Assembly (NCBI GenBank): GCA_938048695.1
Contig: CALIUO010000014.1
Span: 1 to 55,451 of the forward strand
Length of the DNA stretch: 55,451 bases
Source: an uncultured SAR86 cluster bacterium
Lineage (GTDB): Bacteria > Pseudomonadota > Gammaproteobacteria > Magnimaribacterales > Magnimaribacteraceae
Reading direction: 5' to 3'
In this document: positions 1 to 55,451 of the stretch, in pieces
Numbering within the stretch: the stretch's first letter is position 1
Layout: every line of letters begins with the position of its first letter
Notes under the pieces: generated by a model
Database searches by the model: none
What the model saw: the letters and a program-made list of their open reading frames with translations, nothing else
What the model was told of the DNA's origin: nothing
Translations under genes and position numbers: made by a program

Positions 1-902
1 TGGTTAGGATTATTATCTCTTCCAAGACCATATCCAGTTTCATTACAGTTCTTAACCATCGTGGCATATGTTCCTGCCAGATAAGCAACTGCACCAAATC
101 CAGTCGCTAAAGCACCATTTTCAGGATTTATAAATCTACAACTCGATAGGGTTGCAAGCTCATCTGATTCAAAGTGATCATAAGTAAACCTTGCGTTATA
201 AGCATCACCAGAATACTGAAAAGACGCTCTGATTGATTGAGAGTCTTCATTACCTTGATAATTTCCAGTAATTTGATTTTTCATAAACCCGTCTGTTTCT
301 TTAGACATAAAAGCAAATCTTGAAGAGAATCTATCGGATAGCGGGACATTGACCACACCTCTCAAAACTCTATGACCTTCGGTACCAAAACCAGCATTTA
401 CAAAACCTTCAAAATCTTCTGTTGGAGCTTTGGTTATAATATGTACCAATCCAGCAGTGGTATTTCTTCCAAATAAAGTACCTTGAGGTCCTCTCAGCAC
501 CTCAACACGTTCGACGTCTATCAGATCTACCATTCCACCTTGGGGGCGACTCAAATAAACACCATCTATATAAATTCCTATTTTAGGATCTTGAGTTTCA
601 GACCAATTTGTTTGACCTATACCTCTCAAAAACACATTAGTAACAGTAGAGTTAATACCTTGAGCTTCAAAGTTCATATTTGGAGTCAGCTTAGTAATGT
701 CAGCAATCTCAGTAATATTTCGTGCTTCGATTTGATCGCCACCCAAAGCAGTAATTGGGATAGGTACAGATTGAGCAGTCTCCTCTCTTTGCCTAGCTGT
801 TACAACAACTTCATCAAAAATGGATGATTGTTCTTCATCGGCAGAAAATGAGAAAGAAGGGAAAGTTAAAAAAGATAATATAAGCAAGTTCCTTAAATAC
901 AT
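1..902 (-). CDS. TonB-dependent outer-membrane receptor, N-terminal part (cut by window edge)
   Basis: Reading the minus strand from ATG at 902 gives about 300 residues without a stop to the window edge, so the C-terminal barrel is missing. Residues 1-21 are a signal peptide (MYLRNLLILSFL..., cleavage near FSFSA). A TonB-box-like stretch DEVVVTARQ lies at 30-38. The plug domain follows, with FLRGIG (91-96), a YIDGVYLSRPQGG segment (111-123) and VEVLRGPQGTLFGRNT (133-148). These are hallmarks of TonB-dependent transporters, which pull scarce ligands across the outer membrane using TonB-ExbBD energy. The start has a good ribosome site (AGGAGAGG). It follows the nitroreductase gene on the same strand by 81 bases. 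No Fur box is visible here, unlike the receptor at 2834-4906, so the substrate need not be iron; it cannot be told from this part. Confidence 0.93.
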   Translation of the reverse strand, partial: MYLRNLLILSFLTFPSFSFSADEEQSSIFDEVVVTARQREETAQSVPIPITALGGDQIEARNITEIADITKLTPNMNFEAQGINSTVTNVFLRGIGQTNWSETQDPKIGIYIDGVYLSRPQGGMVDLIDVERVEVLRGPQGTLFGRNTTAGLVHIITKAPTEDFEGFVNAGFGTEGHRVLRGVVNVPLSDRFSSRFAFMSKETDGFMKNQITGNYQGNEDSQSIRASFQYSGDAYNARFTYDHFESDELATLSSCRFINPENGALATGFGAVAYLAGTYATMVKNCNETGYGLGRDNNPN

Positions 903-983
903 AAACCTCTCCTAGTTTAATTTTACCAAAACCACTGTAGAGGAAAAAAGGAACTTAGTGAAGGTTTTTTTAGAGGTATAAAT

Positions 984-1541
984 TTAGTCCCAAACTTCAA
1001 GGAATTCAGCTAGATCATGTTCAGGTAAGGGCTTCTCTTTACCCATTGAAGTTCCTACGTAAAGATAACCAATGATTTGATAGTTATCTTGCAGACCTAA
1101 TTGTTTTGTAATTTCAGGATTAAATGCCATCTTCCCAGTTCTCCATACCGCTGAGAAACCAATATCATGTAAGCCTAATAAAATATTTTGAGCTGCAGCT
1201 CCAAGAGAAATTATTTGCTCTATTTCAGGAACCTTAGGATGCTGCTTTATATCTGCTGCAAGAATAATAACCATTGGTGCCCTTAAAGGTGCTTTAAGTA
1301 GTTTTTCGGCATCTCGGTCTGTTAATTCTTCATTTAGAGACTTTGCAGTTTCTATAAAAGTTTGTCCTAGCCTTTCTCTTGCCTCACCTCTAACTTCTAT
1401 AAACTTCCAGGGTCTTAGTCTAGCGTGGTCTGGTGCTCTCAGCGCCCCTTTATAAACTTGAGACATTTGTTCGTGAGTAGGAGCAGGATCTTCTAGGTGT
1501 GGGATAGAATTTCTAGTCTGTATTGCTGTTAATGTATCCAA
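984..1541 (-). CDS. YdjA-type nitroreductase family flavoprotein
   Basis: This 185-residue protein matches the short nitroreductase subfamily typified by E. coli YdjA (about 183 aa). It has the same N-terminal layout (MDTLTAIQTRNSIPHLEDPAPT), the RAPDHARLRPWKF motif near 36-48, and the AVWRTG and IIGYLYVGT stretches in the C-terminal half. Family members bind FMN and use NAD(P)H to reduce nitro compounds or quinones; the physiological substrate is generally unknown. The start is a TTG at 1541, supported by alignment of the N-terminus with YdjA rather than by a strong ribosome site. It is divergent from ferrochelatase (83 bases between starts) and may share a transcript with the downstream TonB receptor. 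Confidence 0.88.
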   Translation of the reverse strand: MDTLTAIQTRNSIPHLEDPAPTHEQMSQVYKGALRAPDHARLRPWKFIEVRGEARERLGQTFIETAKSLNEELTDRDAEKLLKAPLRAPMVIILAADIKQHPKVPEIEQIISLGAAAQNILLGLHDIGFSAVWRTGKMAFNPEITKQLGLQDNYQIIGYLYVGTSMGKEKPLPEHDLAEFLEVWD

Positions 1542-1611
1542 AATAATTTCTCTAAGCTTATTTTACTATATATACAACTCAGAAATTAGTCTCTTCACAA
1601 TAAAATTTACT

Positions 1612-1617
1612 TATAAT
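1612..1617 (+). promoter_or_regulatory. candidate -10 box for hemH, abutting the start codon
   Basis: A perfect TATAAT lies seven bases before the hemH ATG at 1625, which would place transcription start at or next to the start codon. No ribosome-binding site precedes the ATG. I could not find a convincing -35 element at the right distance, and the region is AT-rich, so this is tentative. Confidence 0.3.
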
Positions 1618-1624
1618 TGCGAGT

Positions 1625-2623
1625 ATGAAAGGAATTCTTCTCATTAATTTAGGCTCTCCCAAAGATCTTGAACTGGAATCAATAAAGGAATATCTAAAGG
1701 AGTTTTTATCGGATGATCTTGTAATAGATTACCCTAAACTTCTTCAACAAATACTTGTAAATTGGATAATTATTCCCTCTAGATACAAGAATACTAGAGA
1801 AGCTTATTCTGAGATTTGGACAAAGAACGGGTCTCCTTTAATAAATGACACACGTATATTAGGCAAAAAGGTCAGCCTTAAGTCAGATACTCCGGTTGAA
1901 GTGTCTATGAGGTATCAGTTTCCTAGTATTAAAGAAGGATTGGTGAACCTCAAAAAAAAGGGTTGCTCAGAAATTTTTGTAGTTCCTCTATACCCTCATT
2001 ATGCAATGTCTACCGTCTTGACTACGGAAAATGAAGTTAAAAGGATTGAAAATGAACTTGAACTTGATCTTAAACTTAACTTCATCGGAGCCTTTTATAA
2101 TGAACAGGAATATATCTCTAGCTTAAGTAATGTCATTCGCAATAATAGACATGAAGAAAGCGACTTTTTGTTATTTAGTTACCACGGTATTCCAAATAGG
2201 CATCTTGTAAAAACGGATCCTACAAAAAGTCATTGCTTACAAGTTAAAAACTGTTGCGATGTAGAATCCAAAGCAAAACCTTTCTGTTACAAAGCTCAGG
2301 TAATAGAAACCTCTAAACTGTGTGCCGAAAGATTAGAGCTTAAAGAAAATGAATGGGGAATATCTTTCCAATCTAGAATAGGTCCGGGATGGATACAGCC
2401 CTTCACAGATAAAGAGCTAGTTAGACTTGCTGAAGAAGGTATAAAAAACCTAGATGTTGTCTGTCCAGCTTTTGTAACTGATAACCTAGAAACACTTGAA
2501 GAGATGAACATCAGAGGTCGGGAAACTTTTTTAGAAGCTGGTGGGCAATCTTTCAACTATATACCTTGCCTCAATGATGAGGAATCTTGGGTTGATTTTT
2601 TAGTTAGCGCCTCGAAAAGATAA
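1625..2623 (+). CDS. hemH: ferrochelatase with a Cys-rich internal segment
   Basis: Ferrochelatase inserts ferrous iron into protoporphyrin IX, the last step of heme b synthesis. The 332-residue protein opens with GILLINLGSP and carries the catalytic-His motif FSYHG (His187) and the C-terminal VVCPAFVTDNLETLEE stretch with the conserved acidic residue near Glu289. Between His187 and the FQSR motif it has a segment (about 195-235) with cysteines at 204, 210, 211, 221 and 233. E. coli HemH lacks this Cys pattern. It resembles the internal cysteine segment of the [2Fe-2S] ferrochelatases known from Myxococcus and Bdellovibrio, so a cluster is inferred, not shown. The stop overlaps the first base of a terminator hairpin. 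Confidence 0.96.
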   Translation: MKGILLINLGSPKDLELESIKEYLKEFLSDDLVIDYPKLLQQILVNWIIIPSRYKNTREAYSEIWTKNGSPLINDTRILGKKVSLKSDTPVEVSMRYQFPSIKEGLVNLKKKGCSEIFVVPLYPHYAMSTVLTTENEVKRIENELELDLKLNFIGAFYNEQEYISSLSNVIRNNRHEESDFLLFSYHGIPNRHLVKTDPTKSHCLQVKNCCDVESKAKPFCYKAQVIETSKLCAERLELKENEWGISFQSRIGPGWIQPFTDKELVRLAEEGIKNLDVVCPAFVTDNLETLEEMNIRGRETFLEAGGQSFNYIPCLNDEESWVDFLVSASKR

Positions 2624-2655
2624 AAGGGACCTTGAAAAGTATCAAGATCCCTTTC
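2623..2655. terminator. bidirectional intrinsic terminator between hemH and the siderophore receptor
   Basis: Two arms, AAAGGGACCTTG (2623-2634) and CAAGATCCCTTT (2643-2654), form a stem with one mismatch around an 8-base loop. On the plus strand it ends TTTCTT just after hemH. On the minus strand the stem is followed by TTTTATCTTTT, so it can also end the transcript from the receptor gene. Confidence 0.8.
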
Positions 2656-2684
2656 TTAATCAACCTTTGGGGAGGGGTGTGATT

Positions 2685-2837
2685 AATCTGTTAATATTTA
2701 TAGTCTGTAACAGATTCCGACTAGGTTAGAACGAGCCCACTGCGCTTGGAACTCGTTCCTGGGCGCCTGACAGTAATATCTAATCTTCTAAAGAATGTTA
2801 CTGTTAGCTGCACTATTACTAATCAAATACTGATTAG
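2685..2837. other. hairpin-rich 3' region, candidate structured RNA
   Basis: Four inverted repeats lie in a row between two convergent genes: AATCTGTT/AACAGATT (2685-2692, 2709-2716); GAACGAG/CTCGTTC (2729-2735, 2752-2758) with an inner CCA/TGG pair; ACAGTAA/TTACTGT (2770-2776, 2798-2804); and CTAATCA/TGATTAG (2819-2825, 2831-2837), the last overlapping the receptor stop codon. Bases about 2725-2770 are clearly G+C-richer than the surroundings. No open reading frame or known riboswitch core is recognised. It could be the long 3' UTR of the receptor mRNA, an independent small RNA, or a repeat element. Confidence 0.4.
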
Positions 2838-4906
2838 AATCTTCTAGTAATTGACAATCTTGCATTAACTTCCTCTCCCACAGATGCTTGATGCGTGCTA
2901 TGAGAATGAGGGAAGTAAACTTCATCTGTGATGTTTTCTATATTCAATCTAACAGTAAGATCCATAGAAACATCGTAATATGCTGCAAAATCGACTCTTG
3001 TATAATCAGGTAGAACTAAACCAGGTTTGTTGTTACTAATATTTGACTCTCCTTGTCTAGTAACACCTAGGCCATATCCAAATTTGTCATTAACTTGGTA
3101 TGTAGTCCAAAGTGACATAGTATTTTTAGGAATTTCCCTTGGCTCTCCACCAGTACTAGTTTCACCGTCCATATCGCTATAACCGAAGGATACAAATAAC
3201 TGATCGCTAACTTGTCCTTTAATTTCTAGCTCAATTCCATCGACTTGAAGTCCTACTATTTCTGCACCCTCACCAGATTCATCACGTGTAGCTATAGTTT
3301 GCTCACTGTCAAAGTAACTCGCTCTAAGACTGAGGTCCGGAGTAATATCCCAGTTAACACCAACTTCAGAACTTTCATATACATCAGGATCCAAAGCTGC
3401 AGAGCTAGCAGTTAGTTTTTTATACTGCTCTCCTGCTCTAGGCAAGAAGCTTTCGCTATAACTCAAGTATAAAGACACGTTATCTTGAGGCTTGAATATA
3501 ATTCCTGCTCTAGGAGAAAATTCATCGTCTTCTCTTGATAGAGATGTACCAGCTTTAATGTCATCGACAGTAATATCAAATTGATCTAAACGTCCACCTA
3601 AAAGAACTATTAAGTTATCAGAAAGATCTATTTGATCTTGAATATAAATAGAAGTTACTTCAATTTCAGAAGCTGTTCTGCTGTTTAACTTTGTTGTGAA
3701 ATCAACACCAGTTGCTACTCCTGCAGAGTTTGTAGCGATATTTAGAGGTCTTGAAACGTTAAAGGATTCTTTGTCCTTTTCTGTTGTAGACCAATAAGTA
3801 TCAAATCTTTCATTTTTATTATCCGTATCAACCATCTCTGCACCAATCAAGAGTGTATGAGTAGCTCCTCCGATTTGGATCTCGTTAACTAAGTTTGCAG
3901 AAATTATAAGGTTCTCACGTTCAGTAGGATCTCTGTATCCATCAAGCGTAACTACATTAGTATCTAGGTCATACCCTGAGGCATATAGATTTTGATAAAG
4001 TTTTTCGAACTCACTAGATGTAACAGAAAATATTCCCTTTGAAGTATCTGAATAATCAGTTGTTAAAGTACCTCTGAAAATGTCAGCTTCAAGTGTAGTT
4101 AAGTTAATGTCTGAAGTACCAAAAACTACATCTTTTAGAGCTTCTACAGGTTTCCCATTAGCAGTTGGTATACCTCTATCTATAAATCTTTCATGGTCTG
4201 CGTATTCGTAAGAAAGATCGAGTGTAGTGGCTTCACTCATTTGAATTTTAACAGTAGGGTTGAAACCAACACGATCACCATCGTACATATCACGATGATT
4301 TTCAAGGCTGTCACTGTGAACATTCAAACGTAAAGCAGTGTTATCGCCAGTTGATGTGTTGTAATCAGCAGCGAAATCAAATGCTCCAAAGTCATCAGCA
4401 CCTATGTCAAAAGTACCAAATTGCTCATCAATTTGTGCTTTCTTTGTAACACGATTAATAATTCCACCCGTTCCACCTCTTCCAAATAGAAGTGCATTTG
4501 GACCTCTCAAGACTTCTACTTGATCTACATTGTAGAGAGAACGATAGTATTGAACGTCGTCTCTAGCTCCATCTTGATAGAAGTCAGCTGTAGACCTTAC
4601 ACCTCTAAAGACCACTGAGTCTCTGTGACCTTCACCTTGTGAAGTATTTACACCTGGTGTGTAACGAACTATGTCGCCAAATTCTCTTATCCCCTGCTTC
4701 CTGATATCTTCATCAGTAACAATAGACAAACTTTGTGGCACATCAATGATGGCCGTTGGTGTTTTAAGTGCTTTAACTTGATCTGAATAAAGTACTTTGC
4801 CTTTAACAATAATTTCCACAACAGCTTCATCAGCATACAAACTAGCTGTGAAAGCAAGAGAAGAAACAACTATTGCTTTAAAAAAAGTTCTTATAAATTG
4901 AACCAT
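2834..4906 (-). CDS. TonB-dependent siderophore receptor
   Basis: A complete 690-residue outer-membrane receptor. I place the start at ATG 4906, not at an in-frame ATG 87 bases upstream, because 4906 is preceded by GGGAGT and begins a proper signal peptide (MVQFIRTFFKAIVVSSLAFTASLYA, cut near 25). The plug follows: DVPQSLSIVT (55-64), FRGV (100-103), the DGARDD stretch (112-117), VEVLRGPNALLFGRGGTGGIINRVTK (130-155). The C-terminus ends in a barrel-type ITRRF with terminal Phe. The DVPQSLSIVT and RGxxGG features are typical of ferric-siderophore receptors such as those for hydroxamates and catecholates. Iron control is supported by the Fur-box promoter upstream. The actual siderophore cannot be read from sequence. 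Confidence 0.93.
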   Translation of the reverse strand: MVQFIRTFFKAIVVSSLAFTASLYADEAVVEIIVKGKVLYSDQVKALKTPTAIIDVPQSLSIVTDEDIRKQGIREFGDIVRYTPGVNTSQGEGHRDSVVFRGVRSTADFYQDGARDDVQYYRSLYNVDQVEVLRGPNALLFGRGGTGGIINRVTKKAQIDEQFGTFDIGADDFGAFDFAADYNTSTGDNTALRLNVHSDSLENHRDMYDGDRVGFNPTVKIQMSEATTLDLSYEYADHERFIDRGIPTANGKPVEALKDVVFGTSDINLTTLEADIFRGTLTTDYSDTSKGIFSVTSSEFEKLYQNLYASGYDLDTNVVTLDGYRDPTERENLIISANLVNEIQIGGATHTLLIGAEMVDTDNKNERFDTYWSTTEKDKESFNVSRPLNIATNSAGVATGVDFTTKLNSRTASEIEVTSIYIQDQIDLSDNLIVLLGGRLDQFDITVDDIKAGTSLSREDDEFSPRAGIIFKPQDNVSLYLSYSESFLPRAGEQYKKLTASSAALDPDVYESSEVGVNWDITPDLSLRASYFDSEQTIATRDESGEGAEIVGLQVDGIELEIKGQVSDQLFVSFGYSDMDGETSTGGEPREIPKNTMSLWTTYQVNDKFGYGLGVTRQGESNISNNKPGLVLPDYTRVDFAAYYDVSMDLTVRLNIENITDEVYFPHSHSTHQASVGEEVNARLSITRRF

Positions 4907-4957
4907 TTTTTTACTCCCGTAAAGTTTATAAATACGTGTTAACAACCAATTTCTGTA

Positions 4958-5021
4958 AATGAGAATGATTATTAGATCGATAACGATTCGCATTATAAAT
5001 GAGAATGATTCTCAAATGCAA
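4958..5021 (-). promoter_or_regulatory. Fur-controlled promoter of the siderophore receptor
   Basis: On the minus strand TTGCAT (-35, plus coordinates 5016-5021) and TATAAT (-10, 4992-4997) are separated by 18 bases. The spacer holds a perfect 13-bp palindrome GAGAATGATTCTC (5001-5013). Two more Fur-like matches follow: GATAACGATTCGCATTAT (4979-4996), matching 14 of 19 positions of the Fur consensus over 4979-4997, and GAGAATGATTATTA (4961-4974). Repeated GATAAT-type hexamers overlapping -10, spacer and start point are the classic arrangement for iron-dependent repression by Fur. Transcription would start near 4985, leaving a leader of about 80 bases. Confidence 0.85.
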
Positions 5022-5063
5022 CAGTTTCAAGAATAATAATGTATTCAGATAGAGGGAAGTAAG

Positions 5064-5435
5064 TCAGTGCTTATGCGACTTTAGATCATTTTCGATATCT
5101 TCATGATCACCTACCATAATATGAGAGTCACTCTTAGTTACATATTTTTCAAGAATTGGGATAAATAACAACGGGACGATCCCACCTAACATAATCCCAA
5201 GAGCTGCTGATCTCATAGTAGGATCCAATAAAGAAGCGATTAGATCTGCCATGATGTGAGCTATAACTGCTCCGACTATTCCAGCTATATGTCCATTAGA
5301 CGTTCTTTTAAGAAGACGGTTGATGCTCCATCCTGAATAATATCCTATTATTAAGATTCCTACGTGTACTAGACCAAAAACAAAACCCCTCAGAAGGCCT
5401 TCCTCTAGGCCAAAAGAAGTAACAATTGCATCCAT
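5064..5435 (-). CDS. small membrane protein coupled to lysC, function unknown
   Basis: I do not recognise this 123-residue protein. It has about three hydrophobic segments (near 17-36, 49-70 and 77-95) and a charged, His-rich C-terminal tail (about 97-123, ending LKSHKH). Its ATG overlaps the lysC stop by one base (TAATG), so translation is probably coupled to lysC. In Pseudomonas the gene after alaS-lysC is csrA/rsmA; this protein has no resemblance to CsrA and simply occupies that slot. The short EExxxR/FxxxH string near residues 11-24 is too compact to be a CAAX-protease core. Length and codon use look ordinary for the window. Confidence 0.75.
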   Translation of the reverse strand: MDAIVTSFGLEEGLLRGFVFGLVHVGILIIGYYSGWSINRLLKRTSNGHIAGIVGAVIAHIMADLIASLLDPTMRSAALGIMLGGIVPLLFIPILEKYVTKSDSHIMVGDHEDIENDLKSHKH

Positions 5436-6664
5436 TAAGTGTCCAATTCTTTATCTAGATCAAAAGCGTCGTGAAGAGCTTGTACAGCCTTTTTCATTTC
5501 TTCTTTCTTGATGACCACAGATATTTTTATCTCAGAGGTGGTTATCATTGATATGTTTATTTCATGTTTTGCTAAAGCCTGAAACATTTTGCTAGCTACG
5601 CCGGCATGGGCTCTCATTCCTCGGCCTACGATACTTATTTTCGCTATATCGTCATCAACCTCAATTGATCCTCCTCCGAGGGTTTGAGATGTTTTTTGTA
5701 GGATGTCTTCAGCTTTTTTTGCATCATTTTTATCAACTGTAAATGTGAAGTCTGTATTGTTCTCAGCACTAATATTTTGGACAATGACATCGACCTCTAT
5801 TCCAGCTTCGCTAATTGGGCTCAAAATCTTAGCAGCAACCCCTGGGATGTCTGGCACTCCTCTGATGGTTAGTTTTGCTTCAGAATCTATGCTGCTAATC
5901 CCAGAAACAATTGGTCTTTCCATAATATTTTTCTCCTCTTGAACTAATGTACCCTCACCTTTTTTAAAGCTAGATAGGACACGAAGCGGTAAATTAAATT
6001 TACTCGCATATTCGACGGCTCTCAACTGAAGAACTTTTGCTCCTGAGCCTGACAATTCTAACATCTCTTCAAAACTTACATTCTTTAGTAATCTAGCTTT
6101 ACTGCAAACTCTGGGGTCGGTAGTAAAAACTCCATCGACATCTGTGTATATTTGGCATTCATCTGCATTGAGGGCTACTGCAAGAGCAACTCCCGTAGTA
6201 TCAGAACCCCCCCTACCTAATGTTGTTATATCTCCAACCTCATTCATTCCTTGGAAGCCTGTGATCACAGGTACAACTCCTTCATCAAGTTCTGAGGTTA
6301 TCTTGCTCACTTCAACATCTAGTATTCTCGCCCTACTATGACTTGAGTTTGTCTTAATACCTAATTGGTAGGCTGTATAAGACTTACCTTTTATACCTCT
6401 CTTGAGAAGAGCCATAGCCAGTAAAGCTACAGAGATTTGCTCTCCTGTTGAGACTAAAGCATCGTATTCTCTAAGATCAGGTTCAGGATTTATCTCTTTT
6501 GCTAACTCTATAAGATCATCAGTGCTACTTCCCATAGCGGAGAGGACAACAGTAACTTTATTGCCTTTCTGTATTTCAGCTTCAACGTTATCCGCTACTG
6601 CTTCAATGCGCTCAGCATCAGCAACAGATGTACCGCCAAATTTTTTTACTATTAATTTGCCCAT
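5435..6664 (-). CDS. lysC: aspartate kinase
   Basis: Aspartate kinase phosphorylates aspartate, the entry step to lysine, threonine, methionine and diaminopimelate. The 409-residue protein starts with the nucleotide/aspartate motif KKFGGTSV (7-14), has STGEQ near 72 and GFQG and TTLGRGGSDTT near 140-155, all family signatures. The C-terminal third (about 265-405) has two ACT-type regulatory repeats (TIRGVPDIPGVAAKIL and ISIVGRGMRAHAGVASKMF), as in Pseudomonas-type monofunctional enzymes, so feedback control by end products is likely. It lies 20 bases downstream of alaS, a pairing conserved in many gammaproteobacteria. The next aspartate-pathway enzyme, Asd, is encoded at 38289-39299. Confidence 0.97.
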   Translation of the reverse strand: MGKLIVKKFGGTSVADAERIEAVADNVEAEIQKGNKVTVVLSAMGSSTDDLIELAKEINPEPDLREYDALVSTGEQISVALLAMALLKRGIKGKSYTAYQLGIKTNSSHSRARILDVEVSKITSELDEGVVPVITGFQGMNEVGDITTLGRGGSDTTGVALAVALNADECQIYTDVDGVFTTDPRVCSKARLLKNVSFEEMLELSGSGAKVLQLRAVEYASKFNLPLRVLSSFKKGEGTLVQEEKNIMERPIVSGISSIDSEAKLTIRGVPDIPGVAAKILSPISEAGIEVDVIVQNISAENNTDFTFTVDKNDAKKAEDILQKTSQTLGGGSIEVDDDIAKISIVGRGMRAHAGVASKMFQALAKHEINISMITTSEIKISVVIKKEEMKKAVQALHDAFDLDKELDT

Positions 6665-6685
6665 AAAAAAGGCGAGTATTCTATA

Positions 6686-9478
6686 TTATTGATTATTTAA
6701 AGAAACAATTAAGTCGGCTACTGAAGCTAATGCTAAGTCTAAGTTATCAGTATTATCTACTCCGCCTTGGGCGAAATCTGGCCTTCCTCCCCCACTTCCA
6801 CCTAATTGATTAATTAAATGTTTCATTATTTCTCTAGCATCAATATCAACATCTTTTGAACACGCAACTATTGTCGGTGCTTTGTCATCTGTAATTGAAA
6901 TTAGGGCAATTATGGTATTAGGACTTTTATTTCTTAATCTATCGGCTATTTCTCTTAGTTCTTTGGCGTCAATTCCTTCAAAGTAGCTTGTTACGAGTTT
7001 ATGTCCTTCAACTTCTAAAGAGTTATCAATGAGGCTTTCTACGGATGATCCAATGTCCTGTGACTGCAATTCTTTTGATTTTTTTTGCAGAGACTTATTT
7101 TGATCTATTAAGGCTTCTAAGGCATCAATACAGTTATCAAATGTATTGAATTCAGTAATCTCTTTCCCTAAGAGTTGATTTAACTCAATATTTTCTTCTT
7201 TTATTTGAGTAATCTTTTTCAAAACTTGATCATTTGAACAATTAAGAATCTTTGCATAAGATGAAATTTCGTCTTCTAGAAAGCGGATATAATTTAAAAC
7301 TTCAATGCCATCTCTAGAGTCAAAATCTTCAACTAAAAGTTCGTTGCTTATAGCTGAATATGTTTGTTCAAGTTCGTCCAATAAAAAATTAGCACCATCA
7401 CCTGTGACAGCTTCAATCCGTCTTACTCCTGCAGAGATTCCAGACTCAGAAATAATTTTCATCACTCCTATTTCACCCGTTCTATCTACATGAGTACCTC
7501 CACAAAGCTCTACAGAAAAACCATTGCCTATATTTAAAACCCTAACTTCATCTCCGTATTTATCTCCAAAAAATGCAACGGCACCTTTCTCCATAGCATC
7601 ATTTATTGGAAGTACTTCAGTAACTGACTCAATATCTTTTGTTATTTCTAAATTGATCATATCTTCTATGGCTGCGAGGTCATCGGGCTGAATAGAGTGA
7701 TTATGGGCAAAATCAAATCTCAACCTAGATTCTTCAACCAGAGAGCCTTTTTGTTCCACATGATCTCCTAAGATATCTCTTAGAGCAGCATGCAAAAGAT
7801 GAGTCGCACTATGATTACTTTTTATTCTGTTCCTGTGAATGGTATTTATTTCAGCCATTACAGAATCATTTTTACTAAAAGTTCCTGATTTAACATGGCC
7901 TAGATGGAGAAAATGATCTCCTTTCTTTTGAGTATCATGAACTTCAAAAAGTGAGTTATCAGACTGAATAAACCCTTTATCTCCAACTTGGCCTCCAGAC
8001 TCAGCATAGAATGGAGTCTCGTTTAATAATATAAGTCCTTCTTCTCCTTCACTCAGTTGTTCTTTATTGCCTGTATCTGAGTGAGAGATAATCTCAACTA
8101 TCTTTGAGGAAGTTGAATAAGTATCGTAGCCTAAAAAATCAGTTTCACCCTCAATACTCAAAGATTCTGGAATAATTGTATTAAAGTTACTTGATGATCT
8201 AGCTCTTTCTTTTTGTTCAAGCATCAAGGCTTCATATGCCTTAATATCAACACTTAAGCTCCTTTCACGTGCAAAGTCGGCAGTCATGTCTACAGGAAAT
8301 CCATACGTATCATAGAGTTTGAAAACAATATCACCTGGTATCTCTTTGCTTTTTAAATTATCAACAGCAGATTCAAGTAGTTGCATTCCTTGTTCTAAGG
8401 TAGTTGAAAACTGCTCTTCCTCTCTAGATAGGTTGGCTCTAATAATATCTGAATTTTTTTCAAGTAATGGGTAAGCATTTCCCATTTTTTCTTCCAATAC
8501 ATGTACAAGCTTGGAAAGAATTCCTTCTTTCATTCCAAGTTTGTGAGCATGCCGGAGACCTCGTCTAATAATTCTGCGCAAAACATACCCCCTGCCTTCA
8601 TTTGATGGCACAACACCATCAGCAATTAAAAACGAAGAAGCTCTTAAATGATCAGCTATAACTCTTAGTGAGGGATTTGATAGGTCATTCTGTTCACAGA
8701 GTATTGCTGCTTCTTTAACTATAGCTTTCAGAATATCAGTTTCGTAATTATTATTTTCATTTTGTAAAACAGCAGCCATTCGCTCTAAACCCATTCCTGT
8801 ATCAACACAAGGATTTGGAAGTGGGCTAAAACTTCCATCTTTACTTCTATCAAATTGAGTAAAAACAAGATTCCAGATCTCTACGAATCTATCACCCGGT
8901 TCATTTCCTAGTTTAGGAGGATCGCCTTCAAGATGATCACCATGGTCATAGTAAATTTCGCTGCAAGGCCCGCAAGGTCCTGTATCTCCCATAGTCCAGA
9001 AATTTTCTTCGTCATCTAATCTTGAAACCCTCGAAGGATCAACTCCAACTTTATTAATCCATATGTCTTCCGACTCATCATCACTTTCGTGAACAGTAAT
9101 CCATAATTTTTCAGGTGAAATTTCGTACCTTTCTGTTAGTAATTCCCAGGCAAATAGTATTGCATCCTCTTTAAAATAATCACCGAAGCTAAAATTACCA
9201 AGCATTTCAAAAAGTGTATGGTGTCTTGCCGTATAGCCCACATTATCTAGATCGTTATGTTTTCCTCCAGCTCTAATGCATCGCTGAGAGCTTACAGCTC
9301 TTGTGTAGTTTCTATTCTCAACTCCAAGGAGTAAATCCTTAAATGGAACCATACCTGCATTAGTGAATAGCAATGTAGGATCATTAACTGGAATCAATGA
9401 AGCACTTTCTACAAGAGTATGTCCCTTCTCTTGAAAGAAATCTAAGTAGATTTTTCGTATTTCGTCAGTAGAAAGCAT
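6686..9478 (-). CDS. alaS: alanyl-tRNA synthetase with an extended C-terminal linker
   Basis: AlaRS charges tRNA-Ala and edits Ser/Gly mischarging. The catalytic core is intact (DPTLLFTNAGM at about 32-42, TARHHTLFEMLGNFSFGDYF at about 83-102). The editing domain has HSATHLLH (near 557) and CGGTHV (near 659), which supply the zinc ligands. The C-Ala domain ends with GGSGGGRPDFAQGG. At 930 residues it is about 50 longer than E. coli AlaRS (876). The surplus lies between the editing domain and C-Ala (about residues 695-805), in a Glu/Lys/Leu-rich, coiled-coil-like stretch. It heads the alaS-lysC-membrane protein run. Confidence 0.98.
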   Translation of the reverse strand: MLSTDEIRKIYLDFFQEKGHTLVESASLIPVNDPTLLFTNAGMVPFKDLLLGVENRNYTRAVSSQRCIRAGGKHNDLDNVGYTARHHTLFEMLGNFSFGDYFKEDAILFAWELLTERYEISPEKLWITVHESDDESEDIWINKVGVDPSRVSRLDDEENFWTMGDTGPCGPCSEIYYDHGDHLEGDPPKLGNEPGDRFVEIWNLVFTQFDRSKDGSFSPLPNPCVDTGMGLERMAAVLQNENNNYETDILKAIVKEAAILCEQNDLSNPSLRVIADHLRASSFLIADGVVPSNEGRGYVLRRIIRRGLRHAHKLGMKEGILSKLVHVLEEKMGNAYPLLEKNSDIIRANLSREEEQFSTTLEQGMQLLESAVDNLKSKEIPGDIVFKLYDTYGFPVDMTADFARERSLSVDIKAYEALMLEQKERARSSSNFNTIIPESLSIEGETDFLGYDTYSTSSKIVEIISHSDTGNKEQLSEGEEGLILLNETPFYAESGGQVGDKGFIQSDNSLFEVHDTQKKGDHFLHLGHVKSGTFSKNDSVMAEINTIHRNRIKSNHSATHLLHAALRDILGDHVEQKGSLVEESRLRFDFAHNHSIQPDDLAAIEDMINLEITKDIESVTEVLPINDAMEKGAVAFFGDKYGDEVRVLNIGNGFSVELCGGTHVDRTGEIGVMKIISESGISAGVRRIEAVTGDGANFLLDELEQTYSAISNELLVEDFDSRDGIEVLNYIRFLEDEISSYAKILNCSNDQVLKKITQIKEENIELNQLLGKEITEFNTFDNCIDALEALIDQNKSLQKKSKELQSQDIGSSVESLIDNSLEVEGHKLVTSYFEGIDAKELREIADRLRNKSPNTIIALISITDDKAPTIVACSKDVDIDAREIMKHLINQLGGSGGGRPDFAQGGVDNTDNLDLALASVADLIVSLNNQ

Positions 9479-9487
9479 TAGCTTAGG

Positions 9488-10189
9488 TTAGAAAATTTCA
9501 GCAAAAAAATTCATCATTGATTGCCATGATCTTTTGTCGGCATTTTCATTGTACTGAGTACCTAAATTAGGATCATTCGCTTCTTTATTTGTAAAGGCGT
9601 GGTAAGCATTTCCGTAACTGTGCAGTTGCCAATCAGCCCCAGCTTCAGTCATCTCTTTTTGAAAATCATCGACCATGGAAAGAGGGACCATTGGATCTCT
9701 TTCTCCATGTAAAACAAGCACCTTAGCCTGAATGCCATCAGTGGAAATATCTGAACTCATCAACAGTCCATGAAAACTTACAACTCCACTAATGTCTGTT
9801 CCTGATCTAGCGAGATCCAGTACCACTAATCCTCCGAAGCAATAACCAATAGCAGCTACCTTGCTTGAATCCACTCCATCAATTTTTTTACCAGCTTCTA
9901 CTGCAGAGTTAATGATAGCTTTTAGTTTATCTCTATCTTCAATAAGAGGAGTCATCAAAGATTGATTTTCCTCAGTTGAAGTCCCCACTTTAGCCTCGCC
10001 ATACATGTCAACTGCCATTGCCACATAACCTTCTTCCGCCAGTTCGATGGCTTTTTTTTCTACGAAGTCATCCCTTCCTGCCCATGTATGCACCACAAGT
10101 ACTAAAGGCGCAGATTCTTTCTCAGGATTTGCTACAAAAGCTCTATATTCTTGATCACCAAATTTATAATTTACTTCTTGAGTTTTCAT
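9488..10189 (-). CDS. dienelactone hydrolase family alpha/beta hydrolase
   Basis: A 233-residue alpha/beta hydrolase of the dienelactone hydrolase family. The nucleophile elbow is GYCFGG with Cys117, the acid is Asp165 in HGERDPMVP, and the base is His197 in GNAYHAFT, giving the family's Cys-Asp-His triad. Typical members hydrolyse lactones or esters, classically dienelactone in the chlorocatechol pathway. Nothing nearby suggests aromatic degradation, so the substrate is open; many marine paralogues are general carboxylesterases. No signal peptide, so cytosolic. It starts two bases after the gamma-carbonic-anhydrase-like gene ends and is almost surely cotranscribed with it. Confidence 0.9.
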   Translation of the reverse strand: MKTQEVNYKFGDQEYRAFVANPEKESAPLVLVVHTWAGRDDFVEKKAIELAEEGYVAMAVDMYGEAKVGTSTEENQSLMTPLIEDRDKLKAIINSAVEAGKKIDGVDSSKVAAIGYCFGGLVVLDLARSGTDISGVVSFHGLLMSSDISTDGIQAKVLVLHGERDPMVPLSMVDDFQKEMTEAGADWQLHSYGNAYHAFTNKEANDPNLGTQYNENADKRSWQSMMNFFAEIF

Positions 10190-10191
10190 AT

Positions 10192-10716
10192 TTATATTTC
10201 CATCAATTCAAGTTCTTTTTGAAACCTTTTAGAATTTTCTACGTAATGTTTTGCAGAGAGAATTAAGCCTTGTCTTTGATCTTCATTCAATTCTCCTTTT
10301 ATCTTTCCAGGAGAACCTAAAACAAGAGAACCATCTGGAACTTCCATCCCTTCCGTTATTAAGGCATTGGCTCCTACTAAGCATCCTTTACCAATTTTAG
10401 CTCCATTAAGAACGACAGAATTAATACCTATCAAACTGCCGTCACCGATGGTGCAACCATGTAACATAACTTTATGTCCAATAGTGACGTCTTTTCCAAT
10501 GTCTAAAGGGAATCCCAAATCTGTATGTAATACTGAGCATTCTTGAACATTTGATCCCTCTCCGATTGTAATTAGTTCGGTGTCACCTCTCAAAACAGCA
10601 CCAAACCATACACTGGCATTTTTACATAATCTTACCTTGCCAAGCACTGTTGCTGTCTCAGCTACATAAAATTCGCCATCAGCAGTTGGCTCGTGTTCAC
10701 CTAGTCTATAAAGCAT
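10192..10716 (-). CDS. gamma-class carbonic anhydrase-like hexapeptide-repeat protein
   Basis: A 174-residue left-handed beta-helix protein with repeated isoleucine-patch hexapeptides from about residue 15 to 135. The three metal-binding histidines of the gamma-carbonic anhydrase superfamily are visible as His64 (SVLHTD), His81 (TIGHKV) and His86 (MLHGC), with Arg43-Gly-Asp (LRGDTE) as in YrdA/CaiE/PaaY relatives. Such proteins form trimers with metal sites at the interfaces. Carbonic anhydrase activity varies in this subgroup, so I do not assign it. It sits in a three-gene minus-strand run: Nudix, this gene, hydrolase, with gaps of 14 and 2 bases. Confidence 0.9.
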
Positions 10717-10730
10717 TTTGAACCCCTTTA

Positions 10731-11309
10731 TTAATTACCTTTTGATTTAAGATCAATTCCTGCATTTAATGCTATATTTAAAAAATCTACTGTCATCATT
10801 GCAGTTAAACCCCATATTATATAAGAGTTGTATTCATAGGCAGGCATAAAAAAAATATCGCCATTCCTATTTATTTCATCATTCCTATGCCTTTTGTCTC
10901 TCAAAAGAAATGATAGAGGTACTCTAAAACATGCCTCAATCTCATCAGAACTATCGTTGAGTTCTATGTCGTGTGGAACTATGCCTACATATGGTGTAAC
11001 ACTAATGTTAAATCTAGAGACAACTGTATCTATGGGACCCAAAATACTTACTTTATTCCTGTCCAGACCGGTTTCCTCTTCGGACTCTCTTAATGCCGTG
11101 TTCTCAAGATTATCATCTTGCTCCTCATACATTCCTCCTGGAAAAGAAACCTCACCTCCATGGGATCCTACTTTGTTGGAGCGAAGTGTGTATATAAGCT
11201 CAGGGTCTTTAGATTCCGTAACTGCAATCAATACAGCTGCTTTTCTTAATTCTTCGACAGGCGGTCTTCCGGAATAACCTGATATTTTGTCCGTTATGTC
11301 TTCAAGCAT
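10731..11309 (-). CDS. Nudix hydrolase, CoA pyrophosphatase (NudL/YeaB) type
   Basis: A Nudix protein whose N-terminal half has the signature [10 protein letters not shown] (50-59) of the CoA-pyrophosphatase subfamily, directly followed by the Nudix box (about 59-81, with RESEEETGL supplying the metal-binding glutamates). Relatives cleave CoA or its derivatives to 4'-phosphopantetheine and 3',5'-ADP. I place the start at ATG 11309 (192 aa); an in-frame TTG 12 bases upstream is also possible, and neither has a clear ribosome site. It faces a second, unrelated Nudix gene across a short divergent promoter region (11310-11372). Confidence 0.88.
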
Positions 11310-11372
11310 GAATAAATACAATATGTAAGTGCAGATAGTTTATACTTCTGACGCTTTAAATCGAAATAAAAA

Positions 11373-11909
11373 ATGAAATACTGTAGCGAGTGCGGTTCGG
11401 AAACTGAGAAAAAAATACCCGAAGGGGACAATAGAGAAAGAGATTGCTGCAGGAGTTGTGGTTTAATTCATTATTCAAATCCAAAAATTATTGTTGGAAC
11501 AATACCTGCTAAGAATAAATCAGTCCTTTTATGTAAAAGAGCAATAGAGCCTAGATATGGAAAATGGACTTTACCGGGTGGTTTCCTTGAAAATGGAGAA
11601 ACTGTAGCTCAAGGAGCTTTTAGGGAAACATTTGAGGAAACAAATACAGAGGTAGAAATGAATGAGCTATATGCAATATTCAATGTTCCACGAATAAATC
11701 AAGTATATATGCTATACCGCGCAAGTGTAGTTTCTAATGACTATGCGCCAACTTCGGAAAGTTTAGAAGTCCAATTTTTTGAGGAAGATGAGATACCTTG
11801 GGATGAACTTGCTTTTCCATTTGTACCAATAGTTTTAAAGAATTTCTTTTCTGACCTCGAAAAGGATGAATTTCCTCTTACAACTCACACTATAGAACGT
11901 AAGAAATAG
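11373..11909 (+). CDS. zinc-ribbon Nudix hydrolase
   Basis: A 178-residue protein with an N-terminal zinc ribbon (Cys4, Cys7, Cys25/26, Cys29) followed by a Nudix domain. The Nudix box runs from about Gly70 to Asn91 (GFLENGETVAQGAFRETFEETN), and the usual final Gly of the box is Asn. This layout is common in NADH-pyrophosphatase/ADP-ribose-type Nudix proteins that cleave nucleotide-sugar or dinucleotide diphosphates; the exact substrate cannot be assigned. No ribosome site is evident. The stop lies two bases from the convergent purL stop, with no terminator between. Confidence 0.87.
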   Translation: MKYCSECGSETEKKIPEGDNRERDCCRSCGLIHYSNPKIIVGTIPAKNKSVLLCKRAIEPRYGKWTLPGGFLENGETVAQGAFRETFEETNTEVEMNELYAIFNVPRINQVYMLYRASVVSNDYAPTSESLEVQFFEEDEIPWDELAFPFVPIVLKNFFSDLEKDEFPLTTHTIERKK

Positions 11910-11911
11910 AC

Positions 11912-14900
11912 TTAATCAATAAACTCTCTTGCGTTTAGAAATAACTTAATCCAAGGACTATAATTTTGCCATTCTTCCGGACACCAGGAGTATTGATCAT
12001 TTAAAAAGGCTCTTTCGGGATGAGGCATCATGATAGTAACTCTGCCATTTTCATTGGTAACTCCTGCAATTCCGTTTAGAGAACCATTAGGATTCATTGG
12101 ATATTTCTCAGTCTTCTCTCCTGCATGGTCTGCATAAGAAATACTAGTAAATTTTTCATTCAATGCTTTTAAGGATTTACTTGAAACCTCTGCTCTACCT
12201 TCACCATGGGCGACTGGTACGGGTATGACAGAACCTTCCATTCCTTTGAATAATATTGAAGGAGAATTCCTTACAGTAACTTGTACTAGCCTAGCTTCAA
12301 ACTTTTCTGAAGTATTTCTTTTAAAACTAGGCCAACTATCGGTTCCAGGAATCAAAGTTCTTAATTGAGATAACATTTGACAGCCATTACAGACTCCCAG
12401 TGAAAAAACATTTTCATTTTGAAAGAAATCTCCAAATTGTTTTCTTAGTTCATTGTTAAATAAAATACTATTTGCCCATCCGCCTCCTGCTCCTAGCACA
12501 TCACCGTAAGAAAATCCGCCACATGCCACTAAACCTTCAAAATCCTGCAGATGATGTCTTTTACTTACTAAATCTGTCATGTGAACATCTATACATTCAA
12601 AACCTGCTTCGTTGAAGGCTGCAGCCATCTCATTCTGACCATTAACTCCTTGTTCTCTAAGAATCGCAATTCTAGGTCTGGAACTATTTAAATTGATTCT
12701 TTCTGGAATAGAGAAATTAATAGAAGGGTTCAACGCAGGGTTATCAATTTCAGTATCATTTATAAATTCGGCTGTAGCAGTTTTTGGATTATCTCTAAGT
12801 AATTGTATTTCGTAGCTGACCTTGTACCAGTTTTCGATTAAGTCCTTAACAGGAAGTGAAAGTAATTTTTTGTTTTGGAAGTTAATTACTATATCTTTTG
12901 AACCTGATAGAGAGCCAATATTGTGTATATATTTTTCTAATCCAGTTCCATTTAACTCTTCTATAACATATTCTAAATTTTCATCTAAAACTTGTATGAC
13001 TACTCCCAGTTCTTCATTAAGGAGGAATTTCATTAACTCTTCATTGTCATTTAATGCTGAATCAAGATTAATTTTTAAGCCCGATCTTCCAGCAAAGGAC
13101 ATTTCAGCAAGAGTTGTAATAAGGCCTCCATCAGAACGATCATGGTATGCGAGTATTTTTCTTTGAGATAATAGTTTGTGAATTGACTCTACGAAAACTG
13201 GCATCTCAATTTTGCATTCTACATCCGGCGACTCGCCTCCAAGCTCATTATTGATTTGAGCCAGGATACTCCCTCCCATTCTGTTTTGGCCTTTGGCTAA
13301 ATCTATAAAAAGTAATGAAGAATTTTCTCTTTTCTTTAATTCAGGAGTCACAGCAATGGATATATCTTTAACTGGAGCAAATCCAGAAACAATCAGGGAG
13401 AGAGGAGATACTACAGATTTATCCTCTCCATTCTTACTCCATTCAGTTGACATAGAAAGAGAGTCTTTTCCAACTGGTATGGCTATATCCCATTCCGGAC
13501 ATAGCTCCATTCCTACAGATTCTACAGCCTCAAATAGATCTTTATTACCTTCTAATTTACCTGGAGAACCCATCCAGTTTGCCGATAATTTTATATCCGA
13601 AAGATTTGATATTCCAGTAGGTAAGATGTTTGTTACAACCTCTGCAACTGAAATTTTTGCTGCAGCTTTTGAGTTAATTAATGAAAGCGGAGTTCTCTCA
13701 CCCATCGCCATAGCCTCACCAGATTTTCCAGAAAAGCTTGTTTTGCATAAACTGTAATCTGAAACAGGCACTTGCCAAGGCCCGACCATTTGATCCCTTG
13801 CTATCAAACCTGTTATTGATCTATCACCTATAGTAATTAAAAATGTCTTACTAGCCACTGTAGGATGTCTCAAGACTTCGTACACAACCTCATTTGAAAT
13901 CTTTGTAGGTAATTTATGTGTAAGCTGACTTTCTGATTGAGTATTAAAAGACAGATGAGTTTTTGGAGGCTTGCCAAAAAGGATTTCCAAAGAGAGGTTA
14001 ATGGGATAGTTGTCAAAATGAGAATCATATACTTCAAGATGATTCCCTTTTGTGATTTCGCCAACGACTGAATAAGGACATCTTTCACGTTCGCAGAAAT
14101 TTGCAAACTTCTCCAAATTCTCCTCCGATATAGCTAAAACATATCTCTCTTGTGACTCGTTACACCATATTTCCATCGGTGTCATTCCTGGTTCAGAGTT
14201 AGGTATAGCCCTCAAGTTTATTAAACCTCCATGTCCGCTATCTTTCACTAGTTCCGGGATTGCATTTGATAAACCGCCAGCACCTACATCGTGTATAAAT
14301 AAAATAGGATTATTTTCATCCTGCCAACATCTATCTAAAACCTCTTGGCATCGACGTTCCATCTCTGGATTTTCTCTTTGCACAGATGCGTAGTCCAGTT
14401 CTGAATCACCCTCACCTGAAGAAAGAGACGAGGCAGAGCCTCCACCCAAACCTATTAACATTGCAGGACCACCTAAAACTACCAACTTTGATCCTATGGG
14501 CACTTCTTTCTTAATTGAATGTTCGGTTTTAATATTACCCAGACCTCCAGCCAACATGATTGGTTTATGGTAACCAAAGTGACTAATAGGAGTTTTTAAT
14601 TCAAAAGATCGAAAATATCCCAAGATATTAGGTCTTCCAAATTCATTATTAAAAGAAGCTGCTCCAATTGGTGCATCTAACATTATTTCTAACGGGGTAG
14701 CGATTCGATCTGGCTTATCTTCAAGAAACTCCCATCGTTCTTGTAGATTTGGAATACGAAGATTGGACACAGAAAATCCTGTCAATCCTGCTTTAGGTTT
14801 TGCACCAATTCCAGTTGCACCCTCATCCCTTATTTCTCCTCCTGAACCTGTGGAAGCGCCTGAGAATGGTGATATTGCCGTTGGATGATTATGAGTTTCT

Positions 14901-15793
14901 ACCTTTATTACAAGATTAACTTCTTCTTCAGACGTAATGTATTTTCCATCACGCGGAAAAAATCTTATTCCTTTATGACCTTGAAGTATCGCTGCATTAT
15001 CTTCATATGCAGAGATAACACCATCTGGAAAATTTTTATAAGTATTTCGAATCATATCGAACAAACTTCTAGAATTTTGCTTTCCATCAATAGTCCAATC
15101 TGCATTGAAGATTTTATGCCTACAATGTTCAGAATTCGCTTGGGCAAACATCATTAATTCAGCATCTGTAGGATCTTGGTTAGTTTTGGCATAACTTTCA
15201 TACAGATAAGTAATTTCTTCCTCACTGAGAGCTAAGCCAAGTTCTTTGTTGGCTTCTTGCAAAGCTTTTATTTTAGTAGAGGCAATATCAATAGTTTGTA
15301 CCTGGCCAGGTTCAAGTCTAGAAAAAAGCTGAGGAATTTCATCAAGTTCCAAAAGAATACTTTGAGTCATTTTATCTGAGAGATTAATGCCCATATCCAT
15401 TAACTCAATGGCATCAATTTTTTCTAAAAAAGAATAATAAAAACCTCGTTCTACTCTTTCTACACAATCAATACCACAATTTCTTATTATTTCTGTAGCT
15501 TTAGATGACCATGGAGAGATAGTTCCTATTCTAGGGGATAGGATAAAGAAGCTCTCCTCTTTAATATCTTGAGTATCGCTAGTATCTAATAAGTCAGATA
15601 GTTTCTTGACATCGTTTTCAGAGATCTCAGCTAAGCCTTCTCTTAATTGAAAAAAATAAATTTCTCTGGACTTAATATCACTGCCTTTTTCTAGAGATAG
15701 GGACTCTCTTATTCTCTCCAATTTAAACTCAGAGGCTGTTTCAGAACCTATCAAGGCAAAGATATTTTGTGAAACTTCGATTATTGAGTTCAT
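11912..15793 (-). CDS. purL: phosphoribosylformylglycinamidine synthase, single-chain form
   Basis: FGAM synthase catalyses the ATP- and glutamine-dependent fourth step of de novo purine synthesis. At 1293 residues this is the large form found in beta/gammaproteobacteria and eukaryotes, with linker domain, two AIRS-like halves (first half with ETHNHPTAISPFSGA and TGSGGEIRDEGATG near 295-325) and a C-terminal glutaminase. The glutaminase nucleophile is in LGVCNGCQM (near 1134), and His/Glu of the triad lie in MPHPERAF (near 1259). It is divergent from the mltF-like gene, the same neighbourhood as E. coli purL-mltF. purF, the first-step enzyme, is at 29950-31431. Confidence 0.98.
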   Translation of the reverse strand: MNSIIEVSQNIFALIGSETASEFKLERIRESLSLEKGSDIKSREIYFFQLREGLAEISENDVKKLSDLLDTSDTQDIKEESFFILSPRIGTISPWSSKATEIIRNCGIDCVERVERGFYYSFLEKIDAIELMDMGINLSDKMTQSILLELDEIPQLFSRLEPGQVQTIDIASTKIKALQEANKELGLALSEEEITYLYESYAKTNQDPTDAELMMFAQANSEHCRHKIFNADWTIDGKQNSRSLFDMIRNTYKNFPDGVISAYEDNAAILQGHKGIRFFPRDGKYITSEEEVNLVIKVETHNHPTAISPFSGASTGSGGEIRDEGATGIGAKPKAGLTGFSVSNLRIPNLQERWEFLEDKPDRIATPLEIMLDAPIGAASFNNEFGRPNILGYFRSFELKTPISHFGYHKPIMLAGGLGNIKTEHSIKKEVPIGSKLVVLGGPAMLIGLGGGSASSLSSGEGDSELDYASVQRENPEMERRCQEVLDRCWQDENNPILFIHDVGAGGLSNAIPELVKDSGHGGLINLRAIPNSEPGMTPMEIWCNESQERYVLAISEENLEKFANFCERERCPYSVVGEITKGNHLEVYDSHFDNYPINLSLEILFGKPPKTHLSFNTQSESQLTHKLPTKISNEVVYEVLRHPTVASKTFLITIGDRSITGLIARDQMVGPWQVPVSDYSLCKTSFSGKSGEAMAMGERTPLSLINSKAAAKISVAEVVTNILPTGISNLSDIKLSANWMGSPGKLEGNKDLFEAVESVGMELCPEWDIAIPVGKDSLSMSTEWSKNGEDKSVVSPLSLIVSGFAPVKDISIAVTPELKKRENSSLLFIDLAKGQNRMGGSILAQINNELGGESPDVECKIEMPVFVESIHKLLSQRKILAYHDRSDGGLITTLAEMSFAGRSGLKINLDSALNDNEELMKFLLNEELGVVIQVLDENLEYVIEELNGTGLEKYIHNIGSLSGSKDIVINFQNKKLLSLPVKDLIENWYKVSYEIQLLRDNPKTATAEFINDTEIDNPALNPSINFSIPERINLNSSRPRIAILREQGVNGQNEMAAAFNEAGFECIDVHMTDLVSKRHHLQDFEGLVACGGFSYGDVLGAGGGWANSILFNNELRKQFGDFFQNENVFSLGVCNGCQMLSQLRTLIPGTDSWPSFKRNTSEKFEARLVQVTVRNSPSILFKGMEGSVIPVPVAHGEGRAEVSSKSLKALNEKFTSISYADHAGEKTEKYPMNPNGSLNGIAGVTNENGRVTIMMPHPERAFLNDQYSWCPEEWQNYSPWIKLFLNAREFID

Positions 15794-15957
15794 TAATGCT
15801 GCTTGACATTGTAATAAAAGCGAATGTTAAGTAAATAGCTTATCTTGTGGTTTTCTTCATAAAAGGCCACTATATGTTGTGTATTTATCAATTATTGGAT
15901 ATCTGTGATGGTAAAATCACATTTTCAACATAAAATGCGAAGAAATTTGAGGGAGTA

Positions 15958-16689
15958 ATGTTTACCTATCTAAAGTTTCGATACTCTTTTATTTGTTTTC
16001 TAAGTCTCTTGACTGTTCTGAGTCTAGAAGCTCCTGCACTAAAATCCTACTCTGCTGGTGAAAAAACATTTTTCATGGAAGAATTAGAGTTTTATTGGGG
16101 GGATGATAAGCCAGGTTTAGCTACATTTTTAGAAAGAACTGACACTAGACTACCTAAATACAAATTGCTTTTCAAAGAAGCAGCAGAAGGTGTTGATGTG
16201 CACTGGAGTCTTATTGCCGCAATAAGTTATCAAGAATCTCATTGGAATCCAAAAGCCATTTCTGATACCGGTGTAAGAGGAATGATGATGCTTACTCAAA
16301 AGACTGCAAAAGAAATGGGAATTAAAAAAAGGACTAATCCTGAAGCTAGTATTTTAGGAGGAGCAAATTATTTCCAAAAAACGATGAATAGGCTTCCAAA
16401 TGAAATACCAAAACTTGACAAAATTTGGATGTCCTTAGCAGCTTATAATCTTGGTTACAAAAATCTAGAGCTCGCAAGAGAGCTTGCGCAATCTAAGAAA
16501 CTCGACTCAAATCTATGGTCTGATGTCTCTTTAGCTTTGAAAGAAATTTTAATAGATCGATACGGTAAAGAATCCACAGAATTTGTTAAGCATGATCAAG
16601 TGATGAAATACGTAGAAAATATTAGCCTGTACTACACAACACTTTCGATTCTTCATAAAGAAGAAGATTTGTTGGTTCTAGCTGATTAG
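15958..16689 (+). CDS. mltF: MltF-type lytic transglycosylase lacking the N-terminal substrate-binding-like domain
   Basis: The 243-residue protein has a signal-like hydrophobic N-terminus (about 8-28), a short spacer, then the MltF catalytic domain from about residue 54. Catalytic Glu93 is in [13 protein letters not shown], followed by [10 protein letters not shown] (104-113), ILGGANYF (132-139) and [12 protein letters not shown] (160-171). E. coli MltF is about 500 residues and has an extra periplasmic solute-binding-like module before the catalytic domain; here it is absent. Position next to purL supports orthology rather than a generic Slt gene. It cleaves peptidoglycan with 1,6-anhydro product formation. 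The start has a good site (GAGGGAG). Its 3' end overlaps uvrB by 12 bases. Confidence 0.88.
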
Positions 16690-18696
16690 TAATTTCTGCT
16701 TTAGCTCTTCTACCCTGTCTCTGTAGCTCGCTGCCTCCTCAAATTCAAGATTTTTTGCAAATTTGTACATCTGATCTTCTAACTTTATTATTTCCTTTCT
16801 AACTTTTTCAGGATCATCAAAAAATTCAATAGGGTCAAACTCTATATCACCTAATTTATCTAGCTTCCTTCTAGATTTAGATTTTCCTTTAACAGATCTG
16901 GCTCCTTCCATAATATCTCCAATACCTTTTTTTATTCCCACAGGTTTTATAGAGTGTTTTGTATTAAAGGCTTCTTGTATATCTCGCCTTCTATTGGTCT
17001 CTTCAATAGCTCTTTCCATAGATCCGGTTACCTTGTCAGCATAGAGAATTGCTTTTCCTTCTAAGTGTCTTGCGGCACGCCCTATAGTCTGAATAAGAGA
17101 GCTTTCAGATCTCAGAAAACCTTCTTTATCTGCATCTAAAATCGCAACTAAAGCGACCTCTGGAATATCTAATCCTTCCCTTAAAAGATTAATTCCTACC
17201 AGCACATCAAATGCTCCAAGTCTCAAGTCTCTTATGATTTCAACTCTCTCAACTGTATCGATATCAGAATGGAGATATCGAACTTTAGTTCCATTTTCAT
17301 CTAAATATTCAGTCAAATCTTCAGCCATTCTTTTGGTCAATACAGTCACAAGAACTCTATCGCCTCTGCTTACAATCTGATTTATCTCCTCTTGCAAATC
17401 ATCTACTTGATGAGTAGCAGGTCTTATTTCAACTGCTGGATCAGTAAGTCCGGTGGGTCTAGCGACTAGTTCAGTGATGCTTCCTGAGTTTTCTATTTCA
17501 TACTTAGAGGGAGTAGCTGAAAGAAATATTCTTTGACCGGAGAGTTTCTCCCACTCATCAAACCTAAGTGGACGGTTATCTAAAGCTACAGGTAATCTAA
17601 AACCATAGTCAACTAGAGTTTGTTTTCTAGATCTGTCACCCCTGTACATACCACCTAGTTGAGGCAAAGATACATGAGATTCATCGATAAATACTAAGGC
17701 GTCTTGAGGTAAGTATTCATATAGCGTCGGAGGAGGTTCTCCAGGCTGTCTGTCCGATAAGAATCTAGAATAATTTTCAATTCCAGAACAAAACCCCAGT
17801 TCCTTAAGCATCTCGATGTCATATTTTGTTCTTTCTTCAAGTCTCTGTGCTTCTACTAGTTTATTTTCTTTCCTTAAGTAGTCTAGACGATGCTTGAGTT
17901 CTTCTTTTATGAATTCTATTGCCTGAAGGACTTTCTCTCTCGAGGTTACATAATGAGACTTAGGATAGATTGTTATTCTAGGAACTTCTCTGAAAATTTC
18001 ACCCGTGAGTGGATCAAAAATTTTCAAAGCTTCTATTTCATTACCAAAAAGCTCTATCCTCAGAGCTTCTTTTTCAGAATCTGCTGGAAATACATCTATA
18101 ACATCTCCCCTGACTCTGTACATAGATCTTTTGAATTCGACCTCATTTCTTTGATATTGCAATTCGGCAAGTCTTCTTAATAAAGTCCTTTGATCTACCT
18201 CGTCGCCTCTGTCTAAATGAAGAACCATTTGTAAGTAGGATTGAGGATCTCCCAGTCCGTAGATAGCTGACACTGAAGCAACAATAACCACGTCCCTTCT
18301 TTCCATTATTGCCTTTGTTGCAGACAACCTCATCTGCTCAATATGTTCATTTATAGAAGCATCTTTTTCTATATAGATATCTGTTGTAGGCACATAAGCT
18401 TCAGGCTGATAGTAATCATAATAAGAAACAAAATACTCCACAGCGTTGCTAGGAAAATACTCTTTAAACTCACCATAAAGCTGAGCTGCTAAAGTCTTAT
18501 TATGTGCCATGACTATGGCAGGCCTTTGGACCTCTTGGATGACATTAGCCATAGTAAATGTCTTTCCAGATCCTGTAACACCCAATAGGGTTTGGTTCAG
18601 CAGTCCATCGTTTAAGCCTTTAACTATTTCATCAATAGCTCTGGGTTGATCACCAGCAGGTTTATAATTTGATACTAAATCGAATTTCTTTGACAT
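16678..18696 (-). CDS. uvrB: excinuclease ABC subunit B
   Basis: UvrB verifies damage and loads UvrC in nucleotide excision repair. The 672-residue protein is full length, with Walker A GVTGSGKT (39-46), the beta-hairpin region [12 protein letters not shown] (near 92-103), the DESHV Walker B, helicase motif VI (QTIGRAARH) and a C-terminal UVR coiled coil (about 630-665, [12 protein letters not shown]) for UvrC contact. A TATAAT on the minus strand (18712-18717) lies 15 bases before the ATG. I see no LexA box here, although both SOS boxes elsewhere in this window are near-perfect, so uvrB may be outside the SOS regulon in this organism. Confidence 0.98.
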
Positions 18697-18749
18697 ATTT
18701 TTACAAAAAATATTATACGCCGAGATTGTAAGCGTTATAATTACTATAT

Positions 18750-18825
18750 TCCCCGATAGCTCAGTTGGTAGAGCAAATGACTGTTAATCATTGGGTCGCT
18801 GGTTCGAGCCCAGCTCGGGGAGCCA
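18750..18825 (+). tRNA. tRNA-Asn (anticodon GTT)
   Basis: A complete 76-base cloverleaf: acceptor TCCCCGA pairs with TCGGGGA; D arm GCTC/GAGC; anticodon arm AATGA-CTGTTAA-TCATT with GTT at 18783-18785; T arm GCTGG/CCAGC around TTCGAGC; discriminator G and an encoded CCA. A TATAAT at 18736-18741 is well placed as its -10 box. A strong terminator follows at once. No integrase or duplicated 3' end is visible nearby. Confidence 0.97.
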
Positions 18826-18830
18826 AACAC

Positions 18831-18860
18831 AAGGCCCACCAACAAAGTGGGCCTTTTTTT
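18831..18860 (+). terminator. intrinsic terminator after tRNA-Asn
   Basis: Perfect 9-bp stem AAGGCCCAC (18831-18839) / GTGGGCCTT (18847-18855), loop of 7, then a run of T residues to 18860. It begins 6 bases after the tRNA CCA end and separates it from the nuclease gene starting at 18884. Confidence 0.9.
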
Positions 18861-18883
18861 ATTGTGATAGTATTATTTCATAT

Positions 18884-19612
18884 ATGCCAGCAAAATTATT
18901 CAATCCTAGTTCCGAAGAGCCCTTTGTCTTAAGTCGTTCAAGAATAGATAACTTTTTAGAATGTCGAAGATGTTTTTATCTAACAAATAAAATTGGTATT
19001 GCGAGACCACCTTCATTTCCCTTTAACTTAAATAATGCCGTAGATGAACTTTTAAAGAATGAATTTGACATATATAGAGAGAGAAAAGAACCTCATCCTA
19101 TTATGATTGAAAACCGACTAAAAGCTCTTCCTTATGAGCATCCTGATCTTGAGGAATGGCGAGAGTCATTGAGACATGGTGTCAAGCGGAGCCATCCGGA
19201 AACAAATCTGATTTTAAGAGGCGGTTTAGATGATCTTTGGATCAATACTGAAACTGATCAACTGATAGTGGTTGATTACAAAGCAACTTCTAAAAAAGGA
19301 GAGGTAAGTATCGATGCAGACTGGCAAATAGGTTACAAAAGGCAAATAGAATTTTATCAATGGTTGTTAAGAGGTAATTCGTTTGATGTATCAGACATAG
19401 GCTATTTTGTTTATTGCAATGGTATTTCCGAGAAGGATGAATTTAATAATATTCTAGAATTTAAAACTAAACTCATACCCTATAAAGGTAATGACTCATG
19501 GATAGAGCCTACGCTATATGATTTAAAGGAAACTCTCATGAAAGACGAGGTTCCTGTAGCTGATCCCAAGTGCAGTTATTGTTCTTATGTTAAAAAAACC
19601 TTAATGGTCTAA
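18884..19612 (+). CDS. PD-(D/E)XK nuclease, RecB/Cas4-like, with a possible Fe-S cysteine quartet
   Basis: A 242-residue stand-alone nuclease-like protein. The RecB/Cas4 core is visible as RGGLDDLW (Asp116/117), IVVDYKAT (Asp131, Lys133) and RQIEFYQW (Gln154, Tyr158), the GxxD...DxK...QxxxY series of this fold. Cysteines flank the core: Cys27 and Cys30 (LECRRC) near the N-terminus and Cys230 and Cys233 (CSYC) at the C-terminus. In Cas4 and AddB such flanking cysteines hold a [4Fe-4S] cluster, so the same is inferred here. No cas1, cas2 or CRISPR array is nearby, so it is not called Cas4. The start is the ATG at 18884; longer frames run back into the tRNA gene. TATTAT lies seven bases before the ATG and no ribosome site is seen. 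One base separates it from convergent cysS. Confidence 0.82.
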   Translation: MPAKLFNPSSEEPFVLSRSRIDNFLECRRCFYLTNKIGIARPPSFPFNLNNAVDELLKNEFDIYRERKEPHPIMIENRLKALPYEHPDLEEWRESLRHGVKRSHPETNLILRGGLDDLWINTETDQLIVVDYKATSKKGEVSIDADWQIGYKRQIEFYQWLLRGNSFDVSDIGYFVYCNGISEKDEFNNILEFKTKLIPYKGNDSWIEPTLYDLKETLMKDEVPVADPKCSYCSYVKKTLMV

Positions 19613-19613
19613 G

Positions 19614-20984
19614 TTAAGATTTTTTCCAGGTAGTACCGGACTCTTTATCCTCTAATATGATACCCTTTTCTAGTAGCTCATCTCTTATCTTGTCTGATAG
19701 ATCGAAATCTTTTTGGTCTCTTGCTTGGTTTCTCTTCACAATGTAGCTTTCGATTTCTTCTTCACTAATATCAATTCCCTGAGTAAAGTGATTGACAGGA
19801 TTGTCTTGGAGCAAACCTAAAATACCAGAGAGAGTAACCAACTCTTTTGCCAAGGTAGATGATTCTTCAGTATTATTTTCTTTCTTGAGAGTATTAATTT
19901 GTCTAGCCATTTCAAATAAAACTGACAAGGCTGAAGGTGTATTAAAATCATCTTGCATAGCCTTATGAAACTTATCTGAATATTCCGTTTGAATATATTC
20001 TTTTGGCTCATAAATAAGATCTTGCAGAGAATTGTAGAGTCTGTCTAAAGAGTTCTTTGCTTCTTCTAAAGCTCCTTCAGAATAATTTAAAGGACTTCTG
20101 TAATGACTAGAAATTAGAAAAAGACGTAAGACCTCTGGTGAATGCTTTTCAAGAGCATCTTTTATTGTCACAAAATTCTTAAGGGACTTGGACATCTTCT
20201 CTTGATCAATTCTAAGCGATCCGGTATGCATCCATAATTTAGCAAACTCTTTACCAGTAACACATTCAGATTGTGCGATCTCATTCTCATGATGAGGAAA
20301 CTTAAGATCAGACCCGCCTCCGTGTATATCAAAAGTCTCACCCAATGCATCCATGCTCATTGCAGAACATTCGATATGCCAGCCAGGCCTGCCTTCACCC
20401 CATGGAGAATCCCACTTCATGCCATCCGTATTCTTCTTCCATAAAACAAAGTCTGCAGGATTTTTTTTATCCGTATCAATATCCACTCTTGCACCCGCTA
20501 ACATATCTTCTAGGTTTCTTCTTGATAATTTTCCGTAAGAATTAAAAGATTCAGCTGAAAAGTAAACATCGGAGTCTCCTTCATAAGCGTGTCCTTTTTG
20601 AATTAATATCTCTATGAGAGAGATAATTGAGTCAATATTATCAGTTGCTCTTGGTTCTGAATCAGGTTCGATCATTCCCAGAGACTGAAAGTCATCATTC
20701 ATTGAATCGATATATTTTTCTGTTAATTCTTTTGGGGTCATGCGAAGTTCTTCTGCCCTGGAAATAATCTTGTCATCTACATCGGTTATGTTTCTTATAT
20801 AGTTCACCTCGTAGTTAATACTCCTAAGGTATCTCACTATTAAGTCAAATGATAAAAATGTTCGAGCATGACCAATATGGGTATCGTCATAAACTGTCAT
20901 ACCGCAAACATACATTTTGATCTTATTGTCTTCTATAGGAACAAAATTTTCTTTCTTACCGGACAGCGTGTTAAATATTTTCAC
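19614..20984 (-). CDS. cysS: cysteinyl-tRNA synthetase
   Basis: CysRS charges tRNA-Cys. The 456-residue class I enzyme shows YVCGMTVYD (near 24-32), the HIGH box in DDTHIGHAR, HIECSAMS and HHENEIAQSEC (zinc ligands with the first Cys), and KMSKS in QEKMSKSLKN. The start codon is GTG at 20984, overlapping the gltX stop by four bases (GTGA), so the two synthetases are translationally coupled. The cysS/cyclophilin/lpxH neighbourhood matches the E. coli cysS-ppiB-lpxH arrangement, here with gltX inserted between. Confidence 0.97.
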   Translation of the reverse strand: MKIFNTLSGKKENFVPIEDNKIKMYVCGMTVYDDTHIGHARTFLSFDLIVRYLRSINYEVNYIRNITDVDDKIISRAEELRMTPKELTEKYIDSMNDDFQSLGMIEPDSEPRATDNIDSIISLIEILIQKGHAYEGDSDVYFSAESFNSYGKLSRRNLEDMLAGARVDIDTDKKNPADFVLWKKNTDGMKWDSPWGEGRPGWHIECSAMSMDALGETFDIHGGGSDLKFPHHENEIAQSECVTGKEFAKLWMHTGSLRIDQEKMSKSLKNFVTIKDALEKHSPEVLRLFLISSHYRSPLNYSEGALEEAKNSLDRLYNSLQDLIYEPKEYIQTEYSDKFHKAMQDDFNTPSALSVLFEMARQINTLKKENNTEESSTLAKELVTLSGILGLLQDNPVNHFTQGIDISEEEIESYIVKRNQARDQKDFDLSDKIRDELLEKGIILEDKESGTTWKKS

Positions 20985-22387
20985 AGTTCTGATGCTTCTT
21001 TCAGTTTTTTTATAACTTGTTGAGTACCAATTAAATTAACAACTCTATCCAACTCAGGGCCTTTGGTTTGGCCAGTGATCGCGCACCTTAAAGGCATGAA
21101 TAACTCTTTTCCTTTCTTTCCTGTTGTAGATCCGATATTTTTGGCTGTTTCATTCCAGTCTATGATTTCAGAAGTTATAACTTCTTGAGCTTGAAGATAA
21201 AAATCCTTACCGGCTGATTTTATGACATCGATAATTTCACTTCTTTCTCCAAGTGGAGTTAGGAATAAGTTATTCAGATAATCTTGGGCCTCATGAGGAA
21301 AATTAATATTATCTTTAATAAGAGCGATAAAATCTTCCTTATCAATTGATGAAGGCAAATCTTCTAAAGAATCTTTCAGCCAACCTTTACACTCATCGAT
21401 ATTCAAATCTTCAACTGCTTTCTTTTGCCAATAAAGGAGTTGATCCTTATCAAATTTACTAGGCGAAGTAGAAATATTATCTATCTTAAATGAATCTGCT
21501 AACTCTCCATAAGTCTTCAAATCATTATCAGAGATGGTGTGTCCGACTCTAGAGAGGTAATTGGCAACCGCAATGGGTAAGTAACCTTGTTCTCGTAAAT
21601 CGTTTATTGAAATACTGCCATTTCTTTTGGATAAAGGAGCTCCATCTGATCCTGTAAAGAGTGAAACATGTGCATATGTAGGCAGTGAAAGCCCAAGCGC
21701 TTCTAAAAGAGCTATTTGTCTCGGAGTATTGCTAAGGTGATCGTCCCCTCTCAAGACAAGATCTACTCCCATTAAAGAGTCATCAATTGCATTTGCAAAC
21801 ATAAATGTCGGTGTATTATCTTTTTTTCTGACAATAAAGTCGTCCAGATCAACAGTGGAGAAAGACTGCTCTCCTTTAACCAAATCTTTGAATTCAATTG
21901 TCCTATCTTTTGGGATTCTAAATCTATATACGGGTTTGTTTCCTTTATCCAATTCATCTCTTACTTCTTCTTCAGTAGCATTTGACCACACTCCTGTATA
22001 CCGAGGCGGCTGCCCAGATGCAATTTGATTTCGTCTAATAATTTTTAATTCCTCTTCACTGGTAAAGCATGGATATATTAGGTCTTTTTCTAAAAGAGTA
22101 TTGTAAAACTCTTCATATAGATCGATTCTTTCAGACTGATAATAAGAATCTTCTTTGCCTCCTACTTCTGGGCCTTCATCCCAATCTAAGGCCATCCATT
22201 TCAAATCATTACAAATCGCTACAGAGAACTCCTTTTTAGATCTTTCTAAATCTGTGTCTTCAATTCTTAATAAGAAAGATCCATTGTCCTTCTTTGCTAA
22301 AAGCGAACTAAAAAGGGATGTACGTAAATTTCCAAGATGTAAAAGACCTGTTGGGCTTGGACAAAATCTAGTTTTATTTACCTTCAT
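20981..22387 (-). CDS. gltX: glutamyl-tRNA synthetase
   Basis: GluRS charges tRNA-Glu. I start it at ATG 22387 (468 aa), which gives the standard N-terminus MKVNKTRFCPSPTGLLHLGN with the HIGH-type box HLGN; AAGGA precedes it. An in-frame start 57 bases upstream adds residues with no counterpart in the family. The KMSKS-type loop is LSKRNG (near 234-239) in APLSKRNGSISI. Length and architecture are those of bacterial discriminating GluRS. It heads a gltX-cysS operon and is divergent from the cyclophilin gene; 22388-22461 is their shared promoter region. Confidence 0.96.
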   Translation of the reverse strand: MKVNKTRFCPSPTGLLHLGNLRTSLFSSLLAKKDNGSFLLRIEDTDLERSKKEFSVAICNDLKWMALDWDEGPEVGGKEDSYYQSERIDLYEEFYNTLLEKDLIYPCFTSEEELKIIRRNQIASGQPPRYTGVWSNATEEEVRDELDKGNKPVYRFRIPKDRTIEFKDLVKGEQSFSTVDLDDFIVRKKDNTPTFMFANAIDDSLMGVDLVLRGDDHLSNTPRQIALLEALGLSLPTYAHVSLFTGSDGAPLSKRNGSISINDLREQGYLPIAVANYLSRVGHTISDNDLKTYGELADSFKIDNISTSPSKFDKDQLLYWQKKAVEDLNIDECKGWLKDSLEDLPSSIDKEDFIALIKDNINFPHEAQDYLNNLFLTPLGERSEIIDVIKSAGKDFYLQAQEVITSEIIDWNETAKNIGSTTGKKGKELFMPLRCAITGQTKGPELDRVVNLIGTQQVIKKLKEASEL

Positions 22388-22461
22388 TTCCTTAATATAT
22401 TGGAAGCTTAACCATAAACTTCGTATTATAGCCTTCTCACGCATATGAATTTAAAAGAAAT

Positions 22462-23052
22462 ATGAACAAACTCACTTCTACCTTTAGTTTAGCAGCAATT
22501 TTTATTGGGCTTTCTTGGGTTGTGGGCTGTTCTCAAAATGAAAAGGAGATAAAAGTGATAACTTTCGAAACAACACTGGGTCCAATAGTAATAGAACTTT
22601 TTGAAGAAGAAGCACCTGTAACATCTAAGAACTTCTTAGAGTATGCAGAAAGTGGTTTTTTTAATGGGACCTTATTCCATAGAGTCATACCTGGTTTTGT
22701 CATTCAAGGTGGAGGAATGGAATCTGGCATGGTTAACAAAGAAGGAAACCCTCCTATTATGAACGAAGCAAATAATGGCGTGAAAAATCTAAAATGGTCT
22801 TTGTCTATGGCTCGTACCAATGATCCACATTCTGCAAGCTCACAATTCTTTATCAACCTGGTAAACAATGTCTCTTTAGATCACACAGAAGAAACCATTC
22901 AAGGTTGGGGTTACGCAGTTTTTGGAGAGGTTGTTGATGGCTTTGAAACTGTTGAAGCTATTGCCTCTGCTGCTACAGGTTCTTCTGGTTTTCATCAAGA
23001 TGTGCCGCTGGAAGAAATTTCTATAATAGACACCAAAGTCACAACTGAATAA
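22462..23052 (+). CDS. cyclophilin-type peptidyl-prolyl isomerase, predicted lipoprotein
   Basis: The 196-residue protein has a lipoprotein signal (hydrophobic 8-22, lipobox VVGC with Cys23) and then a cyclophilin domain. The catalytic arginine is Arg74 in FHRVIPGFVIQGG; PHSASSQFFINL and YAVFGEVVDG complete the active-site set. Cyclophilins speed cis-trans isomerisation of prolyl bonds. Gene order (cysS, this gene, lpxH) matches cytosolic PpiB of E. coli, yet this copy is predicted to be exported and membrane-anchored in the periplasm, more like a PpiA role. lpxH follows after 18 bases. Confidence 0.92.
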   Translation: MNKLTSTFSLAAIFIGLSWVVGCSQNEKEIKVITFETTLGPIVIELFEEEAPVTSKNFLEYAESGFFNGTLFHRVIPGFVIQGGGMESGMVNKEGNPPIMNEANNGVKNLKWSLSMARTNDPHSASSQFFINLVNNVSLDHTEETIQGWGYAVFGEVVDGFETVEAIASAATGSSGFHQDVPLEEISIIDTKVTTE

Positions 23053-23070
23053 ATAATTCAAAAATAAGGA

Positions 23071-23793
23071 ATGGCTTACTGTTTTATATCTGATCTCCAC
23101 TTACAGGAAAGTAGGCCAGATATTACTAAAGCTTTTCTTGGCTTTCTTGAGAATACTGCCTATAAAGCAGAGAGGCTATATATCCTCGGTGATTTATTTG
23201 AAGCCTGGATAGGAGATGATGATCAAAATAATTTCATCTCAGAAATCCAGGCTGCTCTTCTAAAAACGAACAAAACCACAAAAATACTTTTCTTACACGG
23301 AAATAGAGACTTTTTGATTGGAACTGAATTTGCCTCTTCCTCTGGTTTAGAAATTCTTAATGATCCCACTATTGAAGAAATGTTTGGAAACCGCGTTCTT
23401 TTGATGCATGGAGATTTACTGTGTATTGAAGACCATGATTATCAAGCCTTCAGAAAGACTAGCAGAGATGCTAAATGGCAAGATGAATTTCTAAATAAGT
23501 CTATTGAGGAGAGAAGAGAAATTGCTCACAATCTTAGGGCTATTAGTAAAGAAGCAACAGGGATAAAGAAAGAAGAAATTATGGATGTTTCTAAAGCTGA
23601 GGTTATTAGAACAATGGAAGAGTCTTCCATCAATCTACTAATACATGGACATACACATAGGCCAAAATCTCATAAGATTACAGTCAATGATCAGCCTGCT
23701 GAAAGGATTGTTCTAGGGGACTGGGATGCATACGGCTGGTATATATGGATGGACTCCAGCTCTTGCGAATTAAAAAATTTTTCTATCTCCTAG
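23071..23793 (+). CDS. lpxH: UDP-2,3-diacylglucosamine diphosphatase
   Basis: LpxH hydrolyses UDP-2,3-diacylglucosamine to lipid X and UMP, the fourth step of lipid A synthesis, at the inner face of the cytoplasmic membrane. The 240-residue metallophosphoesterase shows all metal motifs: FISDLHLQ (5-12), LGDLFEAWIGDDD (40-52), LHGNRDFLIG, LMHGDLLCIED and HGHTHRPK. The AAGGA site lies directly against the ATG. Presence of LpxH supports a beta/gammaproteobacterial lipid A pathway. Its last 11 bases overlap the convergent gene at 23783. Confidence 0.97.
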   Translation: MAYCFISDLHLQESRPDITKAFLGFLENTAYKAERLYILGDLFEAWIGDDDQNNFISEIQAALLKTNKTTKILFLHGNRDFLIGTEFASSSGLEILNDPTIEEMFGNRVLLMHGDLLCIEDHDYQAFRKTSRDAKWQDEFLNKSIEERREIAHNLRAISKEATGIKKEEIMDVSKAEVIRTMEESSINLLIHGHTHRPKSHKITVNDQPAERIVLGDWDAYGWYIWMDSSSCELKNFSIS

Positions 23794-24442
23794 AAACAAA
23801 GAACAACTGAAGCGATAGTCCGATAATTAAAATCAACATCCCTAGGATGACTCTCAGATCACTGTAATAGCCAATTGGTTCAACAGGGAATGCAATGGTC
23901 TTTTGTAATGCAGCAATTTTAAAAGCATGCCTATCCCTCATTTCAGGATGAGTAACTATCTCCATGAATGCTCTGCGGCTTTTATATCTCATTAAGGCTG
24001 CTTGATCCCAAGTCTCTGCCCCTTCGATGCCAACTAAATCCATAGATTCCCAGATAGCATAACCTCCAAAGATTGGATGTGAAGCTCTTTTTAGAAGCTT
24101 TGGCCACATATGCTCCATGTATCTAGACATCAGTTGTTCAGCTGATTCTCCTGAATTTGCACCCGCTACATCTTCGGGATTCTTATTCATTTCTACACTG
24201 TTCACCATAATAAATTGCCTTCCGGTATCTTGCTCCATAAACTTTCGCAGAAAATCTTTTCTTAGCTCAGGTGAGATATAAAAGTCATCATCGGAGTCTG
24301 AAGATATTCCAAAATTTCTTAAATTTTGATCATACTTAACTAGGAAATCCTGTATTTCGTCTTCGCTTAGCTTTCCCCCCGTATCCGTATACCAGAAGAA
24401 AAAGCATATATAAATCGTTACTAAAATTAACCAAGTTTTCAT
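23783..24442 (-). CDS. membrane-anchored protein with a possible dimeric alpha-beta-barrel domain, function unknown
   Basis: The 219-residue protein has one N-terminal hydrophobic segment (about 2-17) and one C-terminal segment (about 195-213), with a soluble middle. The middle contains QFIMVNSVEMNKNP (about 75-88) and a later MRYKSRRAFMEIVTHPEMRDRHAFKIAALQKT block (about 150-181). That spacing recalls DUF1330/antibiotic-monooxygenase-like ferredoxin folds, in which a YRSR..F..ML.DP element precedes the last helix. This is a weak, by-eye resemblance; no catalytic residues can be named. It is divergent from umuD, with 72 non-coding bases plus the SOS box between, and convergent with lpxH. Confidence 0.7.
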   Translation of the reverse strand: MKTWLILVTIYICFFFWYTDTGGKLSEDEIQDFLVKYDQNLRNFGISSDSDDDFYISPELRKDFLRKFMEQDTGRQFIMVNSVEMNKNPEDVAGANSGESAEQLMSRYMEHMWPKLLKRASHPIFGGYAIWESMDLVGIEGAETWDQAALMRYKSRRAFMEIVTHPEMRDRHAFKIAALQKTIAFPVEPIGYYSDLRVILGMLILIIGLSLQLFFVSRR

Positions 24443-24514
24443 ATTTACTATTATCGAATATCTTTTTTTATTAATAGTAGGTTAAAAGCTTTACAAAATC
24501 ATCCTTTAATTATA

Positions 24515-24530
24515 CTGTATATATATACAG
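24515..24530 (+). promoter_or_regulatory. LexA (SOS) box upstream of umuDC
   Basis: CTGTATATATATACAG, a perfect 16-bp palindrome matching the gammaproteobacterial LexA consensus CTGT-N8-ACAG and flanked by TA on each side. It ends 20 bases before the umuD ATG. A TATAAA at 24539-24544 could be the -10 box, which would put the operator over the -35 region and explain repression. LexA control of umuDC is established in E. coli. Confidence 0.95.
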
Positions 24531-24550
24531 TATTAATTTATAAAACCCTT

Positions 24551-24979
24551 ATGAAAATTGACTATCTGGGCGATGCATCAGAGGAGGATTTATCCCTTCT
24601 AGAGATCCCCTATTTTTTGAATACTGTTCGGGTAGGTTGGCCAAGTCCAGCTGATGATTATGTAGAAAGGCCTATAGATCTGAATGAATATTTAATTAAA
24701 AATTCAGCTGCCACATACTTTGTTCGCGTAAGTGGGGATTCAATGATAAATGCATATATAGGAGATGGAGCTATCCTTGTAGTAGATAGAAGTATAGAGC
24801 CAAGCCATAACAAAATTGTCATCGCATCAATTGATGGATCGTATGCATGCAAGCGGTTATTACTGAAACCAAAGATATGTCTCATGTCTGAAAATCCAAA
24901 ATATCCACCCATACTGATCAATCAAGAAGAGGAGCTAGAAATAGCGGGTACAGTGATAGCCTCTATAAATCTTTACTAA
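24551..24979 (+). CDS. umuD: UmuD-type polymerase manager protein, self-cleaving
   Basis: UmuD is cut by itself on contact with RecA filaments, and UmuD' joins UmuC as DNA polymerase V. The 142-residue protein shows the FPSPA-like segment GWPSPADDYVE (29-39), the catalytic Ser64 in VSGDSM and Lys101 in ACKRL, all S24 peptidase features. The scissile pair, Cys-Gly in E. coli UmuD and Ala-Gly in many relatives, is Val28-Gly29 here. The C-terminal domain is otherwise typical (LVVDRSIEPSHNKIVIASIDG). umuC starts three bases after its stop, so they form an operon under the SOS box at 24515. Confidence 0.95.
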   Translation: MKIDYLGDASEEDLSLLEIPYFLNTVRVGWPSPADDYVERPIDLNEYLIKNSAATYFVRVSGDSMINAYIGDGAILVVDRSIEPSHNKIVIASIDGSYACKRLLLKPKICLMSENPKYPPILINQEEELEIAGTVIASINLY

Positions 24980-24982
24980 GTT

Positions 24983-26239
24983 ATGACTTTCGCTCTAGTT
25001 GACTGTAATAGCTTTTATGCATCCTGCGAAAGGATATTTAGACCAGATATAAAAAAACGACCTGTGGTAGTTTTATCAAATAATGATGGTTGTGTAGTTG
25101 CTTTATCTAAAGAAGCAAAACAGCTAGGAATAAAGATGTGTGAACCCTGGTTCAAAATAGAAAAATCCTTTTTAAAGAAAGGAGGAGTGGCCTTCTCTTC
25201 AAATTATGAACTGTATGCAGATGTATCATCGAGGGTAATGCAAACCTTAGAATATCTATCTCCAGAAGTAGAGGTTTACAGTATAGATGAAGCATTCTTA
25301 GATCTTACTGGGCTAAGGGACTATGAAGAATTTGGTTATCAATGCAAGGAAACTATAGATCGCTGGGTGGGGATACCTGTGTGTGTTGGCATAGGCCCTA
25401 CAAAAACTTTAGCAAAAGTAGCAAACTACGGTGCCAAAAACTATCCTGCAACTAAAGGTGTAGTGGATCTAACAAGTGAGAGTAGACGAAAAAAATTAAT
25501 GGCTTTAATGCCGGTCAGGGAAGTGTGGGGGGTTGGCAGTAGAATTAATAAAAGACTAAATAGCCTTGGAATAAAAACTGCCTTAGATCTAGCAGAGATA
25601 GATACAAAATTAATAAAAAGAAAATTTAGTAGTGTTCTAGAGAGAACTGTAATGGAATTGAAAGGATATCCATGCATAGGTCTAGAACAGCAGCCAAAGA
25701 CAAAGAAACAAATAGTGGTAAGTAGAACTTTTAGCAAGAAAATTAATGATCTTAATTCTATTAATGAAGCTGTCAGTGATTATGCCTCTCGTGCATGTGA
25801 AAAGTTAAGAAGAGAAGATCAATATTGCAAGATGGTCTCTGTTTTCATGAGAACTAATTACTTTCGAAAACAAGATCAGCAATATCATGGGTTTAGAAGC
25901 TATAAATTATTTTCTCCAACAAATGATACTAGAGATATTTTGAATGTCACAAGGCAGTTAACAAGACAAATCTTTAGAACCAATATCAATTTTATTAAAG
26001 CAGGTGTGATGCTAAGCGATTTTTATGATGAAGACGTATACCAAGGTGACTTATTTAGAGCACGAGAAGAAAGAATCAATAGCAAAGAATTAATGCAGAC
26101 AATTGATAAAATAAATTCTTCTGGAGTTGGAAAGATAACATTTGCCTCTCAAGGAATCGCAAAATCATGGTCTATGAGAAGATTATTAAAATCACCTAGA
26201 TATCTCACCAATTGGGAAGAGATGCCGATCGTGAGGTAG
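24983..26239 (+). CDS. umuC: Y-family DNA polymerase V catalytic subunit
   Basis: UmuC is the error-prone lesion-bypass polymerase. The 418-residue protein has Asp6 in FALVDCNSFYASCERIFRP, the second metal site in VYSIDEAFLDLTG (near 98-110), a helix-hairpin-helix-like thumb (VWGVGSRINKRLNSLGI) and the little-finger domain. The C-terminus SWSMRRLLKSPRYLTNW (near 396-412) is the DUF4113 tail of UmuC, distinguishing it from DinB. It lies in an SOS-controlled umuDC operon. Its stop is two bases from the convergent miaE stop. Confidence 0.97.
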   Translation: MTFALVDCNSFYASCERIFRPDIKKRPVVVLSNNDGCVVALSKEAKQLGIKMCEPWFKIEKSFLKKGGVAFSSNYELYADVSSRVMQTLEYLSPEVEVYSIDEAFLDLTGLRDYEEFGYQCKETIDRWVGIPVCVGIGPTKTLAKVANYGAKNYPATKGVVDLTSESRRKKLMALMPVREVWGVGSRINKRLNSLGIKTALDLAEIDTKLIKRKFSSVLERTVMELKGYPCIGLEQQPKTKKQIVVSRTFSKKINDLNSINEAVSDYASRACEKLRREDQYCKMVSVFMRTNYFRKQDQQYHGFRSYKLFSPTNDTRDILNVTRQLTRQIFRTNINFIKAGVMLSDFYDEDVYQGDLFRAREERINSKELMQTIDKINSSGVGKITFASQGIAKSWSMRRLLKSPRYLTNWEEMPIVR

Positions 26240-26241
26240 TC

Positions 26242-26829
26242 TCAGAGACCGCTGTGAAATCTAAAAAGGTTATCCTTCTTATTAATGAAATCAGATTCAA
26301 TTGAAGAAAAATAAGCAAGTCTTTGTGACCAATCCTCATTATAAATCTTGGTGTAAAGATCTAAGTAAAGATCACAATGACGAGATTCAGCTTCATATAA
26401 CTTAGAATAAAATTTTTTAAGTACAGGAGGCAGATGAGGTATTAGAGCTTGAAATCTCTCACAAGAACGAGCTTCTATCAGTGAACAGACAATAAATGTA
26501 TCTTTCAATCTTTCCGGTTCTTTAGAAGAACAAGAGTCATACAAAGTCTTGGCATATTTACCTGACTTCAGATTTTTATATCTATATCCAAGCTTATTTA
26601 TAACACGAATAACCTGCTCAAAGTGGAGAAGCTCTTCTCTGGCTAATGGTGAAAGAAACTTTGCTAGATTAAAATGCGGATATTTATGAATCAATGAAAT
26701 GGCTGTTGTTGCAGCCTTCTTCTCGCAATGAGCATGGTCTATTAAAAGTACTTCAAGAGAGTTTGAAGCTTTTTCAATCCAAGCTTTAGGCGTAGGAGAA
26801 CTAAGAATAGTTTTCCAAGTATTAGACAT
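26242..26829 (-). CDS. miaE: tRNA-(ms2io6A37) hydroxylase
   Basis: MiaE hydroxylates the isopentenyl group of ms2i6A at tRNA position 37, using O2 and a carboxylate-bridged di-iron site. The 195-residue all-helical protein shows the expected ligands: Glu36 (CEKKA), Glu66 and His69 (REELLHF), Glu119 (IEARSCERF), Glu148 and His151 (AESRH). The family is typical of gammaproteobacteria and some relatives. It overlaps the upstream DUF1289 gene by eight bases, so the two are cotranscribed. miaA and miaB are not in the window. Confidence 0.95.
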   Translation of the reverse strand: MSNTWKTILSSPTPKAWIEKASNSLEVLLIDHAHCEKKAATTAISLIHKYPHFNLAKFLSPLAREELLHFEQVIRVINKLGYRYKNLKSGKYAKTLYDSCSSKEPERLKDTFIVCSLIEARSCERFQALIPHLPPVLKKFYSKLYEAESRHCDLYLDLYTKIYNEDWSQRLAYFSSIESDFINKKDNLFRFHSGL

Positions 26830-27277
26830 TAAAATATTTTTCGGTTTTGAAGTATCGTTGATAATGGGCTTCAGATAATTTAAAAAGCTCTTCCTCCATA
26901 ACTTTTTTAAGTTCAGAAAGATTGGATACTGAATTGTCTATGAGCTCAAATCCAAAATCAGTTGGGCTTACGATAGATTGACTACCTGAGCGAAGCAGAT
27001 CAAATACCCAACAAAGGGAATTATTGTCTTCTTCGAATTTTATCTTGAATTCGAGTAATTTTGTCATAAGAAGGCCTTCATCTGTAATGCGAATCTTAGA
27101 TTCCATGATTTGAACTTTTAATAATTCAAGCCTATTGAGTACGGATCTTTTGGCAACATCGTCATAACCATTCCATTGTATTATTTCATGTTGAAATCTT
27201 TTGCAACCTCTACAAACCTCATCTCCAAAGACTGTGGAACAGATGCCTACGCAAGGAGTTTTTACTGAGTTACTCAT
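26822..27277 (-). CDS. DUF1289-domain protein with a C-terminal extension
   Basis: Residues 1-55 are a DUF1289 domain: four cysteines (Cys9, Cys13, Cys22, Cys25) in the pattern TPCVGIC...CRGCKR, probably a small metal site, followed by the W-x-x-Y segment. DUF1289 proteins are usually 50-100 residues. This one has about 95 more (roughly 56-151), a Leu/Glu-rich region of unknown fold, so the two parts may be separate domains. The biochemical role of DUF1289 is not established. An eight-base overlap with miaE suggests a link to tRNA modification or simply shared expression. Confidence 0.85.
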   Translation of the reverse strand: MSNSVKTPCVGICSTVFGDEVCRGCKRFQHEIIQWNGYDDVAKRSVLNRLELLKVQIMESKIRITDEGLLMTKLLEFKIKFEEDNNSLCWVFDLLRSGSQSIVSPTDFGFELIDNSVSNLSELKKVMEEELFKLSEAHYQRYFKTEKYFNV

Positions 27278-27373
27278 TTATTATTATGATATATCGATGT
27301 TATCTCAACGCAACTTTAAATTGAAGATTATGATAATATGCCGCACCAAATATAAACTTCGATTTAAATTATC

Positions 27374-29953
27374 ATGCTAGAAAATTACAAGAACCATGTA
27401 GAGGAAAGATTTGAGCAAGGCATTCCTCCCCTGCCCTTAAATGCTGAGCAGGTTTCTGAGCTCGTAGAGCTACTAAAATCGCCTCCAGGTGGTGAAGAAG
27501 AATATATACTGGACCTAATTACAAACAGAACTCCTGCAGGAGTTGATCCTGCTGCTTATGTAAAAGCTGCATTTCTGACGGCAATAGCCAAGGAAGAAAC
27601 TTCGTCCCCTCTTATTGATAAAAAGCATGCTACTAAACTGCTTGGAACAATGCTAGGTGGCTATAATGTTGAATCTTTAATCAGCCTATTAGAAGATGAA
27701 GAAGTGGGTCCTCTAGCGGCTGAAGGCTTAAGTAAAACTCTTTTGATGTTTAATGCTAAACACGATGTTATTGAGTTGGCTAAAAAAAATGAAAATGCCC
27801 AAAAAGTTGTTGACTCTTGGTCCAATGGTGAATGGTTTACGAGTAAGCCAAAACTTCCTGAAGTTATTAAAGCAATAGTTTTTCGTGTGGAGGGAGAAAT
27901 CAATACAGACGATCTTTCTCCCGCACCTGATGCACCTTCCAGACCCGATATCCCTCTTCATGCACTTGCAATGCTAAAGAAGACCATGGAAGATCCAATT
28001 GGTACTATTGAAAAATTAAAAGAATCAGGCCTACCAGTAGTATTTGTAGGAGATGTAGTTGGGACAGGTTCGTCAAGAAAATCAGCTACTAACTCACTTT
28101 TATGGCACATTGGGGAGGACATTCCTTATATTCCTAATAAAAAACAAGCAGGTATATGTATAGGTGGAAAAATAGCGCCTATATTCTTCAATACTTTGGA
28201 GGATTCGGGAGCACTAGCATTCGAATGTGATGTTAGCAAAATGAATCTTGGAGATGTAATTGAAATATATCCTTATGAACAAAAAGTAGTCAATGCCGAC
28301 ACAGAAGAAGTGATATGCAATTACGAATATAAATCTAATACATTGTTAGATGGAGTTAGAGCTGGTGGCAGAATACCCCTTATTATCGGTAGAAGTCTTA
28401 CAGATGAGACAAGAGAAATTTTAAAGCTAGATTCTTCCGAAGTCTTCGTGCGTCCAGAAGAAGCTAAAAAAAGTGATAAAGGATACACACTTGCACAAAA
28501 AATGGTAGGAAAGGCTTGCGGAGTTGAAGGAATAAGACCAGGCATCTACTGTGAACCGAGAATGTCTACAGTAGGTAGTCAAGATACTACTGGCCCAATG
28601 ACTAGAGACGAATTGAAGGAATTGGCTTGTCTGGGATTTAACTCTGATTTGGTCATGCAATCTTTCTGTCATACAGCAGCTTATCCCCTACCTAAAGATA
28701 TTGAAATGCAGCATACTCTTCCTGAATTTATTCAAACTAGAGGTGGAGTTGCTCTGAGGCCCGGAGATGGAATTATTCATTCTTGGTTAAATAGAATGTT
28801 ACTTCCAGATATGGTGGGCACTGGAGGAGACTCACATACCCGTTTCCCTTTAGGAATAAGTTTTCCAGCTGGATCTGGTTTAGTTGCGTTTGGAGCTGCC
28901 TTAGGTGTAATGCCTTTGGATATGCCTGAATCGGTTTTGGTAAGATTTAAAGGAGAGATACAACCGGGAATTACATTGAGAGATTTGGTAAATGCAATCC
29001 CTTATGCGGCATTACAATCCGGTCAACTTACACTTCCTAAAGAAGGAAAGATAAATGTTTTTTCTGGGAGATGCTTAGAAATAGAAGGTTTACCTGATCT
29101 AAAAGTTGAACAAGCCTTTGAATTGTCTGATGCCTCTGCCGAAAGATCTGCATCTGGTTGTACTATAAAACTTAATGAGGAACCAATTAGGGAATATTTA
29201 GAATCGAATATTACCCTTCTAAGATGGCTTATCTCCGAAGGTTATGAAGATAAAAAGACTTTAGAGAGAAGAGCTCAGGCTATGGAAGCTTGGCTAGAGA
29301 ATCCTGTCCTTATGGAGGCAGATGATGATGCTGAGTATGCCGCAGTTATAGATATAAATCTTAATGAAATAAAAGAACCTCTCTTGGCATGTCCAAATGA
29401 TCCAGATGATATCAAAACACTATCTGAAGTTGCCAACACTCATATTGACGAAGTATTCATTGGTTCCTGTATGACAAATATTGGTCACTTCAGAGCTGCA
29501 GGAAAATTATTAGAGAATAAATCAGAATTGCCTTCGAAACTGTGGGTTTCACCTCCAACTAAAATGGATAAGCATCAATTAACTCAGGAAGGATACTACG
29601 AAATTTTTGAAAATGCTGGAGTACAATTAGAAATACCAGGATGCTCATTGTGTATGGGTAATCAGGCCAGAGTGGAAGCAGAGGCAACTGTAGTCTCAAC
29701 ATCTACTCGAAATTTCCCAAATAGATTGGGTGACGGTGCAAATGTATTCCTAGCTTCTGCAGAAGTAGCAGCTATAGCGGCTACCCTTGGTCATATCCCT
29801 ACTGCTGATGAATACTCAGGTTATATGTCTGAAATAAATGCAATGAGCGCTGATGTTTACAGATATCTGAACTTTCATGAAATAGCGTCCTATAAAGAGG
29901 CTGCTAGTGAGGCTATTTTACCTTCTGTTACTATCGAAGAAGTTAAAACTTAG
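27374..29953 (+). CDS. acnB: aconitate hydratase B
   Basis: AcnB interconverts citrate and isocitrate in the TCA cycle, with an apo-form mRNA-binding role known in E. coli. The 859-residue protein has the B-type order: N-terminal HEAT-like domain (1-160), swivel domain (about 165-370), then the catalytic domains. The [4Fe-4S] ligands are Cys in GSCMTNIGHF (near 703) and the pair in PGCSLCMGNQ (near 763-766). In enteric bacteria AcnB also hydrates 2-methyl-cis-aconitate, so it can complete the methylcitrate cycle encoded at 44788-48262. No ribosome site is obvious. It overlaps purF by four bases at the 3' end. Confidence 0.98.
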   Translation: MLENYKNHVEERFEQGIPPLPLNAEQVSELVELLKSPPGGEEEYILDLITNRTPAGVDPAAYVKAAFLTAIAKEETSSPLIDKKHATKLLGTMLGGYNVESLISLLEDEEVGPLAAEGLSKTLLMFNAKHDVIELAKKNENAQKVVDSWSNGEWFTSKPKLPEVIKAIVFRVEGEINTDDLSPAPDAPSRPDIPLHALAMLKKTMEDPIGTIEKLKESGLPVVFVGDVVGTGSSRKSATNSLLWHIGEDIPYIPNKKQAGICIGGKIAPIFFNTLEDSGALAFECDVSKMNLGDVIEIYPYEQKVVNADTEEVICNYEYKSNTLLDGVRAGGRIPLIIGRSLTDETREILKLDSSEVFVRPEEAKKSDKGYTLAQKMVGKACGVEGIRPGIYCEPRMSTVGSQDTTGPMTRDELKELACLGFNSDLVMQSFCHTAAYPLPKDIEMQHTLPEFIQTRGGVALRPGDGIIHSWLNRMLLPDMVGTGGDSHTRFPLGISFPAGSGLVAFGAALGVMPLDMPESVLVRFKGEIQPGITLRDLVNAIPYAALQSGQLTLPKEGKINVFSGRCLEIEGLPDLKVEQAFELSDASAERSASGCTIKLNEEPIREYLESNITLLRWLISEGYEDKKTLERRAQAMEAWLENPVLMEADDDAEYAAVIDINLNEIKEPLLACPNDPDDIKTLSEVANTHIDEVFIGSCMTNIGHFRAAGKLLENKSELPSKLWVSPPTKMDKHQLTQEGYYEIFENAGVQLEIPGCSLCMGNQARVEAEATVVSTSTRNFPNRLGDGANVFLASAEVAAIAATLGHIPTADEYSGYMSEINAMSADVYRYLNFHEIASYKEAASEAILPSVTIEEVKT

Positions 29954-31431
29954 TTGATCTGTCTAGAAGTTTTAGATTTATCGTTGCGCACGTCTTCCAA
30001 ATTCTTTAAATATTTATCGTCTATGTCGTCAGTAACGTACTGACCATTAAATATTGAACATTCAAATTGCCTAATATCATCATTACCTTTCTGGGCTGCC
30101 AGAATGAGGTCTTCCAAATCTTGATAAATTAACCAATCAGCTTTTATAAACTCTTCTATTTCGGCTTCTGTCCTTTTATGTGCAACTAATTCTGTGGTAG
30201 CAGCCATATCTATACCATAAACATTTTGAAACCTTATTGGAGGAGCTGCAGAGGCAAAGTAAACTTTCTTGGCTCCAGAAGATCTCGCCATTTCAATTAT
30301 CTGTCTGCTAGTAGTCCCGCGAACTATTGAATCATCAACCAGTAAAACGACTTTATCCTGGAATTCAAGATCAATAGGGTTCAGTTTTTGCTTAACAGAT
30401 TTCTCACGCTTTTCTTGAAAAGGCATGATAAAAGTCCTTCCTATATATCTATTCTTAACGAAACCCTCTCGATATTTAACACCTAAAGTAGTGGCAAGTT
30501 GTAAAGCAGACGTTGTACTGCTATCGGGAATAGGTATGACAACATCAATATCATGATCAGGCCTTGTATCCATTATCTTATTGGCAAGATATTCACCCAT
30601 TCTCAATCTAGATTTATGAACAGAGATTTTATCTATCTTTGCGTCAGGCCTCGCAAGATATACATACTCAAAAATACAAGGTGTGGGGATAGGATTATTT
30701 ATGCAGGATTCACTTTCCATTTCACCCTCTGAACTTATAAAAACTGCAGAGCCGGCAGGAATATCATCTATAGCTTGATAACCTAACGAGTCCAAGACTG
30801 TGCTCTCAGATGCAATCATGTAATCCTTACCTATTAAGTCGTTCTCTTTTGAACCAATTATGAGTGGTCTTATTCCGAAAGGATCTCTAAATCCTACAAT
30901 CCCAATGCCATTGATCATGATGACAACTGAATAAGCGCCTCTTACTCTTTTGTGTAAAGACCGAACGGCTGCAAAAATTTCTTTTGAGCTAGGTTTTACT
31001 GAACCCTGTTTCTGTAATTCATGAGCAAATACATTTAACAGAACCTCGCTATCTGAATCGGTATTCAAATGTCTTAAGTCTTTGTGGACTAAGGTTTCTC
31101 TCAATTCTTCAATATTAGTTAGGTTTCCGTTATGAGAGATGCTTATTCCAAATGGAGAATTAACATACATTGGTTGTGCAAGTTCTCGATCCTCGCTACC
31201 TGCGGTCGGGTATCTAACATGACCAATGCCCATTTGTCCTCTTAGGTTGAGTATGTGTTGATTTCTAATAACATCCCTAACTAGGCCAAGTTGCTTTCTA
31301 ATGAAGAATCTATTGTTGGTTGATGTTGCTATGCCAGCTGCATCCTGTCCTCTATGCTGTAATATGGTTAGAGCATCATAAATGAGAGGAGAGACCTCCG
31401 TTTGACTTACTACTCCAACTACTCCACACAT
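29950..31431 (-). CDS. purF: amidophosphoribosyltransferase
   Basis: PurF makes phosphoribosylamine from PRPP and glutamine, the committed step of purine synthesis. The 493-residue protein has the N-terminal nucleophile Cys2 (MCGVVGVV, no propeptide), the RHRGQDAAGI-type glutamine-site segment (LQHRGQDAAGIAT near 24-36), and the PRPP loop VVLLVDDSIVRGTTSRQI (near 360-377). It is the last gene of the 15-gene minus-strand run and follows cvpA by 15 bases, the classic cvpA-purF pair. No PurR-like operator was found. Confidence 0.98.
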   Translation of the reverse strand: MCGVVGVVSQTEVSPLIYDALTILQHRGQDAAGIATSTNNRFFIRKQLGLVRDVIRNQHILNLRGQMGIGHVRYPTAGSEDRELAQPMYVNSPFGISISHNGNLTNIEELRETLVHKDLRHLNTDSDSEVLLNVFAHELQKQGSVKPSSKEIFAAVRSLHKRVRGAYSVVIMINGIGIVGFRDPFGIRPLIIGSKENDLIGKDYMIASESTVLDSLGYQAIDDIPAGSAVFISSEGEMESESCINNPIPTPCIFEYVYLARPDAKIDKISVHKSRLRMGEYLANKIMDTRPDHDIDVVIPIPDSSTTSALQLATTLGVKYREGFVKNRYIGRTFIMPFQEKREKSVKQKLNPIDLEFQDKVVLLVDDSIVRGTTSRQIIEMARSSGAKKVYFASAAPPIRFQNVYGIDMAATTELVAHKRTEAEIEEFIKADWLIYQDLEDLILAAQKGNDDIRQFECSIFNGQYVTDDIDDKYLKNLEDVRNDKSKTSRQIN

Positions 31432-31446
31432 GTTCAGTATTCTATA

Positions 31447-31974
31447 TCAAAGTGATATCTTAGAATCATCTTTCTGAAGAATAATATCAGCTCTGTTCAT
31501 CCACTCATCAAAAACTGGTTTGGAATAATCATAGAACTGGATCGAATAAACTCTAGAATAAGAATCTAACCACCATTGATTTTTATCTAAGTAGTTGAGA
31601 TTGAAGATAAAAACACTACTTAATATTGCAACAGTCTTTAATGCCCCGAAGAACAAGCCCAATAATTTATCCAAACCCTTTAAGCCTATGGCAGAGAAGA
31701 ACTTAGAGACTATTGACCCTATTATTTTAAGCAAGATAAAAGAGATAAGGAAAAACAAGATGAAACTAATAATATTTTTTATAGTATCTACTTCTATAAA
31801 GTCCTGAACATATGTGAAAAGTAAAGGACCGTATAACCAAGCAAGAGTTAAAGATACTATCCAAGCAGCAGCAGAGAAAAGTTCTTTTACAAAACCATTA
31901 AAAAATCCTGTTATCCCAAAAACTGAGACAAGCGTAATGGCAATCCAATCTATTAAAGCAATGCTTTCAATCAT
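31447..31974 (-). CDS. cvpA: CvpA family membrane protein
   Basis: A 175-residue inner-membrane protein with four hydrophobic segments (about 9-27, 34-52, 65-85 and 105-126), matching CvpA, first named for colicin V production. The IDWIAITLVSVFGITGFFNGFVKELFS N-terminus is characteristic. Position directly before purF is conserved across gammaproteobacteria. The molecular role is unclear; envelope homeostasis has been proposed. Its start overlaps the SPOR gene by eight bases. Confidence 0.93.
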   Translation of the reverse strand: MIESIALIDWIAITLVSVFGITGFFNGFVKELFSAAAWIVSLTLAWLYGPLLFTYVQDFIEVDTIKNIISFILFFLISFILLKIIGSIVSKFFSAIGLKGLDKLLGLFFGALKTVAILSSVFIFNLNYLDKNQWWLDSYSRVYSIQFYDYSKPVFDEWMNRADIILQKDDSKISL

Positions 31975-32419
31975 ACTTTAAAATTTCTGGATTGAATTTT
32001 TTCATATTCGAAATTTCATCAAAGATTATTATAGAATCTTCTCTATTTAGGGTGGGTCCAATGAATAAAGAAAAATTTATTTTGTCATCGCTTTCATATT
32101 GTGAATAAACTTTATAACCCATTTTCTTTAGTTCTGCTAAATCTCTATTTAATTCCGTCAAATCATTATAAGAACTAACTTTTACAGTCCAAGCTGGGAG
32201 AAAATTGGTCTTAATATCGTCTTGGAGGATATTGATATCAATTTCTGAATACTCTTCAATCGAAACTTGATCATCAAGAGGAATGTTGAGCTTTACTTCT
32301 GGTAAGTCATCAGAAAATTTTGTTTCTTCACTCACTCCAAAACGGATTGGCTCTAAGAAAATAGACAACAGAATAAATAAACAAATAAATACTATTAAAA
32401 AATAATTAATTAATTTCAC
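31967..32419 (-). CDS. SPOR-domain membrane protein, DedD-like
   Basis: The 150-residue protein has an N-terminal membrane anchor (about 3-23), an acidic linker (about 30-70) and a C-terminal SPOR-like domain (about 74-148, beginning LPAWTVKVSSYNDLTELNRDLAELKKMGYKVY as a beta-alpha segment). SPOR domains bind denuded septal peptidoglycan, and DedD, encoded between folC and cvpA in gammaproteobacteria, assists cell division. Same place, same topology, but shorter than E. coli DedD (220 aa). The start codon is GTG at 32419, overlapping folC by 14 bases. Confidence 0.85.
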   Translation of the reverse strand: MKLINYFLIVFICLFILLSIFLEPIRFGVSEETKFSDDLPEVKLNIPLDDQVSIEEYSEIDINILQDDIKTNFLPAWTVKVSSYNDLTELNRDLAELKKMGYKVYSQYESDDKINFSLFIGPTLNREDSIIIFDEISNMKKFNPEILKYD

Positions 32420-33653
32420 GATTTACTTTTTTAATTTTATCTAAAGCTTTATATGCCTCACTAACTGTTATAAAAGAACCAAAAACAATTTGAGGTGTGC
32501 CTTCATGGTAACCTCTTTCAACAGCTGAATAAACCGTATTAACTTTATTAACTTTAGTGTCAGTAAGAGACTCTGTTAGGTTTGCAAGAGATGCAGTATC
32601 AAATCTATTATCTCCAACGGAGCATATATTCCATTCACAAATTAAACTTGATATTTCTTTTATTATTGAGACGTTATCTTTTTCATTCATTGATGAGAAT
32701 ATTGCGGTAAATTTTTTACCTCTGTAATTTTTATTAAGAAAAGATATGAGATTTTTTACTGAAGCCGGATTGTGTGACACGTCTAGTATGAAATTATCAA
32801 TCTCGTCACATCTTCCTTGTAAAAAAGTATTTTCAATAATTGATTGGAAATTAATATCTTCTTCGCTAAAAAGCTTGAAAGCTGTAATTGCACAAGCGCC
32901 GGATTCTATATTGAGGTTGCCATAAGAAAGTTTTTCGATGGAAATTTCTTGATTTGGAAACTTATAGGACCAACCAGATTCATCTGCTTGGATTAAGAAG
33001 TCTTTATTCAGTTGATAATAAGTACAGGTACTCTTTGCTTTAGAAATCACAGATGCTGGCATTGCCTCAGAACCCAGAATAGCCAATTTATTGGGTTTAA
33101 GAATCGCAGCCTTTTGTTGACCTATTTCTTCCAAAGAAGAACCAAGCCATTTCTCATGATCTAGTTCAATATTTGTAATGATGGATAAATCGGCATCAAT
33201 AAGATTTACCGGATCATATTTTCCTCCAATGCCAATCTCAAGAATGGCAATATCCAAGTCTTCTTTCGAAAAAATATCAAAAGCAGATAGAGTGGCATAA
33301 TCAAAATAAGTTAAACGTGTTTTTTTCTTAATCTTATCAACTTTCTTGAAAGATTTGATTATCTCTTGATCTGAAGAGGGAATGTTATTGATCTTAATTC
33401 TTTCATTGAAATTAATTAAATGGGGAGAAGTATATGTACCTACTTTTTTTCCAGATGCTATGAAAAAGTTTTTTAAATATTCTGCCGTCGTACCCTTTCC
33501 ATTTGTTCCCCCTATTAGAATGGTCTTTTTTGCTAAAGGTTTTTTGACGATTTCTGCATATATAGCTTTTAGCCTTTCTAGACCAAACTCCCCTTCATTT
33601 GGTCTATTAGAATTAATGTAGATTAGCCAATCAGAAAGAAGATCGGAATTCAT
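32406..33653 (-). CDS. folC: bifunctional folylpolyglutamate/dihydrofolate synthase
   Basis: FolC adds glutamate to dihydropteroate and tetrahydrofolate. The 415-residue Mur-ligase-type protein shows the P-loop TILIGGTNGKGTTAEYL (near 44-60), TYTSPHLINFNERI (near 73-86) and the conserved IGIGGKYDPVNL (near 140-151), followed by DHEKWLGSSLEEI. It stands between accD and the SPOR gene as in Pseudomonas and E. coli. It gains a 14-base overlap with the downstream gene, so reading is tightly coupled. Confidence 0.96.
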   Translation of the reverse strand: MNSDLLSDWLIYINSNRPNEGEFGLERLKAIYAEIVKKPLAKKTILIGGTNGKGTTAEYLKNFFIASGKKVGTYTSPHLINFNERIKINNIPSSDQEIIKSFKKVDKIKKKTRLTYFDYATLSAFDIFSKEDLDIAILEIGIGGKYDPVNLIDADLSIITNIELDHEKWLGSSLEEIGQQKAAILKPNKLAILGSEAMPASVISKAKSTCTYYQLNKDFLIQADESGWSYKFPNQEISIEKLSYGNLNIESGACAITAFKLFSEEDINFQSIIENTFLQGRCDEIDNFILDVSHNPASVKNLISFLNKNYRGKKFTAIFSSMNEKDNVSIIKEISSLICEWNICSVGDNRFDTASLANLTESLTDTKVNKVNTVYSAVERGYHEGTPQIVFGSFITVSEAYKALDKIKKVNREIN

Positions 33654-33659
33654 TTAATT

Positions 33660-34517
33660 TTATTTATTTGCAATCAAACTTGATATGAGGCGATGGATGG
33701 TATCTTTAAGATCTTTTCTGTGGACAATCATATCTATTGCTCCATGTTCCAATAAAAACTCACTTCGTTGAAATCCTTCGGGAAGCTGTACATTTAAAGT
33801 TTGTTCAATGACTCTCGGACCAGTAAAACCTACCAATGCTTTAGGTTCAGCTATATTTATATCTCCAAGCATTGCTAAACTTGCAGACACACCTCCATAG
33901 ATAGGGTCAATCATTACTGAAATGTAGGGTAACTTAGCCTGTCTCATCTTTTCAATGGCAGCGCTAGTTTTTGCCATTTGATAGAGAGAAACTAAAGATT
34001 CTTGCATTCGTGCTCCTCCGCTAGTTGAGAAACAAACCATTGGAAGCTGGTTTTCAAGAGCAAAATTGACTGTATCTACAAATTTCTGACCTACCACAGA
34101 CCCCATTGACCCACCCATATATCTGAATTCAAAAGCAGAAGTTACAATTGGCATTTTTTTAAGATATCCTTTCATTGCTATTAAGGCCTCTTTCTCGTTA
34201 CTACTTTTTTCAGCAGAATCTATTCTTTCTTTATAAGATTTAGTGTCCTTAAATTTCAACCAGTCTTTTGGTGTTTTATCTTCGGATATCTCTATGGTTT
34301 CAGCGGAATCTAGAAAAAGTTCTAATCTTTTTCTAGCGCCTATCCTAATGTGATGATCACACTTAGGACAAACAAACAAATTAGATTCTAGCTCAGGAAC
34401 ATAAAGAATATTGTTACAAGAGTTACAGCTCTGCCATAAACCCTCTGGGATAGTTGATTTCTTTGTAGTTTCCTTCCTTATAAAAGAAGGTAATATTTTT
34501 TCAAACCAATTGGCCAT
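33660..34517 (-). CDS. accD: acetyl-CoA carboxylase, carboxyltransferase beta subunit
   Basis: AccD with AccA transfers the carboxyl group to acetyl-CoA to make malonyl-CoA for fatty acid synthesis. The 285-residue protein has the N-terminal zinc ribbon (Cys31, Cys34, Cys50, Cys53), then the crotonase-like domain with [10 protein letters not shown] (near 166-175) and [13 protein letters not shown] (near 208-220). Gene order trpA-accD-folC is a common gammaproteobacterial arrangement. Spacing is two bases from trpA and six from folC. Confidence 0.97.
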
Positions 34518-34519
34518 TT

Positions 34520-35311
34520 TTAATTTAATACCTCAGAAAGTTCTTTAGTTTTAGCACCAACTCTATCGATAATATTGTCACCTTCACCTATTAAATCAAC
34601 GAAAACACTCCCTGCAACTATACCATCTGCAACGCCCATTACCGAAGAAGCTGAAGCAGCATCTTTAATCCCAAATCCAATTGCTATTGGTAAGTCAGTA
34701 TGTTGTCTTAATTCTCCAACTTTATTCTGAACATCAACTGAATCCATATTTCCTGCTCCGGTTATGCCCTTAACAGATATGTAATAAACATAACCTGAAC
34801 ATTGTGAACAAATCTTTTTAGCCCTGGAAGGACTTGTTGTAGGTGCTATGAGTCTAATTATATCTATGTTGGCTTTTTTGGCTGCAATGCTGAAATCAGA
34901 ACTTTCTTCAGGGGGCATGTCTACTATGAGAATTCCATCTAACTCAGATTCTGAAGCTTGTTGCATAAACAGATCTGCACCAAGCGATTCGAAAGTATTC
35001 ATATAACCCATAAAAACAATAGGTGTGTAATTATTGGTTAATCTAAATTTTCTTACTAAATCAAATGAGTCATTTAGAGAAGTACCATTTTCTAGAGCTC
35101 TTTCATGCCCTCTTTGTATTGATACTCCTTCAGCCATTGGGTCAGAAAAAGGGATTCCAAGTTCAATTATGTCTGCGCCCTCTTCTACCATACGATGCAT
35201 GATATTGAGAGTTGTTTTTGAATCAGGATCTCCTGATACTAAGTAAGTGATTAAAGCCTTTCTTTTCTGAGCTTTAATTTCAGCAAAGACTTCTTTAATC
35301 TTGGAACTCAA
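34520..35311 (-). CDS. trpA: tryptophan synthase alpha chain
   Basis: TrpA cleaves indole-3-glycerol phosphate and channels indole to TrpB. The 263-residue TIM barrel has catalytic Glu50 ([15 protein letters not shown]), phosphate-binding GFGIK (near 212-216) and SVF. The position matching the catalytic Asp60 of the E. coli protein (PLADGP) reads PMAEGV here, so a Glu (Glu61) takes its place and the next Pro is Val. That is a conservative but unusual change in a key loop. The start overlaps trpB by four bases. No trp leader or attenuator was seen. Confidence 0.96.
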
Positions 35312-36507
35312 AGTTCTATTCCCTCTATCGAGGCTACAGTGTTTATATCTTTATCTCCCCTACCTGAGACATTAACGACTATAGATTGATTTTCATTCAT
35401 AGTTGGAGCGATTTTTTTGACATATGCAATACCATGAGCTGTTTCAAGAGCCGGCATTATTCCTTCCACTCTGGTCAATTCTTTAAAGGCATCTAGTGCT
35501 TCGTTATCATCTGCCACTTCGTACTCAGCTCTTCCAATATCTTTTAACCATGCATGCTCAGGACCAACTCCTGGATAATCTAATCCTGCTGAAACAGAAT
35601 GAGTTTCAATCACCTGCCCTGCGTCATCCTGCATTAAGTAAGTTCTCATTCCGTGGAGAACACCTTCTTTTCCATCATTTAATGGTGCAGCATGTTTTCC
35701 CGTACTTAATCCTAAACCGCCTGCTTCAACTCCCACCAATCTAACATTCTTATTGTCAATGAAAGGGTAAAAAAGACCCATGGCATTAGAACCACCTCCA
35801 ACACAAGCAACTAACATATCGGGGTCTTTTCCAATTACATTCTGACTCTGCTCTAAAACTTCTCTACCAACAACAGCATTGAAATCTCTGACTATCTGAG
35901 GATAAGGATGAGGTCCAGCGACACTTCCAATGATGTAATAAGTATCATCTACATTTGTGACCCAATCTCTCATTGCCTCATTCATCGCATCTTTGAGAGT
36001 TGATGTTCCAGAACTCACTCCAACTACTTTTGCGCCCAATAACTTAATTCTAAAGACATTAAGTGATTGTCTCTTTATATCTTCTTCTCCCATGTAGACG
36101 ATGCATTCTAAGCCGTGCCTCGCAGCAACAGATGCAGTTGCAACTCCATGTTGACCTGCACCAGTTTCTGCAATTATTCTTTTCTTGCCCATATGTTTGG
36201 CCAGCAAGATTTGACCCACAGTATTATTAATTTTGTGAGCTCCTGTATGATTCAGGTCTTCACGCTTTAGAAAAATCCTTGCTCCTCCTAGCAATTCCGT
36301 CCAACGTTTTGCAAAATACAAAGGAGATGGTCTTCCAACATAATATTTAAGATCGTCCGTAAATTCCTTTATGAAATTTTCATCTTTTTTTATGATTTCA
36401 TATTGCTCTGATAATTCTTCTAGGGCGGGCACTAAAGTTTCCGCCACGTATCGGCCGCCGTATATACCAAATCTTCCCTTCTTGTCAGGCATTAATTCTT
36501 CAGACAT
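35308..36507 (-). CDS. trpB: tryptophan synthase beta chain
   Basis: TrpB condenses indole with serine using PLP. The 399-residue protein carries the PLP lysine Lys92 in [10 protein letters not shown], the phosphate-binding GGGSNAMG (near 237-244) and the RGDKD-type end (SGRGDKD). Length and motifs are those of TrpB1. It overlaps trpF by eight bases and trpA by four, forming a trpFBA block. The other trp genes (trpE, G, D, C) are not in the window. Confidence 0.98.
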
Positions 36508-37123
36508 GAAAACTCCTTACTTTTTCAACTAAATTTTTTAACTTGGAATGATCTTTAATTCCAGGTTTTTCTTCGACGCTTGAGCAGACATCTATACCTA
36601 TACAGTTTTTCAACAATAAAGCTTTTTGAAAGTTTGAATCATCGATTCCTCCAGCCACTAGATAGGGCATTTTGACTCCATCTTCTAGAAGATTTAAATC
36701 GAAAGTCTGCCCTGTGCCTCCGTACTCTTTTTCATCGAAGCTATCGAATATCAACATTTTAGCACTTTTATAGTTTTGATTAATCTTTTCTAGATCTGTA
36801 TTTGCATTGATTCTGATTGCCTTAACATATCGTTTTCCAAAACTTTCGCAATATTCCTGGTCTTCCTCTCCATGAAATTGGGGAATTGCATTGGGTATTT
36901 TCTCTAAAGACATGCTGACAAAGTCTGCTGACTGATTCACAAAAATAAGAAATACTTGATGTTCTTGTGGAAGAAGTGAGGCCAAGCTCTTAGCTTCTCT
37001 TAAATCTATATATCTCTTACTTTTCTCATAAAGGTTAAAACCTACCGCATCAATATTTATCGAACTGACATACTCGAGGTCTTTTGAATTGGTTATTCCA
37101 CATACTTTGATGAAATGTCTCAT
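36500..37123 (-). CDS. trpF: phosphoribosylanthranilate isomerase
   Basis: TrpF performs the Amadori rearrangement of phosphoribosylanthranilate. The 207-residue TIM barrel shows the catalytic Cys8 in FIKVCGITN, the catalytic Asp in MLIFDSFD (near 127-132), [12 protein letters not shown] (near 138-149) and [10 protein letters not shown] (near 159-168). It stands 36 bases downstream of truA, the largest gap in the 15-gene run, and overlaps trpB. The truA-trpF pairing is as in Pseudomonas. Confidence 0.96.
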
Positions 37124-37159
37124 AGATTGGGATTATAGAATAGAAAGTCTAAAGAACCT

Positions 37160-37942
37160 TCAAAATAGGCTGGTTTCAATTACTGGTAGTCTATATTTTG
37201 AAGGGTATTGAGGACCCAAAAAAAACAGGCCCTCTGAACTAACTGTCTTACCAGATATTCTTCTATCTTTTTCTATAAGTATTTGATGAACTTCTTTTGG
37301 CCTAATTTCCTTTTTTCCTACCATCAATAAAGTACCAATTATTATTCTTACCATATGCAGTAGAAATGCATTTGCTCTTAGTTCAACAGTTACAAAACGA
37401 TTTGTCTTTTTTATTTTTATCTCTTCTATTAACCTTATGGGCGACTTTGACTGGCAACCAGACCCTCTAAACGAACTAAAATCGTGCTCACCGATCAAAA
37501 ATTTTGAGGCATTCCTCATTGATCTTAGATCTAATTGTTGTGGAATAAATAAAGATCTTTTTGACCAAAGGGCTGAAGGTATTTGATCGTTTAGAATATT
37601 GTATAAATAAGTTCTATTCAAGGCTGAGTATCTTGCATGAAATGTTTCATCCACTTCTCTAGACCATAAGACTTTTATGTCATTAGGTAAATAAGAATTG
37701 ATACCTCTTACCCATTCTTGCAATGATCTTTTAGATTTAGTGTCAAAATGGATAACCTGCGAAAATGCATGTACACCGGCGTCAGTTCTCCCACTGCAAA
37801 AGGTTTTTACTTGATGGTCGGCAACCTTAGCGGTGGCATTCTCTAACCAACCTTGAATAGTTTTTTCAGTGCTTTTCTGTTTTTGAAATCCGTAATATCT
37901 TGAGCCATCATATTCCACTCCTAAAGCAATTCTAGATTCCAT
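37160..37942 (-). CDS. truA: tRNA pseudouridine(38-40) synthase
   Basis: TruA converts uridines 38, 39 and 40 in the tRNA anticodon arm to pseudouridine. The 260-residue protein has the catalytic Asp54 in CSGRTDAGVHAF, the YNILN-type strand and the LHMVRIIIGTLLMVG segment (near 189-203). It lies between the fimV-like gene and trpF, the expected Pseudomonas-type position. The gap to the fimV-like gene is three bases. Confidence 0.97.
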   Translation of the reverse strand: MESRIALGVEYDGSRYYGFQKQKSTEKTIQGWLENATAKVADHQVKTFCSGRTDAGVHAFSQVIHFDTKSKRSLQEWVRGINSYLPNDIKVLWSREVDETFHARYSALNRTYLYNILNDQIPSALWSKRSLFIPQQLDLRSMRNASKFLIGEHDFSSFRGSGCQSKSPIRLIEEIKIKKTNRFVTVELRANAFLLHMVRIIIGTLLMVGKKEIRPKEVHQILIEKDRRISGKTVSSEGLFFLGPQYPSKYRLPVIETSLF

Positions 37943-37945
37943 AAA

Positions 37946-38281
37946 TCAGAGTCCAATTTTTGACAATAATTGGTCAATAGTCTTTTTTTCTTCATTGGTC
38001 GGAGCTTCATCAAGTACTTCTTGTAAAAGTCTCTTGGCTTCGTCCATTTGATCCATTTCTATCAGGCTTCTTGAAAGATTTATCTTGGCAATTTTTTCAT
38101 TTCCAATTTCATTGGAAAGGTCTACATCATGAATTAAAGGTTCTCTTTTTTTTTCAAATCTAATTAAAAATAAAATAAAACAAAAAATTAAAAGTCCAAA
38201 TAACAGTCCACTGAAGCCTTCTAGATCCATACCTGTTAAAAAGTAGAATTCTGTTTCGAGGTTTAATAAAAAACTCTGCAT
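37946..38281 (-). CDS. miniature FimV: membrane anchor plus C-terminal domain only
   Basis: In Pseudomonas and relatives the gene between asd and truA is fimV, a 700-900-residue hub protein with a LysM domain, long acidic region and a C-terminal TPR-like FimV domain. Here the slot encodes 111 residues: a short periplasmic-side lead, a transmembrane helix (about 20-40, LLFGLLIFCFILFLIRF), and an end that matches the FimV C-terminal helix pair (KINLSRSLIEMDQMDEAKRLLQEVLDEA, about 67-94). I use ATG 38281; a TTG 15 bases upstream is possible. Neither has a ribosome site, so coupling to asd is likely. LysM and acidic repeats are missing, which I read as reduction rather than a sequencing error. 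Confidence 0.75.
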   Translation of the reverse strand: MQSFLLNLETEFYFLTGMDLEGFSGLLFGLLIFCFILFLIRFEKKREPLIHDVDLSNEIGNEKIAKINLSRSLIEMDQMDEAKRLLQEVLDEAPTNEEKKTIDQLLSKIGL

Positions 38282-38288
38282 ATATGAA

Positions 38289-39299
38289 TTATTCAAATAT
38301 TAAATTAGCTATTTGAATACTATTTAGAGCAGCACCCTTGAGAAGATTATCTGCAACAACCCACATATTCATCCTGCAGTCGTCCCAAAGGTCTTTTCTT
38401 AGTCTACCAACATGAACAAGATAATCTCCATCAGCATCAGTGGCAGCAGTTGGGTAGTCTTTTGTATCTAGCCCATAATGTAATTTTATTCCTGGAGAAT
38501 TGCTTAGTATTTGCTCCACTCCTTTTTCTGATAAAGGCTTTTCGGTTAATATGTGTATAGATTCTGAATGACCATTTAAAACAGGAACCCTTACACAAGT
38601 TGCAGCAACTTGTATATTTGGATCAAGAATCTTATGGGTTTCTTTTAGGAGCTTGTTTTCTTCTTTGGTATACCTGTTGTCTTCCATCACGTCACAATGA
38701 GGTAGTACATTATTAGCAATTTGTTTAGGGTAGATAATATTCTCAAAGTTATTATCTCCTTCATATGCGATTAATTGATCTAGTAACTCTTCAGTGGCTT
38801 CTTTCCCAGTACCAGAAACAGCTTGCAAAGTTGTAATATCAATTCGCTTAATATTGAATTCTTCATGAATAGGCTTAAGAGCCACCAACATTTGTATTGT
38901 TGAGCAATTAGGATTGGCAATAATATTAGGTAGCTCATAATTTAAAAGTTCATCTCCATTAACTTCAGGAACTATAAGGGCTATGTTTTCGTCGTATCTA
39001 AAGCAAGAAGAATTATCCACAACAGCGCAACCTTGAGATACTGCTTTAGGTGCATATTCTTCGGAGACAGAAGCGCCAGCTGAAAAAAGAGCTAAATCTG
39101 TGTTGCTGAAATCATATTCAGAAAGATCTTTTACTATATGGCTTTGTCCTCGAAAAGTAATCGACTTACCCTTAGATTTCTTGCTTGCCAAAAAATCTAT
39201 CTCTGCATCAGGAAAAAAATCTTTTTCTAATAAACCCTGGAAAGCTTTCCCTACCATACCTGTAGCACCTGCTACGGCAATTCTTTTTACTTTTTTCAT
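38289..39299 (-). CDS. asd: aspartate-semialdehyde dehydrogenase
   Basis: Asd reduces aspartyl phosphate to aspartate semialdehyde for lysine, threonine, methionine and cell-wall DAP. The 336-residue protein starts with a Rossmann motif AVAGATGMVGKAF (8-20), has the catalytic Cys132 in ANPNCSTIQ, and HSESIHI with the active-site His in the C-terminal half. It is of the shorter Asd class, close to Pseudomonas Asd2/USG-1-type proteins. Two bases follow from leuB. With lysC at 5435 it covers the first two committed steps of the aspartate family. Confidence 0.96.
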   Translation of the reverse strand: MKKVKRIAVAGATGMVGKAFQGLLEKDFFPDAEIDFLASKKSKGKSITFRGQSHIVKDLSEYDFSNTDLALFSAGASVSEEYAPKAVSQGCAVVDNSSCFRYDENIALIVPEVNGDELLNYELPNIIANPNCSTIQMLVALKPIHEEFNIKRIDITTLQAVSGTGKEATEELLDQLIAYEGDNNFENIIYPKQIANNVLPHCDVMEDNRYTKEENKLLKETHKILDPNIQVAATCVRVPVLNGHSESIHILTEKPLSEKGVEQILSNSPGIKLHYGLDTKDYPTAATDADGDYLVHVGRLRKDLWDDCRMNMWVVADNLLKGAALNSIQIANLIFE

Positions 39300-39301
39300 T
39301 T

Positions 39302-40372
39302 TTATATTAATTTTTCAATAATCTTATTACCCATTTCAGAGGTAGATAGTTTTTTGTTGTTATTCCCTTCAAGATCATGAGTTATGTAACCCGCGGATAG
39401 CACTTCTTGAATAGCACCTTCTATATCACTAGATGCTTCGTTTAGACTAAAACTGTACTTCAACATCATGGCAACCGAAAGAATTGCTGCTATGGGATTG
39501 GCTAGACCTTTCCCAGCGATGTCAGGGGCAGATCCATGAACTGGTTCATATAAGCCTTGATTTTTAGAGTTCAATGAAGCCGATGGAAGCATACCAATCG
39601 AGCCTGTAAGCATAGCAGCAATATCGGAAAGTATGTCTCCAAATAAATTTCCAGTTACAATTACATCAAATTGTTTGGGCTCTCTTACTAGCTGCATAGC
39701 GGCATTATCAACAAGCATATGAGATAAATGCACGTCAGGATATTCATTAGCTAGATCTGAGATAACTTCTCTCCATAAAACACTTACCTCCAGTACATTG
39801 GCCTTATCAACTGAGCATAATTTTTTATTTCTTTTTTGTGCGGCCTCGAAAGCAACTCTGCCTATTCTTTCAATTTCGTTTTTCGAATAAACCATGGTGT
39901 TGAATGCTGATTCATTCGTATCTGATCTTCCTCTAGGTTCTCCAAAATATATTCCACCAGTAAGCTCTCTGACAATTAACATATCAAGATCAAGAACTTT
40001 CTCAGGTTTTAGAGAAGAAGAATCACTCAAATATTTAGAAAGGATTGCTGGTCTAAGATTCGCAAAAAGATCCAGTTCAGATCTCAAACCAAGCAAAGCT
40101 CTTTCAGGTCTAAGGTCATAATCTAGATTATCCCAAGAAGGGCCTCCAACAGCTCCTAAAAGGATTGCATCTGATCTTTGAGCCAACTTTAGAGTCTTCT
40201 CAGGGAGAGGGCTTCCGAACTCTTCGAACGCGCAACCTCCTACAGCTGATTCGGAAATGGTTATTCCTAAATCTTTGGTGTCATTTATGTGCTCAAGAAC
40301 TTTTTTTGCTTCATGACAAACTTCAGGGCCAATTCCGTCCCCTTGTAATATAAGGACTTCTCTAGTTTTCAT
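39302..40372 (-). CDS. leuB: 3-isopropylmalate dehydrogenase
   Basis: LeuB oxidatively decarboxylates 3-isopropylmalate in leucine synthesis. The 356-residue NAD enzyme shows GDGIGPEV (11-18), the substrate loop with LRPE (near 87-91) and DLFANLRP, and the metal-site [26 protein letters not shown] (near 231-256). It overlaps leuD by eleven bases. leuA is not in the window. Confidence 0.97.
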
Positions 40373-41018
40373 TTTTATTTCTCATGTCAAAAATCCAGGG
40401 TGATTCTACTGCTCTTTTCTCTTCGAATGCTTTGATGTCAGCTGCATGAGTGAGACTGAGTCCAATTTCATCTAAGCCTTCTAAGATACATTTTTTTCTA
40501 AAAGGATCTATCTGAAATGATGCTATTTCATTATCTGCGGAGAAGATAATCTGGTTTTCTAAATCAATTTCAATCTCTTTTCCCATCTCAGCTAGATTTA
40601 ACATAACTGATATTTCCTCAGCTGACAGAGAAATCGGTAAAAGACCATTATTAAAGCAATTGTTGTAAAAAATATCTGCAAAACTTTCTGCGATAACAAC
40701 CTTGAAACCAAAATCCATTAAAGACCAAACTGCATGCTCACGACTAGAGCCACATCCAAAGTTTTTTTTGCTAATCAATATATCGGCGCCATCAAATCTA
40801 TCTTGATTCAAAATAAAGTCTTTATTTAATTTTCTTTGACTTATATCTTGTCCAGGAAAACCCTCGTCTTCATATCTCCATGCATCGAATAGATTAGGGC
40901 CAAAACCACTCTTTTTGATAGATTTTAGAAATTGTTTAGGAATAATTTGATCTGTATCTATGTTATCTCTGTCCAAAGGTACAGCAGTGCCATGATGGAA
41001 GGTAGTGGTATTTTTCAT
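40362..41018 (-). CDS. leuD: 3-isopropylmalate dehydratase small subunit
   Basis: LeuD supplies the swivel domain of isopropylmalate isomerase. The 218-residue protein has [13 protein letters not shown] (near 19-31), the substrate-specificity and active-site loop [13 protein letters not shown] (near 86-98), and [15 protein letters not shown] (near 115-129). It overlaps leuC by four bases and works only with LeuC. Confidence 0.97.
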
Positions 41019-42409
41019 GCTAAATATTCTCTTACATCAACGAAATGTCCTTCAATAGCAGAGGCAGCTGCCGTAGCAGGAGAAACGAGATGAGTTCTCC
41101 CTCCATATCCTTGTCTTCCTTCAAAATTTCTATTTGAAGTAGATGCGCAATGCTCCCCCTCACCTAATTGATCAGGATTCATGGCTAAACACATCGAACA
41201 TCCAGGAGCTCGCCATTCAAAACCTGATTCTATAAATACCTGATCGAGACCTTCTTCAATAGCTTGTTTAGAAACCAAACCGGAGCCAGGAACTACGATA
41301 GCTCGTTTAATTGAATCTGATATCTTTCTACCTTCTAATACTCTCGCAGCTTCTCTTAAATCTTCTATCCTAGAATTAGTACAGGAACCTATAAAAACTT
41401 GATCGAGCTTAATATCTTTGATCTTTTTACCAGGTTCAAGGTTCATATAATCTAAGGCATGTTGAATGGATTCGCTATCGGGCATCGGAATTAAACCATC
41501 AATATCAATCACCATTTCTGGAGAAGTTCCCCAGGTAACTTGCGGTGCTATTAGAGATCCGTCAATTTCTAATTCTTTATCAAACTTAGCCTCTTTATCG
41601 CTTTTCAAGTTTTCCCATTGGTTCTTTGCCATAATCCATTGATCTCCAACAGGAGCAAAAGGTCTGTTTTTAATATAAGTTTCTGTCGTATGATCATAAG
41701 CAACTAAACCAGCTCTTGCTCCAGCTTCTATTGCCATATTACAAACAGTCATCCTTCCCTCGATAGTCATATTTTCTATCACAGTTCCAGCATACTCTAT
41801 CGCATAACCTGTTCCTCCTGCAGTTCCTATTTTACCTATTACTGCAAGAGTAACGTCCTTGGGAGTTACACCTTTTTGAAGCTCACCATTAATTGTAACT
41901 CTCATATTTTTCAGTTTTGAAGTTTTAAGACATTGAGTTGCAAGCACATGTTCGACTTCCGAGGTACCTATCCCCATTGAAAGTGTTGCCAATGCTCCGT
42001 GCGTAGAGGTATGCGAGTCTCCGCATACAATCGTCATGCCGGGGAGAGTCAAACCTTGCTCAGGGCCTACGACATGAACGATACCTTGTCGTATATCATG
42101 AATATCAAATTGCAAAATGTCATTTTCTTTACAATTTTCATCTAAGGTAACTACTTGTAACTTGGCTACCTCATCACTAATACCTTCAATGCCTTTTTTC
42201 CTGTCGGTAGTTGGAACATTATGATCGGGAGTTGCAATATTTGAAGAGATTCTCCAAGGTTTTCTCCCAGCTAATTTTAAACCTTCGAAGGCTTGAGGAG
42301 ACGTGACTTCATGAATTAAGTGTCTGTCTATATATAGTAAATGAGTACCATCCTCTCTTTGGGCAACTTCATGAAGGTTCCATAACTTATCGTATAAAGT
42401 TTGCGGCAT
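41015..42409 (-). CDS. leuC: 3-isopropylmalate dehydratase large subunit
   Basis: LeuC holds the [4Fe-4S] catalytic centre of isopropylmalate isomerase. The 464-residue protein shows [19 protein letters not shown] (near 23-41), [12 protein letters not shown] (near 128-139), and the three cluster cysteines in [13 protein letters not shown] (near 345) and [10 protein letters not shown] (near 404-407). aroC lies eight bases upstream on the same strand. As an oxygen-sensitive Fe-S enzyme it depends on iron supply like AcnB. Confidence 0.98.
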
Positions 42410-42417
42410 AAGAATTA

Positions 42418-43506
42418 TTAAGAATAGTCTGGTATGTCGGTTATTACATCGACATTTTGAGCTCTGTTTCTAAGGAAATGATCCATGACAACAAGAGCTG
42501 TCATTGCTTCGGCAATTGGAGTTGCCCTAACACCCACACAGGGATCGTGCCTTCCTTTAACCTGTATTTCTTGGGACTCGCCCGAAGTATCTATTGTTTT
42601 ACCTTCTTTATTTATGCTGGAGGTTGGTTTTAAGGCAATTGAAAGATTAATATCCTGTCCTGTACTTATACCTCCTGAGATGCCACCTGAGTTATTAGAT
42701 AAATAGCCCTCTGGAGACATTTCATCTCTTGAATCAGATCCTTTAGAAGCTATCAAATCAAAGCCCTTCCCAATTTCAAAACCCTTAACGGCATTAATAC
42801 TCATCAACCCTTTTGCTAAATCGGCCTCTAATTTATCAAAAACGGGTTCGCCCAAGCCTATTGGCATATTAGAAACGGTAACTTCTATTTTTGCACCTGT
42901 AGAGTCACCTTCTTTTCTTAAATTATCTATTAAGCCTTCTATTTCTTCTAAAACATCAGAGTCAGGACAAAAGAATGGATTCTTATCTACTTGTGTTAAG
43001 TCAATATTTTTTATTTTTATAGAACCAATTTGAGACAAATAACCTTTGATATTTATATCTTGTTTCTCGCTTAAATATTTTTTTGCTATCGCACCGGCTG
43101 CAACCCTCATAGCAGTCTCTCTAGCAGAAGACCTGCCTCCACCTCTATGATCTCTATGTCCATATTTTTTTGAGTAAACGTAATCAGCATGCGATGGTCT
43201 AAATACATCTTTTAATTCATCGTAATCTTTAGATTTCTGATCTTTATTTCTGATCAATAAACCAATAGGAGTTCCTGTAGTCTTTCCTTCAAAAACTCCA
43301 GATAAGATTTCAACTTCATCTTCCTCTTTTCTTTGAGTAGTATATTTTGAAGAACCTGGTTTTCTTTTGTCTAGCTCGATCTGTATATCCTCTTTAGATA
43401 GATCTAATCCAGGAGGGCAACCATCAATTATGCAGCCAAGCGCCACGCCATGACTCTCACCAAAAGTGGTCACAACAAAAGAATTTCCAAAAGAATTTCC
43501 TGACAT
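42418..43506 (-). CDS. aroC: chorismate synthase
   Basis: AroC makes chorismate from EPSP, using reduced FMN. The 362-residue protein has [15 protein letters not shown] (near 10-24), the RPSHADYVY and [19 protein letters not shown] segments (near 104-135), and the C-terminal [18 protein letters not shown] (near 318-335). It is the first gene of the long minus-strand run. Chorismate is the substrate source for the tryptophan branch encoded downstream by trpFBA. Confidence 0.98.
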
Positions 43507-43537
43507 ATATCTATCTTATTACGTAATTGGGGGAGCG

Positions 43538-43543
43538 ATTATA
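43538..43543 (-). promoter_or_regulatory. candidate -10 box of the aroC-purF run
   Basis: TATAAT on the minus strand about 31 bases before the aroC ATG, in the 120-base divergent space between aroC and the HAD gene. No good -35 was recognised. Offered because the 15-gene run needs a promoter here. Confidence 0.3.
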
Positions 43544-43626
43544 GAATTTTTATGAATTTTAGGTATTAAATTTGATATTTATTTAATAACGTCCAATATA
43601 CTTCACTTAAAAAATATAAGTATCAT

Positions 43627-44268
43627 ATGATTAAAGCTGTTTTTTGGGATTTTGGAGGGGTTATAACTAGTAGTCCATTTGAGTCCTTCAATAGATTTGA
43701 AAAAGAAAATGATTTACCTAAAGATTTTCTCAGGTCAGTAAACTCTACAAATCCTGACTTTAATGCTTGGGCCAAGCTAGAAAGAAACGAGGTGAATTTA
43801 GAACAATTCGATAAGTTGTTTGAAATAGAGAGTAAAAATTTAGGTCATGCGGTAAAAGGTAAAGATGTAATTGCTCTCTTAAGGGGGCAAATCAGGCCTG
43901 AAATGATTGTTACTTTAAAAAAAATTAAAGGTAATCTTATTCAGGCATGTCTTACAAACAATATTCAATCAATGGGTGAAATGGACTTTGAAGGTAATGT
44001 ATCTGCTTCTGGAAAGCATGAGGAAGTGATGGAATTATTCGATTTTGTTTTTGAATCTAGTAAAGAGAATGTCCGAAAACCTGATCCTGAATTTTACGTA
44101 CGGGCTTGTGAGAGAGGTAATGTAAACCCAGACGAGGTTGTTTTTTTAGATGATCTAGGAATAAACCTTAAACCTGCGAAGGCTCTAGGCATGAAAACTA
44201 TTAAAGTTGTGAAACCGCAAGAGGCTCTTTTGGAACTAAACAGTTATTTAGAAATTGATTTGAACTAA
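43627..44268 (+). CDS. HAD-superfamily hydrolase
   Basis: A 213-residue haloacid-dehalogenase-type protein. Motif I is VFWDFGGVI with nucleophile Asp8; the usual second Asp of DxD is Gly, as in YihX/ACAD10-type members. Motif II is CLTNN (near 109-113), motif III the Lys in RKPDPEFY (near 151), and motif IV FLDDLGINLKPAKALGM (near 172-188). Most such proteins are small-metabolite phosphatases; substrate not assignable. The stop abuts the convergent UPF0114 gene with no gap. TATAAG (43615-43620) lies six bases before the ATG. Confidence 0.88.
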   Translation: MIKAVFWDFGGVITSSPFESFNRFEKENDLPKDFLRSVNSTNPDFNAWAKLERNEVNLEQFDKLFEIESKNLGHAVKGKDVIALLRGQIRPEMIVTLKKIKGNLIQACLTNNIQSMGEMDFEGNVSASGKHEEVMELFDFVFESSKENVRKPDPEFYVRACERGNVNPDEVVFLDDLGINLKPAKALGMKTIKVVKPQEALLELNSYLEIDLN

Positions 44269-44784
44269 CTAAATACTCTTAGACTTAGAGGTCACAAAAT
44301 CCATTAGAGCAAGTAATACTCCAGAAAGTATAAAAACGACATGGACAACTACCATCCAAAAAATTTCCCTGTCACTGATTTGCGATAAATCCATAAAAGC
44401 TGCCAAAAGATTAATGCCAGAAATGGTGACTATCGAAGCTACAAGTTTTAATTTCAATTCACTAAAATCTACAGTGCCCATCCAAGTAGGTCGGTCTTCA
44501 CTCTCCTCTGCTATATGAATCTTTGAGACAAAGTTTTCGTATCCAGCAAAAATAATCATCAAGACTAAGTTGCCAACCAAAACTAAATCTACAATATGTA
44601 ATACAAAAAGCATGATGCCTTTAACATCCTGAACGAGCATCACAGGAAAATAGTTAACCGTTTCCTGAATTACTTTTACAGTGATAAAAAGAAGAGATAG
44701 ACAGAGAACTATATAAATAGGCGCTAATAACCACCTACTAGCAAAGATTAAGCGCTCTAAAAAGTCTTCTAAGAAGTCTCGCAT
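44269..44784 (-). CDS. UPF0114 (YqhA family) membrane protein
   Basis: The 171-residue protein matches the UPF0114/YqhA family: an N-terminal ERLIFASRWLLAPIYI signature (11-26) with four hydrophobic segments (about 19-37, 56-80, 112-130 and 140-160). It is an inner-membrane protein of unknown function. It follows prpD by three bases and so is probably the last gene of the thrH-prpBCD transcript. Confidence 0.88.
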   Translation of the reverse strand: MRDFLEDFLERLIFASRWLLAPIYIVLCLSLLFITVKVIQETVNYFPVMLVQDVKGIMLFVLHIVDLVLVGNLVLMIIFAGYENFVSKIHIAEESEDRPTWMGTVDFSELKLKLVASIVTISGINLLAAFMDLSQISDREIFWMVVVHVVFILSGVLLALMDFVTSKSKSI

Positions 44785-44787
44785 AAT

Positions 44788-46236
44788 TTATTCTGCGACG
44801 AATAGATCCATGAAATCTAGGACAGATGTACTTTCTAAACTATCTTGATCTAAGCATAGGTTTAAGATGTTTGTACATCTATCTTTAGAAAACTGAGTCG
44901 CTAAATTTCTTTCAAACTTTTCAACCAGAAGCGGAATCCCCTGTTCTCTTCTGCGTCTATGTCCAATAGGATATTCAACTTCAATCTTATCTGTGGAGGA
45001 CCCGTCTTTGAAGGTGATCTGAATTGCATTGGCAATTGAGCGTTTGTCAGACTCTAAATATTCTTTTGTATATCTGGCATCTTCTTCAATCACCATTTTT
45101 TCTCTTAGCTGGTCTACCAATGGATCAGATGCGACATCATCTTCGTAATCCTCAGCAACTAAATCTCCTTTTAGCAAACCGATTGCTGTCATATATTGTA
45201 GACAGTGATCTCTATCTGCAGGATTGTTTAACACACCTTCTTTGCTAATTATTCTAATTGCTGACTCATGAGTTGAAATCAAAATCTTATCTATATCATC
45301 TAATCTATCTTTAACTTGTGGGTGGAGGGTTACGGCAGCTTCAACTGCAGTTTGAGCGTGAAATTCGGCAGGAAAGGAGATTTTAAATAGAATATTTTCC
45401 ATAACATATGAGTCAAAATCTCTAGGAAGACTAAAAGAATTACCCTTAAATTGAACATCATAAAAACCCCAAGTAGGTGCAGTTAGTACACTTGGATATC
45501 CTATCTGACCCTTTTGAGTTAATAAAACCAGTTGAAGAGCTCTACTTGTTGCGTCTCCAGCTGCCCAGGACTTTCTTGGACCTGCATTCGGAGCATGTCT
45601 ATAAGTTCTTAAACTCTGTCCATCTACCCATGCTTGCGATAATGCATCAATGGTTTGGTCTTTACTCAAACCAAACATTGAAGAAATGACAGCAGTAGAG
45701 GCAACCTTTACCAGTACAACATGATCAAGCCCTACTCTATTGAAGCTATTTTCTAGAGCTAAAACACCTTGAATCTCATGTGCTTTAATCATGTTGGTCA
45801 AAACATCTTTCATGGTAAGAGGATCCTTACCCTCTGATATATTCTTTTGAGATAAATAATCAGCAGCAGCTAATATTCCTCCAAGATTATCTGACGGATG
45901 TCCCCACTCAGCTGCTAACCAAGTATCATTAAAGTCTAGCCATCTAATAATTGCACCAATATCCCAAGCGCCCTTCACAGGATCTAAAACATGGTTTGTT
46001 CCAGGAACTCTTACACCACCAGGTACTTCTGTTCCCTCAACGTAAGGGCCTAGTAAATTTTTGCAATCTGGAAAAGTAAGTGCTAGCAATCCACAACCCA
46101 ATGTGTCCATTAAGCAATTTCGAGCCGTATCATACGCTTCAGCACTATCTATATTTTTATCTAATACATAATCCGCTATTTTAACTAGTACGTCATCAGG
46201 GTTAGGACGTACGTTTGTTTCAACGTTTCCAGACAT
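44788..46236 (-). CDS. prpD: 2-methylcitrate dehydratase
   Basis: PrpD dehydrates 2-methylcitrate to 2-methyl-cis-aconitate. The 482-residue MmgE/PrpD-family protein shows [15 protein letters not shown] (near 44-58), RWLDFNDTW and [20 protein letters not shown] (near 93-130), and the [17 protein letters not shown] segment. It is the cofactor-free PrpD type, so a separate aconitase is needed for the next step; no acnD/prpF is present, and acnB at 27374 could serve. AAGGAAA precedes the ATG, 15 bases after prpC. Confidence 0.96.
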
Positions 46237-46251
46237 AATTTTTTCCTTTAA

Positions 46252-47376
46252 TTAACGATCAGACATGTCGACCCAAACTGAGTTATCTGGTCCGATATAC
46301 TCTTCGCTTGGTCGAATAATTCTATTATCAGCTCTTTGTTCGATTATATTGGCAGCCCAACCAGAAGTTCTTCCAATGACAAATAACGGAGTGAATATGG
46401 CGGTTGGAATACCTAAATAGTTATAGGCAGAAGCCATGAAGAAGTCAGTATTAGCGAACATACCTTTCTCCTCATCCATTACTTTTTCAATCTCTTCAGA
46501 GACTTCATACAAGGTTGTATTGCCATCCAATTTAGAAAGTTTTTCCGCCCAAACTTTGATAATGGCGTTTCTTGGATCCTCTGTACTATAAACTGCATGA
46601 CCAAATCCCATTATCTTTTCTTTCTTTGCTAGTAAATCAAGTACACCTGCTTTGGCCTCTTCTCTAGTAGAGTATTGTTCAATCATTTCCATCGCAGCTT
46701 CATTAGCTCCACCGTGCAGCGGACCTCTTAGGGTGCCTATTGCGCCTGTTATACTTGAATGCATGTCAGACAAAGTTGAAGCACAGGTTCTAGCGGTAAA
46801 AGTTGAAGCATTAAATCCATGTTCAGCATAAAGAATTAATGAAACATCAAGAGCTCTAGCATGTTCTTCAGAAGGCTCTTTGCCAGTCAGTAAAGATAAA
46901 AACTGACCCCCAATAGTTGGGTGATCTGTTTCTGTTTCTACTCTAACTCCATCATGAGAGTATCTGTACCAATATGTAACTATAGAAGCAAAAGCCGCCA
47001 TAATCCTATCAGCAGTCTCATTTTGGTTAGAAAAATCTCCTTCTGGTTCTAAGTTACCTAGCATAGAGCAACCTGTTCTCATTACGTCCATAGGATGCGC
47101 ATCTGCTGGTATTCTCTCAAGAACTTCTTTGAGGGCTTCTGGTAAGGCCCTATAAGACTTTAGTTTTGCTGAATATTGATCATACTCAGATTGATTGGGT
47201 AATTTTCCATATAACAGCATATAGGCTACTTCTTCAAAAGAAGCCTTTTCGGCAAGCTCTTCTATGGCGTAACCCCTGTAGGTTAGACCTTTTCCCTCTT
47301 TTCCAACAGTTGAAAGAGCAGTTTTGCCTGCTACTTGACCTCTTAAACCTGCTCCATCTAATTTCTTCTCACCCAT
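46252..47376 (-). CDS. prpC: 2-methylcitrate synthase
   Basis: PrpC condenses propionyl-CoA with oxaloacetate. The 374-residue citrate-synthase-family protein has LILYAEHGFNASTF (His near 193), GPLHGGANEAAM (His near 227) and GFGHAVYSTEDPRN (His and Asp near 268-279). The short length, the start GLRGQVAGKTALSTV and its place between prpB and prpD mark it as the methylcitrate-type enzyme rather than GltA. AGGAAA precedes the ATG, 13 bases after prpB. Confidence 0.96.
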   Translation of the reverse strand: MGEKKLDGAGLRGQVAGKTALSTVGKEGKGLTYRGYAIEELAEKASFEEVAYMLLYGKLPNQSEYDQYSAKLKSYRALPEALKEVLERIPADAHPMDVMRTGCSMLGNLEPEGDFSNQNETADRIMAAFASIVTYWYRYSHDGVRVETETDHPTIGGQFLSLLTGKEPSEEHARALDVSLILYAEHGFNASTFTARTCASTLSDMHSSITGAIGTLRGPLHGGANEAAMEMIEQYSTREEAKAGVLDLLAKKEKIMGFGHAVYSTEDPRNAIIKVWAEKLSKLDGNTTLYEVSEEIEKVMDEEKGMFANTDFFMASAYNYLGIPTAIFTPLFVIGRTSGWAANIIEQRADNRIIRPSEEYIGPDNSVWVDMSDR

Positions 47377-47389
47377 TTTGTTTCCTAAT

Positions 47390-48262
47390 CTAGTTTTTGA
47401 ATAGCTCGTCCAATTTATTTTCGAACGAATGATAATCTAGTACGTCATAAAGTTCATCTCTAGTTTGCATATTTTTGACGAGGCTTTGTTGATTATCGGA
47501 CTTTTTAATTTCTTTGAATACTTCTTCAGCTGCTTTACTCATGGCCCTAAAGGCTGTTAAAGGATAAAGAACCATGTTTACTCCCGACTGACTTAGTTCT
47601 TCACAACCAAAAAGAGGTGTCTTTCCAAACTCTGTAATATTAGCCAGAATAGGTATATTCACACTTTTCTTAAGTTCTTTATACTGATCTAGTTCAACAA
47701 AGGCTTCAGGAAAAAGTGCATCGGCTCCGGCTTCTTGATAAGCAAAAGCTCTTTCTACTGCAGCATCCAATCCTTCATTAGCTAATGCGTCAGTTCTTGC
47801 CATTACTACAAAATCTTCATCTGTTTTGGCATCTACTGCAGCCTTAATCCTATCAACCATTTCCCCAGTAGAAACAATCTCTTTATTTGGTCTATGGCCA
47901 CATCTCTTTTGCGATACTTGATCTTCTATATGCAGCCCTGCAGCTCCATAATTGATAAATGATTTAACAGTCCTAGCAATATTAAATGCACCACCCCAGC
48001 CAGTATCAGCATCAACCAGCAAAGGTACTGAGGTTACATTTGTAATCCTCTCTACATCAATCAGCACATCTTGAAGTGAGGATATGCCTAGATCGGGAAC
48101 TCCCAGGCTAGAAGCAGCCACGCCACCACCAGATAAGTAAATTGCATTGTGACCTTCCTTTTCTGCCAATAAAGCTGAATAAGCGTTGATCGTGCCAACA
48201 ATCTTCAAAGGATTATTGTTAGCTATAGCCTCTCTAAGTTTTTTTCCTTGAGATTGACCCAT
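47390..48262 (-). CDS. prpB: 2-methylisocitrate lyase
   Basis: PrpB splits 2-methylisocitrate to pyruvate and succinate. The 290-residue protein has the metal site [16 protein letters not shown] (Asp85, Asp87), the catalytic Cys121 in KRCGHRPNK, and HIEDQ (111-115). I start it at ATG 48262, which has a clear GGGAGGA site; a TTG five codons earlier lies inside the thrH frame and inside that site. One base separates it from the thrH stop, so it is coupled to thrH. No prpR regulator is adjacent. Confidence 0.97.
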
Positions 48263-48263
48263 A

Positions 48264-48878
48264 TTATGTCCTCCCAATGAAAGAGGAATTCTCTATCAGC
48301 AAATTTTTTAAATCTGCATGACTTTCAACTCCATCAATTTCTTTGAACTCTTCTCTAATATGTTTTGGAGCCTGAAAAAATACTCCTAAATCTGCCTCTT
48401 GAAGCATTTGTATATCATTATAAGAATCACCTGAAGCAAACACTTTGAACTTCATATCTTTCAGAGACTGAACAACTTTCTTTTTATTTTCTAATTGTCT
48501 CAAGGTATAACCTTTCAATTGATTATTTTCTATATCTAAATAATGACAGTTAATGGCAGGAGTGCCAAGTTTCCTAAGTAAAGGCCATGCCAGTTCATAA
48601 AAAGAATCTGAGACGATAGTTAGTTGAAAATTATCTCTTACCCAGTCAATAAATTCTCTTGCTCCATCAAAAGGCTCCATTTTATCTACCAAGGATTGAA
48701 TCTCAGAAAAAGATAAACCTATAGATTCGACAAGATTGATTCTCATGTCCATTAATTCCGAATAATCTTTGAGATCTTGAGTAGTAAGTTTAAATTGCTC
48801 CTCCCCAGTATATTCAGCAACTTCAGCCCAAATTTCTGGTATTAATACGCCTTCGAGATCAAGACAGACATGTTCCAT
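48264..48878 (-). CDS. thrH: ThrH-type phosphoserine phosphatase / homoserine phosphotransferase
   Basis: The 204-residue HAD protein aligns throughout with Pseudomonas Thr[22 protein letters not shown] at the start (motif I with Asp7 and Glu9 in place of the second Asp), [17 protein letters not shown] (near 94-110), and [12 protein letters not shown] (near 148-159). Pseudomonas ThrH dephosphorylates phosphoserine and can pass the phosphate to homoserine, so it links serine and threonine synthesis. It lies at the head of the prp genes with a one-base gap to prpB, an unusual partnership. Confidence 0.92.
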
Positions 48879-48930
48879 TATTAGTTTTACTCACTCTATG
48901 TTTGAGGTGAGGATTATACATTTTTTGAAT

Positions 48931-49809
48931 TTAAATTCTCGTATTAAAGTTTATTACTTGACCTGTAGGTACCTCTAAACTTGCAGCCAAGCAATTATCT
49001 ATTTGATCATCAAAAAAAATATCAGCTCCAAAATCTTTCAGAAATTCTTTTTTTTCTAATCCACCTAAAAAAAGAGACTCATCTATCCTAATGTTCCAAT
49101 CTCTTAGGGTTTTTATAACTCTTTCATGAGACGGAGCTGATCTAGCGGTAACAAGTGCAATTCTTATGGGGCACTCTGTCCTAGAAAAACTTTGTTGAAT
49201 TTTATAAAGCTCAATTAAGAAAGATTTAAATGGTCCTCCAACTAAAGGCATATCAGCTAAATCCTTCTCATTTTTATTGAATGCATCTAAGCCATATTGA
49301 TCATAAATTTTTTGAGATTCTTCTGAAAATAGAACTGAATCTCCATCAAAAGCTACTCTTAGAACTTTCTCATCTAAAAGAGATTTCTTGGAAGGCATAA
49401 TTCTGGCAGAAGCCACACCATTTGCTATAGAACATTTACAATCTTCTAATTCGGTGGAAAGAAAAAGATCGGCTTTAAATGATTTTGCATAAATATGAGG
49501 GCTGTTGCCACCACAAAAGGCTGCTTTTTTGATGTCTAGTCCATGATATTGAATTGAGTTAAAAATTCTTAATCCAGTATCAGCAGTATTGCGACTAAGC
49601 AACATTACCTCCACAAGGTTTTCACCTTTATATAAATCATTAAGATTTAGGAATTTTTTAACAAGTGCAAATGCCTCGCCTGGGTTCAAAGGGTTATTTT
49701 CTTGAGATATTTGATACTCTTTATAAGCTTCCAAGCCATCATTGGTAAATACAAGATGGCTTGCATCTAGATCAAAAAGGGCTCTTGAAGTTATACCTAT
49801 TTTTAACAT
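48931..49809 (-). CDS. 5'-nucleotidase (cytosolic, PF06189 type)
   Basis: The 292-residue protein matches the cytosolic 5'-nucleotidase family PF06189: LKIGITSRALFDL at the start, VMLLSRNTADTGLRIFNSIQYHGL (near 68-91), AFCGGNSPHIYAKSFKADLFLS (near 97-118), VAFDGDSVLFSEES (near 151-164) and LVTARSAPSHERVIKTLRDW (near 222-241). These enzymes release nucleosides from nucleoside monophosphates, with HAD-type chemistry. Its ATG lies 20 bases from the LexA box of the divergent lexA gene, so LexA could control it as well. 52 bases precede thrH. Confidence 0.92.
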   Translation of the reverse strand: MLKIGITSRALFDLDASHLVFTNDGLEAYKEYQISQENNPLNPGEAFALVKKFLNLNDLYKGENLVEVMLLSRNTADTGLRIFNSIQYHGLDIKKAAFCGGNSPHIYAKSFKADLFLSTELEDCKCSIANGVASARIMPSKKSLLDEKVLRVAFDGDSVLFSEESQKIYDQYGLDAFNKNEKDLADMPLVGGPFKSFLIELYKIQQSFSRTECPIRIALVTARSAPSHERVIKTLRDWNIRIDESLFLGGLEKKEFLKDFGADIFFDDQIDNCLAASLEVPTGQVINFNTRI

Positions 49810-49828
49810 TCTTGCATATTACAATATA

Positions 49829-49844
49829 CTGTATATAATTACAG
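49829..49844. promoter_or_regulatory. LexA (SOS) box between lexA and the 5'-nucleotidase gene
   Basis: CTGTATATAATTACAG, flanked by TA on both sides, matching CTGT-N8-ACAG. It overlaps a good lexA promoter: TTGCAT (49812-49817), 16-base spacer, TATAAT (49834-49839, inside the box). Transcription would begin near 49846, leaving a leader of about seven bases. LexA autorepression is established in gammaproteobacteria. The same operator stands 20 bases upstream of the divergent gene at 49809. Confidence 0.95.
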
Positions 49845-49852
49845 TAATTATT

Positions 49853-50458
49853 ATGAAAAACTTAACAAAAAGACAAGAAGAGATCTTAGATTTAATTAAA
49901 ACTCATATCTCTGATTTTGGTTTTCCTCCTACAAGAGCTGATATTGCTAACACATTAGGTTTCAAATCGCCAAATGCGGCAGAACAACATTTAAGAGCAA
50001 TAGAAAAAAAGGGGTTTATAAAAATACTTTCTGGAGCTTCCCGCGGCATAGTTTTAAGTGAATCTGAGAGTGATGAAATACCTGTAATAGGACTAGTTGC
50101 AGCTGGAGGGCCTATCTTGGCTCAAGAAAATATAGAGAAGACCATCCCTAAATCAAAAAACCTTTTTTCTGACGATATTGACTACTATTTGAGAGTGAAA
50201 GGTGACAGCATGGTTGAAGTGGGTATCTATGAAGAAGATTTAATTGGTGTAAGCAAATCCAAAGATCTGAAAGTAGGTAATATTGTTGTAGCTAGAATAA
50301 ATGATGAAGTTACAGTTAAGACCTTAATCGAGATATCACAAAGTAAAGTGATACTAAGACCTGAAAATCAGAATTACGAAGACATAACTATCAACCCTCA
50401 ATTAGATGAATTGGCCTTTGAAGGATCTTGCGTTGCGCTTTTAAGAGAATCTATTTAA
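49853..50458 (+). CDS. lexA: LexA repressor
   Basis: LexA represses SOS genes and cleaves itself when RecA is activated. I start at ATG 49853, giving 201 residues; a longer frame would begin upstream of the operator and promoter and inside the divergent gene. The winged helix-turn-helix is MKNLTKRQEEILDLI...GFPPTRADIANTLGFKSPNAAEQHL (1-47). The cleavage pair is Ala84-Gly85 (VAAGGP), with catalytic Ser119 (GDSM) and Lys156 (VKTL), the same numbers as in E. coli. The stop overlaps convergent topA by four bases. Confidence 0.98.
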   Translation: MKNLTKRQEEILDLIKTHISDFGFPPTRADIANTLGFKSPNAAEQHLRAIEKKGFIKILSGASRGIVLSESESDEIPVIGLVAAGGPILAQENIEKTIPKSKNLFSDDIDYYLRVKGDSMVEVGIYEEDLIGVSKSKDLKVGNIVVARINDEVTVKTLIEISQSKVILRPENQNYEDITINPQLDELAFEGSCVALLRESI

Positions 50459-53067
50459 ATAACTTTAGCTTCTTCAAGAGATACAAATTTCTCCCCTTTT
50501 TTTAATTTTAAAACTTCATTAATGATGAAGTCTTGGCCTTCTGAATCAAGCTTGTACCAATCATTTGGGATCTCAGTTTCAGTATCTCCTACTTTTATAT
50601 TTTTAATAAACTTGAAAGCTTTTCCAGGTTTTCTTATTTTAATTCCTACAGGTAAAACTGTTTTATCTTCTCTATATAAAAATCCCAAAATTCTTAGAGA
50701 ATTGAGAACATATCTTCTGCCAGATTCAGATTCATAATCTATGGTTTCTGGTTCATAATAAGACACTTTAGGGCTCGGTTCTTTATCTTCAGGCTTAAGT
50801 TTAGTTGCCTTATTGAAGCCATCAAATTCAGTATATTCGCCAAATCTTCCATTCTTCAAAACAATTGGAAGATTAGTATTTAACTCTGTGAATAAAACAT
50901 TTTCTGCATTACTTCTATTTATTAGTTCTATGGCTCTATTGAGTCCAATATCTAAGATGAACTCATCTTCATCAGGAGTTCCAAAAAGTTTTTTTTCTTC
51001 GTCATTTAGAGTCCATACACAGGGCCCATTAACACTTAGATCTGCATATATCGGTCCACCAAGGTCAGGATGGTTCCCTAGATTCTTTGGCAGTTCTTGA
51101 TAGGTTTCAAATGACGTATTGAACTCGAAGGGTTTCTTCGTCCATTTACATTCAGAGCATCCAACAAAATATCCCCAAGCACCAGATTTAAGGCTTATCG
51201 GACTAGAGCACTTAGGGCATTCATTTCTGATATTTCCCAAAGTATCTTTTGGGAAAATTACCGATCCTAACTCTTCATTTAGAAGATCTAGTACCTGTCT
51301 TGTCTTAAATTCGTCTTGATTGCTTATTTCAATATCATTAATCTTTCTATTAAGGTATTTCTGTAGCTCCTTCCAGAATATATCTAACACCTCTTCATAA
51401 TTTTTATTTCCGGAAGCGATTTCATCTAGATCAGCTTCCATATGAGCAGTAAACTTTGTCTCAATAAAAAAATCTTCAAATACTTTCTTGAGGTATGAGG
51501 TTAGAACTCTGCCAAGATCGGAGGGGATAATAGATTTGGCTCCATAAGCATATTTCTTAGTACGCAAACCTTTGACAATAGTTGCGTAGGTCGAAGGACG
51601 CCCTATGCCCTCCTCTTCCATTTTTTTTATTAGTGAAGCTTCAGAATATCGATTTGGAGGAGTTGTAAATTTCTGTTCGTAATTATTTAAAATCAAAGTT
51701 AGTCCTTTGCCTTCATCTAACCCTTCTGGGAAAACTGTTATTTTTTCATCATCTGACCCTGCCAAAATTTCAAAACCCTTAAAGAGATTTTTTCTTGAAG
51801 AGGCTCTAAATTCATATTTGTTATCTTGTGATTCAATAATTAAAGTTTTTCTTTCATACCTAGAACTTGACATTTGACTAGCGACAGTTCGATTCCAAAT
51901 CAAGTTGTATAACTTCTCTTCGTCTCCATTTAGATTAGTATCTGAAGGGGTCTTAGATATGTCGGTGGGTCTTATGGCCTCATGTGCTTCTTGAGAGTTT
52001 TGCACTTTAGATTTATAAACTCTTGTTTCACTAGAAAGATAAGAAGAATCGTAATTAGAAGAGATAAAATTTCTTATTTCTTGTAAGGGAGGTGGTCCAG
52101 GATTTTCTTCCGAGAAAGGCTCCCCTGTGTTTGGAGAAGTGCTAATGGAAATTCCGTCTGTCCTTAGATAGGTTATTAATCCTCCTTCGTAAAGCTTCTG
52201 AGCAGATTGCATGGTTCTGTCAGCAGTGAACCCAAGGCCACTCGCAGCTGACATCTGAAGAGTAGATGTTCTAAACGGAGGCTTAGGACTACTTGATTGA
52301 GGCTTAGATTCTATTTTTTTTAGATAAAAGCTAGAGGATTCCAATTCTTCAATAACTCTTTTTACTTCTGATTCATTTCTAAGAGGGTTCTTAGCGATAT
52401 TTTTTTCTGAAACTTTAGATAGTTTTGCCTCAAATGAGGTGCCCTCATAATCGAAAACCGTTTCAAAAGGCCAATATTCTTCAGGTTTATGTAGGTCTCT
52501 CTGGTCTTCTTTCTCACAAAGTATTCTTAAGGTTGGGGATTGAACTCTGCCTGCTGATTTAGCTCTTGAAACATGCCTCCATAACAGAGGTGAGACTTTA
52601 AACCCTATCAAATGATCTAATATTCTTCTTGTTAAATAAGCATCAACTAAATCTTGATCTATTTCCCTAGGAGATTCGATGGCTTTCTTGATAGCCGAAG
52701 AAGTGATTTCGTTAAATGTTACTCTTTTTACATCTATATCTTCTACTAACTTTTTATTCTTGAAGTCACTTAAGAGATGCCACGCGATGGCCTCTCCCTC
52801 TCTGTCAGGGTCAGTGGCCAAGTAAAGTAGGTCAGAATCCTTACAAGATGCCCTGAGTTCTTTCATGACTTTTTTTCCTTTAGAGGAAAATTCCCATTTA
52901 AGGTTTTTCCAATCCTCTGGGTCGACAGCATTCTCTTTGTCGGAAAGATCTCTAACATGCCCTACACAGGCTTCTACTTGCCAATCTTTATCAGGAAAAT
53001 TTGAATCTAGATAGCCTTTGATTTTTTTTGCCTTTGCACCAGATTCAACAATAACTAATGATTTCAT
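50455..53067 (-). CDS. topA: DNA topoisomerase I
   Basis: TopA relaxes negative supercoils. The 870-residue type IA enzyme has the Toprim start SLVIVESGAKAKKI (3-16) and ATDPDREGEAIAWHL (near 85-99), and the active-site Tyr in GLITYLRTDG (near 300). The C-terminal region has a single complete C4 zinc finger (CPKC...CSEC near 611-636) followed by non-zinc repeats (LKNGRFGEYTEF near 740), unlike E. coli TopA with several zinc fingers. This C-terminal layout is closer to alphaproteobacterial-type TopA. A TTGACA on the minus strand (53120-53125) lies upstream, but the spacing to TATACT is 20, so I do not call it. Confidence 0.97.
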   Translation of the reverse strand: MKSLVIVESGAKAKKIKGYLDSNFPDKDWQVEACVGHVRDLSDKENAVDPEDWKNLKWEFSSKGKKVMKELRASCKDSDLLYLATDPDREGEAIAWHLLSDFKNKKLVEDIDVKRVTFNEITSSAIKKAIESPREIDQDLVDAYLTRRILDHLIGFKVSPLLWRHVSRAKSAGRVQSPTLRILCEKEDQRDLHKPEEYWPFETVFDYEGTSFEAKLSKVSEKNIAKNPLRNESEVKRVIEELESSSFYLKKIESKPQSSSPKPPFRTSTLQMSAASGLGFTADRTMQSAQKLYEGGLITYLRTDGISISTSPNTGEPFSEENPGPPPLQEIRNFISSNYDSSYLSSETRVYKSKVQNSQEAHEAIRPTDISKTPSDTNLNGDEEKLYNLIWNRTVASQMSSSRYERKTLIIESQDNKYEFRASSRKNLFKGFEILAGSDDEKITVFPEGLDEGKGLTLILNNYEQKFTTPPNRYSEASLIKKMEEEGIGRPSTYATIVKGLRTKKYAYGAKSIIPSDLGRVLTSYLKKVFEDFFIETKFTAHMEADLDEIASGNKNYEEVLDIFWKELQKYLNRKINDIEISNQDEFKTRQVLDLLNEELGSVIFPKDTLGNIRNECPKCSSPISLKSGAWGYFVGCSECKWTKKPFEFNTSFETYQELPKNLGNHPDLGGPIYADLSVNGPCVWTLNDEEKKLFGTPDEDEFILDIGLNRAIELINRSNAENVLFTELNTNLPIVLKNGRFGEYTEFDGFNKATKLKPEDKEPSPKVSYYEPETIDYESESGRRYVLNSLRILGFLYREDKTVLPVGIKIRKPGKAFKFIKNIKVGDTETEIPNDWYKLDSEGQDFIINEVLKLKKGEKFVSLEEAKVI

Positions 53068-53132
53068 ATTTATTAAAATTTAAGTTCTTTTACAGTATAA
53101 AGTTTAATAAAGGGGTTCCTGTCAAGCATTTA

Positions 53133-54137
53133 TTAAACCTTACGAAGATTTAAGATGTCTTCAATTAATTGGGGACCCTCGTATATGAAACCAGTATAAA
53201 TTTGTACAAGGTTAGCGCCTGCATCTAATTTTTCTTGATAATCCTGAGCACTCATAACTCCTCCTGATGCTATTATGGGGAGTTTATTACCCACCAACCT
53301 TCGCACGTTAACTAGACATTCTGTAGCCTTATTCTTTAGAGGAGCACCACTAAGTCCACCAGGACCATTTTTGTGGTCATGATCGACAGTTGTATTACTA
53401 CAAATTATTCCATCTAGTTTACTATCCAAAATTGAAGAGCAAATTATTGCCAAGTCATTTGAATGTTCGTCAGGACTTATCTTTATGAAAATTGGAACAT
53501 ATTTTCCGTCGGTAGAAAGTTGATTTTGTATTTTTTTTATCGCTTTAAGAAACGAATTAAAATTTTCTCCATGACTCAGTTCTCTCAACTCTTTGGTATT
53601 TGGTGAAGAAATATTTATCGCAATGTAGTCAGAATGTTCGTAAACCTTTTTAATACAATGTAGATAATCTTCTAGTGCATTGTCATTTGGAGTATCAAAG
53701 TTTTTACCAATACTGGTACCAACTATTGTTTGGGTTTTTTTTCTTTTCAGTCTCTTGACTAAGTGATCAACTCCTTTGTTATTAAATCCTAGTCTATTAA
53801 TAAGGGATCGATCTTTAAGGTTTCTAAAAATTCTTGGTTTTGGATTACCAGTTTGAGGCCGAGGAGTAATTGTTCCTACTTCTATAAAGTCAACTCCTAG
53901 AGCGGCAAGACAATCAATATAATCGCCGTTTTTATCTAAACCTGCAGCTATACCGATCTTTGCATTCAAATGCGTTATATCTCTATTCTTAAATTTTAGA
54001 TTTGAATCTTTCTTATGTGCAAAAAGCTTTAAAAGGCCGGTAAAGTATAGAAATTTTAGGCCTTTAAGGGCCAGATGATGTGAAAATTCACCTGGCAAAT
54101 AGTGCATCATCTTTGTAAAAAAGGAAATTAAATTCAT
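53133..54137 (-). CDS. pyrD: dihydroorotate dehydrogenase, quinone-dependent
   Basis: PyrD class 2 oxidises dihydroorotate to orotate at the inner membrane, passing electrons to quinone. The 334-residue protein has the N-terminal membrane-association helices (1-45), GIAAGLDKNGD (near 62-72), EVGTITPRPQTGNPKPRIFR (near 86-105), the catalytic Ser in NISSPNTKELREL (near 175-187), and GPGGLSGAPL (near 257-266). A 9-base inverted repeat (53103-53111/53129-53137) overlaps its stop codon, without a T-run. Divergent from the repeat-protein gene. Confidence 0.97.
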   Translation of the reverse strand: MNLISFFTKMMHYLPGEFSHHLALKGLKFLYFTGLLKLFAHKKDSNLKFKNRDITHLNAKIGIAAGLDKNGDYIDCLAALGVDFIEVGTITPRPQTGNPKPRIFRNLKDRSLINRLGFNNKGVDHLVKRLKRKKTQTIVGTSIGKNFDTPNDNALEDYLHCIKKVYEHSDYIAINISSPNTKELRELSHGENFNSFLKAIKKIQNQLSTDGKYVPIFIKISPDEHSNDLAIICSSILDSKLDGIICSNTTVDHDHKNGPGGLSGAPLKNKATECLVNVRRLVGNKLPIIASGGVMSAQDYQEKLDAGANLVQIYTGFIYEGPQLIEDILNLRKV

Positions 54138-54243
54138 ATATAGAATGATTTATATCTATTCTACAACAGCTAGTATCATATTTGTGTTCCACTATTTCCA
54201 AAAAGTTATAACTCTAAAGGCTAGTAAATTTATCAAAATAAAG

Positions 54244-54273
54244 TTGACATAATGGCGTAATTTGAACTTTAAT
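54244..54273 (+). promoter_or_regulatory. promoter of the repeat-protein gene
   Basis: TTGACA (54244-54249), 18-base spacer, TTTAAT (54268-54273). The -35 is perfect and the -10 matches four of six. It is the best candidate in the 197-base space before the ATG at 54335 and implies a leader of about 55 bases. Nothing else was recognised in 54138-54334. Confidence 0.55.
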
Positions 54274-54334
54274 ACGCAAAGTAGTTCCCAATCCCTACCA
54301 AAATTGGATAAAAATTAATTAAACAGGTTTTAAG

Positions 54335-55093
54335 ATGAAACAATTATCAAAAAATATTCTTGCTACTTTGTCTGGATTAGCTCTGGTTGTATTTCCTCAA
54401 ATCGGATTCTCAGAAGTAGAAGAATCTGCGGCTGAAGCAACCGGTGGCGCAGCAGGAGAAGCTGCAGCCAAATCAGCTATTGGTGGGGTAAGTGCTGGAA
54501 CAATAGCCGCTGTAGTAGCAATCGCAGCAGCAGCAGCTGCTATTTCTGATAGTGGCTCTGGTGGAGGGGCGATAACTCCTACTCCTACGCCCACGCCTAC
54601 GCCCACGCCTACGCCTACGCCTACTCCTACTCCTACGCCTACTCCTACTCCTACAATAGAAGAGTATGTGACTGAGGTAGTAGTCGTTATTCCTGGAACT
54701 GCTTCATCAACTACTGCAGGAGCAACTGCAACTAGAACTACTGGTGCTACAGCAACTAGAACAACTGGTGCTACAGCAACTAGGACTACTGGTGCTACAG
54801 CAACTAGAACAACTGGTGCTACAGCAACAAGGACTACTGGTGCTACAGCAACTAGGACTACTGGTGCTACAGCAACCGCCACTGTTGGTGGAACAATTGT
54901 TGTTCAAGATGTTGTTGAAGAATACGAGGTAGAAGAAACTTATGATGTTGTAGAAACTTACGATGTTGTGGAAGAATATGAGGTTTCAGAAGAGTATGAC
55001 TTAACTGAAGAATATACTACAACAGTAACAGTTCCTGCTGTAGCTGCTTCAACTGCAACTGCAACTGCAACTGCTACCAGAGAAGTAGATTAG
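54335..55093 (+). CDS. secreted low-complexity repeat protein, GfcA/YjbE-like architecture
   Basis: 252 residues. A signal peptide (about 1-26, ending IGFSEVE) leads to an Ala/Gly-rich hydrophobic stretch (about 48-68, GGVSAGTIAAVVAIAAAAAA), then DSGSGGG. A (Thr-Pro)13 run (about 81-107), six GATATRTT octapeptides plus one variant (about 129-184), a Tyr/Glu/Val-rich segment with EEY and ETYDVV units (about 189-228), and a Thr/Ala tail follow. The order signal, Ala/Gly/Val hydrophobic stretch, DSGxGG, Thr-rich end recalls E. coli GfcA and YjbE (80-100 aa) of the group-4 capsule and yjb exopolysaccharide operons, here greatly expanded. The neighbouring YjbF-like gene supports this. Function is unknown; a surface or polysaccharide-associated role is inference. 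The frame is kept through all repeats and the minus-strand frame is a shadow. Confidence 0.85.
   Translation: MKQLSKNILATLSGLALVVFPQIGFSEVEESAAEATGGAAGEAAAKSAIGGVSAGTIAAVVAIAAAAAAISDSGSGGGAITPTPTPTPTPTPTPTPTPTPTPTPTPTIEEYVTEVVVVIPGTASSTTAGATATRTTGATATRTTGATATRTTGATATRTTGATATRTTGATATRTTGATATATVGGTIVVQDVVEEYEVEETYDVVETYDVVEEYEVSEEYDLTEEYTTTVTVPAVAASTATATATATREVD
54575..54655 (+). repeat. 6-base coding tandem repeat, (Thr-Pro)13
   Basis: Thirteen ACN-CCN units plus a final ACA. Third bases vary (ACT/ACG, CCT/CCC), so selection seems to keep the protein repeat, not just a slipped DNA repeat. Unit number is likely to vary among strains. Confidence 0.95.
54719..54886 (+). repeat. 24-base coding tandem repeat, GATATRTT x6 plus one variant
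   Basis: Seven in-frame 24-base units starting at GGA 54719. Units 1-6 encode GATATRTT; unit 7 (54863-54886) encodes GATATATV. Synonymous differences (AGA/AGG, ACT/ACA) separate neighbouring units. No spacers, so it is not a CRISPR array. Confidence 0.95.
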
Positions 55094-55113
55094 TCTACCC
55101 TCAGCACTTACAC

Positions 55114-55138
55114 AAAAGGCCCCTATTGGGGCCTTTTT
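55114..55138. terminator. bidirectional intrinsic terminator overlapping the YjbF-like stop codon
   Basis: Perfect 10-bp stem AAAAGGCCCC (55114-55123) / GGGGCCTTTT (55128-55137) with a 4-base loop. It follows the repeat-protein stop by 20 bases. On the minus strand the loop-side arm encodes the last residues of the YjbF-like protein, and its TAG stop (55123-55125) sits at the loop. Confidence 0.9.
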
Positions 55139-55451
55139 GTTATCTCAATATAAATAGGTGGTAACTTAGGTGATATGTGTTGAATTGACTTCCAAACAAA
55201 ACCTGTTTCATCTACCCAAAATTTATTTTCTTTATTCCAACCAATTGTTTCAGAGACTACATTCTCCATTATGAGCCTAAGCTCTTTGTCTTCAAAAACT
55301 AAATCCTCTATAGTTGTGCCGGCCAATCTAGAACTTGATTTAACCTTTAAATTATTAAGAGATGGATTTAAGAAAGAATAATAAGAGATGTAAGATTGAT
55401 CAGCATAAATTATATCCTCCCAACTAAAAGATGAGGATTCTATTCTTAGAA
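55123..55451 (-). CDS. YjbF/GfcB-like lipoprotein, C-terminal part (cut by window edge)
   Basis: The minus-strand frame is open from the right edge to the TAG at 55123, giving about 109 residues; the N-terminus, where a lipobox would lie, is outside. The end NKFWVDETGFVWKSIQ followed by ISPKLPPIYIEITKRPQ fits the C-terminus of the YjbF/GfcB group-4 capsule lipoproteins (N-x-FW-x-D-x-x-G-x-V-x-x-S-x-Q, later a P-x-x pattern and a KP/RP ending). This is a by-eye family match. YjbF-type proteins act in exopolysaccharide production in the periplasm or outer membrane. Convergent with the GfcA/YjbE-like gene, whereas in E. coli yjbE and yjbF lie in one operon. Confidence 0.6.
   Translation of the reverse strand, partial: LRIESSSFSWEDIIYADQSYISYYSFLNPSLNNLKVKSSSRLAGTTIEDLVFEDKELRLIMENVVSETIGWNKENKFWVDETGFVWKSIQHISPKLPPIYIEITKRPQ

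Follow-up and report, generated by a model that had tools for sequence, protein, structure and literature searches.

The closest described counterparts of the locus analysed here are the gfcABCDE and yjbEFGH loci of Escherichia coli. According to the published accounts, deletion of gfcA abolishes the capsule of EPEC and a gfcA plasmid restores it (PMC3853201), GfcA is suggested to be modified with O-antigen and exported by GfcD (PMC8592465), and both GfcB, the fold of which is LolA-like, and GfcC interact with GfcD (PMC8592465, PMC9603273). In the same literature, E. coli GfcD is described as having a 12-stranded and a 13-stranded barrel and, in the periplasm, a middle domain (PMC11494523), a match to the amyloid transporter FapF is reported for the N-terminal halves of GfcD and YjbH (PMC9603273), and GfcA itself is termed a protein of unknown function or uncharacterised (PMC8592465, PMC11494523). 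In the K-12 annotation GfcA appears as a "threonine-rich inner membrane protein".

The window, i.e., the whole stretch of 55,451 nucleotides analysed here, is the complete contig C14 of a 1.33 Mb assembly (85% complete) of an uncultured SAR86 cluster bacterium, and at its right end a gene for a repeat protein faces a partial yjbF gene. The repeat protein shares with E. coli GfcA (group 4 capsule) and YjbE (PF11106) a signal-like start, an Ala/Val/Gly stretch, an Asp/Ser/Gly turn and a Thr-rich C-terminus, and in both systems the gene lies beside gfcB/yjbF. It differs from them in length (252 amino acids versus 101 in GfcA and 80 in YjbE), in having a TP stalk, octads and an acidic ladder that are absent from the E. 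coli proteins, and in being encoded convergently with yjbF, whereas gfcA and yjbE are the first genes of their operons. Like the E. coli loci, those of SAR86 relatives encode YjbF and YjbH; however, their order is OPX (outer-membrane polysaccharide exporter), yjbH and yjbF, followed by the convergent repeat gene. The repeat protein is of the already known but unexplained GfcA/YjbE kind, and what is new is its SAR86-expanded form. Below, f1 (which includes the window), f2 and f3 denote three families within the SAR86 order.

Architecture of the repeat protein gene and its flanks

The features of the right end of the window are collected in Table 1.

Table 1. Repeat protein gene, its parts and its neighbours, in window coordinates
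Feature	Position	Strand	Basis or remark
Repeat protein gene, SAR86-expanded GfcA/YjbE-type protein	54335..55093	+	252 aa ORF, ATG start
Signal-peptide-like N-terminus, residues 1-25	54335..54409	+	Judged by eye; AlphaFold helix 2-22
Predicted helix, residues 39-70, with conserved Ala/Val/Gly hydrophobic block	54449..54544	+	AlphaFold, low confidence
(TP)13 stalk, residues 81-107	54575..54655	+	TRF period 6
Octad array, six GATATRTT and a degenerate GATATATV, residues 129-184	54719..54886	+	TRF period 24, codon analysis
Acidic Tyr/Glu ladder, residues 195-227	54917..55015	+	TRF period 18; no predicted structure
Thr-rich C-terminal tail ending TATATATREVD, residues 228-252	55016..55090	+	f1 alignment
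yjbF/gfcB 3' part, cut by contig end	55123..55451	-	PF11102 match, profile 118-187 of 189
Terminator-like hairpin between convergent genes	55114..55137	.	10 pairs, 6 G-C, T tail
Promoter-like element TTGACA-18 bases-TTTAAT, start of conserved 5' leader	54244..54273	+	f1 upstream alignment, by eye
pyrD, flanking gene divergent from repeat gene (context only)	53133..54137	-	PF01180, E 1.8e-67

The repeat tracts were delineated with TRF, which reports a period of 6 at 54578-54654 (12.8 copies), a period of 24 at 54728-54876 (6.2 copies, 92% matches, score 256) and a period of 18 at 54908-54973 (3.7 copies, 72% matches). The (TP)13 run and the Tyr/Glu ladder that a preliminary description had placed in a 252-residue protein are both present, by TRF as well as in the ORF translation, the stalk being 27 residues long, (TP)13 plus a T. 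The seven octads claimed there are indeed seven in total; only six are exact, the seventh being degenerate. Toward the C-terminus, T248 and R249 are invariant in 12 aligned f1 sequences. Past the signal region AlphaFold predicts a single helix, with the remainder of the protein disordered, at a mean pLDDT of 44 that denotes low confidence. As a feature of this genome the repeat protein is real, coherent and under selection.

The hydrophobic block, GGVSAGTIAAVVAIAAAAAAISDSGSGGG, lies mostly inside the predicted helix and reaches a maximum KD19 of 2.22. A KD19 of 2.2 falls in the range of membrane helices, and together with the K-12 annotation of GfcA and a weak NCBIfam match over the Pro-rich region of TonB this would fit an inner-membrane protein, anchored by the hydrophobic block and bearing a periplasm-spanning or cytoplasmic tail, TonB-like with its proline stalk. 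We regard such a protein as unlikely: if the signal peptide is cleaved and the block then stops transfer, the tail would remain in the cytoplasm, where repeats of this kind would seem out of place, and the TonB match resembles low complexity, with 12.7 bits against a cut-off of 315.

Several other identities were rejected. For a Gp5-like triple beta-helix in the octads, Pfam offers only Gp5_trimer_C at E 0.41, and the model has no structure there; matches to SslE, InlK, TonB, MccV and Mito_fiss_reg are far below their cut-offs and resemble low complexity; and a phage origin finds no PHROGs match at E 0.01 for either the window protein or a 788-residue relative. The only named relative among the matches listed for the N-terminus of the repeat protein is the SAR86 isolate AG-422-M05.

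The ORF facing the repeat gene (55123-55449, minus strand) encodes the C-terminal 108 residues of YjbF/GfcB and matches PF11102 at E 1.2e-9, with 38.6 bits against a cut-off of 25.9, i.e., above the curated threshold, in agreement with its earlier reading as a YjbF-like partial gene. The terminator that the two genes were proposed to share fits the hairpin with its T tail, which also covers the yjbF stop codon. That the repeat gene does not form one operon with yjbF likewise holds, as it is convergent and has its own promoter-like element. In this element TTGAC is invariant in 13/13 aligned f1 upstream regions; a consensus promoter scan does not list it, and it was read from the alignment. An RNA element in the leader is not supported, there being no Rfam match at gathering scores. 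In the leader upstream of the repeat gene (window 54244-54330), AATACGCAAAGTAGTTCCCAA and CCCTAC are kept in most f1 sequences.

A Yjb/Gfc-type export locus in SAR86

Because the contig ends where the window does on the right, the remainder of the operon was read in relatives. Among the 35 f1 genomes YjbF is found in 16 and YjbH in 15, all of the latter being YjbF-positive; the two counts differ because the contig of the window genome, whose assembly is the one without YjbH, ends in yjbF. On long f1 contigs the gene order is sirtuin, Vut_1, NAD kinase, OPX, YjbH, YjbF, the convergent repeat gene, pyrD, topA and lexA, with the domains tested in G028, G016 and the window. Poly_export is found in 15 of the 35 genomes, in 14 of them at the yjbF locus, and the copy in G005 lies elsewhere in a genome without YjbF. 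Wzz was considered as a further partner and proved uninformative, as it occurs in 18/35 genomes both with and without YjbF. The YjbF of G028 matches the solved chain 2in5_A (YmcC, which we take to be GfcB) at E 5.1e-8.

The preliminary description had proposed looking for gfcC/yjbG and yjbH beyond the right edge and would have been refuted by a lack of all of them. In the relatives YjbH adjoins YjbF, so it is not the case that gfcC, yjbG and yjbH are all missing there. In contrast to the E. coli gfc and yjb loci, those read in SAR86 showed no stand-alone yjbG/gfcC gene; instead, the OPX proteins of G028 and G016 and one from f2 combine Poly_export and SLBB domains with a fused GfcC C-terminal domain. 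PMC9603273 describes the same Poly_export-SLBB-GfcC order for class 2 OPX proteins, from which the f3 OPX tested (869 amino acids) differs in having no GfcC_C match at E 0.01. These genes indicate that some members of SAR86, a marine lineage not yet in culture, have an exporter dedicated to a surface polymer; among the open papers searched, none names SAR86 together with YjbH, and none SAR86 together with YjbF. As a separate observation, 25 OPX proteins from f1-f3 (L031-L044, L101-L119) have a similar hydrophobic, Ala/Ser-rich C-terminal segment, e.g., TPILADLATSAAAIAAISD, resembling the helix block of the repeat protein.

A model of the SAR86 YjbH (37 sequences, mean pLDDT 84) has a first set of 12 strands (57-278) and a second of 13 (431-670), separated by a middle domain, and resembles E. 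coli GfcD as described in PMC11494523. Such an architecture would suit an export substrate: the repeat protein could be the cargo of YjbH, its disordered, Thr-rich, possibly glycosylated chain passing through the N-terminal barrel of the latter and being either released or displayed in the manner of an extracellular matrix protein. The predicted lack of structure in its tail points the same way, as do the published FapF match of the N-terminal halves of GfcD and YjbH (PMC9603273) and the suggested modification of GfcA and its routing to GfcD (PMC8592465). We consider a cargo role possible, though doubtful, as FapF is not among the best 50 of 861 solved-structure matches to the SAR86 YjbH model, those 50 being various barrels, including BcsC and AlgE, with low TM-scores; by sequence, no solved relative of SAR86 YjbH was found at E 1. 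Also against it, the contig of the non-SAR86 genome G290 that holds yjbF and the GfcA-like gene holds neither gfcC nor yjbH, these two lying on a separate contig.

Constant pairing of the repeat gene with yjbF

Of 151 sampled genomes of the SAR86 order, 37 have YjbF (16 in f1, 13 in f2 and 8 in f3), in one of them, G100, below Pfam's cut-off. We read all 37 neighbourhoods and found a repeat-type gene convergent to yjbF in 36, the exception being G020, whose contig ends within yjbF. Orthologues of the repeat gene are present in 15 f1 genomes, the window's own included, and, by synteny and profile, in f2 and f3 genomes; in G001 the gene is present in two contigs, the copy in G025 is cut off and lacks a start, and that in G018 contains unread bases. 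The neighbour on the far side of the repeat gene is pyrD in f1 and f3 and a luciferase-like monooxygenase gene in f2 (pyrD was tested in the window and one f3 genome, the luciferase-like gene in one f2 genome, and the others were judged by eye). Because the far-side gene differs between families, the pair can be said to be kept together in different surroundings.

Outside SAR86, YjbF was found in 7 further genomes of the 369 members of the class searched, and each of the seven encodes near yjbF a small secreted-looking protein with a signal-like start, an Ala/Val/Gly hydrophobic block, Asp/Ser/Gly and a Thr-rich tail. The GfcA/YjbE outline previously ascribed to the window protein is thereby recognisable as a layout common to the small proteins beside or near yjbF in 7/7 non-SAR86 Gammaproteobacteria with YjbF. 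In G290 the gene is convergent, as is the window gene, which does not have the first-gene position of a yjbE-F-G-H operon; in the other six genomes it precedes yjbF in the same orientation, separated from it by an OPX gene in G314 and G422. A small protein of this layout is also encoded next to the yjbF-type gene in both E. coli K-12 loci. G320 has two tandem GfcA-like genes beside yjbF (L132:7752-8042 and 8134-8466, minus strand), both with GTTGT-type tails.

A layout rule, written after the sequences had been seen, picked 32 ORFs in 43 loci, of which 31 lie beside yjbF or one gene away, one is antisense to such a gene and none lies elsewhere. Of the 35 SAR86 proteins counted in those loci by eye and synteny, 12 escaped the rule. 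In G290 the contig that carries GfcC and YjbH together has no ORF meeting this rule in the surrounding 12 kb, and therefore, in this one case, the GfcA-like protein goes with YjbF. A third G290 contig has a weak YjbH-like match and no rule hit in 13 kb. The third contig (G290 loci: L127, L186, L187) also holds Wzc-like and OPX-like genes and a 560-residue lipoprotein-like ORF ending in T/G/S, the names being assigned by eye.

An unrelated surface repeat protein standing beside yjbF by chance would agree with the separate, convergent transcription unit and with the lack of a significant Pfam family match. We hold this to be very improbable since the pairing is constant in three SAR86 families whose flanks differ, and a protein of similar build occurs in seven other Gammaproteobacteria.

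The patchy presence of the locus within f1 is not supported as true gene gain or loss, contig ends accounting for the checked genomes with a pyrD match. Among the 11 of 19 YjbF-negative f1 genomes that were checked, 7 have no match to the window pyrD, and the other four (G023, G031, G004 and G008) have contigs that stop in pyrD or no more than about 460 bases from it, that of G031 ending ten bases into the repeat gene. The contigs of G007 and G010 end inside the repeat gene as well. With contigs ending in or near the repeat gene or pyrD, the locus therefore appears absent. Its absence from other families of the SAR86 order may be real. Several SAR86 assemblies have contigs (L156, L090, L096, L158, L159) that break off within pyrD, within the repeat gene or shortly before the latter. 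G030, a single contig rated 95% complete, has no match to the window pyrD protein.

Three sizes of one family

The f3 form of the protein is 122-129 amino acids long and consists of the helix block, a short Pro-containing link, an acidic stretch and a Thr/Ser tail, an E. coli-like layout. The f2 form, of 219-313 amino acids, has in most cases an AP/TP stalk and then varied Thr-rich and acidic parts, with T[AG]TR near the end in 8/13 proteins. The f1 form has 219-281 amino acids in uncut copies and 1 to 8 octad cores (15 listed), plus one protein of 788 amino acids in G016. This comparison therefore places the additions between the helix and the Thr-rich end. Outside residues 1-25, each of the 33 proteins listed carries a net negative charge (-12 to -59).

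By profile comparison, the proteins of f1, f2 and f3 form one family within SAR86. In a set of 1,214 sequences, comprising the ORFs from the loci with two E. coli proteins, a profile built from f1 and f2 only places 8/8 f3 members (E 3.8e-9 to 2.1e-4) ahead of all ORFs from outside the family. The f3 profile recovers, at E 0.002 or better, 13 members of f2 and two of f1, most f1 members not being found. The f1 profile matches 8 f3 members and the f2 members, with the qualification that L103 of f3 is outside the 52 matches listed. An earlier profile, A2, had found 11/13 f2 and 0/8 f3 members in whole genomes at E 0.001.

Relationship to E. coli GfcA and YjbE

The SAR86 repeat protein may share a common descent with E. 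coli GfcA/YjbE, a view toward which we lean. As the evidence for homology to the E. coli proteins is weak, we call the window protein GfcA/YjbE-type by context and architecture. Pfam's YjbE family, PF11106, matches E. coli YjbE at 5e-33, misses E. coli GfcA and gives no match to the window protein or two relatives. With a composition-corrected profile of 25 SAR86 sequences, YjbE and the G290 protein beat all 200 local shuffles (window 6), 58/200 shuffles matched GfcA, and at least 35/200 matched each of seven among the eight remaining non-SAR86 proteins. With full shuffles, uncorrected, all ten non-SAR86 proteins were matched by at most 3/200, a result that tests block layout, not descent.

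Ranked among the 1,214 ORFs, YjbE reaches E 0.44 with the 25-sequence profile, behind four non-family ORFs; with the f1 and f2 profile the first entry below the SAR86 family is GfcA (E 0.099), YjbE standing at 0.38 (1,214 sequences). The f1 profile finds the non-SAR86 protein of G340 at E 2.6e-4. Profile-profile comparison with hhalign gives a probability of 82% over only 16 aligned columns, and one of 8% for profile A2 against YjbE alone.

Selection and history of the repeats

Strong purifying selection acts on the hydrophobic block. Its 24 codons show 13-17 synonymous and 0 nonsynonymous differences between the window and six same-genus relatives; of 11 relatives compared with the window, six have no nonsynonymous difference there and the remaining five have 1-8. 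For codons 2-25 of these genes the nonsynonymous count is 5-23, a figure that is inflated because the comparison was ungapped and the start of G024 is at least one residue off.

Between adjacent octads of the window all 10 codon differences are synonymous and 0/5 pairs are identical as DNA, which argues for more than recent DNA slippage. Across 12 genes, adjacent octads differ by 92 synonymous versus 16 nonsynonymous codons in 41 pairs, 5 of them identical as DNA. This silent drift implies that the octad peptide is old enough for drift at silent sites; concerted exchange followed by drift would give a similar codon pattern. A search for the octad in the 35 family genomes returned 16 matches at E <= 1, in 13 genomes, all in the repeat gene and one of them antisense.

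A proposed docking model for the repeat protein

From what was computed, namely the family within SAR86, its context, the conserved helix, the predicted disorder and the selection, we infer a localisation, docking partner, surface exposure, glycosylation and role for the repeat protein. In the reading that we favour, with some reserve, it is the SAR86 version of a GfcA/YjbE-type companion of the Yjb/Gfc export locus; its helix would serve for docking, and its disordered tail would probably lie exposed at the surface. Its partners at the locus would be the OPX exporter with its fused GfcC domain, the YjbH double barrel and the YjbF lipoprotein. The protein would be exported by Sec, and the conserved Ala/Val/Gly helix would dock it to the outer-membrane export complex, with YjbF as the nearest partner. 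Its enlargement would have come about by insertion of the Pro-Thr stalk, the Thr/Ala/Arg octads and the acidic Tyr ladder between an ancestral helix and an ancestral Thr-rich end. The disordered acidic tail may then reach outward as a flexible, possibly O-glycosylated brush or as a tether for the exported polymer. Against this reading count the weak homology to the E. coli proteins, the position of the gene outside the operon with a promoter-like element of its own, the low confidence of the AlphaFold model, and the consideration that a stop-transfer function of the hydrophobic block would place the tail in the cytoplasm.

A more specific version, which we put forward tentatively and consider distinctly unlikely, is a carrier-client pair. 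Here the LolA-like YjbF/GfcB would hold the Ala-rich helix in its hydrophobic cavity and place the GfcA-type protein in or on the outer-membrane exporter, so that the Thr-rich, perhaps glycan-bearing, disordered tail would emerge beside the growing polymer, in SAR86 as an elongated brush on the surface. What is conserved as a unit would then be this pair rather than the operon in its entirety.

The pairing points to YjbF as the partner to test, and the size series separates the parts that are kept, a short helix and a Thr-rich end, from those free to expand; the constant partnership with YjbF and the graded series from short to expanded forms therefore make the question of GfcA function testable. 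Proteins of the GfcA outline that travel with YjbF range in size between the 80 residues of E. coli YjbE and the 788 found in one SAR86 genome. In this longest protein (G016, L031:8274-10640, minus strand), the octads are followed by six DPNTG units, most of which precede a PGYLGDYV-like stretch, and there are two cysteines at the C-terminus.
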